Shown here piece by piece: positions 1 to 54,037 of a stretch of DNA of 54,037 nt. Each line of letters opens with the position of its first letter. Positions within the stretch are counted from its first letter, which is position 1. Source of the DNA: Ralstonia sp. SET104 (GTDB lineage Bacteria; Pseudomonadota; Gammaproteobacteria; Burkholderiales; Burkholderiaceae); contig NZ_BHVX01000022.1 in assembly GCF_003851545.1 (NCBI RefSeq), positions 1 through 54,037 on the forward strand, read 5' to 3'. A program made the position numbers and the translations under genes. The notes beneath the pieces were generated by a model. The model had not been told where the DNA came from. It worked only from the letters and a program-made list of their open reading frames with translations, and ran no database searches.

Positions 1-10
1 GGGGACCACA

Positions 11-406
11 GTGGCAACAGAAGCACCCAAGAGACATTCACGCAAAGGCATCCCGAATCACCCCCTCGAATTCCGACGGCAGTTGGCCAAGCTGGCGTGC
101 GAGCCAGGCGTATCGGTAGCGCGTCTGGCGATGGAGCACGGGTTGAATCCGAACCTGGTATTCAAATGGCGCCGAGCACTCCGCGCTGGTGAATATGATC
201 CAATCGGTTTGCTGCCGGTGACAGTGGAAGCACCGGGGCAGGAGATCGAGCAGCCGGTCCCGGCGCCAGTTGGCAGCGCTGTTCCGACGGGCGCCATTGA
301 GATCAGCGTGGGCAACACGCGCGTGCGCATCGAAGGCTCGCCCGACGAAGGCACGCTACTGCTGGTACTGCGCATGCTGCGCAGCGCATCGGGATCCGCA
401 GCATGA
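11..406 (+). CDS. tnpA: IS66-family accessory protein TnpA
   Basis: This 131-residue protein is the first of the three IS66 genes. Residues about 20-60 form a helix-turn-helix of the IS3/IS911 OrfA type ([15 protein letters not shown], then [16 protein letters not shown]), which in the family binds DNA at the element ends. The C-terminal half is a variable segment ending in a short beta-rich stretch. The start is GTG at 11, so the element's left end lies outside the window. The stop overlaps the next start by four bases (ATGA), the usual translational coupling in IS66. The protein looks complete. Assignment rests on the family pattern and on the TnpB/TnpC genes that follow. Confidence 0.9.
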
Positions 407-750
407 TCGGTCTACCCAGCCGCACGAAGATCTGGCTGGCCGCCGGCGTGACCGACATGCGTTCGGGCTTCAACAGCCTGGCCGCCAAGGTCCAGACCGT
501 ACTGGAGCGAGATCCGTTCAGCGGCCACGTGTTCGTGTTCCGAGGCAAGCGCGGCGACCTGGTCAAGGTGCTGTGGTGGAGCGGTGACGGCATGTGCTTG
601 CTGATGAAACGCTTGGAACGTGGCCGGTTCGTGTGGCCACGTGCCGATGGTGGCGTGGTGTGCCTGAGTCAGGCACAACTGTCGATGCTGCTCGAAGGCA
701 TCGACTGGCGGCAGCCGATACGTACGGCGGAGCCGACATCGGCGTTGTAA
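403..750 (+). CDS. tnpB: IS66-family accessory protein TnpB (IS66 Orf2)
   Basis: At 115 residues this is the usual full length for IS66 Orf2. Diagnostic stretches are [19 protein letters not shown] at residues 10-28, [17 protein letters not shown] at about 44-60, and a C-terminal segment rich in W, R and G ([12 protein letters not shown]). The family protein is required with TnpA for transposition, but its biochemical role is poorly defined. It starts inside the end of tnpA and is followed after 29 bases by the tnpC fragment. It appears intact, although the element cannot be autonomous because tnpC is broken. Confidence 0.92.
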
Positions 751-779
751 ACCTACCGGGCGCCGCGTAAACTGCCGGC

Positions 780-1083
780 ATGACTGCGGCAGACGCCTAT
801 CCGGACGACATCGAAGCGCTCAAGCCCTTGCTGCTTGAGCGCGATGCACGCATCGGGCATCTGCAAGACGTGGTCGAATCGCACAAGGCGGCAAACGCTA
901 CCGCCAAGGCCGAGATCGAGCACCTGAAACTGCTGATTGCGAAGCTGCGCCGCATGCAGTTCGGTCGTAGCTCCGAGAAGCTCGACCACCAGATCGAACA
1001 ACTCGAGTTGCGACTGGAAGAGCTCGACGCTGACGAAGGCGCAGCGCCTATCGAGGTTCCAAAGACGCCACGCACGGCGCCGG
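780..1083 (+). pseudogene. tnpC: IS66 transposase TnpC, N-terminal fragment only
   Basis: The reading frame opens with the coiled-coil leader typical of IS66 TnpC (LLLERDARIGHLQDVVESHK, then LKLLIAKLRRMQFGRSSEKL with the conserved FGRSSEK motif, then IEQLELRLEEL). About 100 residues match the family; the zinc-binding region and the DDE catalytic domain are absent. Around 1080-1110 the sequence changes into an M23 peptidase gene read on the other strand, so the rest of the frame to 1472 is antisense and not transposase. The exact junction cannot be fixed by eye. With no catalytic domain this copy of the element is dead unless helped in trans. Confidence 0.85.
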
Positions 1084-1556
1084 TGTTTGCCACGAAACCG
1101 CACGTCAAGCGCCGTCACGCGGCGCTTCTGCTCGCTGACGTCGCCGTCCATCGGTTCATACACCACGCGAAAATAGTCGCCAGGCTGGCCCCGTGCCGAC
1201 AGATCGAGCGTCTTGCCCAACAGGCGGGTGATCTGCTGCGAGATATCTTCTGGAAGATCAGCCTGTGCGAGCGCACCGCGGACTGTGGTCGTAATCTCTC
1301 CCGCCTGGCTGGCTGGCCGCGAAGGGGCAAAGGAAGGCATATCAAGAAGATCGTTGGCCGAGGGCGTGGACAGCGACACTGCCGGCGCCTTGGGTCCGGA
1401 CATCACACCGAACACGGCAACAGGAATAACCGCAATCACGAACCCGGACAGCAAAGCCAGACTCGCCCATGAGCGTCGCATATGACGTTCTTGGGCGGCG
1501 CTGCTCGGCAGTCGACCTTGTTCGCGTGCGAGACGGGAAAGCAGATCGAACCGCAT
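1084..1556 (-). pseudogene. Truncated M23-type peptidoglycan peptidase gene (N-terminal part)
   Basis: The minus-strand frame from ATG at 1556 gives MRFDLLSRLAREQ, one membrane segment at about residues 31-52 (SLALLSGFVIAVIPVAVFGV), a low-complexity linker, and the start of a periplasmic OapA/M23 N-terminal domain (GDYFRVVYEPMDGD, then RRVTALDVRF). The frame then runs into antisense IS66 sequence, and the LytM zinc-binding domain is missing. In Burkholderiales the intact membrane-anchored M23 proteins are roughly 450-500 residues, so about a third remains. The IS66 fragment replaces the 3' part, which implies deletion associated with the element. A membrane-anchored stub could still be made, but it would have no hydrolase activity. 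Confidence 0.75.
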
Positions 1557-1733
1557 GGCGTCAGCACTCGTTAGAGAATCAGGAGGAATTCAGGTCATGC
1601 CGCATCGCCAACGTGGGGGCACGTCACAATTCGGCACGAGTCCAACTGTACTGACGCACTGTCTTTTGACGTATCAGAACCGTCCGATTCTGAGCCAGAG
1701 GCCGCGTCGAATGGCGAGTACGTGCGCTGCCCT

Positions 1734-2627
1734 TTACTGCGCGCGGTAGTGCTCGCTCATGTAGTCCACAAAGGCACGCACCTTGGGTGCGACATGGCGC
1801 GTTTGCGGATACAGCGCGTAGTAAATGCGCTTGCCCAACGCGCAAGTGGGCAGCACGCGAACAAGATGACCACGTGCCACGCCGGGCTGCGCGGTGTTCC
1901 ACGTGAACGCGGCAATGCCCATCCCGGCCACGGCGGCGGAGTATGTCGCGGTAATCGCGTCCGCCGTGAGGCGGCTGTTCAGCGCAACGCGCACCGGCTC
2001 ACCTTGCTCGGGTTCGATCAGCCATTCAGCAGCGCCGGCAGAACCCGAGAAGCTGAGCAGTTCATGCGACGTGAGATCGTGCGCTGTGATAGGCAGCCCG
2101 CGTCTGGCGATATACGCCGGAGATGCCACCAGAACGATGTCGGACTCGACCAGCCTCTTCGCCATCAGGCTGCTGTCGCCCAGCGGGCCACTGATGCGCA
2201 GCGCAACGTCAAACCCCTCGCCAACCAGGTCGACCATCTGGTCACTGCATGACAGCTCTAGCTGAATGGCGGGATAGCGCTGTTGAAACGCGGGCAGCCA
2301 ATCGGGCAACTCCAGCGTGCCGATGGCCAGTGGCACACTCACACGCAATGTGCCGGACACGTGCTCGCGCTCGTTGGCCATGGCGTGCGATGCGGCCTCG
2401 ACACGCCCGAGAATATCGACGCAGGAGGCGTAGTAACGCTCGCCGGCAACCGTCAGCGCAAAGCGCCGCGTCGTGCGATTGAGCAACTGCACACCGAGTG
2501 CGGCTTCCAGGTTCTTCAACTGCCGCGAGACCGAGGAGTGCGTGCTGTCGAGGCGATCCGCCGCAGCGGAAAAGCCTCCAGCCTCGACGATGCAGCAGAA
2601 CACGCGCATTGCAAGCAGTTGGTCCAT
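1734..2627 (-). CDS. LysR-family transcriptional regulator
   Basis: From MDQLLAMRVF the protein is 297 residues, normal for LysR. Residues 1-60 are the winged helix-turn-helix (FCCIVEAGGFSAAADRLDSTHSSVSRQLKNLE), followed by the linker helix and a substrate-binding domain (SGTLRVSVPLAIGTLELPDWLPAF). The sequence is of the CrgA/DmlR-like subgroup, often linked to small-molecule metabolism or stress. An upstream in-frame ATG at 2699 exists, but only the 2627 start puts the HTH at the usual position. It lies 68 bases downstream of an isochorismatase-like gene on the same strand, so the two may be co-transcribed and functionally linked. The effector is unknown. Confidence 0.92.
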   Translation of the reverse strand: MDQLLAMRVFCCIVEAGGFSAAADRLDSTHSSVSRQLKNLEAALGVQLLNRTTRRFALTVAGERYYASCVDILGRVEAASHAMANEREHVSGTLRVSVPLAIGTLELPDWLPAFQQRYPAIQLELSCSDQMVDLVGEGFDVALRISGPLGDSSLMAKRLVESDIVLVASPAYIARRGLPITAHDLTSHELLSFSGSAGAAEWLIEPEQGEPVRVALNSRLTADAITATYSAAVAGMGIAAFTWNTAQPGVARGHLVRVLPTCALGKRIYYALYPQTRHVAPKVRAFVDYMSEHYRAQ

Positions 2628-2695
2628 GGCTCTGATGACAAGACGGCGAAAGCGAAAGCGGGCTTGGCGCCCGCTCAAAACCTTCCGCAGAGGCA

Positions 2696-3400
2696 TCAAC
2701 GCAGCGGCAGCTTCGTGATCTCCGAGGTGGTCATGACGGAACCGAAGGTGTCTTCCAGTTCAGCCAGCGACGCGTTGTGAAGCGCCTTGTGGTCGACCGT
2801 CGCACCGCTTGCACGCGTGATATCGCGCGTTGCGGTGGCGTCGGATGCTACCACGACGTCAAAGCCCAGCGGCACCGCATCACGCGCGGCACCAGCAATG
2901 CAAGCGTGTGTCATCAAGCCGGCAATCACGATGGTCTTGATGCCCTTGTCCTTCAGTTGCTTGTCCAGGTTGGTGCTGGGGAACACGCTCACGGTCGTCT
3001 TCTTCACCAGAATGTCGTGTGCGCGCGGTTCCATGCCCGGCTGGAACTTGACGGTCTCGCCGTCTTCCGCAAACACAGCCGAACCTGCCGGCGTGACGTG
3101 CTGCACCTGGAAGACCGGCATCTTGTTGTCATCGGCAAACTTGATGAGCTTCTTCGCGTTCTCCGCAGCCTTGGCGCCATCCGGAATCGGCATGCGGCCG
3201 GTGAAGTATTCCCTCTGGAAATCGATGACCACCAGCGCGGTCGTCTTTGGGTCCAGATGATCGACCTGGTTTGCGCCGGCCATCGCACGGATGGTCGGGT
3301 GGGCATTGGGTTGTGCTGCGCAGGCGCTGGAAGCCACGGCGGCAGTCAGCGACATGCCAGCGGCAAGCGTTTTCACGAAACGGAAGAGATGGAAAGTCAT
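2696..3400 (-). CDS. Exported isochorismatase-family cysteine hydrolase
   Basis: The 234-residue protein has the alpha/beta fold of the isochorismatase/nicotinamidase family. The catalytic triad is visible as D60 in ALVVIDFQREYF, K133 in DILVKKTTVS and C167 in GLMTHACIAGAARDA. Residues 1-29 form a typical Sec signal peptide (basic start, hydrophobic core, then SSACAA before QPNAHP), so the enzyme is predicted to be periplasmic; most relatives are cytosolic. It precedes the LysR gene on the same strand. The substrate cannot be read from sequence; hydrolysis of an amide or vinyl ether in a small molecule is the family chemistry. Confidence 0.88.
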   Translation of the reverse strand: MTFHLFRFVKTLAAGMSLTAAVASSACAAQPNAHPTIRAMAGANQVDHLDPKTTALVVIDFQREYFTGRMPIPDGAKAAENAKKLIKFADDNKMPVFQVQHVTPAGSAVFAEDGETVKFQPGMEPRAHDILVKKTTVSVFPSTNLDKQLKDKGIKTIVIAGLMTHACIAGAARDAVPLGFDVVVASDATATRDITRASGATVDHKALHNASLAELEDTFGSVMTTSEITKLPLR

Positions 3401-3477
3401 AACGGCTCCTGAATAAAAGATCAGGAGCGCAGTCTGTCAGCGCGGCTGGTTCAGAACCAGACCAACCGGGCAACAGG

Positions 3478-3500
3478 ATTTGTGCGCCGCCCGCACAAAT
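3478..3500 (-). terminator. Nine-base-pair hairpin after the diguanylate cyclase gene
   Basis: ATTTGTGCG (3478-3486) and CGCACAAAT (3492-3500) form a perfect inverted repeat with a five-base loop, 8 bases beyond the stop codon of the minus-strand gene that ends at 3508. There is no separate U tract, so termination efficiency is uncertain. Confidence 0.45.
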
Positions 3501-3507
3501 TTCGCAC

Positions 3508-4980
3508 CTATGCCGGACGGCCGCCCTCGTGCTGGACACGCTTGTCTTCGTACATGGCGGCATCCGCTTCGCGCAGCGTTTCTTCCAGCCGCCCGTCCTT
3601 ATCGCAAGTGGCGCAACCCATGGAAAAACCAAGCGTTGCGCCCGGATAGAACTGGTTGTTGAGCTCGACCAGCTTGCGCAGGCTTTCTACCAGTGCCGCG
3701 CCGGCCTGGGCATCGGCGCCCGGCAACAGCACGGCAAACTCGTCGCCGCCGATGCGCGCGGCATGCGCGGGCTTGTCGATGGCCTTGCCGAGCACCTCGC
3801 CAGCGCGGCGCAGCAGCGCATCGCCGGCGGCGTGGCCAAGCTGGTCGTTCACGGTCTTCAGATCGTTCAGGTCGATCATGATGACCGTGACAGGGAACGG
3901 ACCCTTGCGCTCCAGCCGGTTGACCTCGTCCACATAGAACGAGCGGTTCTTCAGCTTGGTGAGTACGTCGTGCTTGCCGAGGTATTCGAGATACGACTCC
4001 GCCTTCTTGCGTGCGGTGATATCGGTCAACGCGAGCAGCACCATGTCCCAATCCCGCTCGCGGCCCGGAAAAACGGAGAACTGCAGGTGGATGTTCAACG
4101 GGTTGCCGTCGAGCCCGTAGTTGACCACCTCGCGCTGTTGGAAGAGCTTGCCTTCCCACAGGTCGATCAATTGCTCGCGGAAGTGCGGGCGCATGTCGTC
4201 GCGAAACACTTCGGGCAAACGGCCAAGCAGGTCATTGCGATTGCGTGCCTTGAACATCTCCAGCGTGAAGCCGTTGACGTCGAGCACCTGGATCTCCTGC
4301 ATGCAGCGCTCGACGAATTCCGGATGCACGTCGGTAAAGGTGCGGAAATCCGTGATGCCCTGCATGCGCACCTCGTCCAGCAGCGCCTTGATGGTGCTGA
4401 AGTTCTCCACCCATAGCGACACCGGTGCGTGCTCGAACACGCCGCGCGCATAGAGCTGGCTGGCGGCGGTGCGGCGGCGGGCATCTTCCAGTTCGGTGAT
4501 GTCGTCGACCGCCACAAGCACGCGGTCCCACGGTTGATCGTGGTCGGGCAGCAGCACCCCCTTGAGCAGGATGTCTAACCGGCGGCCGTCCAGCCTGTAG
4601 TTGACGCTGCGGCTCTCAAACGAGCGCTCGCCAGACCACATCTGCACAAGTTCGCCCACGTGGGCTTCGAGCATGTCATCGCGCAGCACGTCGGCCAGGC
4701 GCGCGGTCAGGGTCTGGGCATCCGGGGCGCCGTACATGGACAGCGTGCGCCGGTTCACACGCAGCACCTTGATGCAGGCGGAACACGCCGCCACGCGCGA
4801 TACGTCTTCTTCGAGAAAACGCTGCAGATCGGTGACCCCGGTTTCGCGCCATTTGGCGAAAAGGCGGTGGAGATCGCTGTAGTCCTCCAGCCAAAGCGCG
4901 GTGGGAGTGACATCGAAGAAGTCGATCAGATCGACCCCCACGGCAGCCGGGCTGCCGACGCTATCGGACGCGGATTGCAT
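3508..4980 (-). CDS. Diguanylate cyclase with two tandem PAS-like sensor modules
   Basis: This 490-residue soluble protein should make c-di-GMP. The C-terminal GGDEF domain (about 330-485) has an intact active site, IGGDEFAVLLPG at 410-421, plus IDLNDLKTVND at 369-379. The five-residue spaced RxxD inhibitory site is not present (DKPA stands at that position), so product feedback is probably weak. Residues about 20-165 and 180-325 are two PAS-like modules that are clear duplicates of each other: PTALWLEDYSDLHRLF pairs with PVSLWVENFSTIKALL, RDDML with RDDMR, and VNYRLDG with VNYGLDG. No membrane segment is seen. The gene stands alone, with an isochorismatase gene 107 bases downstream. Confidence 0.93.
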   Translation of the reverse strand: MQSASDSVGSPAAVGVDLIDFFDVTPTALWLEDYSDLHRLFAKWRETGVTDLQRFLEEDVSRVAACSACIKVLRVNRRTLSMYGAPDAQTLTARLADVLRDDMLEAHVGELVQMWSGERSFESRSVNYRLDGRRLDILLKGVLLPDHDQPWDRVLVAVDDITELEDARRRTAASQLYARGVFEHAPVSLWVENFSTIKALLDEVRMQGITDFRTFTDVHPEFVERCMQEIQVLDVNGFTLEMFKARNRNDLLGRLPEVFRDDMRPHFREQLIDLWEGKLFQQREVVNYGLDGNPLNIHLQFSVFPGRERDWDMVLLALTDITARKKAESYLEYLGKHDVLTKLKNRSFYVDEVNRLERKGPFPVTVIMIDLNDLKTVNDQLGHAAGDALLRRAGEVLGKAIDKPAHAARIGGDEFAVLLPGADAQAGAALVESLRKLVELNNQFYPGATLGFSMGCATCDKDGRLEETLREADAAMYEDKRVQHEGGRPA

Positions 4981-5562
4981 GCAACGCTCAACAAGAGAAC
5001 AGGTTCACGAACGATGCGAGCGTACAGGTTTTGTGCGCCGCCGCGCGCAATGCGTGCCTCATCCGGAAGAATTACCCCCGGCTGCGATACCCCGAACGTT
5101 GCCGTCAGTCAATCGTCAGGATTTATCCAGTGAATTGCCGATCGACATTATCGCCAAGCGTGACGCATACAGTTTTGTTTTATCCGTCGTTGTAATAACG
5201 CGCTGATCCATTTTTGTGAGAACGCAAGGGCCGGATTTTTCATTTCAATTTTTCAACGCGCTCTGCAGAAATCACACATGCAACCTGAATCGCCCGCCCG
5301 GCGCGGGTCCTTTTTAGTCAAAAACTACAAATACCCGGCCTGCGAATTGGTTCTCGTGAATTAAAAAACTTCGTCTCGATTCAGAGAACTTTTCCTCCAG
5401 AATCCGTGCATCCCTGGACGGGACTGTGACGGGGCTATCACGCAGCTTCGTCATTTTCTTTGTGCCGTTGCGGGGTTATTCCTGTCCCGATTCGGTGGTC
5501 CTTCCCCCCAAATGTTGACGAGCCCTGGGCTGCCGATTCGTTTCCACCTGAGGAGAGATGCA
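4981..5562. other. Long intergenic region upstream of the M1 peptidase gene
   Basis: About 580 bases with no convincing gene. The stretch from 5150 to 5400 is much more AT-rich than its surroundings and presumably holds promoters for the divergent genes on either side. The one clear structure is a hairpin with a T run at 5293-5315 (separate entry). Just before the right-hand gene, TGAGGAGAGATGCA supplies a strong Shine-Dalgarno sequence. Confidence 0.6.
5293..5315 (+). terminator. Orphan intrinsic-terminator-like hairpin
   Basis: CCCGC, the loop CCGGC, then GCGGG (5293-5307) is followed by TCCTTTTT. No plus-strand gene precedes it inside the intergenic region, and the next plus-strand gene starts 250 bases later. 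It could end a small RNA or act as a leader attenuator. The stem is short. Confidence 0.35.
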
Positions 5563-7803
5563 ATGCGGGATTCGACCACTATCCGTCGTATGGGCGCTAC
5601 ACGCGCCAAAAGCAGCCCCGGCAACGCGCGGCGACCGTTCAAGCTGGCCCTCGTGGCCCAGGCTGCGGCGGCGATGATGATCCTGGCGGCCTGCGGCGGC
5701 GGCGCAGACGACGCGCTTACCCCGGCCGGCGGCAAGCTTGACGCCAACGGCTCGCAGCAGCAGGGCAATACCGGCACGGGCAGCACCAACGCCGCCGCGC
5801 CGGCCGTTGATGCCTCCGTTCCACCAGTGGAATTGCCGGACTACATCAAGCCCGTCAACTACAAGCTGTGGTTCCGCCCGAGTGCAGACCTGAACAGTTT
5901 CTCGGGCCGCGCCGATGTCGAGATCAAGGTCACCAAGCAGACCGGTGCCGTCACGCTGGCCGTGCGTGACCTGAAGCTGGACGCCTCGCGCCTGACGCTC
6001 ACGCCTACGTCCGGCAATGGCGCGTCGCGCGTGCTGGTGCCGATCCCGCAATCGCAAGGCGCCTTCTACGACCTGCGCGACCCGACCGGCGACATCAAGC
6101 CCGGCAACTACGTACTGCACATGGAGTGGACGGGTACGATCAACTTCACCAAGGCCGAGGGCATCTTCAAGCTCGGCCTGCAGGCCGCCACGGGGGAAAG
6201 CTCCGACGCCATCGTCACGCAGGGCGAATCGAACTTCGCGCGCGAATGGTTCCCGAGCTGGGACGAACCCGCCTTCCGCAACACCTTTGAGGTAACAGCC
6301 GAAATTCCGGGCGACTGGAAGGCCGTGGCCAACGGCCGCCAGACTGGCGCCACCAAGCTGCCGGACGGCTATCAGCAGGTCTCGTTTGCCAAGACGCCTT
6401 CGATGCCGGCTTACCTGCTGTTCTTTGGTGGCGGCAAGTTCGACATCCTGGAAGACAAGTTCACCAACCCGCTCGATGGCAGCAGCATGCGCCTGCGCTG
6501 GTGGGTGCCGCCTGGTGAAGCGCATTCTGCGGTGGCCGGCCTGCAGTTCACCAAGGAAGCGCTGAACCACTACTACAACTACTTCCAGATCCCGCTGCCG
6601 TTCGACAAGATGGACACCATCGTCGCCAACGACAGCTATGACAACAAGAATGCCGGCTTTGGCGGCATGGAGAACTGGGGCGCCATCTTCGAGTTTGCCG
6701 ACCAGGTGCTGGTGCCGCCCGATGGCGCGCCCACGACTGTCCACTCAATGGGCAAGGCGCGCTCGTTCGTAGTGGTGTCGCATGAGCTGGCACACCAATG
6801 GTTTGGCGATCTTGTGACGCTCGACTGGTGGGACGACATCTGGCTGAACGAATCCTTCGCCAACTGGTTTGAGAATGTCACGAAGATCGCGTTGCACCCC
6901 GAGTTCCAGGGCAACACGTGGCAGGACTATGCGGCGGTCAAGCAGCGCGTGATCACGCTGGATCTGCAGCCGACGGCCGTGCCGGTGCAGCACAACCTGA
7001 GCGATGCCGGCTCGATGGATTTCCTCGACCGCTTTGCCTACAACAAGGGCGGCCACGTCTTGCAGATGCTGGAGAACTACATCGGCAAGGACGCCATGCG
7101 CCGCGGCCTCCAGAGCTACCTGAACAAGTACAAATTCGGCAACGGCACGCCGCCGCGCCTGTGGGCCGAACTGGAAGCCGCCAGCGGCAAACCCGTCGGC
7201 AAGGTGGGCGACAGCTTTGTGCGCCAGACCGGCGTGCCGCTCGTCAGTATCGACGCGCAGTGCAATCCGGCCACCAACCAGAACGTGCTGACGATCACGC
7301 AGAAGGCGTTCCCGAACAAGAACGTCTACTCGGGCTATCAGTGGAACGTGCCGCTCACGCTGGCCTATGGCGACAACTTTGGTCAGACACAGACCGTCGT
7401 GCTGGACCAGCAGACCGCGCAGGTCACGCTGCCGACGTGCTCGGCCGTGCTGGCCAACCCGTCGGGCCTGGACTACTACGTGACCAACTACAGCCCGACG
7501 CTGTGGAGCACGCTGCTGGCGCAGGCCGGTGCCATCAACAACGACGCCGCCAAGACCAACATCGCGGGCGATGCCACGCAGTTGTACAACGCGCAGTTGA
7601 TCACCAAGGAGCAGTACGACCGGATTGTCGGCATCAAGAACTTCCAGCCTGCCGTAGCAACGCTGGCCGCACAGTCTGTGAAGCCGACCGGCTCGCTGCG
7701 TCCGCAGGCGGCACAGTTGCAGCAAATGCAGTCAATGGATCGCCCGATCCACACCTTCCGCTACGAAGGTCTCATGAAGCATCTGACCGACATCAAGCGG
7801 TAA
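5563..7803 (+). CDS. M1-family metallo-aminopeptidase, predicted lipoprotein
   Basis: The protein removes N-terminal residues from peptides in the family's usual reaction. From ATG 5563 it has 746 residues; this start follows a strong GGAGAG ribosome site, and a further in-frame ATG at 5512 has none. Residues 28-45 are a hydrophobic signal ending in the lipobox LAAC, then a GGG/Q/N-rich linker, so it is probably anchored to a membrane facing the periplasm. Zinc ligands and catalysis are clear: HELAH at 407-411 with the third ligand E430 in LNESFANWF, and the substrate-anchoring GGMEN at 367-371. The beta-sandwich N-terminal domain precedes it. The gene is monocistronic. Confidence 0.95.
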   Translation: MRDSTTIRRMGATRAKSSPGNARRPFKLALVAQAAAAMMILAACGGGADDALTPAGGKLDANGSQQQGNTGTGSTNAAAPAVDASVPPVELPDYIKPVNYKLWFRPSADLNSFSGRADVEIKVTKQTGAVTLAVRDLKLDASRLTLTPTSGNGASRVLVPIPQSQGAFYDLRDPTGDIKPGNYVLHMEWTGTINFTKAEGIFKLGLQAATGESSDAIVTQGESNFAREWFPSWDEPAFRNTFEVTAEIPGDWKAVANGRQTGATKLPDGYQQVSFAKTPSMPAYLLFFGGGKFDILEDKFTNPLDGSSMRLRWWVPPGEAHSAVAGLQFTKEALNHYYNYFQIPLPFDKMDTIVANDSYDNKNAGFGGMENWGAIFEFADQVLVPPDGAPTTVHSMGKARSFVVVSHELAHQWFGDLVTLDWWDDIWLNESFANWFENVTKIALHPEFQGNTWQDYAAVKQRVITLDLQPTAVPVQHNLSDAGSMDFLDRFAYNKGGHVLQMLENYIGKDAMRRGLQSYLNKYKFGNGTPPRLWAELEAASGKPVGKVGDSFVRQTGVPLVSIDAQCNPATNQNVLTITQKAFPNKNVYSGYQWNVPLTLAYGDNFGQTQTVVLDQQTAQVTLPTCSAVLANPSGLDYYVTNYSPTLWSTLLAQAGAINNDAAKTNIAGDATQLYNAQLITKEQYDRIVGIKNFQPAVATLAAQSVKPTGSLRPQAAQLQQMQSMDRPIHTFRYEGLMKHLTDIKR

Positions 7804-7819
7804 GCACCAAGGCAAGCGG

Positions 7820-7848
7820 GCCGCTTCCCGAGTGTGTTGGGAAGCGGC
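7820..7848 (+). terminator. Ten-base-pair hairpin after the M1 peptidase gene
   Basis: GCCGCTTCCC (7820-7829) pairs perfectly with GGGAAGCGGC (7839-7848) across a nine-base loop, 16 bases past the stop codon. No T run follows, so it may be a processing or weak termination structure. Confidence 0.45.
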
Positions 7849-7940
7849 TCGCACACGTGGCCTGCATCGACTGGGATTGCCGGCATTGGCGATCGCCTTC
7901 TGAAATGCATGGTGGCCGACGGGTTGACTGCCCTCCAAAC

Positions 7941-7959
7941 TGTATCTAACATGGTTACA
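7941..7959. promoter_or_regulatory. Probable Rrf2 operator, TGTA-N11-TACA
   Basis: TGTATCTAACATGGTTACA lies 17 bases upstream of the Rrf2 regulator's start codon. It has the same TGTA-N11-TACA frame and 19-base length as the better palindrome before the downstream oxidoreductase gene, which suggests autoregulation. Confidence 0.55.
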
Positions 7960-7975
7960 CTTTGCGTCGATCATC

Positions 7976-8413
7976 ATGTCTACCAGCAGCCGCTTCGCCG
8001 TCGCCGTGCACATTCTCACCCTGCTTGCCAGCGCGGAAGGGCCGGTGCCATCGTCGCTCATCGCGGGCAGCGTGGGGACCAACCCGGCACTCATCCGTCG
8101 CCTGGTGGCGCAGTTGGCCGATGCCGGCTTTGTCACCTCGCAGATGGGTGCAACGGGCGGCGCCACGCTGGCACGGCCGGCAGATCGCATCACGCTGCTC
8201 GACGTGTTTCGCGTGGTGGAGTCTGCGGTGTTGATTGCGTTGCCGCCCAACGCGCCCAACCCGGCATGCGAGGTTGGCCGCGAGATCACCGGCGTGCTAG
8301 AGAGAGCGACTGAACGCGCACAGGCCGCGCTGGAAGCCGAGCTTGCCGCGCAAACCATTGCCGGCATCCTTAACGAGGTCGGACACGCACAACGCCGCCG
8401 TCGCCGAGCCTGA
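7976..8413 (+). CDS. Rrf2-family transcriptional regulator
   Basis: The 145-residue protein begins SSRFAVAVHILTLLASAEGPVPSSLIA, the Rrf2 winged-helix pattern, with the recognition helix near NPALIRRLVAQLADAGFV and the wing at GGATLARPADRITLLDV. It has a single cysteine (NPACEVG), not the three that hold an iron-sulfur cluster in IscR or NsrR, so it is of the cluster-free YwnA-like type. The C-terminus is basic (QRRRRRA). It sits 99 bases upstream of an NAD(P)-binding oxidoreductase, a pairing common for this subfamily, in which the regulator represses the enzyme gene. Matching operators occur before both genes. Confidence 0.9.
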   Translation: MSTSSRFAVAVHILTLLASAEGPVPSSLIAGSVGTNPALIRRLVAQLADAGFVTSQMGATGGATLARPADRITLLDVFRVVESAVLIALPPNAPNPACEVGREITGVLERATERAQAALEAELAAQTIAGILNEVGHAQRRRRRA

Positions 8414-8446
8414 CCAGGCCAGCATGTCGGCCCATTTTTTTATCTC

Positions 8447-8473
8447 TATATGTAACCGAATCAATTACATATA
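8447..8473. promoter_or_regulatory. Perfect palindromic operator before the oxidoreductase gene
   Basis: TATATGTAA (8447-8455) and TTACATATA (8465-8473) are a perfect nine-base inverted repeat with a nine-base spacer, 39 bases upstream of the ATG at 8513. The core shares TGTA-N11-TACA with the site before the Rrf2 gene, so Rrf2 is the likely ligand. Confidence 0.65.
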
Positions 8474-8512
8474 ACGTTTCAACCGCTCAGACCATTCCAC
8501 AAGGAGTTAGCT

Positions 8513-9124
8513 ATGAAAATCGCAATCATCGGCGCCACGGGGCGCGTGGGTACCCGCCTGATCGACGAAGCCCTGCGCCGCGGCCATCAGGTGACGGCCA
8601 TTGCGCGCACGGCGTCCACGCTGCCGGCACGTGCGGGCCTGACCGCCAAAGATGTCGATGCGGCCGATCAGGCTGCACTGGCCGCCGCGCTCGAGGGCAA
8701 CGATGTGGCCTACAGCACCGTGCGCTTCCTGCAAGCCAATGCCAACCAGATTGTTGGTGCAGTGAAGAAGGCGGCCGTGCCGCGCCTGCTGGTGGTGGGT
8801 GGCGCTGGCAGCCTGGAAGTGGCCCCGGGCGTGGCGCTGATCGACACGCCGCAGTTTCCGAAGGCGTACTTTGAAGAAGCCTCCGCAGGCCGGGATTTCC
8901 TCAACGCGCTGCGCAAGGAGACCGAACTGAACTGGACGTTCGTATCGCCGTCGGCGATCTTCGAACCGGGCGAGCGCACGGGCCGCTTCCGTGTCGGTAA
9001 GGACGCGCTGCTGGTGGATGCCGACGGCAAGCCCTGGATCTCGATGGAAGACTACGCCATCGCCTTCCTTGACGAGACCGAAAAGCCGGCGCATCCGCGC
9101 CAGCGCTTCACGGTCGGTTACTGA
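8513..9124 (+). CDS. NmrA-like NAD(P)-binding oxidoreductase
   Basis: The 203-residue protein has an N-terminal Rossmann fold with IAIIGATGRVGTRLIDEALRRG (the GxxGxxG loop at residues 7-13) and no YxxxK catalytic pair, as in atypical short-chain dehydrogenases of the NmrA/YwnB group. These proteins often act as redox sensors or reduce quinones. LLVVGGAGSLEV and WTFVSPSAIFEPGERTG are typical later motifs. A strong ribosome site (AAGGAG) precedes the ATG. It is probably controlled by the upstream Rrf2 protein. The substrate is unknown. Confidence 0.9.
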   Translation: MKIAIIGATGRVGTRLIDEALRRGHQVTAIARTASTLPARAGLTAKDVDAADQAALAAALEGNDVAYSTVRFLQANANQIVGAVKKAAVPRLLVVGGAGSLEVAPGVALIDTPQFPKAYFEEASAGRDFLNALRKETELNWTFVSPSAIFEPGERTGRFRVGKDALLVDADGKPWISMEDYAIAFLDETEKPAHPRQRFTVGY

Positions 9125-9156
9125 TTGGTCTTCGGCACAGACACGCCCGGCGCCAG

Positions 9157-10644
9157 TCAATCGGCGGGCGTGTCGGTCACGCCCGGTGGCGCATCATCGG
9201 GCTCGATCGGGTCGGGCGCAGAATCCAGCGCCGGCAGGCGAATCACGATCGCGCAGCCCCGTCCATCCGCGTGGGCCAGGCCGTCTTCAATCGCCACCGA
9301 GCCATTCCCCAATTCGGCGATACGGCGCACGATTGCCAGCCCGAGGCCGCTGCCCTGCGACTGACTGGTGCGCGGGCGGTAGAAACGTTCGAACACACGG
9401 TCGCGCTCGTCAGGCGGGATGCCGGGGCCGGAATCTTCAATGCGCAGCTCGACCATCGGCATGCCTGCCTGGTCGATACGCCGCACCGCCACGCGCACTT
9501 CGCCGCCGTTGGGCGTCTCACGCACGGCGTTGTCGAGCACGTTTTCCACCAGCGTGGCAGCGTCTTCATGTGACACCGACACCCACGCCTGGTTGGCGCC
9601 GTCGTACGACAGCGTGATGTCGCGCCGCTCGGCACGCGAGGCCTGCTGGATCACGCCGCTGCGCGCACAGCCCGCCAGATCGGACAACGCGCCCTGCGCG
9701 AGCTGCGCCTCCACGCGGCGCGCATCGAGCCGCGCGATGGCAAGCAGCTTGGCCAACGACTGCGTTGCGCGTGAAATGCCACGATCAAACTCGCGCAGCG
9801 CGGTGGAGCGATCGTCTTCGCTGTCGGAGTGCGACACGACATACGCCTGCGCCTGAATGGCCGCCAGCGGCGTGCGCAATTCGTGCGCGGCATCTGCAAA
9901 GAAGCGGCGGTCCGCCTCAATGCTACGGCGCACGCGCGCGAACAGGCCATTCAGCGCATCGACCAGCGGTTTCAGTTCGGCATGCTCAACGCTCTGCACG
10001 GGGTCGAGATCGGCGGAGTCGCGCGCCTCAACCTGGCGCGTGAGCGTGCGCAGCGGCTTGAGGCCCTGGTGCGCAGCCCAACCAACCATCACCATCAGCA
10101 CGCTCGCCAGAATGGCCAGCGCCACCGCCACCTCTTGAAAGAGATCGCGAATGGCGCGTTCGTAGGCAGACAGCGGCTGCGCCACCGTGGCTGAAAGTTT
10201 GCTGTCGATGCTGTCGACCGTATAGCTGCGCCATGGTTTGCCTTCCAGCATGATCTCGACGACGGTGTCGTGTGCCTTGCCGCACGGCATGGTGGGCGCA
10301 CCGGGGAAAGCAGTGATGACATGGCCGGCGCGATCACACAGCACGTAGCGGAATTCGCCGGGCAGGATGTTGGGCAGCGACAGGCCCAGCTTGATGTCGG
10401 TGAGGCGGCGCAGGAATTCTTCGCGGCGCGGCACATCATCCATGTTCAGGGTGGTGAGGTCCGCATAGGCCTGCGCCGACATGCGCAGATCGCTCACCAC
10501 CTGGCGGCTGTTGGTGCGCGAGATCTCCAGGTGCGCAATAACGAGCTGCACCAGCAGCATCAACACCAGCGCAAGCAGGATCAGCACATACAGCCGGAAC
10601 GACAGCGAGCGGACTCGCAGGATCGCCGGAACCGCCAGCTTCAT
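9157..10644 (-). CDS. Two-component sensor histidine kinase (QseC/TctE-like)
   Basis: The 495-residue membrane kinase has transmembrane segments at about 15-38 and 170-190 flanking a periplasmic sensor of roughly 130 residues, then a HAMP linker. The dimerisation helix carries the phosphorylated H254 in FFADAAHELRTPLAA. The ATPase domain shows the N box (LVENVLDNAVRETP), G1 (IEDSGPGIPP) and G2 (GSGLGLAIVRR). Its ATG overlaps the stop of the response regulator by four bases, so the two are translationally coupled. The signal is unknown. Two cysteines in the sensor domain (VLCDRAG and TMPCGKA) could form a disulfide. Confidence 0.95.
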   Translation of the reverse strand: MKLAVPAILRVRSLSFRLYVLILLALVLMLLVQLVIAHLEISRTNSRQVVSDLRMSAQAYADLTTLNMDDVPRREEFLRRLTDIKLGLSLPNILPGEFRYVLCDRAGHVITAFPGAPTMPCGKAHDTVVEIMLEGKPWRSYTVDSIDSKLSATVAQPLSAYERAIRDLFQEVAVALAILASVLMVMVGWAAHQGLKPLRTLTRQVEARDSADLDPVQSVEHAELKPLVDALNGLFARVRRSIEADRRFFADAAHELRTPLAAIQAQAYVVSHSDSEDDRSTALREFDRGISRATQSLAKLLAIARLDARRVEAQLAQGALSDLAGCARSGVIQQASRAERRDITLSYDGANQAWVSVSHEDAATLVENVLDNAVRETPNGGEVRVAVRRIDQAGMPMVELRIEDSGPGIPPDERDRVFERFYRPRTSQSQGSGLGLAIVRRIAELGNGSVAIEDGLAHADGRGCAIVIRLPALDSAPDPIEPDDAPPGVTDTPAD

Positions 10645-11318
10645 TGGGTGGCCCCGCGATTGCCACCGATCATGTAGCCGACACCGCGAATGGTCTGAAT
10701 GGTTTCGTTGCCGAGCTTGCGGCGCAAGTGGTGGATGACGACTTCGAGCGCGTTCGCGCTCACGCTGTCGCCCTCGCGATAGAGCGCGTCCATGAGCGTT
10801 TCGCGCGGCACCCAGCGATGGGCGCGGCGCACGAGTTCGAGCAGCAGTTGGTATTCGCGCGGCGTGAGTTCAATGACCTGCCCCCCTTGCGTCACCCGCT
10901 TCTGCGAGGGCTCCACCACCAGGTTGCCGACGTTCCACTGGTTGGTGCTCTGCCCCGCATGGCGACGCAGCACGGCGCGCAGGCGGGCGATAAGCTCGTC
11001 CACGGGAAACGGCTTGACGAGGAAATCGTCCGCGCCCGAATCCAAACCCTTGAGACGCTCGGACAACGCATCGCGCGCGCTGGCAATGATGACGGGCACG
11101 TCGCTGTGCGCGGCACGCAGTTCTTCGAGGAAGGTGTGGCCCTCACCGTCGGGCAACCCGAGATCGAGCACGATGGCCTCGAAGGTGTTGGTGGTGATCC
11201 ATTTTTGCGCGTCGACAAGGCGGCGCACCCAGGTCGCGTTGTAGCCGGCCTGACGCAGCGCGCGGGCCAGTGCGGTGCCCAGTGGCAAATCGTCTTCAAT
11301 AAGGAGAATGGCGTTCAT
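10641..11318 (-). CDS. OmpR-family response regulator (QseB-like)
   Basis: The 225-residue protein has a receiver domain at 1-118 with the acidic pair ED (8-9), phospho-acceptor D52 in IVLDLGLPDGEG and the conserved lysine in DDFLVKPF. The usual threonine/serine switch lies in VIIASARD. A linker leads to a winged-helix DNA-binding domain (LTPREYQLLLELVRRAHRWVPRETLMDALY, then NALEVVIHHLRRKLG, then IRGVGYMIGG). It is the first gene of a two-gene operon with the kinase. Targets are not evident from the window. Confidence 0.95.
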   Translation of the reverse strand: MNAILLIEDDLPLGTALARALRQAGYNATWVRRLVDAQKWITTNTFEAIVLDLGLPDGEGHTFLEELRAAHSDVPVIIASARDALSERLKGLDSGADDFLVKPFPVDELIARLRAVLRRHAGQSTNQWNVGNLVVEPSQKRVTQGGQVIELTPREYQLLLELVRRAHRWVPRETLMDALYREGDSVSANALEVVIHHLRRKLGNETIQTIRGVGYMIGGNRGATQ

Positions 11319-11540
11319 GCGCGGGAATCTCGGCGGCGGGAATAACGTAAACGGACAACCGGCACCCAGGAAAACAGGCGCCGGCGAAGGTCGAAATCTA
11401 CCGCAATGGACTGAGCTTTACCTTAAATGTGTGGCGACACGTGACGTGGCAGTCGCCCCACAAACAGAGACTGCGCATGGTTATCGGCATAGAAAGCAGC
11501 CTCTTGACTATCACTAAAAAACTTCAATTGTATTTTTCTT

Positions 11541-11780
11541 ATGACGTTGGCGTTGGTTCCGGCGTTGGTTCCGGCGTTGATTCCGGCATGCATCGGCGTG
11601 GCGATGCTGGGCGAGCACGCCATTGGCAAGCTGCTTGTCATCAGCCAGGTGGTGCTGGGTCTGCAATTGCCGTTTGCGATGTTTCCGCTGATCCGTATGA
11701 CGGGCGATCGCACGCTGATGGGCGTGTTTGCGAGCAACTGATTAACGACGGTACTGGCGTGGCAAGTGCTGGCGGGCTAA
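11541..11780 (+). pseudogene. Remnant of an Nramp/MntH metal transporter C-terminus
   Basis: The frame encodes ALIPACIGVAMLGEHAIGKL, then LLVISQVVLGLQLPFAMFPL and IRMTGDRTLMGVF, which match the penultimate membrane region of Nramp divalent-metal transporters. A TGA stop at 11739-11741 interrupts the frame, and family-like sequence continues in phase as LTTVLAWQVLAG to a TAA at 11778-11780. The N-terminal two-thirds of the transporter and its last helix are absent. Three 12-base repeats at 11552-11587 (VPAL units) expand the start. This is a decayed fragment, not a functional gene. Confidence 0.75.
11552..11587 (+). repeat. Three tandem 12-base repeats in the MntH remnant
   Basis: GTTGGTTCCGGC occurs at 11552-11563 and 11564-11575, then with one change (GTTGATTCCGGC) at 11576-11587. 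In frame the units read V-P-A-L or V-P-A-I. It looks like replication slippage in an unselected sequence. Confidence 0.7.
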
Positions 11781-11926
11781 GCGGTAAGTTGCGGGCCCCC
11801 CCCACTAAAAATCTGCGCACGGTGGGTCGCGCGCCAATTAGAATGCGCGCTTTGTAGCGCAATCCGGCCTGTTCCTGCCCGCGCCTGCATCATCGCGCCG
11901 CGCCCGAAGGCCCCTCTTGCCCTGCC

Positions 11927-13027
11927 TTGAGCGCGAACCTGCCTACCGTCTCCGACCTGCCCGACGCACGCGCGCCCTCGCGTGATTATCAAGCACGCCA
12001 TTTCGTGCCGATGATTCTCGCGCTAAGCAAATGCGGCGTGCTCGGTTATGGCTTCGCAATCATGCTGGGCTGGTCGGTCGGGCTGCTGCATCGGCCGGAG
12101 CCGCTGCTTGCGCTGCTCGTGCTGTTGATAGTCATCGTGCAGACGGCGCAGCGGCATCGGCATACTGGCCTGTGGGGGCCGCTGGCGCTTACCCATCTGT
12201 TTGCCGAAGAAGTTGCCATCATCGCGTTTGGCCATCAGGCCGGCCTCGAATGGGTGCTGCCCGCGTTCTACCTGATGCCGCTTGCCACCAGCCCCGCGTG
12301 GCTCACCCGGCGCGATTTCTGCATTGCCATGGCGCTGTGCACCGCCGGGCCCATCACCGCGCTGCTCATCGCGCCAGAACCCGCCACGACAATCCACCAT
12401 GGGTGGCTGGGCCTGGTGCTCTATCTGCCCATCTGTATTGCGGCGGCCGCCGTCATTCACCACTACCTGCTGCGCGCCATGGCGCGACACTTTGCAGCCG
12501 AACGCAGCCTGGCCGATCGTGCCAACACCGACCACCTGACGGGCATGCTCGCGCGGCAGCGCTTCTTTGAATTGGGCAGCTTTGCGGTAGAGCGCGCGCA
12601 GCATCATGCCGAGCCGCTCTGCGCGCTGTACCTCGACGTTGATCACTTCAAATCCATTAACGATACGTGGGGACACGCCGCCGGCGACGACGCACTCGTT
12701 GCACTGTCCGACGCGCTGGCAGGCGTGCTGCGCCCGGCTGATCTGTTCGGCCGATTGGGCGGCGATGAATTTGCTGTGCTGCTGCCTGGCTGCGGCCTGA
12801 CCGGCGCGCTTGCGGTGGTCGATCGGCTCAAGACTGCCGTGGCCGACACGCAAACGCCGGTAGGCCCGTTGACCGTGAGCGTAGGAGCCGCACCGCTGCG
12901 CCCGGGGCAAGACCTCGCGCGCCTGCTGGCCGATGCCGACATCGGCCTGATGGAAGCCAAGCGCCAAGGCCGCAACCGCGTGTGCGTGCCAGCCGACGTG
13001 CGAAGCGTGGCAGACCAACCACACTAG
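11927..13027 (+). CDS. Membrane diguanylate cyclase (GGDEF)
   Basis: The 366-residue reading starts at TTG 11927; an ATG at 12011 would shorten it by 28 residues and is also possible because neither has a strong ribosome site. Residues about 28-190 hold several hydrophobic helices (MILALSKCGVLGYGFAIMLGW, LLALLVLLIVIV, LGLVLYLPICIAAAAVIHHY) acting as a membrane sensor. The GGDEF domain follows a short coiled segment; the active site is GRLGGDEFAVLLPG with GGDEF at 278-282, and LDVDHFKSIND precedes it. RPAD sits five residues before GGDEF, a correct RxxD inhibitory site, so this cyclase should be feedback-inhibited by c-di-GMP. It lies just upstream of an MscS gene. Confidence 0.92.
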   Translation: MSANLPTVSDLPDARAPSRDYQARHFVPMILALSKCGVLGYGFAIMLGWSVGLLHRPEPLLALLVLLIVIVQTAQRHRHTGLWGPLALTHLFAEEVAIIAFGHQAGLEWVLPAFYLMPLATSPAWLTRRDFCIAMALCTAGPITALLIAPEPATTIHHGWLGLVLYLPICIAAAAVIHHYLLRAMARHFAAERSLADRANTDHLTGMLARQRFFELGSFAVERAQHHAEPLCALYLDVDHFKSINDTWGHAAGDDALVALSDALAGVLRPADLFGRLGGDEFAVLLPGCGLTGALAVVDRLKTAVADTQTPVGPLTVSVGAAPLRPGQDLARLLADADIGLMEAKRQGRNRVCVPADVRSVADQPH

Positions 13028-13097
13028 AGCAGCACCGCACGCTCGGGCAGGCACGTTATGTGCGGCGCAACACCCGTGTTCTTGCACGGAGAGTCCC

Positions 13098-14231
13098 ATG
13101 GAGTGGCTGAATGCCCACACCTTCCTGCGCGTGCCGGCCCGCGACTGGGCGGCCGCCGCACTTACGGTGGTTGCCACCTATGCGCTGTTGTCCAGCGTGT
13201 TGCGCCTGATCGGTAACCGGTTTGAAGCCCGTGCGCGCCGCACTGGCTATCGCTTCGACATCCTGGCCTCGGCAGTGCTGCGCGATACGCATCCGCTGTT
13301 CATCGCGCTGGCCGCGCTGCTGGCAGGGTCGTATTTCATCGACCTGCCCACGCGCATTGCCAACAAACTCGACCACATCTGGTTCGTCATCATCGGCTTC
13401 CAGGTCGCGCTATGGCTCAACCGCGCCGTAAAGCTGTGGGCGCGTGATCGGCTGTCTACGCAAACCCACGCCACGCGCAACCCTGTGATCACATCGATGA
13501 CGGGGTGGGTGCTGCGGTTTGCATTGTGGTCGATGCTGCTGCTGGCCATTCTGGCCAACGTGGGCGTGAACATCACGGCCTTCGTCGCCAGCCTGGGTGT
13601 AGGCGGTGTGGCGGTCGCGCTGGCGGTACAGAGCATCCTGAGTGACCTGTTTGCCTCGCTCGCCATCGGGCTGGACAAGCCGTTCGAGATCGGTGACTTC
13701 ATCGTCTTCGAATCGATTGCCGGCACGGTGCAGCACGTGGGGCTCAAAACCACGCGCATCCGCAGCTTGTCGGGTGAGGAGATCGTTGCTTCCAACACGG
13801 CGTTGCTCAAGAGCACGATCCACAATTACAAACGAATGTCGGAACGACGCATCGTCTTCGCCTTCGGGGTGACCTACGATGCGCGCGCGGCGCAATTGCA
13901 GAAGATTCCGGACATCGTGCGCCACGCGGTGGAAGCTGCGGGCAACACGCGCTTCGACCGCGCGCACTTCAAGGAATTTGGCGAAAACGCGCTGAACTTC
14001 GAGGTCGTGTACTTCGTCACCGATCCGGACTTCAACCTGTACATGGACATTCAGCAGCGCATCAACCTGACGATCCTGGAGGGGCTGGAGAATCTCGGTA
14101 CGTCGTTCGCGCTGCCGACACGCACGATCCAGCTTGTGCGTCGTGACGGCGAGCCCGTTGAACCGGAAGACCTGGCGGGCCGCAAATCCACAGCGGGCAC
14201 CCAACGCGTAAGCGCGCGGGCTAGCGGCTGA
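13098..14231 (+). CDS. MscS-family mechanosensitive ion channel
   Basis: The 377-residue protein has three or four N-terminal membrane helices and then the pore helix with the glycine/alanine pattern ITAFVASLGVGGVAVALAVQ, followed by SDLFASLAIGLDKPFEIGDFI, the MscS beta-domain signature. The C-terminal cytoplasmic domain runs to about 345 and ends in TRTIQLVRRDG with a short polar tail. The channel opens under membrane tension to relieve osmotic downshock. It starts 70 bases after the diguanylate cyclase, and its 3' end overlaps by 11 bases the convergent hydrolase gene. Confidence 0.94.
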   Translation: MEWLNAHTFLRVPARDWAAAALTVVATYALLSSVLRLIGNRFEARARRTGYRFDILASAVLRDTHPLFIALAALLAGSYFIDLPTRIANKLDHIWFVIIGFQVALWLNRAVKLWARDRLSTQTHATRNPVITSMTGWVLRFALWSMLLLAILANVGVNITAFVASLGVGGVAVALAVQSILSDLFASLAIGLDKPFEIGDFIVFESIAGTVQHVGLKTTRIRSLSGEEIVASNTALLKSTIHNYKRMSERRIVFAFGVTYDARAAQLQKIPDIVRHAVEAAGNTRFDRAHFKEFGENALNFEVVYFVTDPDFNLYMDIQQRINLTILEGLENLGTSFALPTRTIQLVRRDGEPVEPEDLAGRKSTAGTQRVSARASG

Positions 14232-15108
14232 GCACCGCGGGCATGGTGATAAACGCTGCGTCAAGGCTGTGCCACAGCGGCCTTGAACGCGGCACCATGT
14301 CTTGCCGGAAGTACCACCAGAAGTAGCCGCCCACAAAGCGCGGATGCGCAATCGTGAGCCCGTAGTAGTGCGCGACGAGCGCCGCCTTACGGGCGGCATG
14401 CCGCGTACCGACTTCACCAAAGCCGAGCATGGCGTGCGGAAACTGTTGGCCCAGGCGGCCGAACACCGCGTTCCAGTCGGGCGGCGCGATCTTGCAGTCG
14501 TCTTCATAAAAGCTGATGAACACGTAGTCGAGCCCGTCGCGCAGGCGCGGGGGCAGGTTGCGCTCGACCCAACTGAACATCGTGCGTGACGGCTGCTCGG
14601 CACAGCCTTCGTTGTAGTAGAGCGTGAGTGCCACGCGGCCGCCAGCGGCTTTGATGATCTCGTAAGCAGCCATGGTCTTGTCGACCACGTCGTGTGTGGG
14701 GCCCGTCCACTCGCCATTGATCTCGTTGCCGATTTCCCAGACGTCGACGGTCTTGCCGAGCGTGTGCAGGTAGGCGGTTGCGCGCTCGCGCAATTGCAGC
14801 GTGGTGTATTGCCTGAGCGTAGAGGAATCCACCAGTTCGCCCATCACGTACGCCACGTGCCGGATGGCGGCCACGGGCCCGGCGTAGTGCGGCGCGTCCA
14901 TACCTTCATCAAAGACGATGCGCACGGTGGGCGTGCGCGATAGGTGCGCCAGCGCATCCACCACGGCCGGCACGTTGTCCACCGCATCAACTGTCACCCC
15001 ATATAACGGCGCAGGGCCGGCAGGCATCATGCCCACCGGCCCCGCGGCCTGGGTGGATGCACTCAATACCAGCATTGTCACTGCCAGTATCAAGCGCATC
15101 CGGAGCAT
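14221..15108 (-). CDS. Exported clan GH-A-like glycoside hydrolase of the polysaccharide cluster
   Basis: The 295-residue protein begins with a signal peptide (LILAVTMLVLSASTQAA, cleavage near residue 22; translation could also begin at MRLILAV, 15099). The rest resembles a TIM-barrel hydrolase. VWEIGNEINGEW carries a GNE motif with E129 as candidate acid/base, and LGFGEVGT carries E232 as candidate nucleophile, the spacing and contexts expected of clan GH-A. Aromatic residues near the end (GGYFWWYFRQD) could line a sugar site. It starts 3 bases after the DUF2334 gene and is last in the cluster. Inferred job: trimming or releasing the glycan in the periplasm. The exact family is not assigned. 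Confidence 0.72.
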   Translation of the reverse strand: MLRMRLILAVTMLVLSASTQAAGPVGMMPAGPAPLYGVTVDAVDNVPAVVDALAHLSRTPTVRIVFDEGMDAPHYAGPVAAIRHVAYVMGELVDSSTLRQYTTLQLRERATAYLHTLGKTVDVWEIGNEINGEWTGPTHDVVDKTMAAYEIIKAAGGRVALTLYYNEGCAEQPSRTMFSWVERNLPPRLRDGLDYVFISFYEDDCKIAPPDWNAVFGRLGQQFPHAMLGFGEVGTRHAARKAALVAHYYGLTIAHPRFVGGYFWWYFRQDMVPRSRPLWHSLDAAFITMPAVLSR

Positions 15109-15111
15109 GGC

Positions 15112-16830
15112 TTACTGCACCGTGCTGGCGTCCACCCAGGTAAAGCCCAGTGCGGAGATGCCGCTGATGATGGTTTGGAAATCCTGATAGCCCGGCGTGC
15201 CGAGTTCCGGTTCCAGCCAGAACGGATGGAAGAAGAACGAGGCAAAGCCATCGCGCACAACCTGCGCATACGTTGCGTTGGTCAAGATGTCCTGCGCGGT
15301 GTACGTCAGGCACGATGACGGATCGATATTGCAGATGTTGTATTCCACGTTGCCAAGGTTTTCCGGAATCACGCGCTGGTTGTAGTAGTCCTTCTGAATG
15401 ATGTAGGGGAAGAACTGGCCAACCGAGAAATCGTGACCCAGCGTGCTGGCATTCAGCGTCTGCGGATTGTCAGACGTGTAGTACACCACGCGCTGATACG
15501 TGTTTTTGAAGTACTGCGGCACCGCCTTGATGGCCAGCGGAGACGACTGGTAATGCGGCGCCTCCCATGCAAACGGCGTGTAACCGTTGAGCTGGAACTC
15601 CAGCAGGCCGGCAGACAAGCGCCCTGCTGCCCATTGCGTTGAATCTTCGTTCACGGGCCGGTTCTGCGTGGCGAGCCAGAACTCGAAGTCGTTCGCGCTG
15701 ACCGCGTTGATGAGGTTCGGAATGTTGCTGTACTGATGCGTATAGCCGTGCATCAGGATATGCCCGCCGCGTGCCAGCGCGTGGTTCAGCGCCTTCTTGA
15801 GCCCTGTTGCATTGACCAGGTGAATGGTCTGCGAGACGCCGCCGTTGTAAACGCCGTTCGGGTCTGTATACAGCGGGATGGTGGCGAGCGAGAACGGAAT
15901 CTTCAGGCTGTACAGGTAGTCAGTCAGGGTGTTGATGGACGTCACGGTATTGGTGGCGTTGATATCTTCCAGGCGCACCAGTGCGCGGTGCAGCGTGGGC
16001 GCATTCGTGCCCAGCATGTCATGCAGCATGTCGCACATCACCAGGTAGCGGTCGCGCGGTCCGATGTACGAAAACGGCATGTCGGCCACATACCAGAAGT
16101 TGCCCGAGCGGATGATGTACGGCGCGGTTTCCTGCGTGACCGAATTGGTGATGGTCACCACGCTGCTGGCCTTGGTGGCATCCACCACAGACGTTACGCC
16201 AATGTCGGGATCGGCCGAAATGACACCGCTCGTGGCATCGAAGGCGTAGTACTTGGTCATGGACTGGCTCTTGTACGACACGGTATCGAAGAACCCCGGG
16301 TTCGGCGTGCTAGCCGAGGGCGCCGCATTCATGCCGCGCAGGCCGGCAAAGTTGATCCCGTAGCGCGTGGTGAACGGATACGCCGTATTCCAGGCGAGCT
16401 CCCACAGGTTGTACTTGAACCAGACGACGGTTTTCTGTGTGGTGGTCACATCCGACAGGAACGCCGCCGGTATGGGGTTGTTGTAGTAACTCCCCAGGTA
16501 GAACGTGGCGGTGTACTGCTCGGTCATGCCGGCCGTGTAGTTTTGCACGGGCAGCATGGTGATGGTGGTGTTGAAGTGTGCGAGCAGGTTGTACAGCATG
16601 ATCGCGTACGCCTTGCCCAGGTTGGTGTACTGGTCGTTGGCGGGCGCATCGTACAGCACCAGCATCTTGGCCGGCGTGGTCTGCGCCGATGCAGAGCCGC
16701 CGACCGTCACGCAAATGGGCCCGAGCCCGATCGTGCAGGTGGCGCCCTGTGCTGGCCCTGTCAGCGAAATACCAAGCAGGCCGCCCGCAAACACGAGCGC
16801 GCACAGGAACTTACGTAGCAGTGTCTTCAT
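15112..16830 (-). CDS. DUF2334 polysaccharide-deacetylase-like periplasmic protein
   Basis: From ATG 16830, which follows GGAGAG, the product has 572 residues. A signal peptide (LCALVFAGGLLGISLTGPAQG) is cleaved near residue 30. After an N-terminal domain of about 240 residues comes a DUF2334 region related to polysaccharide deacetylases: RLEDINATNT near 286, the histidine motif LMHGYTHQY near 360, WEAPHY, and a late FFFHPFWLEP. In the deacetylase fold such acidic and histidine residues bind the metal. It lies between a small exported protein and a glycoside hydrolase in the glycan cluster. I infer N-deacetylation of the exported polymer, by analogy with PgaB; catalytic competence is not proven by sequence. 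Confidence 0.78.
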   Translation of the reverse strand: MKTLLRKFLCALVFAGGLLGISLTGPAQGATCTIGLGPICVTVGGSASAQTTPAKMLVLYDAPANDQYTNLGKAYAIMLYNLLAHFNTTITMLPVQNYTAGMTEQYTATFYLGSYYNNPIPAAFLSDVTTTQKTVVWFKYNLWELAWNTAYPFTTRYGINFAGLRGMNAAPSASTPNPGFFDTVSYKSQSMTKYYAFDATSGVISADPDIGVTSVVDATKASSVVTITNSVTQETAPYIIRSGNFWYVADMPFSYIGPRDRYLVMCDMLHDMLGTNAPTLHRALVRLEDINATNTVTSINTLTDYLYSLKIPFSLATIPLYTDPNGVYNGGVSQTIHLVNATGLKKALNHALARGGHILMHGYTHQYSNIPNLINAVSANDFEFWLATQNRPVNEDSTQWAAGRLSAGLLEFQLNGYTPFAWEAPHYQSSPLAIKAVPQYFKNTYQRVVYYTSDNPQTLNASTLGHDFSVGQFFPYIIQKDYYNQRVIPENLGNVEYNICNIDPSSCLTYTAQDILTNATYAQVVRDGFASFFFHPFWLEPELGTPGYQDFQTIISGISALGFTWVDASTVQ

Positions 16831-16853
16831 GATGACTCTCCGACTCATGACAA

Positions 16854-17294
16854 TCATGGGCGATAGACCGAGCCATCCGCTTGGCGGTAGAGCCCGAGAT
16901 TGAAGTTGAGGCCACGGTCGTGGCCACGTTCGGTACCTGTCGCTTCGTTTTCCGGCACGCCGGGGCGGACGTCAGTCATGACCACCGTGCGTGGCGGCGG
17001 GATGACCTGTCCGTTCTCATCCATGACGCCGTAGCCGTAGGCGCGCGGGCCTCCGGTCACGGGCCTGGGTGCCGCCGCCACAACAGTGGGCTGCACGGCC
17101 GCGGCTATGACCCTGGAAGACGCGGGCGACGAGGCTTTCTTGTCCGCGTTTGAAACGGGGCCGCTCCGGTCCACCGCACCCGTCACGATGGCGGGCACGC
17201 CCCCATCGCCGGCCCACGGTGGCGCAACGATCAGCCACCCGGCAACGAGTGCAGAGGCCAGCAACACGCCACCCCCGATTCGTTTCGCTTTCAT
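16854..17294 (-). CDS. Small exported proline/alanine-rich protein of the polysaccharide cluster
   Basis: The 146-residue protein starts at ATG 17294 after TAGGAGGCTTTG, a near-perfect ribosome site. Residues 5-25 form one hydrophobic segment (GGGVLLASALVAGWLIVAPPW), a signal anchor or uncleaved signal. The rest is a low-complexity linker rich in A, P, S and V, ending in a conserved-looking tail (YGYGVMDENGQVIPPPRTVV, then GLNFNLGLYRQADGSVYRP). I do not recognise a family. It is 9 bases after the epimerase gene and 23 bases before the deacetylase-like gene, so it is certainly part of the operon. A structural or linking role in the periplasm is possible. Confidence 0.7.
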   Translation of the reverse strand: MKAKRIGGGVLLASALVAGWLIVAPPWAGDGGVPAIVTGAVDRSGPVSNADKKASSPASSRVIAAAVQPTVVAAAPRPVTGGPRAYGYGVMDENGQVIPPPRTVVMTDVRPGVPENEATGTERGHDRGLNFNLGLYRQADGSVYRP

Positions 17295-17303
17295 CAAAGC
17301 CTC

Positions 17304-18563
17304 CTAGCCGTTAAGGCGGTGCTGCACGGACGACGCTTGCACGGTGGCACGCGCCGCTTCCAGATCGATGATCTCGGCCTGCGGGGCCGGTTTGCGAGTC
17401 AGTTGCGGGCCGCGCGCCACCTTCTGCGGCTGCGTGGTGAAGGCCTGCCTGAGCGCATCGACAATCCGTCGGCAGGCCTGCCCGTCACCGTAAGGGTTGT
17501 GGGCCTGCGCCATGCGTGCGTATTCGGTGCCGTCGTTCAGCAGCGTTTCGGCTTCGTCGACGATGCGTTGCGTGTTGGTGCCCACCAGGCGTGCGGTGCC
17601 CGATGCCACGGCCTCCGGGCGCTCGGTAGTGTCACGCGTCACCAGCACCGGCTTGCCCAGCGCGGGCGCTTCTTCCTGAATGCCGCCGGAATCCGTGACG
17701 ATCAGGTAGGCGCGATCCATGAGGTAGACGAACGGCAGGTAGTCCTGCGGCGCAATCAGGTGAACGTTGTCATGGCCGGAAAGGATGGCGTTGACGGGCT
17801 GCTGCACGTTCGGGTTCAGGTGCACCGGATACACGATCTGCACATCCGGATGACGCGCCGCCAGCAGGCGCAGCGCCACACAGAAGTTCTCGAACGGCTC
17901 GCCGAAGTTCTCGCGGCGGTGGCCTGTCACCAGAATCATCCGCCGGCCCGCCTTCAGAAACGGATAGCGCGCGGCCATCTGCGCTGACAGCGAGGCGTCG
18001 TCGTCCAGCCGTTGCTTGACGGCCAGCAGCGCGTCGATGACGGTGTTGCCGGTGAGCGTGACCTGCTGCGGATCAATGCCTTCGTCCAGCAGGTTCTGGC
18101 GCGATTCCGCCGTGGGTGCGAAGTGCCAGGTGGTCACGGAATCGGTGACGCGGCGGTTCAGTTCCTCCGGCCATGGCGACCAGATGTTGCCGGTGCGCAA
18201 ACCCGCTTCCACATGCCCGACCGGAATGCGCCGATAAAAGGCCGCGAGGCTTGCCGCCAGCGTGGTTGTCGTATCACCGTGGACGAGCACGGCATCCGGC
18301 TGGTAGGCGTCGAGCACGCCGTCGATGCCGCCCAGCACGTTGGACGTGATGTCGGACAGCGTTTGCCCGGGCCGCATCAGGTTGAGGTCAAACTCCGGCG
18401 CGATGCCGAAGAGTTCCAGCACCTGATCCAGCATTTGCCGGTGCTGCGCGCTCACGCACACCGCCGACGCAAAGCCTGTCTCCGCCTGCAACGCCTGCAC
18501 CAGCGGCGCCATTTTGATGGCCTCCGGGCGCGTGCCGAATACAGTCAAAATTTTCCCTGTCAT
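17304..18563 (-). CDS. wecB: UDP-N-acetylglucosamine 2-epimerase (non-hydrolysing)
   Basis: This enzyme interconverts UDP-GlcNAc and UDP-ManNAc. The 419-residue protein shows the family blocks [77 protein letters not shown], and the UDP-binding [18 protein letters not shown] with [10 protein letters not shown] 18563 follows GGGGAAATC; start codons 15 and 33 bases further upstream are less well placed. The C-terminal tail (about 45 residues after [15 protein letters not shown]) is longer than in the E. coli enzyme of 376 residues. Placement beside NfrA/NfrB-type genes suggests it feeds ManNAc to their polymer. In E. coli wecB is unlinked, sitting in the enterobacterial common antigen locus. 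Confidence 0.93.
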
Positions 18564-18808
18564 GATTTCCCCAGTCATCTGCATCGGCGCATGCAAAGCG
18601 CAACGACCAACATGTCGCTTCTAACGCTGGGCAGACTTCGCCAATGAGCGAAGGCCGTGCCATGCGTCCCGCTTTGACCCACCATGGCGCGGCGACGCCA
18701 TCTTGCGGACGTCGCTGCCATTTCACTTGGTTACCCGTTTCCCTCGGTGGTCAAAAACGTTTCATCTGCGACACCTCTGACTGGGGTCTGCTTGAATCTG
18801 GAGTTGGC

Positions 18809-20557
18809 CTAGAACCAAAGAATGGCTCGCGCGACCACCCCTTTTGCGCGATCCGCGTGCGTCAATGGCAAGCGGTACTGCACGGTAAAGTCCAGCCAAC
18901 TGGCCGGCGCTGCGTATTGCGACTCGCGAAACCAGTAGCGAAAGTTGATGCCGGGGCCGATACCCAGCGCAAGCCGCTGGCCAATCGCCTTGTTGTCGTG
19001 ATCGCCCGCGAGCACGACATGCGGGTACATCGTCAGGCGATCACTGATGGAGTTCACGCGCCACGTGTGGCCGTAGCGCATTTCCGTGCTGATGATCATG
19101 CGGCCCTGATTGACGAAGTACGCACTCTCGCCATACACCTGCCACGTCTGCCAGCGCGGCCTGGTGACCTGCAGGTCAAGGCCCTGGTCGGTTGAAAAGC
19201 CGATGCGCAACAGCGTGTCGTTGGTCGTCAGTTGCCCGATACGGAAGAGGCGCTCGGCGGTGAACACCAGGTTGATGTCCTTGATCGGCTTGTAGCGCGC
19301 ACCCGCCGAGCCCTGCGCGGTCGGCAAACCGGTGTGGCCATTGCGGTCGTACACGCTGTCGTAACCACGTACGAAGAGCTGGAAGATGCTGCCGTCGCGG
19401 TAGCCGATACCCGGCGGCTGCCAGTACACCTCGGCGCCCGCCTGGCCGGCACTCACGGTGTTGGGCAAACCGAATGCCGACGTTTGATACGCGCCCGAGA
19501 GCACCATGCCGAAGGTGCGCTGCATCTGCTCGATTTCACGCCGGTAGCCGAAGCGGCGGTCTGGCTGGAGGCGGTCGTCACCACCGCTGTCACCATCCTT
19601 GCCGCTGTCGCTTTTGGCATCAGCGTCGGCGTGGTCGAGGCTTTTTCGGAAGAGCTTGATGGCGGTGGGGTTGTCGCCCAGGCGCTTGGCTGCATAGGCA
19701 GCATCGGCGTAGTGGGTCCAGTTGCCCTGGCCGGTGGCAAAGCCGCGCTGAAAGGCCGCCAGCGCAGCGCGATCGTCACGCGCGCGGAGGTGGCCGTAAG
19801 CCTCGTTCAATTCACGCTGGCCGATCACGCGCGGGTCATTGGCAGACGTGGCCTCGCCCTGCGCGGCGGGCGCCATCGCCTGGGCAAGCAGTGCCTTTGC
19901 ATAGCGCTGCCGCGCCGGGTCCGCAGCGTGTTCGGCGGCAAGGGTGGCGGCTTGGGTGGCTCCATCCCGGTCGCCCAGTTGCAGGCGCGACTGCGCGAGG
20001 CGCAGTTGCACGTCGGCATCGGGCTCATCCTTGAGGCCGCTCAGCGCGTCCAGCGCTGCTTGCGGGTGCTTGGCGGAATAGGCACTGTCCGACCACGCCA
20101 GATGCAGGTTGCGCTGCTCCTGCGCGGTCCAGTCGGTGCCTTGCACGGCGTGCGCAAAGTCCTGCTCGGCGACGGCGGGATCGCTCGCTTTCTGCGCGAG
20201 GAACCCGTGCTGTGCGTACACGCGCGGTTCGTTCGGATACTTCTGCAGCAGCGCATCGGCCTGCGTGCGGGCCGCATCCAGCTTGCCTTTGCGCGTGAGC
20301 ACATCCAGCAGCAGCAGGTTCAGTTGCAGGCTATCGGGCTGCACGGCCAATGCTGCGCGTATGGCGGCTTCGGCATCGTCGAGCTGGTTGGCATCGATGA
20401 GGTGATAGGCGCGGTCCGCACGAAAATAGGCGTCGGGCTGCAACGCCTGCGCAGCCTGCTGCGCCATCGATACGCCCTGACACAAGGCCCACACTGCCGC
20501 GGCAATCGGCCAGCGCAAGCGGTGCAGGCTTGAACGGTTGGCTCTCTCGTGTTTCAT
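18809..20557 (-). CDS. nfrA: NfrA-like TPR and outer-membrane protein
   Basis: The 582-residue protein has a signal peptide (IAAAVWALCQGVSMAQQ), then tetratricopeptide-like helical repeats from about residue 40 to 310 (for example AYHLIDANQLDDAEAAIRAALAVQPDS), a polar hinge with SDSGKDGDSGGDD, and a C-terminal domain of about 230 residues made of alternating beta strands that ends in phenylalanine (ARAILWF), the outer-membrane barrel signature. This is the layout of NfrA, the phage N4 adsorption protein, and of PgaA. E. coli NfrA is about 990 residues, so this version has fewer repeats. Its start overlaps the glycosyltransferase stop by four bases. It should conduct the glycan across the outer membrane. 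Confidence 0.82.
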   Translation of the reverse strand: MKHERANRSSLHRLRWPIAAAVWALCQGVSMAQQAAQALQPDAYFRADRAYHLIDANQLDDAEAAIRAALAVQPDSLQLNLLLLDVLTRKGKLDAARTQADALLQKYPNEPRVYAQHGFLAQKASDPAVAEQDFAHAVQGTDWTAQEQRNLHLAWSDSAYSAKHPQAALDALSGLKDEPDADVQLRLAQSRLQLGDRDGATQAATLAAEHAADPARQRYAKALLAQAMAPAAQGEATSANDPRVIGQRELNEAYGHLRARDDRAALAAFQRGFATGQGNWTHYADAAYAAKRLGDNPTAIKLFRKSLDHADADAKSDSGKDGDSGGDDRLQPDRRFGYRREIEQMQRTFGMVLSGAYQTSAFGLPNTVSAGQAGAEVYWQPPGIGYRDGSIFQLFVRGYDSVYDRNGHTGLPTAQGSAGARYKPIKDINLVFTAERLFRIGQLTTNDTLLRIGFSTDQGLDLQVTRPRWQTWQVYGESAYFVNQGRMIISTEMRYGHTWRVNSISDRLTMYPHVVLAGDHDNKAIGQRLALGIGPGINFRYWFRESQYAAPASWLDFTVQYRLPLTHADRAKGVVARAILWF

Positions 20558-22689
20558 GCCACACCTCCCGCAACAGACGGATCGGGCCGCGCATCCGGTC
20601 CAAGAGGCGGCCCTGTAGGCAGGTCCGGCGGCACGGAGATGGAGGGATTGGTGGAAACCTCGGGTGCGGGTGCCGTGCCGGCTGAAACGCCTGGGCCGGC
20701 GCCCGTCATGGATTCGGCGGCTGGCGTGGCCGCGAGTACGGCGGAGTAAGCCGTCGGGCCAAACACGACCGTGGCACGGCGGTTCGGGTCGGCCATCTGC
20801 GCCAGTTCGGCCGACATTTCATGGTCGCACGCCATGAAACACGCGACTTTGCGCCCGGCCGCTCGGGCCAGCTCCTCCAGCACTTCGCCGTTCGGCAACT
20901 CCGACACGGCGATGTTGAGCGAGCCATCCTCGCCAATCGAGAACGGCACCACGTGATGCCGCACAGCCAAGTCACGCGGCAGGCAATCGGCCAGCGCCCC
21001 CAGCACGACGTTGGTCAGGCTCACGCGCGGCAGATCCACCTGCTCTGCCAGTGCATCGGCCAGCGTATCGGCCGTGACCATGCCCTGCTCGACCAGCACT
21101 TGCCCAAGCCGCCGTCCGGTCTCGCGATGGATGACGAGCGCCGCATCCAACTGTTCCTGCGTGAGGACTTCCCACTTGATAAGCGTCTCGCCCAGCTTGC
21201 AACGCGTGCGGCCCAGCGCGTCGTTCGACAGATACATGTGCTGGGTTTTGTCCCAGGCAATGGGCTTGCCGGTCAGGCAGTAGATCAGGAAGATCTTCCA
21301 CGCGCGGCATACCGAGAAGAAGTTGATGAAGTTGTTCACCACCAGCCTGGGCACGCACAGCACGCCTTGCAGCGGGCCGTTCAGCCGCCCGACAAAGTAC
21401 ACGCGCTGTGCCAGCCGATTAACGAGCAACGCTGCGTTGATGGCAAGCAGATCCTGCATCCACACGGTGCCAACTGCAAACGTACCGTCCGGCATCACCA
21501 CTACGCCCTGGGCCATCAACCCGCCCAGCACCAGGTAGTTGAGTGACAGCACATACGCCAGGATCGAGAACAGCGCCGTCAGCACGCCCTTGCGGTCTCG
21601 GAAGAACATGTAGCGGGTGATGAGGTTGCCGTTCCACCCCATCTGCAGCCAGCCCTGGAAAGCGATGCCAAGCACCCAGCGTGCGCGCTGCCGGTAGGCC
21701 GCGCGGAACGTGCTTGGAAAGTACTCGCGCGTGGCCGGCAGTTGCGGACGCACGCCCTTGCGCCGGCCCAGGCGCCAGCGCGTACGCGTCTTGCCCTGGG
21801 CATCTTCCGAGGGCTCTGCGTTCTCGCAGATCGGGAAATGCACGAACGCTTCACGCATGCCCAGCTCGCGCAGGCGGAAGCTGAAGTCATAGTCCTCCGT
21901 GAGCGTGCTGGTGTTGAAGGGGGATTCGCCACACACTTTCATCACCGCCTCGATGGCGCGGCGGCTGTAGCACAGCGCCACGCCGGCGCCGGGCACTGTG
22001 CCGGTCAACGCCTGGCGCGCTATCAGATCTTTCTGGTGCATCTCAGAAAAATCATCCATGTACGTGCCAGCGACCCACTCGTACCACTTGCGCTCGAGCG
22101 ACAGCACCGGCAACTGCACAAGATCCTGGTCGCGGATGAAGTAGTTGAAATACTTCAGCTCCAGCGGGTGGATCACGTCTTCGCAGTCGTGCATGATCAC
22201 GCCCGCAAAGCGGATGCCGTGCCCCGCCTCGTGCCGGATGATGGTCTGGATGATGGTATTCAGGCAGTCCGCCTTGCACGTCGGGCCATCGTGCGTGACG
22301 GCGGCGCGCACTACGCGGCCAGGATAGCGGCGCACCATGCGCTCGACTTCGGCGGTGGTCTCCGCATCGTTACGATAGGCGCCGGCAAAGATGATGAAGC
22401 GCGTGTACTCCATCGTCGCCAGGGTGTTCTCGACCATCTTGGCGATGACGTCGTACTCCTTCCACGCCGGCACCATGACAGCGAGCCATTGCTCCTCGCG
22501 TTCACGCAGCGATTGCGCCGAAATCGTGACTGGCGTGCGCCCACGCTGCGGCCAGAGCCACAGCTCCCGCACCCAGTAGAAGGCATCCACGAAGAAATCG
22601 TCGGCGGTGCTGATGAAGATGACGAGCGTAGTCGCCACCGTCAAGGTGTTGAGCAACGCCAGGTAAAGCTCCCATGGCAGATCGCTCAT
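20554..22689 (-). CDS. nfrB: NfrB-like processive glycosyltransferase with MshEN c-di-GMP-binding domain
   Basis: The 711-residue inner-membrane enzyme leads the polysaccharide cluster. A helix at about 8-28 precedes a GT-2 domain with the nucleotide/metal motif MHDCEDVIHP (D168, E170, D171), the acceptor motif LTEDYDFSF (E265, D266) and QRARW (334-338), the QxxRW signature of processive synthases. Membrane helices follow at about 368-470. Residues 498-550 are a MshEN domain: KLGETLIKWEVLTQEQLDAAL and then the more canonical RLGQVLVEQGMVTADTLADAL ending in AEQ, the known c-di-GMP-binding fold. The last 60 residues are a low-complexity P/G/A tail. In E. coli NfrB this architecture makes a c-di-GMP-controlled glycan used by phage N4. 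High confidence in domains, moderate in product. Confidence 0.9.
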   Translation of the reverse strand: MSDLPWELYLALLNTLTVATTLVIFISTADDFFVDAFYWVRELWLWPQRGRTPVTISAQSLREREEQWLAVMVPAWKEYDVIAKMVENTLATMEYTRFIIFAGAYRNDAETTAEVERMVRRYPGRVVRAAVTHDGPTCKADCLNTIIQTIIRHEAGHGIRFAGVIMHDCEDVIHPLELKYFNYFIRDQDLVQLPVLSLERKWYEWVAGTYMDDFSEMHQKDLIARQALTGTVPGAGVALCYSRRAIEAVMKVCGESPFNTSTLTEDYDFSFRLRELGMREAFVHFPICENAEPSEDAQGKTRTRWRLGRRKGVRPQLPATREYFPSTFRAAYRQRARWVLGIAFQGWLQMGWNGNLITRYMFFRDRKGVLTALFSILAYVLSLNYLVLGGLMAQGVVVMPDGTFAVGTVWMQDLLAINAALLVNRLAQRVYFVGRLNGPLQGVLCVPRLVVNNFINFFSVCRAWKIFLIYCLTGKPIAWDKTQHMYLSNDALGRTRCKLGETLIKWEVLTQEQLDAALVIHRETGRRLGQVLVEQGMVTADTLADALAEQVDLPRVSLTNVVLGALADCLPRDLAVRHHVVPFSIGEDGSLNIAVSELPNGEVLEELARAAGRKVACFMACDHEMSAELAQMADPNRRATVVFGPTAYSAVLAATPAAESMTGAGPGVSAGTAPAPEVSTNPSISVPPDLPTGPPLGPDARPDPSVAGGVA

Positions 22690-23370
22690 GGCTGCTCCCC
22701 TGCTCCCACCCTACGGGCGCGTTGCCAGTGTCCGGCGTACCCCCCGCCTTGCGCTGTGGCGCTCATACTTCCCCCAAGGTCTTTTCGACATGCGGCGCAA
22801 CCGCTTGCACCGTGGCATCTGACCCAATCACCTGCTATCGATCGGGTTGATGCGTCGCCCTCTAGCCTGCTTGCCGCGAGGAGGAACGCGAGGACCATAC
22901 CAACACCCGCCAAGGCGCACGGTTATGCGATGCAGCGCACACAAGCGCCTTCAGGGACGTGCCGGATACACCGGGTTGTTGCATGGGTGAACGCAAAGCA
23001 CGGGCGGCAAGGGTGCCAGGGCCAACGCCACGGCATGCAACGCGATCTGTTGGGGTGGGATATTCGTCCGGGCTGCGGACAAGGCCTCCCTACGAATGAC
23101 GGAGGCGATGCGTGGTCAGGTGCAGGGCGTTCGGGTTAAGCGTCCGAGGACCGGCCTTGCGCGGGTCCGCGCCCGTGTCTGCGCACGAACCACAGCGGGC
23201 AAGGAAATGAAGCGCGCAAAGCCTTGTGTGCAAAGGCTTTGCGAGACACCACGCGCACCAGTTGCGCGGGCGCAAGCTGATGCGCGACATCCTGGCAGGC
23301 ATATGCCGCAACCAGCGCGGGCCGAAGCAACAACATCGGCCCAAGCAGTCTGGCGAATCGGTTGCAGCGC
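22690..23370. other. Intergenic region upstream of the polysaccharide cluster
   Basis: About 680 bases between the nfrB-like start and the terminator of the chemoreceptor gene. Open frames here are extensions or antisense shadows, with no ribosome site or protein family that I recognise. It should contain the promoter of the polysaccharide cluster, but no operator stood out by eye. Confidence 0.5.
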
Positions 23371-23402
23371 TGAAACACAAAGCCGCGCTCAGGGCGCGGC
23401 TT
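23371..23402 (-). terminator. Intrinsic terminator of the chemoreceptor gene
   Basis: AAGCCGCGC (23380-23388) pairs perfectly with GCGCGGCTT (23394-23402). Read on the minus strand the stem is followed by TGTGTTTCA, a broken T run. It begins 26 bases after the chemoreceptor stop codon. Confidence 0.6.
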
Positions 23403-23427
23403 GCTCGGATGCGTGTCAGCTTACGCG

Positions 23428-25266
23428 TCAGAACTGTTCCCAATCGTCGGCATCGTTGGAGACCGCAGCCAAGGCAAGCTTGCCTGTCCTGGGTTCGGCC
23501 GCCACGGCAGGCGCAGCCTTGGCGTTCGGAGTCTGTACGACGGCTGGCTTGACTGGCGCTGCGAGGCGCTTGCGTGCCGCACGCGCCGTCGGCACGGCAG
23601 GTTTGCGCGCAGCCGGTTTAGCGACCGGGCTGGATGCGGCCGATGTCGTCGATATTGTCGATGCCGCAGGCATTGCCTTCGCCGCCACGGGCGCCAGCAC
23701 GGGCTCGGCATGCGCACCGGCCGCCGGCAGGCGGAACGACGCCACCGTTTCGCGCAGCACGCCGGCCTGTTCTTCCAGCGATTGCGCGGCAGCAGCCGCC
23801 TCTTCCACCAGCGCGGCGTTCTGCTGGGTCACCTCGTCCATCTGCGTGACAGCCTGGTTGACCTGTTCGATACCGGCGCTCTGCTCGTCCGATGCGGAAC
23901 TGATCTCGCCCATGATGTCGGTCACGCGCTTGACGGCCACCACCACTTCGTCGATCACCGTGCCGGCCTCAGTCACCAGCATCGAGCCGTTCTCAACACG
24001 GCCCACCGAATCGCTGATGAGTTCCTTGATCTCCTTGGCCGCCGTCGCCGAGCGCTGCGCCAGGCTGCGCACCTCACCCGCCACCACCGCAAAGCCGCGG
24101 CCCTGTTCGCCTGCGCGTGCAGCTTCCACCGCGGCATTCAGCGCCAGGATGTTGGTCTGGAAAGCAATGCCTTCAATCACGCCGATGATGTCAGCGATCT
24201 TCTTGCTGCTGTCGTTGATGCCCGACATCGTCTCGATCACGCGGCCCACCACCTCGCCGCCCTTCACGGCGATGTCCGATGCGTTGCCCGCAAGCTGGCT
24301 GGCCTGGCGTGCATTGTCGGCGTTCTGCTTCACGATGCTCGTCAGCTCTTCCATGCTCGACGCCGTTTCCTCCAGCGACGACGCCTGTTCTTCCGTGCGT
24401 TGCGACAGGTCCATGTTGCCTGCCGCAATCTGCTTGGTGGCGCTGGCAATGGATTCACTGCCGCCGCGCATCGTCACGATGGTGCGGATCAGGCCGCGCT
24501 GCATGTCGATCAGACCTTGCATGAGCGCACCCATTTCGTCCTTGCTGGTAACGGTGATGCGCTCGGTCAGGTTGCCATGCGAGATCGCGCTGAAGTGGCC
24601 CAGCATGTTTGACAGCGGCACCGAAATCGCGCGGTGCAGGCCGAACGCGCAGCCCAGCGCCGCCGCAATACCCACCACGATGGCGCCGATGATGAGCATC
24701 AGAAAAGCATGCGAGCGAGCCGCCGCACCCTCGTATGCAGCCTTGGCCTGTTCGGCCTGACTGCGGTCCAGTGCATCTGCGGCCACCGTAAGCGCCACAG
24801 ACAATGGCGGAATCGTCTTCATCACGACCGTGTCGGCAGCGGCAACGTCGTGCGCGCGCAGCGCGGCCATCAGCGGTTCGATCCCGTCACTGAACAGCGC
24901 GTTGCGCTTGGCCTCCATCTCGGCGGCCAGGCGCGCCTCGTCAGCGTTCATGGGCAGCGCCTTGTACGCCTTCCAGGCATCGTCCGACTTGGTGCGGTAA
25001 CCGGCGGCCTTGTCGATGATGGCCGGCACGTCGGCGGCATCCGGATGGAAGACCGCGCGATCAAGCGTCGTGCGCACGATCGCCGCGTTCAGTTGTGCCT
25101 TGCCCACCAACGACGTCGAAACCAATTGATTGGTATAGATGTCGTTGATATTCGCGTCGGATGCGCGCATCCCGACCACGCCAATGGTGCCGGTCATGGC
25201 CAGCAGCAAGGCGAGCAGCGTCAGCGCTGCATTGAGCCGAAAACGGATGGAAAGTCGATTGAGCAT
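23428..25266 (-). CDS. Methyl-accepting chemotaxis protein
   Basis: The 612-residue receptor (ATG 25266; a GTG lies three codons upstream) has a first membrane helix near 10-32, a four-helix-bundle ligand domain of about 155 residues, a second helix ([21 protein letters not shown]), a HAMP domain, and a long signalling coiled coil with the hairpin tip [42 protein letters not shown] is the usual methylation region. After it comes a linker of about 90 residues rich in A, P, K and V, and the protein ends DDWEQF, matching the xWxxF tether that recruits CheR and CheB. The ligand is unknown. It stands alone, with its own terminator. Confidence 0.95.
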
Positions 25267-25368
25267 GGGAGTCACAGCGGGTTATCGCCTCCGCTATATC
25301 GGCTAGCCCCCGCCATTCCTGAAGCCCAGTCCGGGCAAGGGCGCGGTTACCTCCCATGCAAGATGTGG

Positions 25369-26079
25369 CTAGTACGGCACCGCCATGTTGTTTTGAATAC
25401 GGGCGCGGTCGCCCACGCGCAGCCCGTTCGCGTTGTTCTGCGTGAGCGTGACGCGCGAGTTGTCGTTCAGCCGCATCGTCACGCGGTAAGTCTGGCCGAC
25501 CACCGTATTGCCTTCCACGGCATTGCCGGCCATGGCGCCCGCCACCGCGCCGCCGATGGTGGCCACGGTATTGCCGCGTCCGCCACCAACCTGGTGGCCG
25601 AGCAAGCCGCCCACCACGCCGCCGAGCACGGCACCCACACCGCTGGACTGGCCGCGCACGGGCACCGCTTCAACGTATTCAACAACGCCGTAGCGGTTAT
25701 CCGCCGGCGCTTGATAGCCCTGATCGCCGTTGTTCGGATACGGGGAATAGTTCGGCTGCGAGTAATTCGGCTCGGGATAGGCCGGCGCCGGCTGCTGCGG
25801 ATACGGCTGCGGCGCGTTCGGGTCGTAGCTACCGTAACCGTTGTTGTAGGTGCTGTCGTACCCGCCGGCATACGGCGTAGTGCTGTAGGTGGTCGGGCCA
25901 GCGCTGTTGCCGTAAGCATTGCTGCCTGCGGCATAGCCAGCACCATAGCCCGCGCCATAACCCGGATACGCCGGCGCTGTCACGCAGCCTGTCAGCCCTG
26001 CTGCCACGGCAGCCAATGCGGCTGCCGTCACCCAACGCGCTGCGCGCCCTGACTGGTCCGACTTGTTCGTTGCTTGCAT
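25369..26079 (-). CDS. Glycine-zipper outer-membrane lipoprotein
   Basis: From ATG 26079 the product has 236 residues; the longer frame upstream has no ribosome site. A lipoprotein signal ends in the lipobox LTGC (about residue 31). A tyrosine/proline/glycine/asparagine-rich low-complexity segment of roughly 90 residues follows, then a glycine-zipper 2TM domain (GVGAVLGGVVGGLLGHQVGGG, then ATIGGAVAGAMAGNAVEG) of the Rickettsia 17-kDa antigen type, and a C-terminal beta domain (YRVTMRLNDNSRVTLTQ). Such proteins sit in the outer membrane and affect envelope integrity. It lies 100 bases upstream of the chemoreceptor gene on the same strand. Confidence 0.88.
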   Translation of the reverse strand: MQATNKSDQSGRAARWVTAAALAAVAAGLTGCVTAPAYPGYGAGYGAGYAAGSNAYGNSAGPTTYSTTPYAGGYDSTYNNGYGSYDPNAPQPYPQQPAPAYPEPNYSQPNYSPYPNNGDQGYQAPADNRYGVVEYVEAVPVRGQSSGVGAVLGGVVGGLLGHQVGGGRGNTVATIGGAVAGAMAGNAVEGNTVVGQTYRVTMRLNDNSRVTLTQNNANGLRVGDRARIQNNMAVPY

Positions 26080-26349
26080 GATGAATCCCGTCTTGTGAAC
26101 GAGGCGTCTGGGCCGAACCGGCAGTCTGCTGCGCGGCCTGTGGCCATGCGCCTCTTGCTGCAAAGTCTATGCCGCAGCGCTGCAAACCCGTGCAACCAAA
26201 CCTGCTCATCAGTAACGGGGTGTAACCGCCTGACGGTCGTGGCTTTCAGCAAGGCGCAGGGGGTGCGCGTTATCATCGCCGGGCGCCGTGCGACGCACCT
26301 CATTGCCAACCCTCCTTGCCAACGAGACGCGCCCCCCCCTCTCCTTGCC

Positions 26350-27282
26350 ATGCAACCGACCCTGCTACTCCTCATTGCGATGACGCCCGAAAACGTGGCG
26401 CAGATCGCTGAACACTTCCACGTCATCCACGCGCCTACGCAAGCAGAACGCGATGCAGCCATCGCGCGCGACGGCCAAAACATTCGCATCGTGCTCACCA
26501 ATGGGGCGACGGGCCTGACCGATGCTGAGATCGCCGCGCTTCCCAAGCTGGAACTGGCCTGCGCGCTGGGTGCCGGTTACGAGAACATTCACGTGGATGC
26601 CGCCCGCGCGCGCGGCGTGGTGGTGGCCAACGGCGCGGGCACCAACGACGCCTGCGTGGCCGACCATGCCTTTGGTTTGCTGCTGGCGACGGTGCGCGGC
26701 ATCCCGAAGCTGGATCAATCGACGCGCAACGGGGTCTGGCGCGACGACATTCCGCTGCAACCCGGTGTGTGTGGCAAGCGCCTGGGCATCGTCGGCCTGG
26801 GCACCATTGGCCTGCAGATCGCGCGCCGCGCCACCGGCTTCGACATGCAGATCGGCTATCACAACCGCAAGCCGCGCGAAGGTGTGGACTACCGCTACTT
26901 CGATACGCTCAAAGACATGGCCGAGTGGGCAGATTTTCTGATCGTTGCCACGCCGGGCGGCGCGCAGACCAGGCACCTCGTCAACCAAACGATCCTGGAA
27001 GCGCTGGGCCCGAGCGGCACCGTGGTGAATATCGCGCGCGGCAGCGTGGTGGACACCGCAGCGCTGGAAGCGGCCATCCGTGCGGGCAAGCTGGGCGGCG
27101 CAGGGCTGGATGTGTATGAGAGCGAGCCCAAGCCACCGGCCGGGCTGCTCGACCTTGAGCAGGTTGTGCTAACGCCGCACATTGCCGGCTGGTCGCCGGA
27201 ATCGGTGCAGGCGACGGTGGATCGCTTTCTGGAAAATGCCCGCGGACACCTGGCCGGCACGGGTGTAGTGTCCCCGGTCTAG
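26350..27282 (+). CDS. D-isomer-specific 2-hydroxyacid dehydrogenase
   Basis: The 310-residue enzyme reduces a 2-keto acid with NAD(P)H. The catalytic R230 (NIARGSVVD), E259 (DVYESEP) and H277 (LTPHIAGW) are all present, and the Rossmann loop is GLGTIG at 149-154. Residues after the loop (YHNRKPRE) include basic side chains that may favour NADPH, as in glyoxylate/hydroxypyruvate reductases. ATG 26350 is preferred; the longer upstream frame reads through non-family sequence. Substrate specificity is uncertain: glyoxylate, hydroxypyruvate and bulkier keto acids are all possible. It is convergent with the binding-protein gene. Confidence 0.92.
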   Translation: MQPTLLLLIAMTPENVAQIAEHFHVIHAPTQAERDAAIARDGQNIRIVLTNGATGLTDAEIAALPKLELACALGAGYENIHVDAARARGVVVANGAGTNDACVADHAFGLLLATVRGIPKLDQSTRNGVWRDDIPLQPGVCGKRLGIVGLGTIGLQIARRATGFDMQIGYHNRKPREGVDYRYFDTLKDMAEWADFLIVATPGGAQTRHLVNQTILEALGPSGTVVNIARGSVVDTAALEAAIRAGKLGGAGLDVYESEPKPPAGLLDLEQVVLTPHIAGWSPESVQATVDRFLENARGHLAGTGVVSPV

Positions 27283-27324
27283 GTTTAGGTTTAGGCCCAG
27301 GCCAGAGACACCTCCATCACAGAA

Positions 27325-28578
27325 TTACGACGCGGGGCGCTTCATCTGGCACGACGTCGGCTGGGCCGCCAGGTGCGGCTCCAGCGTGACGTCGGTGCGC
27401 CAACCGTAGCCGGTGTTTTCCTGGTCGTACTTGATCTTCTTGCCGTCGGCCTTGACCCAGGTGGTGACGTACAGCGTCTGTTGGGCCTGGTGGTCGGTCT
27501 TGCGCATCTCGACCGGGCCGTTCAGGCTCTCGATCGTTATGCCTTCCATCGCCTTTGCCACCTTGGCCGGTTCGGCCGAACCAGCCGTCTTGACAGCCTT
27601 GGAGAGGAAGGCCATGCCGGTGTAGACATCGGCGTTGAAAAAGTCGTCGTTGTACTTCTTCTTGAAGCCGTCAAGCACGGCGCTGGTCTTCGGGTTGCCG
27701 TCGTTCGGTGCGAAGTAGCTGATCACCTTCACGCGGTCTGCACCGGAGGCGCCCATCGCCGTGGGCACGCCGGTGGTGCCAGCGTAATACGTGTAAAAGT
27801 TGGTGTTCAGGCCCGCATCCTTCGATGCGCGAATCAGCAACGCCAGATCGCTCCCCCAGTTGCCGGTGATGACCGTATCGGCGCCCGACGCACGGATCTT
27901 CGCCACGTACGGTGAGAAATCCTTCACCTGCGCCAACGGGTGCAGGTCTTCACCCACCACCTGAATGTCCGGACGCTTGCGCTTGAGGTATTCCTTGGCG
28001 GCGCGCGCCACCTGATGGCCAAACGAGTAGTTCTGGTTCAGCAGGTAGACCTTCTTGATGTTCGGATCCTTGGCCAGGTAGCTGGTCAGGGCTTCCATCT
28101 TCATGTCGGAATTGGCATCCAGACGGAAGTGCCAGTAGTTGCACTTGTTGTTAGTCATGTCCGGATCAACCGCGGCGTAGTTGAGATAGATGATCTCCTT
28201 GCCCGGATTGCGGTCGTTGTACTTGGCGATGGCGTCCTGCAGCGCCATGCCCACGCTGGAGCCATCGCCCTGCGCAACGTAGCGAATGCCCTGATCGGTG
28301 ATCTGCTTGAGAATCGTCAGGCTCTCCTGCGGCGAGACCTTGTTGTCAAAACCCACGACTTCAAACTTGGTGCCGTTGCCGCTCCAGTTCTGCTGGTTGG
28401 CCATATCAGCCGCGTATTGCCAGCTGCGCAGCTGGTTCTGGCCAAGCGCGCCCATCAACCCGGACAGCGGATCGATCCACGCGATCTTGACGGTCTCGGC
28501 CGCCTGAACCTGAGCAGTGCTCGCGCAGAATGCGCCCGCAATGGCCGCCGCGCACAGCGCGAGTCGGAATGCCTTCAT
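27325..28578 (-). CDS. Branched-chain-type amino-acid ABC transporter substrate-binding protein
   Basis: From ATG 28578 (MKAFRLALCAAAIAGAFCAST) the protein has 417 residues with a Sec signal cleaved near VQAA. The type I periplasmic binding fold is evident (VKIAWIDPLSGLMGALGQNQLRSW, then NQNYSFGHQVARAAKEYLK, then GADTVITGNWGSDLALLIRAS), as in LivK relatives. No permease or ATPase genes are adjacent, so it either works with a transporter elsewhere or is an orphan. It is divergent from a TetR-family gene, and two palindromes lie in the 236-base gap. The ligand could be an amino acid, amide or aromatic acid. Confidence 0.9.
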   Translation of the reverse strand: MKAFRLALCAAAIAGAFCASTAQVQAAETVKIAWIDPLSGLMGALGQNQLRSWQYAADMANQQNWSGNGTKFEVVGFDNKVSPQESLTILKQITDQGIRYVAQGDGSSVGMALQDAIAKYNDRNPGKEIIYLNYAAVDPDMTNNKCNYWHFRLDANSDMKMEALTSYLAKDPNIKKVYLLNQNYSFGHQVARAAKEYLKRKRPDIQVVGEDLHPLAQVKDFSPYVAKIRASGADTVITGNWGSDLALLIRASKDAGLNTNFYTYYAGTTGVPTAMGASGADRVKVISYFAPNDGNPKTSAVLDGFKKKYNDDFFNADVYTGMAFLSKAVKTAGSAEPAKVAKAMEGITIESLNGPVEMRKTDHQAQQTLYVTTWVKADGKKIKYDQENTGYGWRTDVTLEPHLAAQPTSCQMKRPAS

Positions 28579-28690
28579 GCAAATGTCTCCTGATGTCTTA
28601 TGTCTTATCGTCGGACGCCGTGCAGAAGGCATCGCCGAGCATGGCTCTTGCAAAAAACCGCAAACCGAGGCTTACCGTAGCTCGATCCTT

Positions 28691-28714
28691 CCATACACAA
28701 ACGTATGTGCATGG
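28691..28714. promoter_or_regulatory. 24-base near-palindrome in the TetR divergent promoter region
   Basis: The sequence beginning CCATACACAAACGTATG and ending TGTGCATGG is symmetric about its centre except for two base pairs on each side (20 of 24 positions match), with ACGT at the core. Length and symmetry fit a TetR-family operator. It lies 101 bases upstream of the TetR start and 113 bases upstream of the binding-protein start. Confidence 0.5.
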
Positions 28715-28727
28715 TAGGAGCGCGTTT

Positions 28728-28741
28728 GTTGACATGTCAAC
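28728..28741. promoter_or_regulatory. Perfect 14-base palindrome GTTGACATGTCAAC
   Basis: The sequence is fully self-complementary. It contains TTGACA, so it may double as a promoter -35 element reading toward the TetR gene. It lies 14 bases from the 24-base near-palindrome. Either could be the operator of the TetR-type regulator. Confidence 0.4.
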
Positions 28742-28814
28742 CCGCGCAAACCTGGGGGCGCCGGCCCGATTTAAGCGCTGGACAGCCGTGTCAGCGGAGC
28801 TAGAATCCGCCTTC

Positions 28815-29480
28815 ATGCCCACGCCCTCCCCGCTGATCGACCAACACGACGTGCCCGTCGACGTTGATGCCGATGCCGCCTCCCCCGCCGCGCCGCGTGC
28901 ACAGCTCACGCCCAACGACTGGGTGCGTGCCGCCACCGATCTGCTCGTCACCAAGAGCATCGATGCCGTGCGTGTGGATGTGCTCGCCAAGCAATTGGAT
29001 GTCACGCGCGGCAGCTTCTACTGGCACTTCAAGAACCGCGACGACCTGCTGAACCAGGTGCTGCAAGACTGGAGCGAGCGCACACGCGTGGGCCCCAAGC
29101 TGGAGCGGCAGAATCCATCGGTGCAAGGCCTGGTGCGTGACCTGCTGGCGCTGCCGTTTCGCGGACGCAGCGCGCGCCGCACCGCGATGGTTGAATTCGC
29201 CATCCGTGTCTGGGCGCGGCGCGACCCGATGGCGCAACAGGCTGTCGAAGCTGTCGACGAGCACCGCATGGATTACTACGTCCAGCACTTCCAGGCGATC
29301 GGCTTTGCGCGCAAGGATGCCAAGACGCGTGCCTTCATGCTCTACGCTTATCAGCTCTCCGAAGCCACGCTCTGGCACCACGGCAGCAAGCCCGACAAGG
29401 ACGCGCGCCGCCGCTTCTTTGAAGACACGCTGCTTGCGGGCGCACCGTCCGGGGGTTCGACCGGCACGCCGCAGGAATAA
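28815..29480 (+). CDS. TetR/AcrR-family transcriptional regulator
   Basis: Starting at ATG 28815 the protein has 221 residues. After an acidic N-terminal leader of about 30 residues the TetR helix-turn-helix occupies about 35-80 (WVRAATDLLVTKSIDAVRVD, then LAKQLDVTRGSFYWHFKNRD). The C-terminal ligand and dimer domain is all-helical (DYYVQHFQAIGFARKDAKTR). It sits between the divergent binding-protein gene and a co-directional MFS gene that begins 40 bases after its stop, so it may control one or both. No strong ribosome site precedes the start. Confidence 0.9.
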   Translation: MPTPSPLIDQHDVPVDVDADAASPAAPRAQLTPNDWVRAATDLLVTKSIDAVRVDVLAKQLDVTRGSFYWHFKNRDDLLNQVLQDWSERTRVGPKLERQNPSVQGLVRDLLALPFRGRSARRTAMVEFAIRVWARRDPMAQQAVEAVDEHRMDYYVQHFQAIGFARKDAKTRAFMLYAYQLSEATLWHHGSKPDKDARRRFFEDTLLAGAPSGGSTGTPQE

Positions 29481-29520
29481 ATCGTGCTGCGTCACGCGCA
29501 TTCCCCCCGAGTGCGCCGCG

Positions 29521-30966
29521 ATGCCCGAATCGCCAGCGTTTCACACATCCGACCTGCCCAGCCGGCTTGATCGCCTGCCCTGGAGCCGCTTTCACACGCG
29601 CGTTGTCATCGCGCTGGGCATTACGTGGTTACTCGACGGGTTGGAGGTGACACTCGCCGGTGCTGTTGCGGGCGCGCTCAAGCAAAGCCCCGTGCTGCAT
29701 CTCACCAATGCGCAGGTTGGTATTGCCAGCAGTGCTTATCTGGTCGGCGCAGTGTTCGGTGCGCTGCTGTTCGGCTGGCTGACGGACCGCCTGGGCCGTC
29801 GCAAGCTGTTCTTCATCACGCTGGGCGTGTACATCTCGGCCACGCTGGCGACGGCGTTTTCGTGGAGCTTCGCCAGCCTCGTGCTGTTTCGCGTGCTCAC
29901 GGGCGCGGGCATTGGCGGGGAATACGCGGCCATCAACTCGACCATCCAGGAACTGACGCCGGCGCGCGTACGCGGCTGGACGGACCTTGCCATCAACGGC
30001 ACGTTCTGGGTGGGTGCGGCGTTGGGTGCCGGTGCATCGCTGTGGCTGCTGGACCCGGCGCATATGCGCGTCGATACCGGCTGGCGGCTGTGCTTCTTGA
30101 TCGGCGCGGCGCTGGGGCTCGTCATCCTGGTGATGCGCTTCTGGATTCCAGAAAGCCCGCGCTGGCTCATCACGCGTGGCCGGCATGCGCAAGCGCAGGC
30201 CATCGTGTGCGCCATCGAAAGCGAAATCACCGCACGCGGCCATCGTTTCGATACCGTGCCGCTGCCCGCGTTGCGCATGCGCAGCCGCGACCATCCTCAT
30301 CTGATGGAGGTGGCGCGCGTGCTGTTTGTGCAGCACCGCCGGCGCGCGCTGGTCGGCCTTGCGTTGATGGCGGCCCAGGCGTTCTTCTACAACGCGATCT
30401 TCTTCACGTACGCACTCGTGCTGACAGATTTCTACGACGTGCCCGCCACCAAGGTCGGCACGTATTTACTGCCCTTCGCATTGGGCAACTTTCTCGGCCC
30501 GCTGCTGCTGGGGCGGTTGTTTGACGTAGTGGGACGACGCACGATGATTGCCGCCACCTATGCGATCAGTGGCGTACTGCTGCTCGCAAGCGGTGCGCTG
30601 TTCAAGGCCGGCGTGCTGGATGGCACCACGCAGACGATCGCCTGGACGGTGGTGTTCTTCTTTGCATCGGCCGCCGCCAGTTCAGCGTATCTGACGGTGA
30701 GCGAGACCTTTCCGCTAGAAGTGCGAGCGCTGGCCATCGCGCTGTTCTATGCGGTGGGCACAGGGCTGGGCGGCGTGGCAGGCCCGACATTGTTCGGCTG
30801 GCTGATCGACACCCACTCGCGCGGCGCGGTGTTTGGCGGCTATGCATTTGGCGCCGTGCTGATGCTGCTGGCCGCCGTGGTGCAGGCTTGCTGGGGCACC
30901 GCCGCCGAGCGCAAACCGCTCGAACACGTGGCCGCCCCGCTATCGGCGGACGATGCTGCGGCTTGA
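29521..30966 (+). CDS. MFS transporter, sugar/aromatic-acid porter type
   Basis: The 481-residue protein has twelve predicted membrane helices. Typical motifs are ITWLLDGLEVTLAGAV in helix 1, the helix 2-3 loop GWLTDRLGRRK, the helix 4-5 segment GAGIGGEYAAINSTIQEL, and PESPRWLITRGR after helix 6, the sugar-porter-like signature shared with metabolite-proton symporters. An unusual feature is the long cytosolic loop with HPHLMEVARVLFVQHRRR. ATG 29521 opens in the frame that contains the family sequence; the frame also runs upstream inside the TetR gene but without meaning. Probable operon with the TetR regulator. The substrate is not known. Confidence 0.92.
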   Translation: MPESPAFHTSDLPSRLDRLPWSRFHTRVVIALGITWLLDGLEVTLAGAVAGALKQSPVLHLTNAQVGIASSAYLVGAVFGALLFGWLTDRLGRRKLFFITLGVYISATLATAFSWSFASLVLFRVLTGAGIGGEYAAINSTIQELTPARVRGWTDLAINGTFWVGAALGAGASLWLLDPAHMRVDTGWRLCFLIGAALGLVILVMRFWIPESPRWLITRGRHAQAQAIVCAIESEITARGHRFDTVPLPALRMRSRDHPHLMEVARVLFVQHRRRALVGLALMAAQAFFYNAIFFTYALVLTDFYDVPATKVGTYLLPFALGNFLGPLLLGRLFDVVGRRTMIAATYAISGVLLLASGALFKAGVLDGTTQTIAWTVVFFFASAAASSAYLTVSETFPLEVRALAIALFYAVGTGLGGVAGPTLFGWLIDTHSRGAVFGGYAFGAVLMLLAAVVQACWGTAAERKPLEHVAAPLSADDAAA

Positions 30967-31061
30967 TCCGTACCAAGCGCACGCCATGCGCGTCGCCACC
31001 GGCCGCATATATACTGCCCGCTGCCCTTTCCTGTGCCCTTCCCCGTTTGCCGGAGACACCC

Positions 31062-31499
31062 ATGACTGACGCGACCTACGACAACCAGAATATCTTCGCC
31101 AAGATCCTGCGCGGCGAGCTGCCGTGTATCAAGGTGTACGAAGACGACCACACCGTCGCTTTCATGGACATCATGCCGCAGGCCGACGGCCACGTGCTGG
31201 TGCTGCCCAAGGAAGGCGCCGCGTTGCTGTTCGACCTGTCCGACGAAGCCGCCTCTGCCGCCATCCGCACCACGCGCAAGCTGGCGCGCGCGGTGCGTGC
31301 TGCGTTCACGCCGCCGGGCATCGCAGTCTTCCAATTGAACGGCAGCGCCGCCGGCCAGACCGTGCCGCACGTGCACTTTCACGTGCTGCCGCGCTACAGC
31401 GACACTCCGCTGCAACCGCACGCCCGCGTACAGGCCGACAGCGAGAAACTGAAGGCCCACGCCGAGAAGATCATCGCTGCACTGCAAGCCGGCCAGTAA
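31062..31499 (+). CDS. HIT-family nucleotide hydrolase
   Basis: The 145-residue protein carries the histidine triad HVHFHV (H103, H105, H107) that gives the family its name, with the nucleotide-binding stretch NIFAKILRGELPCIKVYEDD near the N-terminus. Members hydrolyse phosphoramidate or nucleoside-phosphate bonds, for example AMP-lysine. The start at 31062 follows GGAGACACC. It is a lone gene between an MFS gene and the DUF2917 region. The following 160 bases hold no clear gene; on the minus strand they read like a short, degenerate protein tail that I cannot assign. Confidence 0.93.
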   Translation: MTDATYDNQNIFAKILRGELPCIKVYEDDHTVAFMDIMPQADGHVLVLPKEGAALLFDLSDEAASAAIRTTRKLARAVRAAFTPPGIAVFQLNGSAAGQTVPHVHFHVLPRYSDTPLQPHARVQADSEKLKAHAEKIIAALQAGQ

Positions 31500-31661
31500 G
31501 CCCCGTCTCTACGGCGCAGCGGCCGGCATACGCATCTGCGCATCGAGCACGGCCTGCGCCTCTTCGACAAACGCATGGGCCTGCACCGCAGTAGCGTGCA
31601 GGCCAGCAGCCCGCCGGGTGGGCGGACCGAGTTCCGGCTGGTGTTTGCGGCCCAGGTGCTC

Positions 31662-32024
31662 TCAGGTACCAATGCGCTGCGCCGACGGCGTACGCGTGGC
31701 ATCCTGCCCATCGTCACGCAGAATCTGCCGATACGCGGCCGCCACCAGCAAACCGATGAAGCGCAACAGGCGGCGCGGCGCGTTGATGTCTTCAGTCACG
31801 GCAAAGCGCGCCGGCGTGCCTTCCACCGGTTCACCGGACAGCCAGAAGCGCACGCCCGCCGGCACGTCGATCGATTGACCAGGCCTGAGCCACATGTCTT
31901 GGCGCTGATGCTCTTGCGTAACCCACAACAACCCGGCTTGTGCGGCGATGGTTTGGGCCCGTGCCGACCGCCAGCTCACCGGCACGCCCGGCCGGTCGAG
32001 TTCGAAGATCCTGATTTCGCGCAT
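31662..32024 (-). CDS. DUF2917 domain protein
   Basis: Starting at ATG 32024, which follows AGGAGTCTCCATC, the product has 120 residues. It matches the DUF2917 pattern: a tryptophan-containing cupin-like beta fold (GLLWVTQEHQRQDMWLRPGQ, then DVPAGVRFWLSG) and a helical tail (RRLLRFIGLLVAAAYRQIL). The family is common in Burkholderiales and has no established function. It is divergent from a PAS-GGDEF gene, and the 261-base gap contains a GAACAGT operator array identical in spacing to the one before the MocR regulator at 35138. Confidence 0.8.
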   Translation of the reverse strand: MREIRIFELDRPGVPVSWRSARAQTIAAQAGLLWVTQEHQRQDMWLRPGQSIDVPAGVRFWLSGEPVEGTPARFAVTEDINAPRRLLRFIGLLVAAAYRQILRDDGQDATRTPSAQRIGT

Positions 32025-32121
32025 GATGGAGACTCCTGTGCCGAGGGTTCGTTGGTGGGTTTTTATGGGGACTGCGGATCGGCACGGTTCCATCTTGCGC
32101 GGCAGTTCAAGCCGTTGACAT

Positions 32122-32153
32122 GAACAGTTGCGAACAGTTTGACTGAACTGTTC
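32122..32153. promoter_or_regulatory. Three-part GAACAGT operator, probable MocR site
   Basis: GAACAGT occurs at 32122 and 32132 in the same direction, and its complement ACTGTTC at 32147. A further GAACAGTTC stands at 32166-32174. The start spacing 0, +10, +25 is exactly that of the array at 35081. Two direct repeats plus one inverted repeat is a typical MocR/PdxR operator layout. It lies between the divergent DUF2917 and PAS-GGDEF genes. Confidence 0.7.
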
Positions 32154-32285
32154 AATATCTTTCGCGAACAGTTCGGGCAGCCGAAGTTCAGGGTGAAACC
32201 CGCCTCCTGTGGGGTTCAGCATTCTCTGCGGCTGCCGTTATGCCGACGTAGCGATGGCGCGGTTGGATTGCGCATTGAGACTGGA

Positions 32286-33257
32286 ATGCATACGGAGTTC
32301 GGCATGGCTGGCATCAACGATCTGGGCAGCGACGGCGCGGTCTACAAGACGCTGCTGGAATCGACCAAGGCCATTCCCTGGAAGATCGACTGGTCGACGA
32401 TGACATTTGCCTACATCGGCCCGCAAATCGAACCGCTACTCGGCTGGAGCCAGGAGAGCTGGGGCACGGCCGAAGACTGGGCAACGCGCATTCACCCCGA
32501 CGACCGGGACTACGTGGTGAACTTCTGTATCGCCCAGTCCCAAGCCGGGGTGGATCACGAGGCCGATTACCGCGCGCTCACGAAGGACAACGGGTATGTC
32601 TGGATTCGTGATGTCGTCCACGTGGTGCGCAATGACAGCGGCCAGGTGGAATCGCTGATCGGCTTCATGTTCGACATCAGCGAGCGCAAGAAGACCGAAG
32701 AAAAGCTGATCGCCCTGCAAAAGGAACTGGAGGCGCTGTCATTCAAGGACGGGCTGACGGGTATCGCCAACCGGCGCCAGTTTGACGTCAGCCTCGAAAG
32801 AGAATGGACAAGCGCGCGCAGCGGCGGCTTGCCGTTGTCGCTGATCCTGATCGATGTGGATTTCTTCAAGCAATACAACGACCTGTACGGACACATTCAG
32901 GGCGACACATGCCTGATCGACATTGCCCAGACACTGAACCTGGCTTCGACCGGCCCACGCGATGTGGTCGCGCGCTTTGGCGGTGAAGAATTCATCCTGA
33001 TGCTGCCGGAAACAGGCGCCGCCGGAGCCCACAGGGTTGCAGAGCGCTGCCAGCGTCTGATCGAGAAACTGGCCATCCCTCACTCGCAGTCGCCACATGG
33101 CCAGCACGTCACTGTCAGCATTGGGGTTGGAACCATCGTTCCGGATGCTGACGTCAGCGCAACGGGGTTCATCCAGGCCGTCGACCGGCAGCTCTACGTA
33201 GCCAAACAAAACGGCCGCAACCGGATCGAATCTTTCGACGGACGGCCGGTGAAATAA
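32286..33257 (+). CDS. PAS-GGDEF diguanylate cyclase
   Basis: From ATG 32286 the protein has 323 residues (ATG 32304 is an alternative). Residues about 30-135 are a PAS fold of the PAS_3 type (DWSTMTFAYIGPQIEPLLGW, EDWATRIHPDDRD, VWIRDVVHVVRND). A short coiled segment joins it to the GGDEF domain with active site RFGGEEFILMLPE (GGEEF at 232-236) and LIDVDFFKQYNDLYGH, both intact, so c-di-GMP synthesis is expected. The residues five before GGEEF are GPRD, so the RxxD inhibitory site is missing. No membrane segment is seen. A MocR-type operator lies upstream, tying it to the regulator 3 kb away. Confidence 0.93.
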   Translation: MHTEFGMAGINDLGSDGAVYKTLLESTKAIPWKIDWSTMTFAYIGPQIEPLLGWSQESWGTAEDWATRIHPDDRDYVVNFCIAQSQAGVDHEADYRALTKDNGYVWIRDVVHVVRNDSGQVESLIGFMFDISERKKTEEKLIALQKELEALSFKDGLTGIANRRQFDVSLEREWTSARSGGLPLSLILIDVDFFKQYNDLYGHIQGDTCLIDIAQTLNLASTGPRDVVARFGGEEFILMLPETGAAGAHRVAERCQRLIEKLAIPHSQSPHGQHVTVSIGVGTIVPDADVSATGFIQAVDRQLYVAKQNGRNRIESFDGRPVK

Positions 33258-33288
33258 CCGACCGCCTCAAGTCCTGACAGAAAACGGC

Positions 33289-34809
33289 TCAGCCCGCCGC
33301 CTGCTGCACCAGCCGGTGATAGAAGCGGATCAGCTCCACCAGGTTTGCCTCGGTAATCCGCTCGTTGGTGCCATGAAAACGCGGCAGGTCTTCCGGCTTG
33401 GCGCGCACCGGCGAGAAGCGATACACGTGGTCGGCAATCTCAATCATGTGGCGCGAATCGGTCGCGCCAATCATCAGCCCTGGCGCGACGACGGTGCCCG
33501 GAAACAGCTCGCGCACCGTCTTGTTGATCAGTTGGTACGACGCCGATTGCGTGGGCGAGACGGACGATAGGGGCGAGGCTTCGCTTGAACCGGGCAGCCG
33601 GCTCAATTCGAACTTGCCTTTGGGCGCGGCGGCTCGGGCGGAGTCTTCCACGTGTGCGGTGACGGAGGCGATAGTGTCGCCTGGCAGCAGGCGGAAGTTG
33701 ACCGTGGCCTCGGCGCGGCCGGGCAGCACGTTGTCCTTGTTGCCGGCCTGCACGATGGTCAGCGCAGTGGTGGTGCGCAGCATGGCGTTGGAGCTGGCCG
33801 ATGCTTCCAACTGCTTCTGCACCATCGGCCCGAACAGCCACAGGTTGGACAGCACAACGCGGCTGAAACCCTGCATCTCGGGCGCCAGCGTTGCAAACAT
33901 CTCCTGCGCAACACCACGAATGCCGGCGGGCAGTTGGTCGTCATCCAGCCGCTTGAGCGTGGCGCTCATCATGGCGATGGCGCTCTGCCCGTGCGGCGGC
34001 GGCATCGACGAATGCCCCGGCGTGGCCGCCACCTTGAGCTGCACGGAGAGAAAGCCCTTTTCCGCCACGCCGATCAGCGCAGCCGGCTTGGCCAGCCCCG
34101 GCAGCACGCCTTCGGTAATCAGCAGCCCTTCGTCAACCACGAAGTCGAGCCGCTCACCGCGCGACTTGAGCAGCGCAGCGATCTGCTTGGCACCGCGCTC
34201 GCCACCCACCTCCTCATCGGCGCCAAAGGCCAGATGGATGGTGCGGCGAGGCTTGAAACCGCTGGCGGCCAGCAGCTCGATTGCTTCCATCTGCGAGATG
34301 AGGTTGCCCTTGTCGTCCCACGCGCCGCGGCCCCAGACCATGCCGTCTTTCACCACGCCGTCAAAGGGCGGCTGAGTCCAATCGCCTTCTGTGCCGGGGG
34401 CAATGGGCACGACGTCCTGGTGCGCCATCAGCATGATCGGCGGCAATGATGGATCGGAGCCCTTCCAGGTGTAGAGCAGCGCAAAGTCACCCACTTGCTC
34501 GCGTTGCAGCACGGCGTGCGCCTTGGAGTAACGCGCCTGAAGCATCGCGTGCAACTGGCGGAACTGGTCGGCGTTCAGTTGCGCATCCGTCGCGCTGGAT
34601 ACGGTGCGTGCGCGCACGGCTTCGGCCAAGTGCGCTGCAGCGGCTGGACCATCCACGGCCACCGGCGTAACAGCGGGCACATCGAGCTGGCGCGAGCCGT
34701 GCCGCCATGTGTTGAACGCCACGTAAGCGGCCACCAACACGACAATCGCGATGACGAGGCGCAACAGCCGCCCCACCACGGCTCCACGACGCTTGGACGA
34801 CGTACGCAT
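33289..34809 (-). CDS. Membrane-anchored M20 peptidase (carboxypeptidase S-like)
   Basis: ATG 34809 follows AAGGAGAGGAGACACA and gives 506 residues. Residues 11-33 form one membrane anchor (VVGRLLRLVIAIVVLVAAYVAF), placing the enzyme outside the cytoplasm. Metal and catalytic residues are clear: H130 and D132 in MLMAHQDVVP, D165 in GRGAWDDKGN, E199-E200 in GADEEVGGERG, and a late histidine in GATDSRHMIEIAD. The dimerisation domain sits between about 260 and 380. The carboxypeptidase S group removes C-terminal residues or cleaves N-acyl amino acids. It is convergent with the PAS-GGDEF gene and divergent from the MocR gene. Confidence 0.92.
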   Translation of the reverse strand: MRTSSKRRGAVVGRLLRLVIAIVVLVAAYVAFNTWRHGSRQLDVPAVTPVAVDGPAAAAHLAEAVRARTVSSATDAQLNADQFRQLHAMLQARYSKAHAVLQREQVGDFALLYTWKGSDPSLPPIMLMAHQDVVPIAPGTEGDWTQPPFDGVVKDGMVWGRGAWDDKGNLISQMEAIELLAASGFKPRRTIHLAFGADEEVGGERGAKQIAALLKSRGERLDFVVDEGLLITEGVLPGLAKPAALIGVAEKGFLSVQLKVAATPGHSSMPPPHGQSAIAMMSATLKRLDDDQLPAGIRGVAQEMFATLAPEMQGFSRVVLSNLWLFGPMVQKQLEASASSNAMLRTTTALTIVQAGNKDNVLPGRAEATVNFRLLPGDTIASVTAHVEDSARAAAPKGKFELSRLPGSSEASPLSSVSPTQSASYQLINKTVRELFPGTVVAPGLMIGATDSRHMIEIADHVYRFSPVRAKPEDLPRFHGTNERITEANLVELIRFYHRLVQQAAG

Positions 34810-35137
34810 TGTGTCTCCTCTCCTTTGAAGGTGCATTGCCTTCGCCCGGTATGCATGCACCGGGCGTAAGGCGCCAGTATCGCCGGAGTCGCATGCGTTC
34901 GGGGCGGTTCCGAATGCGGCTTCAAAATGCGCAAAGAAGAAGGGTCGGCCCCTGTTTGCGAGGACCGGCCCTGTTTTCAAACGATTGCAACCGCAGTGCG
35001 ATCAGCCCAGCGCGGACGCATCGCCTGCGGCAAGCTGATCAAGCACACCCTCGGTTTCGGCACGTTTGGCTACAATCCTTGAACAGTAGCGAACAGTCAT
35101 ATTCGACTGTTCGGCTGCATCCAGCCCTGCCCGCGCC
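34810..35137. other. Divergent promoter region between the M20 peptidase and MocR genes
   Basis: This 328-base gap contains TACAAT at 35071-35076, a good -10 element for the MocR gene, immediately followed by the GAACAGT operator array at 35081-35112 (separate entry). The part near 34810 holds the ribosome site of the peptidase gene. Nothing else was recognised. Confidence 0.5.
35081..35112. promoter_or_regulatory. Three-part GAACAGT operator before the MocR gene
   Basis: GAACAGT at 35081 and 35091 in direct orientation and ACTGTTC at 35106 form the array. It directly follows TACAAT and so would overlie the transcription start, the position for autorepression. The regulator's start codon is 26 bases downstream. 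An identically spaced copy is at 32122. Confidence 0.75.
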
Positions 35138-36556
35138 ATGAAACTCCTTATCGATGCCACCACCCGCGTACCGATTGCCGACCAGATTGTGGCCGGCGTG
35201 CAGGCGTGGATTCGCGACAACGACGTGCGCCCTGGCGCCAAGCTGCCGTCGATCCGGCAACTGGCGGCCGACTACGGCATCAGCCGCTTCCCGGTGATCG
35301 AGGCTTACGACCGGCTGGTCTCGCTGGGCCTGCTGGGCTCGCGCCACGGTTCGGGCTTTTACGTGGCTGAGAGCAACCTGACCGGCCGCGACGGGCGCGG
35401 CTGGTCTGACCCGCGCCGGGCGGAGGCCGAGTCCAAACACATCTTCGAGCAGTTCAGCTACCCCGACGGCATGCTCAAGCTTGGCGGCGGGTTCGTGCCG
35501 GCCGACTGGCGCGACGTGGATGGCCTCACGCAAGCCATCCGCCAGGTCTCGCGCACGGATACGCATGCGGTGATCGACTACGCCTCGCCACTGGGCAACA
35601 CTGCGCTGCGCCATCAGGTCATGATGCGCGCGCGCCAGCTCGGCATCCAGGCAGAGCCACCCAATGTGTTGATCACCGCCGGCACCAGCCAGGCGATCGA
35701 CCTTGTGATGCGGCACCTGCTCAAGCCCGGCGACACGGTGTTTGTAGAAGACCCGGGCTACTACACCGTGTTCGGCCTGCTGCGGCTGCACGGTGTGAAG
35801 CTGGTCGGTATTCCGCGCAGGGGCGATGGCCCCGACGTGGAAATCACGGAAGCAATGCTGCGCGAGCACCGGCCCAAGCTGTTCTTCATCAACAGCGTGC
35901 TGCAGAACCCGACCGGTTCGGTCGTGTCGCCGCCGGTGGCATTCCGGTTGCTTGAGCTGGCGCGGCGCCACGGTTTCACGTTTCTCGAAGACGACATCTT
36001 TGCCGACCTGCAAGCTGATCCGACCGCGCGGCTGGCCACGCTGGACCAGCTTGAACACGTGATCTACGTGGGCGGGTTTTCCAAGACGGTATCGGCGTCG
36101 CTGCCGGTGGGCTACCTGATTGCCAAGCGCGAACTGGTGCATGACCTGACCAACGTGAAGATGCTCACGAGCGTGGGCGGATCGCGCTTTGCCGAGGCCG
36201 TGGTGACCACGCTGCTCGAGCGCGGCGCCTATCGCAAATATGTGGAGCGGCTGCGCCAGCGCGCGGGTGACTCCGTCATTGCCGCACTCAATGTGCTGGC
36301 TGACGCAGGCTGGGAGGTGTTTCACCATCCGTCGGGCGGCAACTTCCTGTGGGCGCGTGTGCCGCACGTGGAGGATTCGCGCGAGCTGGCTCCCACGGCG
36401 GAAAAGCACGGCGTGACGCTGGCACCTGGACACTACTTCCGCCCGAATCTGGAGGTATCGCCGTGGGTGCGCATCAACAGCGCATACGCAACGGAACCGC
36501 GTGCGCTGGCGTTCCTGCAGGAGGCGGGCAAGCGGTCCACACGCAAGCGCGCGTAG
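35138..36556 (+). CDS. MocR/PdxR-family regulator (GntR HTH fused to aminotransferase fold)
   Basis: The 472-residue protein has a GntR winged helix at about 1-75 (PIADQIVAGVQAWIRDNDVR, then LPSIRQLAADYGISRFPVIE) and a fold-type I aminotransferase domain from about 110 to the end. PLP-binding features include ITAGTSQAIDLVMRHLLKPG, NPTGSVVSP, and K316 in GGFSKTVSASLP, the expected Schiff-base lysine. MocR proteins sense PLP or an amino compound with this domain and usually bind direct-plus-inverted repeats; such repeats lie just upstream (35081-35112) and at 32122-32153. It probably regulates itself and the DUF2917/PAS-GGDEF pair. Enzymatic activity is not expected. Confidence 0.93.
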   Translation: MKLLIDATTRVPIADQIVAGVQAWIRDNDVRPGAKLPSIRQLAADYGISRFPVIEAYDRLVSLGLLGSRHGSGFYVAESNLTGRDGRGWSDPRRAEAESKHIFEQFSYPDGMLKLGGGFVPADWRDVDGLTQAIRQVSRTDTHAVIDYASPLGNTALRHQVMMRARQLGIQAEPPNVLITAGTSQAIDLVMRHLLKPGDTVFVEDPGYYTVFGLLRLHGVKLVGIPRRGDGPDVEITEAMLREHRPKLFFINSVLQNPTGSVVSPPVAFRLLELARRHGFTFLEDDIFADLQADPTARLATLDQLEHVIYVGGFSKTVSASLPVGYLIAKRELVHDLTNVKMLTSVGGSRFAEAVVTTLLERGAYRKYVERLRQRAGDSVIAALNVLADAGWEVFHHPSGGNFLWARVPHVEDSRELAPTAEKHGVTLAPGHYFRPNLEVSPWVRINSAYATEPRALAFLQEAGKRSTRKRA

Positions 36557-36620
36557 ACGCCGCGCGCAGGCATGACGGTTGCGGCAGGTTTGCCGTCTGC
36601 GCTCACTCAGGAGCCCCGTC

Positions 36621-37088
36621 ATGCACTCCGACAAATTCCGTTCTGCCCGCCCGCCCCTGCACGAGCCAGGCAAAGCGGGCACCACCTACGTTGAAGGCCC
36701 CAGCCCGGCCGACCCCGTGCAGCAGGCATCACAGCGCATCCGCTCTGTAGACGCGTCCGGCACCGAGGCCTCCGGCAGCACGATCGACACTGACGGCAAA
36801 AGCCAGGAGGCGGCCAAGAACCCGTCGCTGTGGCAAGACAACGTCATCTATTCCAACGCGTCACTGGTCAACACCAACCCCGAGCCCGACCCGGAAGCGC
36901 CAATTGCGGGCATCGATAGCCGACGCAGCCAAGGGCAGCCGACCGTGGCCCCCGACGCCGGGCACAAGCTGGTGCACCGGGGCGTGGTCGACGAGACGGT
37001 GCGCAACGGTACACGCGCCGCACAGCGTTTCTCGCTGGAAGACGACGATGCACCCGATGCACCCGATGCGCTCGACACGCGGCGCTAA
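36621..37088 (+). CDS. Hypothetical hydrophilic protein
   Basis: ATG 36621 follows CAGGAGCCCCGTC and opens a 155-residue frame. The composition is polar and acidic (many D, E, P, S, T and A) with no signal, no membrane segment and a repetitive acidic end (DDDAPDAPDALD), so it is probably disordered in part. The middle has NPSLWQDNVIYSNASLVNTN and GHKLVHRGVVDETVRNGTRA, which look selected and not random. I do not recognise the family. It lies 64 bases after the MocR gene on the same strand. Confidence 0.55.
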   Translation: MHSDKFRSARPPLHEPGKAGTTYVEGPSPADPVQQASQRIRSVDASGTEASGSTIDTDGKSQEAAKNPSLWQDNVIYSNASLVNTNPEPDPEAPIAGIDSRRSQGQPTVAPDAGHKLVHRGVVDETVRNGTRAAQRFSLEDDDAPDAPDALDTRR

Positions 37089-37206
37089 CGCGCTGCGCCG
37101 TGGCGGCATGATGCCGATCGACGTATCAGCCGTGGCCGGGCGTGCCGGGCGCGGCAGCCTCGGGCCCTTTCGCCGCCCCGGGCCAATTGGCGGTCCGGTC
37201 CAGACA

Positions 37207-37234
37207 TAAAAAAGGCAGCCGGACCAAGGCTGCC
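37207..37234 (-). terminator. Intrinsic terminator of the enoyl-CoA hydratase operon
   Basis: GGCAGCC (37214-37220) and GGCTGCC (37228-37234) form a seven-pair stem. On the minus strand it is followed by a run of six T (37208-37213). It begins 15 bases after the enoyl-CoA hydratase stop. Confidence 0.8.
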
Positions 37235-37249
37235 GAAGCACCGCCGCGC

Positions 37250-38029
37250 TCAGTGCGCCACGGCGTTGAAATTGGGCGGCCGCCGATCGGCAAACGCCCG
37301 GAAGGCCTCATGCGCTTCGGGAGATTTCAGGCGCTGCGCAAAGCAGGCGCTCTCTGCATCCATCTGCTGCTTGAGCAGCTCTGCATCGCGCATCAGGCGC
37401 TTGGTTTCGGTCAGCGCGCCGAGCGGCTGGCGCGCCAATCGCGCAGCAATGGCCTGTGCCTCCGTGCCAAGCTGATACAGCGGCACTACACGATTGGCCA
37501 AGCCCCATGCAAGCGCCGATTCCGCGCTCACTGCATCGCCCAGCGCAAACATCTCGAACGCGCGCACGTGGCCCAGGCGCGCGGGCATCAGCAGGCTCGA
37601 TGCCGCTTCCGGCACCAGCGCCAGATTGACGAACGGCGTGGAGAGCTGTGCGTTGTCCGCCAGCAGCACGAAGTCGCAATGCAGCAGCATGGTCGTGCCG
37701 ATGCCGACGGCGCGGCCTTGCACCGCCGCCACCAGCGGACGCGTAGCGCGTGCCAGCGCATGCAGGAAGCGGATGACGTTGCGCTCGGCGTCACCCTTGC
37801 CGCCTGTCATGGCCGTCGACGCAAATTCACCGATGTCGTTGCCGGCCGAGAACATGTCGCCCTCGGCGCGCAGCAGCACGACGCGCACGGCGTTGTCGTG
37901 TTCGGCGGCGTTCAGTGCATCGGCCAGCGCGCCGTACATGGCATCGGTGATGGCGTTCTTCTTGTCGGCGCGCGCCAGGGTTAGGGTCAGCACGCCATCG
38001 GCCTGATGGCGTTGAATGTGCTCGCTCAT
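37250..38029 (-). CDS. Enoyl-CoA hydratase/isomerase family protein
   Basis: The 259-residue protein has the crotonase fold. The oxyanion-hole segments are MFSAGNDIGEF and AVQGRAVGIGTTMLLHCDFV. At the usual glutamate positions the sequence reads LVPEAASSLLMPARLGH, keeping one of the two acidic residues of true hydratases, so isomerase or other crotonase chemistry is possible. The N-terminus overlaps the MarR gene by four bases (ATGA). It is the last gene of a three-gene operon with an alpha/beta hydrolase and a MarR regulator, pointing to catabolism of an acyl or aromatic compound. A terminator follows. Confidence 0.9.
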   Translation of the reverse strand: MSEHIQRHQADGVLTLTLARADKKNAITDAMYGALADALNAAEHDNAVRVVLLRAEGDMFSAGNDIGEFASTAMTGGKGDAERNVIRFLHALARATRPLVAAVQGRAVGIGTTMLLHCDFVLLADNAQLSTPFVNLALVPEAASSLLMPARLGHVRAFEMFALGDAVSAESALAWGLANRVVPLYQLGTEAQAIAARLARQPLGALTETKRLMRDAELLKQQMDAESACFAQRLKSPEAHEAFRAFADRRPPNFNAVAH

Positions 38030-38460
38030 TGCTCGTCTCCAGTGGGGAATTTGGTTTGCAGGTTGGCCAGCCAGCGCGCAACGACGTCGATCTCAGCGTT
38101 GGTAAAGCCGTCGGTCAACCGTGCGTTCAATTCGGTCAGGCCCTCTTTGGCCTGGAGCATTGCTGCGCGGCCGGTGGGTGTGAGCCAGAGCTGCCATGCG
38201 CGGCCGTCGCTGGCATCGGGCCGGCGCTCGATCAGGCCAGCGTCTGCCGTGCGGTCCACGAGGCCGCTCATGGCGGATGGGCCGAGATCTAACGCGGCAC
38301 CAGCCTCGCGCATCAACGCGCCGTCTTTCTTATCGAGGAAGAACAGCAAGCCGGATTGCGCGGCCGTCACGCCTTCACCAGAGCGCGTCTGAATCCAGCG
38401 CTGCATGCGGCGCTGCCCAACGTTGATCAGATAGACAAGGCGACGCTCGGGTGCCGTCAT
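38026..38460 (-). CDS. MarR-family transcriptional regulator
   Basis: The 144-residue protein has the MarR winged helix: VTAAQSGLLFFLDKKDGALM, AGAALDLGPSAMSGLVDRTA as the recognition helix, and GLIERRPDASDGRAWQLWLT as the wing. N- and C-terminal helices form the dimer interface. It overlaps both neighbours by four bases, so the three genes are one translationally coupled operon. A strong inverted repeat before the first gene (39363-39394) is the likely operator, giving operon autoregulation. The inducer is unknown; CoA thioesters or aromatic acids are common for such contexts. Confidence 0.92.
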   Translation of the reverse strand: MTAPERRLVYLINVGQRRMQRWIQTRSGEGVTAAQSGLLFFLDKKDGALMREAGAALDLGPSAMSGLVDRTADAGLIERRPDASDGRAWQLWLTPTGRAAMLQAKEGLTELNARLTDGFTNAEIDVVARWLANLQTKFPTGDEQ

Positions 38461-39350
38461 GCAGCCTCCGCGGCTTCAGGCGCGCGTGCCGTTGCGGCCT
38501 GCGCCGCGAGCCAGTCGGCCAACCCTGGCCACAGCGCGTCGACAAACTTCGGGCGAAAGAAACCCATGTGCCCGACGGCGCCGCCTGCGTCTGCGGGGGC
38601 AATCTGGCGGCGCTCAACCCAGGTGCCGGTGAAGTGCTGCGTCAACGCGTTGATGGCGGGCGGCGTGGCCCAGGGGTCGTCGTCAAAGCCGTAGACGATC
38701 ACAGGGTTCGTCACGCGGTTGAAGCGCTCGATGGCACTCAGTGTTGGATCATCGAAGAAGTAGCGCTGCATGCCGGCCCACGCGCCCCATTCAATGGCAA
38801 CGCCGCCGGGCAGGTCTTCACCCAGGCCCATGCGCTTGCCGGGCACATAACCGATCAGCCGCGCCAGTGCCGGGCCGACACCGCGCAGGATCAACTCAAC
38901 ACGCCAGCGCTCACCACGCTTGCGGATGAAGCGCGAGTTGCCCGTGTGGCAGGCCACCAGCGCCGCGCCGGCCAAACCCCAGCCCGCACCGCACATGCCG
39001 ATAGCGTGGCCGCCCACTGAATGCCCGACCGCCAGTTGCGGCAACTCCGGATAACGCGCCCGCGCCCACCGCGTCACGCCGTCTGCGTCGAGCAGCATCC
39101 AGTCGCGCATGCGGGCAGCAAAGCCGCGCAGGCTCTTGGGCCGGGATGCACCAATGCCGCGGTAGTCGTACGTGATGGCGTGGAAGCCGCGTTCGGCCAG
39201 GAACTGCGCAAACGCCTGGTAGATGCGCTGCGGCACGCCCGTCGCCGGGTGCATAACGACCACGCCCTGCGGCGTGCCGGCCGCCGTCCAGAACGTGGCA
39301 CCCAATGGGTAGCCGTCTGCGGCGGGAATGATTTGGAAGATGCTGTCCAT
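38457..39350 (-). CDS. Alpha/beta hydrolase
   Basis: The 297-residue protein has the nucleophile elbow GHSVGG with S111, preceded by YDYRGIGAS. The later VIVYGFDDDPWA supplies the candidate acid and VGHMGFF the histidine. The start of the chain resembles serine aminopeptidase S33-type or esterase hydrolases (GVVVMHPATGVPQRIYQAFA). It is cytosolic, with no signal. It is first in an operon with a MarR regulator and an enoyl-CoA hydratase, with a probable MarR operator 13 bases upstream of its start. The substrate is unknown, perhaps an ester or thioester. Confidence 0.9.
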   Translation of the reverse strand: MDSIFQIIPAADGYPLGATFWTAAGTPQGVVVMHPATGVPQRIYQAFAQFLAERGFHAITYDYRGIGASRPKSLRGFAARMRDWMLLDADGVTRWARARYPELPQLAVGHSVGGHAIGMCGAGWGLAGAALVACHTGNSRFIRKRGERWRVELILRGVGPALARLIGYVPGKRMGLGEDLPGGVAIEWGAWAGMQRYFFDDPTLSAIERFNRVTNPVIVYGFDDDPWATPPAINALTQHFTGTWVERRQIAPADAGGAVGHMGFFRPKFVDALWPGLADWLAAQAATARAPEAAEAA

Positions 39351-39362
39351 CGTGTCGATTAG

Positions 39363-39394
39363 TTCGCATACGAAGTTTTTACTTTGTATGCGAA
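39363..39394. promoter_or_regulatory. Probable MarR operator, 14-base arms
   Basis: TTCGCATACGAAGT (39363-39376) and ACTTTGTATGCGAA (39381-39394) are inverted repeats matching at 13 of 14 positions around a TTTT spacer. The site is 13 bases upstream of the hydrolase start codon, where bound protein would block transcription of the hydrolase-MarR-hydratase operon. Confidence 0.65.
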
Positions 39395-39434
39395 GTAAAT
39401 AGTTGTGTCAACGGCAGAAAGATAAAGTACTTGC

Positions 39435-39461
39435 TTAACTATTCGGAGTCTCTATAGTTAA
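39435..39461. promoter_or_regulatory. Inverted repeat overlapping the ArsR gene's 5' region
   Basis: TTAACTAT (39435-39442) and ATAGTTAA (39454-39461) are perfect inverted repeats with an 11-base spacer, ending 4 bases before the ArsR start codon. Autorepression by the ArsR protein is the simple reading. Confidence 0.55.
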
Positions 39462-39465
39462 CAAC

Positions 39466-39822
39466 ATGCTTAACCATGACACCTCTCTCGATCTCGCCTT
39501 CCAGGCGCTGGCAGACGGCAACCGGCGCGCGATGCTGGTTCAGCTCGTGCGCGGGCCAGCCTCTGTCAGCGAGCTGGCGCAACCGCTCGACATCTCGTTA
39601 CCGGCTGTCATGCAGCACCTGTCGGTGCTGGAGAACTCCGGTCTCGTGCGATCAGAAAAGGTGGGCCGCGTGCGCACTTGCCGTATCGAACCCGAGGCCC
39701 TGAGCCTGGCTGAGCAGTGGATCAACCAACGACGCCTAGAGTGGGAACAGCACTTCGACCGCCTGGGCGCCTATCTGGAAACGCTCAAAACCCAAGGAGA
39801 CCCGCATGACGACGACCATTGA
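39466..39822 (+). CDS. ArsR-family transcriptional regulator
   Basis: The 118-residue protein has the ArsR winged helix: LDLAFQALADGNRRAMLVQL, the recognition helix around DISLPAVMQHLSVLENSGLV, and the wing at SEKVGRVRTCRIEP. The metal-binding ELCVCDL motif is absent, so it belongs to the non-metal SdpR-like group usually coupled to AHSA1/SRPBCC proteins. It overlaps the next gene by 17 bases, and that gene is indeed an AHSA1-type protein. An inverted repeat lies directly upstream. Confidence 0.93.
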   Translation: MLNHDTSLDLAFQALADGNRRAMLVQLVRGPASVSELAQPLDISLPAVMQHLSVLENSGLVRSEKVGRVRTCRIEPEALSLAEQWINQRRLEWEQHFDRLGAYLETLKTQGDPHDDDH

Positions 39823-40762
39823 AAGCCCCAGCACCCTCCGCCCGCTCGTGATCTCACGCACCTTTCCCGTATCGCCCGACTGGGTCTTCAAGGCATGGAG
39901 CACTGCAGAACACATCAAGCGCTGGTTCTGCCCGACGCACTTCACGGTGCCCGATGCGACGGTGGAGTTTCGCGTGGGCGGCAAGTTTGACGTGTGCATG
40001 CGCTCGCCCGAAGGGCAAGACCACTGGTCGCGGGGCCACTTTGTCGAGATCGTGCCGAATGCGCGCCTGGTGATCGACATGACTGTGGTGGACGGCGACA
40101 ACCGCCCGCTGATGAACGCCTACACCGTCGTCACGTTTGCGCAAGAAGGCGGCGAAGGTGCGAAAACTACGCGTATGGAAGTCACGCAGACCCACACGCC
40201 GCTCGCGCCGATTGCCGAGATGATGATCAAGGGCGCGCCCGAAGGCTGGAAGCAAACGCTGGACAAGCTGGAGCGCGAAGCCGCAAGCGTGCCGCTCACC
40301 AATGGCATCAAGCGTTCAGTCGTGCATGCCACCTTTACCGTGGAGCGCACGTACGACGCACCGCGCGCCCGCGTGTTCAAGGCATTGACCGACCCGGCCG
40401 CCAAGGCCAAGTGGTTTGCCGGTGGCAACGGCTACACGCTGCTCGTGCGCGAGATGGACGCCACCCCCGGTGGCCGCGAAGTCGTCAAGGGCCGGTGGGA
40501 CAGCGGCGTGGTATCGAGCTTCGAGGCGCTGTACCACGACGTCATCCCCAACGAGCGCGTCGTCTATTCGTACGTGATGCACCTGGACGAGCGCAAGATC
40601 TCTGCCTCGCTCGCCACGCTGGAACTGCGCTCGGAAGGCAACGGCACCCGGCTTGTCATGACCGAGCAGGGCGCCTTCCTGGATGGCTATGACGATTCCG
40701 GATCGCGCGAGCGTGGAACGCAGTTTCTGCTGGACATGCTGGGCGATTCACTCAAGGACTGA
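39806..40762 (+). CDS. Tandem AHSA1/SRPBCC-domain protein
   Basis: The 318-residue protein contains two START-like AHSA1 domains in one chain. The first covers about 10-155 (ISRTFPVSPDWVFKAWSTAE, then IKRWFCPTHFTVPDATVEFR) and the second about 170-315 (VERTYDAPRARVFKALTDPA, then KAKWFAGGNGYTLLVREMDA, ending TQFLLDMLGDSL). Most relatives are single-domain proteins of about 150 residues, often next to an ArsR gene as here, so this looks like a fusion of two such genes. The fold binds hydrophobic small molecules; no ligand is evident. Translation is coupled to the overlapping ArsR gene. Confidence 0.88.
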   Translation: MTTTIESPSTLRPLVISRTFPVSPDWVFKAWSTAEHIKRWFCPTHFTVPDATVEFRVGGKFDVCMRSPEGQDHWSRGHFVEIVPNARLVIDMTVVDGDNRPLMNAYTVVTFAQEGGEGAKTTRMEVTQTHTPLAPIAEMMIKGAPEGWKQTLDKLEREAASVPLTNGIKRSVVHATFTVERTYDAPRARVFKALTDPAAKAKWFAGGNGYTLLVREMDATPGGREVVKGRWDSGVVSSFEALYHDVIPNERVVYSYVMHLDERKISASLATLELRSEGNGTRLVMTEQGAFLDGYDDSGSRERGTQFLLDMLGDSLKD

Positions 40763-40884
40763 GCATCCGCAGCACATCGCGCGCGACGGTCGCCAGCATG
40801 ACCGCCGCGCCGACGACAAGCGCCATGCCCCTCAGCAGGCCGCTCACATAGGCGAACAGGATCTGGCGCGGGTCATGGCGTGCC

Positions 40885-41277
40885 TCAGGTTTTGTCCGCC
40901 ACGTACTGCGCAATGCCGTGCCCGAACGACCAGTTCTCGGGCAGCACTTCCACCAGGTTAATGAACACATCTTCGGGGCGCACGCCGGGGCTTTCTTGCA
41001 GCACCTCGACGATGCGCCGATAGAGGGCCTGCTTCTGCTCACGCGTGCGTGTGTTGCTGACGGTGAGCTGGAGCAGGATCGCATCTTCGCTGCGCGCGAT
41101 GCCAAAGTACGTGGGGCTGACGCTGAAGGTGCTGGCGTCGTGCTCGGTGATCGCCATGAAGCGATCGTCCTCCGGCACGTTGAAAGTCTCGCGCATGGCG
41201 CGATAGACGCCATCGAAGATGGCCTGGTGGTAGGCGGCTGGCTTGCCGCGCCGCAACGACACTTGAACCAGAGGCAT
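40885..41277 (-). CDS. Tautomerase-family protein
   Basis: From ATG 41277 the protein has 130 residues and begins MPLVQVSLRRG, exposing the catalytic proline after methionine removal, as in 4-oxalocrotonate tautomerase and its longer relatives. The length suits the double-beta-alpha-beta members. NLVEVLPENWSFGHG near the end is typical of this subgroup. It stands alone; a downstream AT-poor stretch (40763-40884) could encode a very short hydrophobic peptide on the same strand, but without a clear start. Confidence 0.9.
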   Translation of the reverse strand: MPLVQVSLRRGKPAAYHQAIFDGVYRAMRETFNVPEDDRFMAITEHDASTFSVSPTYFGIARSEDAILLQLTVSNTRTREQKQALYRRIVEVLQESPGVRPEDVFINLVEVLPENWSFGHGIAQYVADKT

Positions 41278-41303
41278 GGTGGACTCCTTGGCTGGGTGGT
41301 GAG

Positions 41304-41615
41304 GTGCCTGCATCATGCCTGAGCCCACGGCTGCTGCGTCACATGCGCCACGCGGAGCCAACACTCACGCTGGAAATCCGCATCGCCAGTTCGTATGAAG
41401 TGCTGGAGGAATTCGAGCGCGGCATGCTGGATGCCGCCGTAGTGTTGCGCCACGACGCTCGGCGCACTGGCGGTGCAATCCTGATGGAAGAACCGTTCGG
41501 CTGGCCGCCGCTGCCGGGGCGCAGCGTGGTGCTGCACTCGCGGCGGGCAGATCCGGTGGCAAAGAAGGCGCTGCGGACATTTGCATCCATCTTGCGGGCC
41601 ACTGCGGGACGGTAG
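41304..41615 (+). pseudogene. LysR-family regulator remnant with internal deletion
   Basis: The frame encodes part of a LysR substrate-binding domain: RLLRHMRHAEPTLTLEIRIA, then SSYEVLEEFERGMLDAAVVL and RHDARRTGGAILMEEPFGW. It then jumps directly to a typical LysR C-terminal segment, PPLPGRSVVLHSRRADPVAK followed by KALRTFASIL. The DNA-binding domain is missing, and about 80 central residues expected between GW and PPLP are gone. At 103 codons it cannot make a working regulator. The GTG at 41304 is only the frame boundary; recognisable sequence begins near 41328. Confidence 0.7.
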
Positions 41616-41718
41616 TGGGGCGTGGATCGCAACTCAGTCCTGTGCAGTCCACGCGCAGGCATTGACGCGCTTCAGGACGACGCTGCCGGCCAAAACCTGC
41701 GCATCGTCCGCCAAACAA

Positions 41719-42840
41719 CTACAGCTTCTGCACCGCCACGCTGCCGATCGAATAACCCGCGCCAAACGAGCAGATCATGCCCAGATCGCCCGTCTTCAGA
41801 TCGGTGCGATGGCGGTGGAACGCAATGATGGAACCCGCCGATGCCGTATTGGCGAACTCGTCCAGAATGACCGGCGCCTCGTCGGCCGACGCATCGTGCC
41901 CCAGCAGGCGCTTGCCGATCAGTTGGTTCATCGCCAGGTTGGCCTGATGCAGCCAGAAGCGGCGCACGTCAGCCGGGGCGTGGCCCAGCGATTCAAGATG
42001 TCCGGCAATGTGCTCGGCGGCCATCGGGCAGACTTCCTTGAAAACCTTGCGGCCCTCCTGGCGGAAGAGCTGGTCTCGGTCGTCCGGGTTGCGGTCTTCG
42101 CTGCGCGACAGATAGCCAGCGTTGTTGCGGATGTTGTTGGAGAAGCTGGTCGCGCATTTGGTGCCGAGCACGCGCCACGCGTCGGTGGACCGCGTGTCTT
42201 GCGCGCGCTCGACCAGCACGGCCGTGCACACGTCGCCGAAGATGAAGTGGCAATCGCGGTCTTTCCAATCGAGGTGGCCGGAGGTGATCTCGGGGCTCAC
42301 CACAAGCGCGGCGCGCGCAGTGCCGCTGCGCACGGCGTTGATGGCCTGCTCCAGACCAAAGGTGGCCGACGAGCACGCAACGTTCATGTCGAATGCATAT
42401 CCGCCCGCGCCAATGCCGTTCTGGATTTCAACGCCCAATGCCGGATACGGGCGCTGAAAGTTGGAGGTCGCGCAGAGCAGCATGTCGACATCGGCGGCAT
42501 TGCGGCCGGCAGCGGCCAGTGCATCGCGCGCGGCAGCCACGCCGATCTCTGCTTGCAGAGACAGCGCATCGTCCGGACGCTGTGTCAGATGCGGGCGCAT
42601 GCGTGCCGGGTCTAGCACGCCAGCCTTGTCGATCACGTAGCGCTGACGAATGCCCGACGCCTTCTCGATAAACTCCGCCGACGATTCCGCCAGCGCCGTC
42701 CGCTCGCCTGCGGCAATGGCCGCTGCGTGCTGCGCGTTGTGGCGCTGCGTGTAGGCGTTGTAGGAGGCAACCAGCTCCTCGTTGGTGATGACCTCGGGCG
42801 CAACCCACAGGCCCGTGCCGCTGATGACGACGTCGTGCAT
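41719..42840 (-). CDS. Beta-ketoacyl-ACP synthase III (FabH-like)
   Basis: This 373-residue thiolase-fold enzyme condenses an acyl-CoA starter with malonyl-ACP. The catalytic triad is complete: C156 in VACSSATF, H298 in WLHQANLAM and N331 in NTASAGS. It is longer than housekeeping FabH (about 320), with an insertion near residues 25-90 (HNAQHAAAIAAGERTALAES). The long forms in Burkholderiales and Pseudomonas accept medium-chain acyl groups, like FabY and the Ralstonia FabW; orthology was not tested. No other fatty-acid genes are adjacent. It is divergent from copC. Confidence 0.9.
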   Translation of the reverse strand: MHDVVISGTGLWVAPEVITNEELVASYNAYTQRHNAQHAAAIAAGERTALAESSAEFIEKASGIRQRYVIDKAGVLDPARMRPHLTQRPDDALSLQAEIGVAAARDALAAAGRNAADVDMLLCATSNFQRPYPALGVEIQNGIGAGGYAFDMNVACSSATFGLEQAINAVRSGTARAALVVSPEITSGHLDWKDRDCHFIFGDVCTAVLVERAQDTRSTDAWRVLGTKCATSFSNNIRNNAGYLSRSEDRNPDDRDQLFRQEGRKVFKEVCPMAAEHIAGHLESLGHAPADVRRFWLHQANLAMNQLIGKRLLGHDASADEAPVILDEFANTASAGSIIAFHRHRTDLKTGDLGMICSFGAGYSIGSVAVQKL

Positions 42841-43041
42841 ACCCGGAATTTGTTAAATTTTCGTGGCGGCGACGATAGCACATCGGCCGCGCCATGCGGG
42901 TTGCGGGATGTGGTCGTTTACATCTAGTTTGGCGTTGCGTTGCCGCGCGCACATTGGCAGGTGCTCGCCCCCCCCGGTAAGCGCAAGAGCGGAAAACAAT
43001 GCGTTACGCTAGCCCAGCCCCGAACTTCGCAGGAAACCCGA

Positions 43042-43419
43042 ATGCCTATGCTCAGCCCTTCCCGCATCGCCAAAGCCAGTGTGGCCGTTGTCGCCGCGCT
43101 CGCCACCTCGCTGGCGCTGGCCCATCCAAAATTGATCTCGGCAAACCCCGCCGACAAATCCGTGGGCCCCGCGCCCACCGAGATCGCGCTGCACTTCTCC
43201 GAAAAACTGGTCGCCCAGTTCTGCAATGCCACGCTGGTCATGGCGGCGGCGTCTGGCCCGACGAATATCGCCGCCAAAGTCGCCACCAGCAGCGACGGGA
43301 AGACACTGACCGTATTGCCCGCCCAGCCGCTCGCGCCGGGAGCCTACCGCGTCGACTGGCACGTTGTGGCCGCAGACACGCACCGCGTGGGCGGCACCCT
43401 CGCATTCCAGGTGAAGTAA
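43042..43419 (+). CDS. copC: Periplasmic copper-resistance protein CopC
   Basis: The 125-residue protein has a signal peptide cleaved after LALA, leaving an N-terminal histidine (AHPKLISANPADKSVGPAP), the copper(II)-binding start of CopC. EIALHFSEKLV and the end VDWHVVAADTHRVGGTLAFQ supply further conserved histidines and the beta-sandwich core. The methionine-rich copper(I) site of plasmid CopC is not obvious. ATG 43042 is favoured; ATG 43048 would also work. It is 4 bases from copD and forms a two-gene copper operon. Confidence 0.94.
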   Translation: MPMLSPSRIAKASVAVVAALATSLALAHPKLISANPADKSVGPAPTEIALHFSEKLVAQFCNATLVMAAASGPTNIAAKVATSSDGKTLTVLPAQPLAPGAYRVDWHVVAADTHRVGGTLAFQVK

Positions 43420-43423
43420 CACG

Positions 43424-44350
43424 ATGCCGGAGGACTGGCTGGGCGTTGCCCTGCGCTTTGCGTTGCATCTGGACTTGATGGTCCTCTTTGGCGTGCCGCT
43501 TTTCAGCCTCTACGCGCTTGGCCCGGCCGACCGGTCGTCAGCCATCTCACGGTTGTACGGCAGGGTGGCCGCGGCATCGGTGGTCACGGGCATCGTGCTG
43601 TCGATGTGGGACATGGTGGCAATGGCCGAATCGATGTCGGGCACAACCGCCTACACCCAGCTGACCGGCCACGTCTTCAACGCGATCCTGACCGGCACCG
43701 CTGTCGGCATGGCGTGGCTGACGCGCGTGGCGGTGCTCGCCGCTTGCCTTGTCATTGCGATTGCGTGGCGCCAACAGCGCGCCCGCCTGCGAATCGGGCT
43801 CGCGCTGTTGGGCGCCATCGCCCTGGCCACACTCGCGTGGGCTGGGCACGGCGCCATGGACGATGGCCTGCGCGGCACGTTCCATCTCGCCGCCGACATT
43901 GCGCATCTGCTGGCCGCCGGCATGTGGGTGGGTGCGTTGGTCGCGTTCGTGTTGCTGTCGTCTGCCAAACGTGCCGACACGCCAAACGCGGTGCAGACGC
44001 TCAGCCGCGCCGCCAGCGGCTTTGCGCCAATCGGCACCATCATCGTGACGTTGCTGGTTGCCACGGGCATCATCAACTACCTGTACGTCGTCGGGCCGAC
44101 GCTCGACGCGCTTTTCACGACGCCGTATGGCCTGTTGCTGCTGGCCAAGCTGATGCTGTTTGCGTTGATGCTTGGCCTCGCTGCCCGCCATCGCTATCGG
44201 TTGAGCCCGCAGCTTGCCGCCGCCCTCCAAGACGCCAACTACGCCGTCGCGGTCAAGGCGCTGCGCAACAGCCTTTGGACAGAGGCCTGCCTTGCCGCGC
44301 TGGTCCTGGCGCTGGTGGCGTGGCTGGGCATGCTTTCGCCACAGCCTTAA
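43424..44350 (+). CDS. copD: Copper-resistance inner-membrane protein CopD
   Basis: The 308-residue protein has about eight membrane helices and belongs to the CopD family. Conserved histidines in membrane context (FALHLDLMVLFGVPLF, WAGHGAMDD, TFHLAADIAHLLAAGMWVGA) are candidates for copper ligands. With CopC it is thought to pass copper into the cytoplasm. It is the second gene of the copCD operon and is followed 8 bases later by a strong terminator. No copper sensor gene is adjacent. Confidence 0.95.
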   Translation: MPEDWLGVALRFALHLDLMVLFGVPLFSLYALGPADRSSAISRLYGRVAAASVVTGIVLSMWDMVAMAESMSGTTAYTQLTGHVFNAILTGTAVGMAWLTRVAVLAACLVIAIAWRQQRARLRIGLALLGAIALATLAWAGHGAMDDGLRGTFHLAADIAHLLAAGMWVGALVAFVLLSSAKRADTPNAVQTLSRAASGFAPIGTIIVTLLVATGIINYLYVVGPTLDALFTTPYGLLLLAKLMLFALMLGLAARHRYRLSPQLAAALQDANYAVAVKALRNSLWTEACLAALVLALVAWLGMLSPQP

Positions 44351-44357
44351 ACACAAA

Positions 44358-44392
44358 ACGGGTGACAGCACATCGCTGCCACCCGTTTTTTT
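44358..44392. terminator. Bidirectional intrinsic terminator between copD and the carboxypeptidase gene
   Basis: ACGGGTGACAGC (44358-44369) and GCTGCCACCCGT (44375-44386) form a 12-pair stem with one mismatch and a five-base loop, followed by TTTTTT. On the minus strand the stem is followed by TTTTGTGT, so it can also serve the convergent gene that ends at 44415. Confidence 0.9.
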
Positions 44393-44414
44393 CAACCTAC
44401 GCCGAACGCAGCAC

Positions 44415-45638
44415 TTATTTGCCGGCGGCAAGCTCCATGATCATCCGCGACAGCAGATAAAGACGCGGCACCACACTCTCCACTTCCGCATATTCTTCCG
44501 GCGTGTGAATGCCGCCGCCAACAATGCCAAAGCCGTCAAGCGTGGGCGTGCCGACTCCGGCAGACAGGCTGGAATCTGCCGCACCGCCGCTGCCCTCCAG
44601 CGTGAGCTTGCGCCCGATCTCGCCGTAGATGGCCTGTGCCTTGGCGGCAAGCTGATCCGACGCGGCATTGCGCGGCATCGGGGGGAAGCCGCGCACCAGC
44701 GAGGTTTTCACCTCCGTATCCGGGATCAGCTTGTTGGCCGACACGCGCGCCATGTCGCGTTCAACCCGGTCGAATTCTTCCGGCACGGCCACGCGCACAT
44801 CGGCGTACGCGGTTGCGTGGTCTGGGATGACGTTGGTCGCATCGCCCGCCTTGAGCACGGTGACGTTGAAGGTAGTCTGCCTGGCGCTGTCGCCAAGCTT
44901 GCCGAGCTGCAGCGTCTGATGCGCCAGTTCAGTGGCGGCGTTGCGGCCCGATTCGGGTGCGACACCTGCATGTGCTGCCTTGCCCTTCACGTCCACCTCT
45001 GCCGTGCCGCTGCCCTTGCGCCACACGACCAGCCCGTCGGCAGGCCGGCCCGGCTCCAGGTTGAGGGTGACGTCGTGCTGTTTGGCCTCGCGCTCGATCA
45101 GCGCGCGCGTGCCCTTGGAGCCGGTTTCTTCATTGGTGTTGAGCAGCAGCGTCACCTGCCCGTATTGCTTGAAGTCGAGCTGCTGCAGGATCTTCATCGC
45201 ATACAGCCCGGCAACAACACCGCCTTTGTCGTCCATCACGCCGGGGCCGTAGGCACGCTTGTCTTTGATCGTGAACGGCTTGGCGCGTGCGGTGCCGTCT
45301 TTGAAGACGGTGTCCATGTGCGCCATCAGCAGGATGCGCGTCTTGCCCGTGCCCTTCCAGGTGGCGAGGATGTTGTTGCCCACCGCCGGCGCTGCGGACA
45401 CTGTTTCCACCTGGGCGCCGGCCTTGCGCAGTTCGTCGGTGACGACGGTGCCGATCTGGCTGAGCCCTGCCTCGTTGCCGGTGCCGGAATCGATATTGAC
45501 CAGGCGCTCAAGCAGGTGCAGCGCGTCGCCACGGTAACCCTCGGCGGCGGACAGCACCTTGGGGTGGGCATCGGCGGCGCAGGACAGACCGGAGGCACAC
45601 AGCAGCAGCGCAGCAATGGCAAGGCGGGATGGTTTCAT
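44415..45638 (-). CDS. Exported M20 metallopeptidase, carboxypeptidase G2-like
   Basis: The 407-residue protein has a signal peptide (LAIAALLLCASGLSCA) and so acts in the periplasm. Zinc ligands and catalytic residues are H107 and D109 in LLMAHMDTV, D136 in GPGVMDDKGG, E170-E171 in NTNEETGS, the acidic residue in LEPGRPADG, and the late histidine in GGGIHTPEEY. Together these match glutamate carboxypeptidases (CPG2), which release C-terminal glutamate from folates and peptides. The dimerisation domain lies between about 210 and 320. It stands alone, with its own terminator shared with copD. Confidence 0.93.
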   Translation of the reverse strand: MKPSRLAIAALLLCASGLSCAADAHPKVLSAAEGYRGDALHLLERLVNIDSGTGNEAGLSQIGTVVTDELRKAGAQVETVSAAPAVGNNILATWKGTGKTRILLMAHMDTVFKDGTARAKPFTIKDKRAYGPGVMDDKGGVVAGLYAMKILQQLDFKQYGQVTLLLNTNEETGSKGTRALIEREAKQHDVTLNLEPGRPADGLVVWRKGSGTAEVDVKGKAAHAGVAPESGRNAATELAHQTLQLGKLGDSARQTTFNVTVLKAGDATNVIPDHATAYADVRVAVPEEFDRVERDMARVSANKLIPDTEVKTSLVRGFPPMPRNAASDQLAAKAQAIYGEIGRKLTLEGSGGAADSSLSAGVGTPTLDGFGIVGGGIHTPEEYAEVESVVPRLYLLSRMIMELAAGK

Positions 45639-45896
45639 GCAGGACCTTTGGAGCGGAGTGGCAAACAGCCATTACACACAAGATCGGCGCGCGCCGGAGC
45701 CGCCATGTTGCGTAGGCGGCACGGGTGTCAGCCGCAGCTTGTTCTTGTCGGCAAGTCATGCAGTCGGGCCTTGCAGCGCAAACCGGGCGGCCGCCAAACT
45801 ATTTACCGCATGCATTACCGGTCATTCATAGAATAAATTTCACAAATAATGCGCGCGCCGCTAATCTGGACTTCCCTTTGATTTGGCGAGCAGACG

Positions 45897-46571
45897 ATGG
45901 CGGAGCTTTATCTCGTACGGCACGGACAAGCCTCGTTTGGCGCGGCGGACTACGACCGGCTCTCCGAACGCGGCGAGCAGCAGAGCATCTGGCTCGGTGA
46001 ATACTTCGCGCGGCAAGACATCATCTTCGATCGCGTCATCTGCGGCACCTTGCGCCGCCATGAGCAGACCGTCGGCGGCATCCTGCGCGGCATGGGCGCC
46101 TCGGGCGCGGCGTATGAGCAGCATGCCGGGCTGAACGAGTACGACTTCCAGGGGCTGTTTGCCGCGCTCGGTGAAGACTTTCCCGAACTGACAAAGCTGG
46201 CTTCGGGCTCGATGCGCGACCACTACCGTGCGCTCAAACAAGTGCTGCAATTGTGGTCCGACGACAAGATCCGCGGGCCCCTGCCCGAGACGTGGGCCGC
46301 ATTCCAGCAGCGCGTGGCCGAGGCGCGCGCGGCCATCCGGGCCGGCGGCGGACAGCGCGTGCTGGCGGTCAGTTCGGGCGGCCCCATCGCCGTCACGGCG
46401 CAACAGGTGCTGGCCGCGCCGCCAGCCAGCGCCATTTCACTGAATCTGCAGATCCGCAACAGCAGCGTCTCTCAGTATTTCTTCAACGCCGAGTCGTTCC
46501 AGTTGGCCACCTTCAACGGCATTCCGCATCTGGATGACCCCGCGCGGCGCGAATTCCAGACCTACGGCTGA
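45897..46571 (+). CDS. Histidine phosphatase family protein
   Basis: The 224-residue protein begins AELYLVRHGQASFGAADYDR, the RHG motif with the phosphorylated H9 of the phosphoglycerate-mutase superfamily. The distal histidine is replaced in the usual C-terminal context by VLAVSSGGPIAVTAQ, where most members have a GH motif; this replacement occurs in a common cytosolic subgroup. The active-site arginine and glutamate region is YDFQGLFAALGED. The gene is followed after 49 bases by a short-chain dehydrogenase and may be co-transcribed with it. The substrate is unknown. Confidence 0.9.
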   Translation: MAELYLVRHGQASFGAADYDRLSERGEQQSIWLGEYFARQDIIFDRVICGTLRRHEQTVGGILRGMGASGAAYEQHAGLNEYDFQGLFAALGEDFPELTKLASGSMRDHYRALKQVLQLWSDDKIRGPLPETWAAFQQRVAEARAAIRAGGGQRVLAVSSGGPIAVTAQQVLAAPPASAISLNLQIRNSSVSQYFFNAESFQLATFNGIPHLDDPARREFQTYG

Positions 46572-46620
46572 ACGCGCAAGCAGACGCCCACAACACACAC
46601 AACCATTGGAGGAGCACACC

Positions 46621-47385
46621 ATGAGCACCAACCTGTTCGACCTGACTGGAAAGATCGCCCTGGTCACCGGCGCCAGCCGCGGCATTGGCGAAGAAATCGC
46701 CAAGCTGCTTGCTGAACAGGGCGCGCACGTCATCGTATCCAGCCGCAAGCTGGCCGACTGCGAAGTCGTGGCCGAACGCATCCGCGCAGCCGGCGGCAAA
46801 GCCGAAGCCCTCGCCTGCCACGTCGGCCGCATGGAAGACATTACGGCCGCGTTCGACACCATCCGGCGCACGCACGGCCGGCTCGACATCCTCATCAACA
46901 ACGCGGCAGCCAACCCGCACTTCGGCCACATTCTCGAGACCGATCTGGCTGCTTACGAGAAAACCGTGGACGTGAACATTCGCGGCTACTTCTTCATGTC
47001 GGTGGAAGCCGGCAAGATGATGAAAGCGCAGGGCGGCGGCGCGATCGTCAATACCGCGTCCGTCAACGCGCTGCACCCGGGCGACAAGCAAGGCATCTAC
47101 TCCATCACCAAGGCTGCCGTGGCGCATATGACGCGCGCGTTTGCCAAGGAATGCGGGCCGTTCGGCATTCGAGTCAACGCGCTGCTGCCGGGCCTGACCA
47201 AGACCAAGTTCGCAGGCGCACTGTTTGAAGACAAGGCGACCTACGACCGCTGGATCAGCGAGATTCCGCTGCGCCGCCACGCCGAGCCGCGTGAGATGGC
47301 CGGCACGGTGCTCTACCTGGTATCCGACGCCGCGAGCTACACCAACGGCGAATGCATCGTCGTCGATGGCGGCATGACGGTCTGA
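46621..47385 (+). CDS. Short-chain dehydrogenase/reductase
   Basis: The 254-residue enzyme shows the classical SDR set: the cofactor loop TGASRGIG at 17-24, NNAA at 93-96, S147 in NTASVNA, and Y160 with K164 in GIYSITKAAV. The end EIPLRRHAEPREMAGTVLYL and GECIVVDGGMTV is typical of NAD(P)-dependent 3-oxoacyl- or sugar-type reductases. A strong ribosome site (TTGGAGGAG) precedes the ATG. The sequence after the stop (47386-47580) reads like a degenerate gene tail in one plus-strand frame (NQVVIRGTDTLAAFDTPLVS), which I cannot assign. Confidence 0.93.
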   Translation: MSTNLFDLTGKIALVTGASRGIGEEIAKLLAEQGAHVIVSSRKLADCEVVAERIRAAGGKAEALACHVGRMEDITAAFDTIRRTHGRLDILINNAAANPHFGHILETDLAAYEKTVDVNIRGYFFMSVEAGKMMKAQGGGAIVNTASVNALHPGDKQGIYSITKAAVAHMTRAFAKECGPFGIRVNALLPGLTKTKFAGALFEDKATYDRWISEIPLRRHAEPREMAGTVLYLVSDAASYTNGECIVVDGGMTV

Positions 47386-47579
47386 CGGTCCGACGGCCTG
47401 ACGCGGGGCGAGCCGCGCAGAGGACGCACGATGACGACCCGACGGCAACCAGGTCGTCATCCGCGGCACGGACACGCTCGCCGCGTTCGATACGCCGCTC
47501 GTCTCCAACCACATCGGCCCCGAGTTCGACCCAAAAACGCGCGGTTCGCGGGGGTGTGGCGCGCACCACAACAGCGCCC

Positions 47580-47607
47580 TTGAAATCTGCGAACAACTGT
47601 ATATATT
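47580..47607 (+). promoter_or_regulatory. Sigma-70-type promoter of the SOS-like small gene
   Basis: TTGAAA at 47580-47585 and TATATT at 47602-47607 are separated by 16 bases. The -10 element lies inside the first LexA-like box, so repressor binding would block RNA polymerase. Transcription would start near 47614, about 26 bases before the ATG. Confidence 0.6.
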
Positions 47608-47631
47608 TACAGTAACTGTAAATTTATACAG
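47597..47631. promoter_or_regulatory. Two adjacent LexA-type SOS boxes
   Basis: CTGTATATATTTACAG (47597-47612) and CTGTAAATTTATACAG (47616-47631) each fit CTGT-N8-ACAG with AT-rich centres, the LexA box of beta- and gamma-proteobacteria. They are separated by TAA, so their centres are 19 bases apart, nearly two helical turns, which allows cooperative binding. The two boxes are also inverted copies of each other at 15 of 16 positions. Confidence 0.8.
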
Positions 47632-47639
47632 CACTCGCC

Positions 47640-47915
47640 ATGGATGACCTGATCCGCATTGAGAACGAATACGACCGCCAGACGGTGCTCTGGCTGCGCG
47701 AGCGCCTGGGTGAACAGGCCCTGAACGAAGTCGTTTTGCGCATGGACGGGCGCGGGCGGCCGTATGCGTCGGAAGTCTGCCGCACGCTGGGCCTGACGCC
47801 ACCGCCGCGTAAGCGGGCCACGCAGCGTGCGCGACCATTCAACCGGGCCGTGGGTGAGGCGTATCTGGCCACCATTCGGGGCATTCTGGGCGCTGGCCGA
47901 CACGCTGCGGCTTAA
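47640..47915 (+). CDS. Small unknown protein under probable LexA control
   Basis: The 91-residue protein begins at ATG 47640. It reads as an N-terminal helical region (IRIENEYDRQTVLWLRERLG, EQALNEVVLRMDGRGRPYAS) with a short helix resembling a DNA-binding segment (EVCRTLGLTPP), then a very basic proline-containing linker (PPRKRATQRARPF) and a last helix (AVGEAYLATIRGIL). There is no signal or membrane segment. I do not recognise a family; a small nucleic-acid-binding protein is a reasonable inference. Two LexA-type boxes overlap its promoter, so DNA damage should induce it. There is no clear ribosome site in the 8 bases between box and start. Confidence 0.65.
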   Translation: MDDLIRIENEYDRQTVLWLRERLGEQALNEVVLRMDGRGRPYASEVCRTLGLTPPPRKRATQRARPFNRAVGEAYLATIRGILGAGRHAAA

Positions 47916-48283
47916 GCGCCCGGATCCGTCAGGGTCGTCGCTGTTTCCTCGCGCAGCCAGGCGAGCCAGGCGCCGGCCGGGCTGTCAGCCGTGACAGGCG
48001 TGTCGGCCAGCAGGCAATACGCCGATCCATCGCGCCGGAAGCCATCCGACGCCACCAATCTGCCATCCTTCAGATCATCTCCGGCCATCAGCCTGGACGC
48101 GATGGCAGTGCCCTGCCCAGCCGAGGCTGCCTGCAAGCTCAGGTAGAAATGTTCGTAGCGTGACTCAGGCAAACGCCCACGCGGGCGCGGCATGCCGCTG
48201 ATACGCCACCACGTCTGCCACGCATCGGGCCGCGTGGCCGTGTGCAGCAAGCGGCGGCGCTTGACGTCAGCCCCCGAACGCAC
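47912..48283 (-). pseudogene. C-terminal remnant of a LysR-family regulator (GcvA-like)
   Basis: The frame encodes RRLLHTATRPDAWQTWW, then RYEHFYLSLQAASAGQGTAI and ASRLMAGDDLKDGRLVASDG, the second half of a LysR substrate-binding domain like that of GcvA relatives. The HTH and first half (about 180 residues) are missing, and upstream sequence to 48390 gives no LysR match in any minus-strand frame. Its 3' end overlaps the small LexA-box gene by four bases on the opposite strand. It stands next to the Fsr-like pump gene and may once have regulated it. Confidence 0.7.
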
Positions 48284-48394
48284 CCGCGCTGCTCGGCAGC
48301 GTTCTGCAGGCAGAAGTCAAAGCACCTGCCCTCCCGACCCTCGCACCGCAACGGCGCGCACGCGACCCACCGCTGGGCTGATCCGCTTCTCATA

Positions 48395-49648
48395 TCAGGC
48401 CGTTTGCTGGCGCTTGCGCTCGATGTCCGGCAGAAACACCGTCAGCAGGCCGATGAGCGGCAGGAACGAGCACAGGTGGTAGACGTTGTAGATATCGGTC
48501 GCATCGGCCAGCTTGCCGAGCACCGCTGCGCCAATACCGCCCAGCCCAAACGCAAACCCGAAGAACAGGCCCGACACCATACCCACCTTGCCGGGAATCA
48601 GTTCCTGCGCGTACACCAGGATGGCCGAGAACGCCGAGGCCAGAACCAACCCGATGATCACCGTTAGCGCGGCTGTCCAGAACAGATTGGCGTACGGCAG
48701 CAGCAGCGTGAACGGCGCCACACCCAGGATCGACACCCAGATCACGACCTTGCGGCCAACACGGTCGCCGATCGGCCCGCCGACAATCGTGCCCACCGCC
48801 ACCGAGAACAGAAAGAGGAACAGGAACAGTTGCGACGTCTGCGCCGACAGGTGGAACTTGGTGATCAGGTAGAACGTGTAATAGCTGTTCAAGCTCGCCA
48901 GGTAAAAGTACTTGGAGAACAACAGCACGACCAGCAGCGTCATCGCAAACGCCACCTGAGCGCCCGACAGTTTGACGGCGGCATGGGCCCGGCCACCCGC
49001 CTTGCGGCCATGGCCAGCAGCACGCTCACGCTTGTACCAGCCGCCCACGTGATAGAGCACAAAGATGGCAATGAGCGCAGCAATCGAGAACCACGCCAGG
49101 CTGTGCTGCCCGTACGGCATGATGATGATGGCCGCGAGCAACGGTCCCATCGCGCTGCCCACGTTGCCGCCCACCTGGAACAGCGACTGCGCCAGGCCAT
49201 GTCGCCCGCCCGACGCCATACGCGCCACGCGCGACGATTCCGGATGGAAGATCGACGAACCCGTGCCCACCAGCGCAGCCGCAAGCAGCACCGTGCCGAA
49301 GTTAGGGGCTACCGACAGCAGCAGCAGGCCTACCAGCGTAAATCCCATGCCCACCGACAGCGAGTACGGTTTCGGGTGCTTATCGGTATAGAGCCCGACC
49401 ATCGGCTGCAGCAGCGACGCCGTGATCTGGTACGTGAGCGTGATCAGCCCGATCTGCGAGAAATCGAGGTGGAAGTTGCCTTTGAGTAGCGGATAGATCG
49501 CCAGGATCAACGACTGCATCATGTCGTTGAGGAAATGCGCGAAGCTGATGGCGCCGATCACGCCAAAACCGGTCTTGTCAGCCTGCGCCGCGGGGGTGGC
49601 CGCGGGGCTGGCCAAATCAGCGGCTGTGCCGTTTGCGGTGGTTTGCAT
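48395..49648 (-). CDS. fsr: MFS efflux protein, fosmidomycin-resistance (Fsr) type
   Basis: The 417-residue transporter has twelve predicted helices and the Fsr-type sequence: AISFAHFLNDMMQSLILAIY in helix 1, TASLLQPMVGLYTDKHPKPY at the 2-3 loop, GTGSSIFHPESSRVARMASGG after helix 4, and SLFQVGGNVGSAMGPLLAAI. A histidine-rich, basic central loop (KRERAAGHGRKAGGRAHAAV) separates the halves. Relatives export fosmidomycin and other compounds. The N-terminal 25 residues are a polar leader. A LysR remnant lies downstream, and an 11-base inverted repeat flanks the likely promoter upstream. Confidence 0.9.
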   Translation of the reverse strand: MQTTANGTAADLASPAATPAAQADKTGFGVIGAISFAHFLNDMMQSLILAIYPLLKGNFHLDFSQIGLITLTYQITASLLQPMVGLYTDKHPKPYSLSVGMGFTLVGLLLLSVAPNFGTVLLAAALVGTGSSIFHPESSRVARMASGGRHGLAQSLFQVGGNVGSAMGPLLAAIIIMPYGQHSLAWFSIAALIAIFVLYHVGGWYKRERAAGHGRKAGGRAHAAVKLSGAQVAFAMTLLVVLLFSKYFYLASLNSYYTFYLITKFHLSAQTSQLFLFLFLFSVAVGTIVGGPIGDRVGRKVVIWVSILGVAPFTLLLPYANLFWTAALTVIIGLVLASAFSAILVYAQELIPGKVGMVSGLFFGFAFGLGGIGAAVLGKLADATDIYNVYHLCSFLPLIGLLTVFLPDIERKRQQTA

Positions 49649-50092
49649 GATGGTTTGCGGTAACGATGTTCAGGCGGGGGAGCGCTCAATGCTGCGCCCA
49701 AACGGTGCAGGCGTGTTACCGCAAATTTGACAATGATTAGCGCAAACCAGACAACTTACTGTCGGGGCAGAAGCGTCAGTCCACGCGACGCCGCTTCCAT
49801 CAGAGCCGCCCCCACCTCCCGCAAACCCGCGCCCAGCTTGCCTTGGCAGGCAGCCGACCTGTTAGCCGTTTTCGCGCGCGGGGCTACTCCGTTCGGAGCA
49901 TGGCCGCTCAGGAGACGCTTTCTATACTCGCCAGCATGGACTGCAGCACGGCGCCCGGAGCCACCCGCGAGCGCCAGCGCCGACGGCCTGACGGAACCGA
50001 TGCGTGGGCAACTTGCATGCACGACGATCCGCAATCCGAACCGATGACCTGCATTCACGATGCCGCACATCGGTCAACCAGGGAGGGGAGCC
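49649..50092. other. Intergenic region upstream of the Fsr-like gene
   Basis: About 440 bases. It contains the spaced inverted repeat at 49654-49725 (separate entry). Plus-strand frames from 49843 read as arginine-rich translations without family resemblance. GGGAGGGGAGCC just before 50093 is a ribosome site for the small frame there. Confidence 0.5.
49654..49725. repeat. Perfect 11-base inverted repeat, arms 61 bases apart
   Basis: TTTGCGGTAAC (49654-49664) and GTTACCGCAAA (49715-49725) are exact inverted copies whose centres are 61 bases apart, about six helical turns. They begin 5 bases upstream of the Fsr-like start codon. They may be paired regulator sites able to loop the promoter. Confidence 0.55.
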
Positions 50093-50311
50093 ATGATGAT
50101 CCTGCTAACGGGAACGCTATGCCGCGCGATGGGAGACCTTTTTTATCAGGCCTTGCTAGACGACCGGGTCGTCTGCTGCTTCGTCACCTCCGAAGCCGTG
50201 GATGTCACCGGCAATGTCACGCGCCCGCCGCGCGCTTCGTCCCCGTGTACCGACCCTCGGCTCGCTGACGTCTCTCGGTCAGCGAGTTATTGCGCGCCCC
50301 TCGTCCCGTAG
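50093..50311 (+). CDS. Possible small protein, hypothetical
   Basis: ATG 50093 follows GGGAGGGGAGCC, a good ribosome site, and opens a 72-residue frame (ILLTGTLCRAMGDLFYQALL, DDRVVCCFVTSEAVDVTGNV). The N-terminal 40 residues look protein-like; the rest is derived from two hairpins and is low in information. The stop codon lies inside the terminator hairpin at 50292-50318, which is unusual for a normal gene. It may be a truncated gene or a structured RNA. I do not recognise a family. Confidence 0.35.
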   Translation: MMILLTGTLCRAMGDLFYQALLDDRVVCCFVTSEAVDVTGNVTRPPRASSPCTDPRLADVSRSASYCAPLVP

Positions 50312-50324
50312 GGCGCGCTCTTTT
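50261..50324 (+). terminator. Double hairpin with T run
   Basis: CTCGCTGAC (50261-50269) pairs with GTCAGCGAG (50278-50286), and GCGCGCCC (50292-50299) pairs with GGGCGCGC (50311-50318), followed by TCTTTT. The second hairpin is a good plus-strand intrinsic terminator, just before the convergent AI-2E gene's end at 50337. Confidence 0.7.
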
Positions 50325-50336
50325 CTGCCGATGCCG

Positions 50337-51425
50337 TCAGCGCGGGGGCGCTGGCGGGTCAACCCGCTCATCAACACGAGAAGTCCGTCCGCCGATCAGC
50401 CCGGCATCCGTCAGCTCGCGCTTCAAGTAGGCATACAGCACCGGCGCGGCAATTACGCCGCCCACGCCAAACAGCGCTTCCATCACGATCAACGCAAGGA
50501 TCAACTCCCACGCGCGCGCGTCGATGCGGCTGCCGATGATGCGTGCGTTCACGAAATACTCGAGCTTGTGCACCACCACCAGGAAGATCAGCGATGCCAC
50601 TGCCAACTCCAACGATGCGGTCACGCTCATCACCACGATGGCCGCGTTGGAGATAAGGTTGCCGGCCACCGGAATCAGCCCGGCCACGAAGGTCAGCAGG
50701 ATCAACGACTTGGAATACGGCACGTGCTGCCCGAACAGCGGCAGCGCGCCCAGCAGGTAGATGGCAGCGAGCGCTGTGTTGAGCGCGGAGATCTTCACCT
50801 GCGCAAACACCACGGCTTCAAATGCATCGGTCAACCGGCTCAACCGGTTCAACAGCGCTGCGGCCAGCGGTTTGTGGCGCGACGGGTCCGGCATATCCGA
50901 CCACGCCACCATCGCCCCCAGGATCAGCCCGACCAGCATCAATGCGCTGGCACGCAAGCCGTCGATACCGAGCGTCGACACCTGATGGCCGTGCTCCTTG
51001 ATCATCTGCACAAGCTGCATACGCAGCTCGGACACCGACTGCGGAACGTAGTCGACCACTGCTGCCGGCAACGATTCCCGCACGTTTTCAAGCACGTCGG
51101 CAATGCGCGTAAGCATCCCTTCAAGCCCGTGTCCGTGCTCGACCAGGCGGCCAATCCCGATGCCCAGCCCCGCAAGAATGAGCGCTGCAATGACGGACAC
51201 GGCGATCACCGCAGTCGCCTTCGCGCGCCTGGACAGCATGCGTCGCTCGCGCAGGCGCGCTTCCAGCTTGCGTGCCAACGCGTAGACGAGGAAGCCGGCA
51301 ATGGCCGCCGGCAGCAAATGCAGCCACAGCACGGTCGCTATCATGATTGCCACCAGCACGTAGCTGACGGCGTTGATGGGGCGGGTGTGCGCGCTGGGGG
51401 GAAGCTCTGGAGGCAGCATCGTCAT
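50337..51425 (-). CDS. AI-2E family transporter-like membrane protein
   Basis: From ATG 51425 the protein has 362 residues with about eight membrane helices. The family pattern is visible in VLWLHLLPAAIAGFLVYALA, in the soluble stretch RIADVLENVRESLPAAVVDY, in KSLILLTFVAGLIPVAGNLI, and in the end HKLEYFVNARIIGSRIDARA followed by VMEALFGVGGVIAAPVLYAY. Members include TqsA and other exporters or antiporters; few have known substrates. The start overlaps the DUF1345 gene's stop by four bases (ATGA), so the two genes form an operon. Confidence 0.88.
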   Translation of the reverse strand: MTMLPPELPPSAHTRPINAVSYVLVAIMIATVLWLHLLPAAIAGFLVYALARKLEARLRERRMLSRRAKATAVIAVSVIAALILAGLGIGIGRLVEHGHGLEGMLTRIADVLENVRESLPAAVVDYVPQSVSELRMQLVQMIKEHGHQVSTLGIDGLRASALMLVGLILGAMVAWSDMPDPSRHKPLAAALLNRLSRLTDAFEAVVFAQVKISALNTALAAIYLLGALPLFGQHVPYSKSLILLTFVAGLIPVAGNLISNAAIVVMSVTASLELAVASLIFLVVVHKLEYFVNARIIGSRIDARAWELILALIVMEALFGVGGVIAAPVLYAYLKRELTDAGLIGGRTSRVDERVDPPAPPR

Positions 51426-52093
51426 GAAAACAGGCCGGCAGCAATGTTGATGGAGAGCGCGAGAATGCTCGTATTGAAGAAGAACGACAGCAGCGATTGC
51501 CCTAGCACTGCCCGCCGCATCGCGCGCGAACGGATGCTGACATCGGCCGTCTGGCTGGCGACCGCGATCGTAAAAGAGAAGTAGAGGAAATCCCAGTAAT
51601 CGGGCTCGAGCTCCTCGTCTGGAAACCGCAGCGGCGGCGCATGGGGCGCGCGGTAATACAGATGCGCGTAGTGCACCGTGAACATCATCGGCACCATCAG
51701 CCACGCGCCCAGCACCGTAATGCCGGTGAACACGTAGTGCGATGCCTGTGCGTGCCCTGCCGACTTGGCTGTCGCCAACTCAAACGCAATCGCCACCATG
51801 CTGGCCACCACACCGAGGCAGACCACCGCCAGCACGGCAGATGCGCGCTCATCTTCACGGCGGGCGACAGCGCGAATGCGGTGCGGGTCCGCGCGCAGCA
51901 TCATCACCGTGATCAGGATCAGGTACGTCCACACGGCGACGTCCCAGCCGAGCAGCAGACGGACAAGCCACCCGTGCGCGGGCACAACGGCAACCGCAAC
52001 GGCGCCCAGAACAAACGACGACAGCAGGCGCGGCCGTGCCGCGGCAAAACGGGAAATCTGGGAAATCTGCGAGGACTCGTCTTGCTGGCTCAC
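51422..52093 (-). CDS. DUF1345 membrane protein
   Basis: The 223-residue protein has five or six membrane helices and the DUF1345 signature: LLLGWDVAVWTYLILITVMM, RADPHRIRAVARREDERASA in a cytosolic loop, MFTVHYAHLYYRAPHAPPLR, and LEPDYWDFLYFSFTIAVASQ followed by TADVSIRSRAMRR. The last motif resembles the selectivity region of small channel-like proteins; no function is established. It is first in a two-gene operon with the AI-2E-type gene. A repeated QISQIS near the start is minor. Confidence 0.88.
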   Translation of the reverse strand: MSQQDESSQISQISRFAAARPRLLSSFVLGAVAVAVVPAHGWLVRLLLGWDVAVWTYLILITVMMLRADPHRIRAVARREDERASAVLAVVCLGVVASMVAIAFELATAKSAGHAQASHYVFTGITVLGAWLMVPMMFTVHYAHLYYRAPHAPPLRFPDEELEPDYWDFLYFSFTIAVASQTADVSIRSRAMRRAVLGQSLLSFFFNTSILALSINIAAGLFS

Positions 52094-52179
52094 GTGGGCC
52101 TCAGGTGCGTGTTCAGGGATTCACACAAGGCCGGCAATGCCAGCCGATGAGGCGACATGGTAGCCGCTTCAGCGCGGCA

Positions 52180-52485
52180 TCAGGACGGCGCGAGCATCGA
52201 AGCAAACGAGCGCTTGCAACGCTCCTCCAGGTGTTCGTGCGTGGAGAGCTGCTCGGCGATGACGGTGGCTTCCGGATACACGCGGCACATGCCGATCATT
52301 GCGGTCTCAAGCGCCCCCTGCGAGCCGGCCTGAAACTGGAATTGCTCCAGCACAGTGTCGTCGGCATCGCGCACAGTGATCTGGAACGGGCCCGGGGTGA
52401 CTGTCGCGCAACCGGCCAGCATGGCGGCCGCCGCCAGCGGAATACACAAGAGGGAGCGGGACGGACGGGGGGAACGAATCATCAT
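52180..52485 (-). CDS. Small predicted lipoprotein
   Basis: From ATG 52485 (or the adjacent ATG 52482) the product has 101 residues. A basic start and hydrophobic core lead to the lipobox LAGC at about residue 25, followed by ATVTPGPFQITVRDADDTVL and a helical C-terminal half (ALETAMIGMCRVYPEATVIA) ending ERCKRSFASMLAPS. The two later cysteines might form a disulfide. I do not recognise a named family. Upstream in-frame sequence is discounted because the lipoprotein signal fits only this start. Confidence 0.7.
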   Translation of the reverse strand: MMIRSPRPSRSLLCIPLAAAAMLAGCATVTPGPFQITVRDADDTVLEQFQFQAGSQGALETAMIGMCRVYPEATVIAEQLSTHEHLEERCKRSFASMLAPS

Positions 52486-52838
52486 GGCTTCCGGGTTGCG
52501 ATGAGAGTGAGACGCGGCAATGGCGACTCGGTTCGCAATAATCATGCTTCCCGACGGCACAAACAGACGGCACAAACAAAATCTATGGTCACCCCCACTT
52601 TTGCAACCCTGAAGTTGGATGGTGTGGTTGGCTTGCCTAAATCTATCCGGCGTCGTTGTGGGCAGAGGCTGCCCGCGCCACGATGAGAATCGCGCCTGAA
52701 GGTCCTTTAAAACGCCCACGGCTTCGAGAGCCGATTTGTTTGCCAGGTTGTCCGTCAGGCCGGTGTGCCGTTCACGTCATCAGATGTCAGCGGTCGCAAA
52801 GCCAGGTGGGAGAGGTTCAATACGGCCGGGGTGGATAG
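52486..52838 (-). ncRNA. Non-coding flank of the IS1111-type element, candidate bridge RNA region
   Basis: About 350 bases without a gene between the lipoprotein start and the transposase stop. In the IS1111 group of the IS110 family the longer non-coding end lies 3' of the recombinase gene and encodes a structured bridge RNA. Here the 3' side is long and the 5' side short (about 60-80 bases), which fits that group. The element's outer boundary is not determined; it probably lies between 52580 and 52720. No fold was computed, so this is inference. Confidence 0.35.
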
Positions 52839-52865
52839 CGGGCGCTCAGGCTTGCTGAGCGCCCG
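52839..52865. repeat. Eleven-base-pair hairpin over the transposase stop codon
   Basis: CGGGCGCTCAG (52839-52849) pairs perfectly with CTGAGCGCCCG (52855-52865) over a GCTTG loop. Outer bases GTGGA (52831-52835) and TCCAC (52868-52872) extend it. The transposase stop codon lies in the stem. It may terminate the mRNA or begin the structured RNA at this end. Confidence 0.6.
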
Positions 52866-53871
52866 TGTCCACCCTGAACGTGGTGTGGTGCGCCGCCAGC
52901 GCCCACGCGGTGCGCGCCAGCTTGTTGGCCAAGGCGCAGGCGACGACGTTTGAGTGCCGCCGCATCAGCATGGCCCGAACCCAGTCGGCAAGCCGGCCGG
53001 TTTGCCGCTCCAGCCGCTGCATGTAGGACCTGGCGCATTGAACCAACAGGCGGCGGATATTCTTGTCCCCGCGCTTGCTGATGCCGAGCAGGTTGGCTCG
53101 CCCACCAGTGCTGTATTGACGCGGGACCAGTCCGATCGACGCGGCAAAGTCCCGGCCGCAGCTATATTGCTTGCCATCGCCCATCTCAGTAGCCAACACG
53201 CTCGCAGTGATCGGCCCTACACCGGGAATCGACAGCAGGCGTTGCCCCAGGTCATCTTCGGCGAGCTGCCGACCCATCTCGCGATCGATCTCGTCAACCT
53301 GCTCGCTGAGGTACTTGAAGTGGGCGTGCAACCGATCAAGGATGCCAACCAAGCGGGGCGGCAACGGGTGCTCGGCTAGCACCGACGGCAAGCGCTTGAT
53401 GACCGCCTGGCCTGTCGGCAGGCTGATTCCGAATTCGAGCAGGAAGCCGTGGATCTGGTTGACCGTCTTGGTGCGGTCGCGGATCAGCGATTCGCGCACC
53501 CGATGCAGCGCCGAGAGTGTTTGTTGCGACTCTGTCTTGGGGCTCACGAACCGCATGGAGGGACGGGACGCCGCTTCGCAGATCGCCTCAGCGTCGACGA
53601 AATCGTTCTTGTTGCCCTTGACGAAGGGCCGCACGAACTGCGGTGAGATGAGTTTGACCTGATGGCCGAACGCGGCCAGTTTGCGAGCCATGTGGTGGGC
53701 CCCGGCGCAGGCTTCCATGACCACGGTACAGGCCCGCAACGTGGCGAAGAACTCGATCAGTTGCTTGCGGCTCACCTTCTTGCGAAACACGGCCTTGCCG
53801 TGCTGGTCCTGCCCGTGAAGGTGAAAGCTGTGCTTGCCCAGGTCGATCCCAACCAGCGTGACGTTCTGCAT
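52846..53871 (-). CDS. IS110-family transposase (IS1111 group)
   Basis: From ATG 53871, after GTGGAGGCCATC, the recombinase has 341 residues. The N-terminal RuvC-like DEDD domain shows D10 in LVGIDLGKHSFHLHG, the glutamate in VVMEACAGAHH, and the aspartates in KGNKNDFVDAEAICEAASRP. The C-terminal domain has LLSIPGVGPITASVLATEMG, with DFAASIGLVPRQYSTGGRAN holding the serine of the transposase_20 domain, and ends in LANKLARTAWALAAHHTTF, an IS1111-group signature. The gene looks intact. Such elements insert at specific sites with the help of an RNA. The adjacent IS3-like end suggests a nested or neighbouring insertion. Confidence 0.93.
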   Translation of the reverse strand: MQNVTLVGIDLGKHSFHLHGQDQHGKAVFRKKVSRKQLIEFFATLRACTVVMEACAGAHHMARKLAAFGHQVKLISPQFVRPFVKGNKNDFVDAEAICEAASRPSMRFVSPKTESQQTLSALHRVRESLIRDRTKTVNQIHGFLLEFGISLPTGQAVIKRLPSVLAEHPLPPRLVGILDRLHAHFKYLSEQVDEIDREMGRQLAEDDLGQRLLSIPGVGPITASVLATEMGDGKQYSCGRDFAASIGLVPRQYSTGGRANLLGISKRGDKNIRRLLVQCARSYMQRLERQTGRLADWVRAMLMRRHSNVVACALANKLARTAWALAAHHTTFRVDTGAQQA

Positions 53872-53890
53872 GATGGCCTCCACAAAGAAA

Positions 53891-53925
53891 CACACCCTAC
53901 CAGCGTGACCCGCTCGTAGGGTGTG
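53891..53925. repeat. Ten-base-pair inverted repeat upstream of the IS110-type transposase
   Basis: CACACCCTAC (53891-53900) and GTAGGGTGTG (53916-53925) are exact inverted repeats with a 15-base loop, 19 bases upstream of the transposase ATG. They may mark the subterminal repeat of the element or limit translation from outside transcripts. Confidence 0.55.
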
Positions 53926-53956
53926 GGGGTGACCATCTCATTACGCCCGCAATGTG

Positions 53957-54037
53957 TGAACTGACCCCGTAAAATTGGACGGTTCGTAAGGCTAGGCCTG
54001 ACAGGGCTGAGTTCTGTATTGCACAGGACTCAGCCCT
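53957..54037 (+). mobile_element. Probable left end of an IS3-type insertion sequence
   Basis: TGAACTGACCCCGTAAAATT followed by GGACGGTT resembles terminal repeats of several IS3-family elements. The window then closes with a hairpin (54003-54037): AGGGCTGAGT and ACTCAGCCCT pair perfectly, with an inner CTGT/ACAG pairing. Such structures precede orfA in some elements and limit its translation. No coding sequence of the element is inside the window, so the assignment is tentative. Confidence 0.45.

Follow-up and report, generated by a model that had tools for sequence, protein, structure and literature searches.

In the Pel (PelA/PelB) and PNAG (PgaA/PgaB) systems, a c-di-GMP-controlled synthase is combined with a periplasmic deacetylase and hydrolase and a TPR outer-membrane pore. 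The roles of PelA and PelB are described in PMC12022489. The E. coli NGR set consists, according to PMC8669469, of nfrBA-ybcH and wecB only, with YbcH as a putative scaffold; the same paper gives a Kd of 1.0 uM for c-di-GMP binding by an E. coli NfrB fragment. Linkage of wecB to nfrB has already been reported for many species (PMC8669469, section 11; PMC8669472, section 9), and the nfrB-nfrA-wecB core, also together with O-acetylation genes, appears in the same papers. Nfr clusters of Betaproteobacteria that also carry BcsB and/or alginate-type O-acetylation genes are described there for Achromobacter (PMC8669472) and Simplicispira (PMC8669469). In these sections of the two 2021 papers, the chemistry of NGR is still unsettled. 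The deacetylases Agd3 and NDST1, as presented in PMC7229062 and PMC10864358, were used as a comparison for fold and metal site.

The six-gene cluster and its Nfr core

We analyzed a 54,037-nt stretch of Ralstonia sp. SET104 DNA, referred to as the window, which contains the following features.

14221..22689, minus strand: six-gene cluster encoding NfrB (GT2 plus MshEN), NfrA, WecB, a small exported protein, a DUF2334 protein, and a GH-like protein
20554..22689, minus strand: nfrB, inner-membrane GT2 synthase with C-terminal MshEN, 711 aa (NF012033, PF13641/PF13632)
20785..21198, minus strand: predicted c-di-GMP-binding MshEN region, NfrB residues 498-635
18809..20557, minus strand: nfrA, TPR protein and predicted outer-membrane export pore, 582 aa (NfrA_C PF13283, 1.7e-47, and TPR matches)
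17304..18596, minus strand: wecB, non-hydrolysing UDP-GlcNAc 2-epimerase (UDP-ManNAc supply), TTG start (TIGR00236)
16854..17297, minus strand: small exported protein, 147 aa, TTG start, candidate DUF2334 partner
15112..16857, minus strand: DUF2334 protein, 581 aa, predicted exported polysaccharide de-N-acetylase
14221..15108, minus strand: glycoside-hydrolase-like TIM barrel, 295 aa

The sequence-only reading had described six minus-strand genes in one tightly packed cluster, and all six ORFs were found where it placed them. The 4-base nfrB/nfrA overlap that it claimed was read at the ends (ATGA); wecB is separated from the small-protein gene by 6 nt, the latter overlaps the DUF2334 gene by 4 nt, and 3 nt separate the DUF2334 and GH genes. 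The description of tight packing holds for these junctions, with overlaps or gaps of at most 6 nt, but not between nfrA and wecB, where a 212-nt gap contains a sigma54-like site. All 14 other Ralstonia loci of the same kind that were read have the identical six genes in identical order; in two of them (L055, L056), nfrB is cut by a contig end. Given this recurrence, the arrangement exceeds chance. Conservation in related genomes, proposed earlier as a check, was confirmed for both the gene set and its order within Ralstonia, whereas outside the genus the set is largely kept and the order is shuffled. Rfam gave no matches in the window. Three features had escaped the earlier reading: the deacetylase-like nature of DUF2334, the GH in the YbcH-type gene position, and a probable split into two units.

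Family-model matches and the retention of residues tested in E. coli NfrB upheld the assignment of the first three genes to NfrB, NfrA, and WecB. NfrB scored 1116 bits against the equivalog model NF012033 (PRK15489; cut-off, 537) but 552 bits against the NCBI equivalog NF008411, below its cut-off of 1170; thus, the protein is NfrB-like rather than an E. coli-type equivalog. Its alignment with E. coli NfrB shows 38% identity across 614 columns, and it has the GT2 core residues D168, T264-E-D266 (TED), and Q334-R-A-R-W338 (QxxRW), with D168, D266, and W338 aligning with E. coli D169, D267, and W330. Residues mutationally tested in E. coli NfrB (D168, D266, W338, L499, G500, G529, and L547 in our numbering) are conserved. 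An MshEN domain had been placed at residues 498-550, and the c-di-GMP motif NF053729 matched at exactly these positions, followed by Pfam MshEN (PF05157) at 552-635; by phmmer, the region matched solved MshE (5htl) at an E value of 4.3e-8, and PilB/PilF chains were also matched.

NfrA scored 161.6 bits against NfrA_C PF13283 (cut-off, 25), with TPR_14 above and TPR_16 and TPR_19 slightly below their cut-offs, and is 23% identical to the C-terminus of E. coli NfrA. WecB reached 512 bits against TIGR00236 (cut-off, 210) and is the sole wecB match in its own genome, which is scored 100% complete; the operon copy is likewise the single wecB in 6 of 16 Ralstonia genomes, 4 of those 6 being at least 99% complete. 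These results agree with the earlier proposal that an in-operon epimerase supplies the ManNAc precursor, a linkage that is not new (PMC8669469, PMC8669472). One WecC-like protein was found, at 146 bits versus the WecC cut-off of 459; it scored 438.6 bits for the UDP-glucose dehydrogenase TuaD (cut-off of 700 not reached) and 416.5 bits for TIGR03026 (cut-off, 189.8). Altogether, comparison at the sequence level supports an Nfr reading of the cluster.

The DUF2334 and glycoside-hydrolase-like proteins

The claim that two exported enzymes, DUF2334 and GH-like, are added to the core was supported. The DUF2334 protein matched its family at 145.9 bits (cut-off, 26), and its predicted structure is a NodB-like, CE4-like polysaccharide deacetylase fold. 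Its motifs are E297-D298, H370-x3-H374, R456, and H544, so that the CE4-type residue set is complete except for the first (base) Asp. The putative metal ligands D298, H370, and H374, the acid H544, and R456 were invariant in 20 aligned rows, down to 26% identity, and the base position held Glu rather than Asp in all 20, unlike in CE4 and CE18; with Glu there, the activity could be weak or different. NDST1 was the first Foldseek match, several CE4 structural matches were peptidoglycan deacetylases, and the CE4 pseudoenzyme BA3943 was also among them, while Agd3 was not among the structural matches listed; the domain layout only partly resembles the three-domain CBM87-CE-beta layout of CE18 Agd3. 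A sequence search against solved structures gave no DUF2334 matches at an E value of ≤1. DUF2334 proteins of about 1300 aa occur at four loci (L170, L173, L175, L178).

The small exported protein had no Pfam or NCBIfam matches. Short proteins encoded directly 5' of DUF2334 in Comamonas, Noviherbaspirillum, and another Burkholderiales are 26-27% identical to it, and the alignment of 8 rows has five invariant columns.

In clan GH-A, the acid/base Glu follows strand 4 and the nucleophile Glu lies at strand 7 of a (beta/alpha)8 barrel. The 295-aa protein models as a TIM barrel with an invariant Glu pair, E129 and E232, at these positions. Its earlier designation as a glycoside hydrolase is backed by the model and the Glu pair, but the protein had no Pfam or NCBIfam match. 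The genome also has a GH paralogue (L042), and the 20 kb of sequence read there contained no nfr genes. In Comamonas, a DUF4434 (YbcH-type) gene occupies the GH position, overlapping the DUF2334 end by 4 nt, and C. testosteroni is among the species with this DUF4434 form; the Ralstonia genome itself gave no DUF4434 (PF14488) match at E ≤ 0.01. Homology of the GH to YbcH was rejected at the sequence level (BLAST negative; hhalign probability, 0.24%; E value, 0.25), leaving genomic position and two conserved Glu residues as the likeness. Against solved structures, the best match of the YbcH-type alignment was 4h41 (E value, 0.002), followed by 3ndy (0.075). Glu144 and Glu245 of YbcH were invariant in 7 of 7 rows, and the cluster suggests that YbcH may be a hydrolase-like component.

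Each of the 41 family genomes with a close relative of NfrB carries the long DUF2334 form, and none of the 51 whose NfrB relatives are all distant does. These counts are confounded by descent, as the long form occurs in 4 of 25 genera; genomes with neither gene, or with a distant NfrB only, were found in these same genera. Physical linkage to the close NfrB relative was seen for DUF2334 in 39 of 40 loci read and for GH in 39 of 40. DUF2334 lies near NfrB in three phyla and adjoins wecB on two Ignavibacteria contigs (L172, L175). Because gene orders differ among genera, this linkage is not merely inherited order. DUF2334 and GH were both absent from all 17 lower-identity (type-B) nfr loci read. 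A second, shorter DUF2334 protein (frames of 267-354 aa) is present in all 16 Ralstonia genomes, also in G010, which gave no nfrB match; association with Nfr is therefore not general to the Pfam family. NfrB was not seen in 31 of 78 named DUF2334 loci, some cut by contig ends and others apparent orphans; two Ramlibacter orphans, flanked by histidine kinases (L149) and by an aconitase and an exchanger (L155), showed no glycan link among their neighbors. In searches of open-licence papers, we found no description of the DUF2334/GH half of the Nfr cluster, and for DUF2334 itself they listed one paper, a marine metagenome study.

Candidate promoters and possible local regulation

Four further features may bear on expression and c-di-GMP supply.

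22888..22902, minus strand: sigma54-like -24/-12 site (strict pattern), candidate promoter 213 nt upstream of nfrB
18648..18662, minus strand: sigma54-like -24/-12 site (strict pattern), candidate second promoter in the nfrA-wecB gap
22686..22766, minus strand: 26-codon upstream ORF, candidate coupled leader, its stop codon overlapping the start of nfrB (ATGA)
11927..13027, plus strand: GGDEF protein, candidate local diguanylate cyclase (PF00990; GGDEF at 278, RxxD at 269)

The strict sigma54 pattern matched twice in the window, a count that is not significant by itself (12 of 100 shuffles reach 2). The sites are argued for by their position and conservation among Ralstonia loci that are close relatives: the site upstream of nfrB is kept in 9 of 9 other loci holding the region, and that in the nfrA-wecB gap in 11 of 11 scanned. 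Outside Ralstonia, the pattern was absent within 400 nt upstream of nfrB (0/32), wecB (0/26), and nfrA (0/35). Judged from sequence, the two sites probably divide the genes into two units, nfrBA and wecB-small-DUF2334-GH. A strict motif recovered the leader ORF in the window itself as well as at 6 of 12 further loci examined, three of the misses having no nfrB start in the sequence. Of the 14 other Ralstonia loci, 12 also carry the GGDEF gene, and the remaining two are cut by contig ends. FliA control as in E. coli was unsupported: with up to three mismatches, the FliA consensus gave 30 matches versus 13.3 expected, and none of 100 shuffles reached 30, but no match lay in the 738-nt gap that precedes nfrB.

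The proposed pathway and its relation to known systems

Gene identities, intact residues, and a conserved gene set read from sequence, together with modeled folds, point to a synthase-dependent pathway. By analogy with Pel and PNAG, we consider it fairly probable that the cluster encodes a complete NfrAB (NGR)-type exopolysaccharide system whose ManNAc polymer is de-N-acetylated and trimmed in the periplasm; the E. coli version may be a reduced one. We infer the substrate, deacetylation, cleavage, promoters, and regulation as follows, with ManNAc suggested by E. coli genetics and gene linkage. WecB would provide UDP-ManNAc, and c-di-GMP at MshEN would switch on NfrB, which would polymerise it and push the chain into the periplasm. 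There, part of the chain would lose N-acetyl groups to the DUF2334 enzyme, which the small exported protein probably assists, and the GH-A barrel would cut or trim the chain, for length control or clearing of stalled chains. The NfrA TPRs would receive the chain for export through the NfrA barrel. The resulting ManNAc polymer would lack some of its N-acetyl groups and so be cationic in part, and two sigma54-type promoters would control nfrBA and wecB-small-DUF2334-GH. Counting against this full reading, the sequence read at 16 of 47 NfrB-DUF2334 loci did not include wecB. The pathway offers a testable function for the DUF2334 family. The dedicated epimerase, predicted deacetylase, and predicted hydrolase give a handle on NGR chemistry, being potential tools for cutting or labeling the polymer.

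An ordinary NGR system like that of E. coli, in which the core of NfrB, NfrA, and WecB produces a ManNAc polymer that stays unmodified while DUF2334 and GH serve quality control or turnover and leave the exported product unchanged, would accord with the short E. coli gene set (PMC8669469) and with the absence of both genes from the type-B loci. We judge it unlikely, in view of the invariant catalytic-type residues of both proteins and the occurrence of DUF2334 in every genome with a close NfrB, when the same genera hold genomes without both or with a distant NfrB only. That DUF2334 is instead a non-catalytic scaffold or polymer-binding pseudo-enzyme is suggested by Glu297 in place of Asp and by the match to BA3943; the invariance of D298, H370, H374, H544, and R456 makes this quite improbable. 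The substrate of the two proteins could also be peptidoglycan or some other envelope glycan rather than the Nfr polymer, their role being, for instance, to open a path for the NfrA pore. The peptidoglycan deacetylases among the structural matches and the DUF2334 copies outside nfr loci fit such a role, which we nonetheless regard as very unlikely, since DUF2334 linkage tracks nfrB, and often wecB, across phyla.

Building on the modified-polymer pathway, a wider reading is possible but doubtful. The long DUF2334 would be an undescribed carbohydrate-esterase family for de-N-acetylation of ManNAc polymer and an old part of the NfrB-pathway core, and the polymer would be a naturally cationic, polymannosamine-like biofilm sugar. 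The E. coli NGR would be a reduced form that had lost the deacetylase, and the deacetylase tailspikes of NGR-using phages would be explained by their targeting the very acetyl groups that, in other lineages, are taken off by the host enzyme. The sequence-only reading had also proposed that the Ralstonia polymer could act as a phage receptor. A relative of N4 gp64 was found in 322 phage records, and neither Ralstonia nor Burkholderia is among the ten organism names listed out of 18. DUF2334 had no matches in 50,697 phage records, and the accompanying plasmid search found copies in 3 of 72,556 records.

Compared with E. coli NfrBA-YbcH and WecB (NGR, the phage N4 receptor), the Ralstonia cluster has in common the GT2-MshEN synthase, TPR pore, WecB, and key residues. 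It differs in having wecB inside the cluster, a shorter NfrA (582 versus 990 aa), no DUF4434 (ybcH) match in the genome, and the addition of the small protein, DUF2334, and GH-A-like enzyme. The BcsB/O-acetylation nfr clusters share the nfrB-nfrA-wecB core, with NfrB 44-50% identical to that of the window, but lack DUF2334 and GH in the 17 loci read, and acetyl would be added there rather than removed. Three Ralstonia genomes carry both kinds of nfr cluster, with O-acetylation genes seen in two of the three. In Agd3 (CE18) and NDST1, the motif order of metal Asp, H-x3-H, downstream Arg, and catalytic His matches that of DUF2334, and NDST1 has a Rossmann-like N-terminal domain ahead of its deacetylase domain, as DUF2334 does; however, DUF2334 has Glu at the base position. 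Pel and PNAG appear to follow the same logic as the Ralstonia cluster, as far as sequences and models reveal the latter, but use other protein families and another precursor, whereas in Ralstonia the predicted deacetylase and hydrolase are separate genes.

Composition of the cluster

The assembly holding the window (as contig 22) comprises 4.80 Mb, with a completeness of 100. Its nearest relatives among named genomes are Ralstonia sp. and R. pickettii, which points to a Ralstonia source, probably from the R. pickettii group. The six ORFs that the sequence-only reading had described at 14221-22689 are all present. Family scans assigned nfrB to GT2 plus MshEN, nfrA to TPR plus NfrA_C, wecB to TIGR00236, and the fifth gene to DUF2334; they returned no family for the small exported protein or for the last gene, which encodes a glycoside-hydrolase-like protein (GH). 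Window NfrB shares 38% identity with Escherichia coli NfrB over 614 aligned columns. According to excerpts of two papers, E. coli NfrB residues tested by mutation include D169, D267, W330, L490, G491, and L537 (PMC8669469) and G491 and G519 (PMC8669472); the window counterparts are D168, D266, W338, L499, G500, and L547, with G529 corresponding to G519. Furthermore, the MshEN part matches solved chains of MshE, PilB, and PilF. Window NfrB scored below the cutoff of the NCBI NfrB model (552 versus 1170 bits) and above that of another equivalog, NF012033 (1116 versus 537 bits). NfrA matched E. coli NfrA significantly in the C terminus only (23%). Altogether, the cluster is a real, well-conserved pathway of the phage N4 glycan receptor type, one half of which consists of a predicted deacetylase and a predicted hydrolase. 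The excerpts of PMC8669469 and PMC8669472 mention neither DUF2334 nor a hydrolase. Among the open-licence papers searched, DUF2334 occurred in one.

Distribution of DUF2334 and GH

Among 299 Burkholderiaceae genomes searched at an E value of ≤1e-100, 92 carried NfrB relatives, with a close one (≥783 bits; type A) in 41 and distant ones only (type B) in 51. The long DUF2334 form found in the cluster (E ≤ 1e-60) occurred in 42 family genomes, namely, all 41 type A genomes and G013, in which a contig end truncates nfrB, and in 0 of the 51 type B genomes. Within the family genomes it was confined to four genera, in which both it and type A NfrB were missing from G010 (genus g1), G026, G138, and G156 (g12), G031 (g17), and G097 and G120 (g25). 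Since a shorter DUF2334 protein was present in 16/16 Ralstonia genomes, the association with NfrB is limited to the long form. The shorter copy in the window's own genome lies on contig 1 (151333-151770), and nothing examined ties it to nfr.

The type A loci examined numbered 40 and came from 40 genomes; of the 42 with the long form, the window's own genome and G245 stayed outside the count. DUF2334 and GH were each present in 39, the exceptions being loci L070 and L065, respectively. At 17 lower-identity loci, neither was found (0/17 each); BcsB-like proteins occurred in 15, AlgX-like in 7, and YbcH-like in 12. A GH search of 200 family genomes gave matches in 33, all within three genera. A second GH copy in the window's own genome (contig 3, L042, 10243-11238) has no surrounding nfr genes and resembles the nfr-linked GH of Burkholderia more closely than the cluster copy does. 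In three Ralstonia genomes (L057, L058, and L059), there is an additional nfr cluster that is of the BcsB kind; AlgF/AlgX/MBOAT were seen in two, and the third is cut near its contig end.

A scan of named genomes covered 78 loci selected for encoding DUF2334, about 10 of these genomes also being in the 299-genome set. An NfrB-like protein (≥300 bits) lay on the examined stretch in 47, including loci of Burkholderia, Trinickia, Paraburkholderia, Comamonas, Variovorax, Noviherbaspirillum, and Microbulbifer, as well as one Parachlamydiaceae bin and Bdellovibrionota bins. These 47 loci encoded WecB (31), NfrA (41), the small protein (34), GH (33), and YbcH-like proteins (34), with GH or YbcH-like in 44. 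The 31 loci with no NfrB are in part contig fragments and in part apparently real orphans. Gene order differs among genera, as follows.

Ralstonia: nfrB-nfrA-wecB-small-DUF2334-GH
Trinickia: DUF2334-wecB-nfrB-nfrA-ybcH, facing GH
Burkholderia: small-DUF2334-ybcH, divergent from nfrB-nfrA, which faces GH
Comamonas: wecB-nfrB-nfrA-small-DUF2334-ybcH

E. coli YbcH (L004, 4092-4982) is a DUF4434 protein in which E144 and E245 are invariant in 7/7 rows, a glutamate pair as would be expected for a hydrolase-like barrel. Proteins of about 1300 amino acids from Acidobacteria/Terriglobia, Ignavibacteria, and Aminicenantes (L170, L173, L175, and L178) carry DUF2334 in the N-terminal part; the remainder had no Pfam match above cutoff.

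Precursor supply and control

The cluster wecB is the sole wecB in its genome. Six of 16 Ralstonia genomes have a single wecB, which is the cluster copy in 6/6, and four of the six are at least 99% complete. E. coli WecC as a query found one protein; its score with the WecC model was 146 bits (cutoff, 459), and models for UDP-glucose dehydrogenase scored it higher. UDP-ManNAc therefore appears to be made for the cluster's pathway.

The strict σ54-like pattern TGGYAYG-N4-TYGC matched twice in the window, both times correctly oriented: once in the gap upstream of nfrB and once in that upstream of wecB. The wecB site recurred in 11/11 other Ralstonia loci and the nfrB site in 9/9 with sequence there (11 scanned); elsewhere in these 11 loci, the pattern matched once in total. 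We infer that the two sites are two σ54 promoters. On the opposite strand, 1.2 kb past the cluster, is a gene for a GGDEF protein with an intact motif; DGC linkage has been published for pseudomonads (PMC8669469, excerpt). Further features are as follows.

22686-22766, minus strand: upstream ORF of 26 codons after a strong Shine-Dalgarno-like sequence, its TGA overlapping the nfrB ATG
23428-25275, minus strand: Tar-like chemoreceptor gene adjoining nfrB
11481-11507, minus strand: FliA-like site (1 mismatch) upstream of the genes at 10641-11318 (OmpR-type response regulator) and 9157-10644 (histidine kinase)

By strict motif, the upstream ORF was found in 6/12 other loci, three of the misses having no nfrB start; it has 23 codons in L108, and nfrB has a GTG start in L153. 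The chemoreceptor lies beside nfrB in 12/14 other Ralstonia loci, the remaining two being cut by contig ends. A terminator-like hairpin, judged by eye, follows the chemoreceptor gene.

NfrB phylogeny and E. coli

On an NfrB tree of 41 rows, a sample enriched for DUF2334 and with long branches L158, L171, L174, and L177 unsure, DUF2334 linkage needed four changes. E. coli NfrB fell in a well-supported six-row clade whose other five rows are DUF2334 linked. The tree fits an old NfrB-DUF2334 association that would since have disappeared from E. coli and from most clusters of the BcsB/AlgX type.
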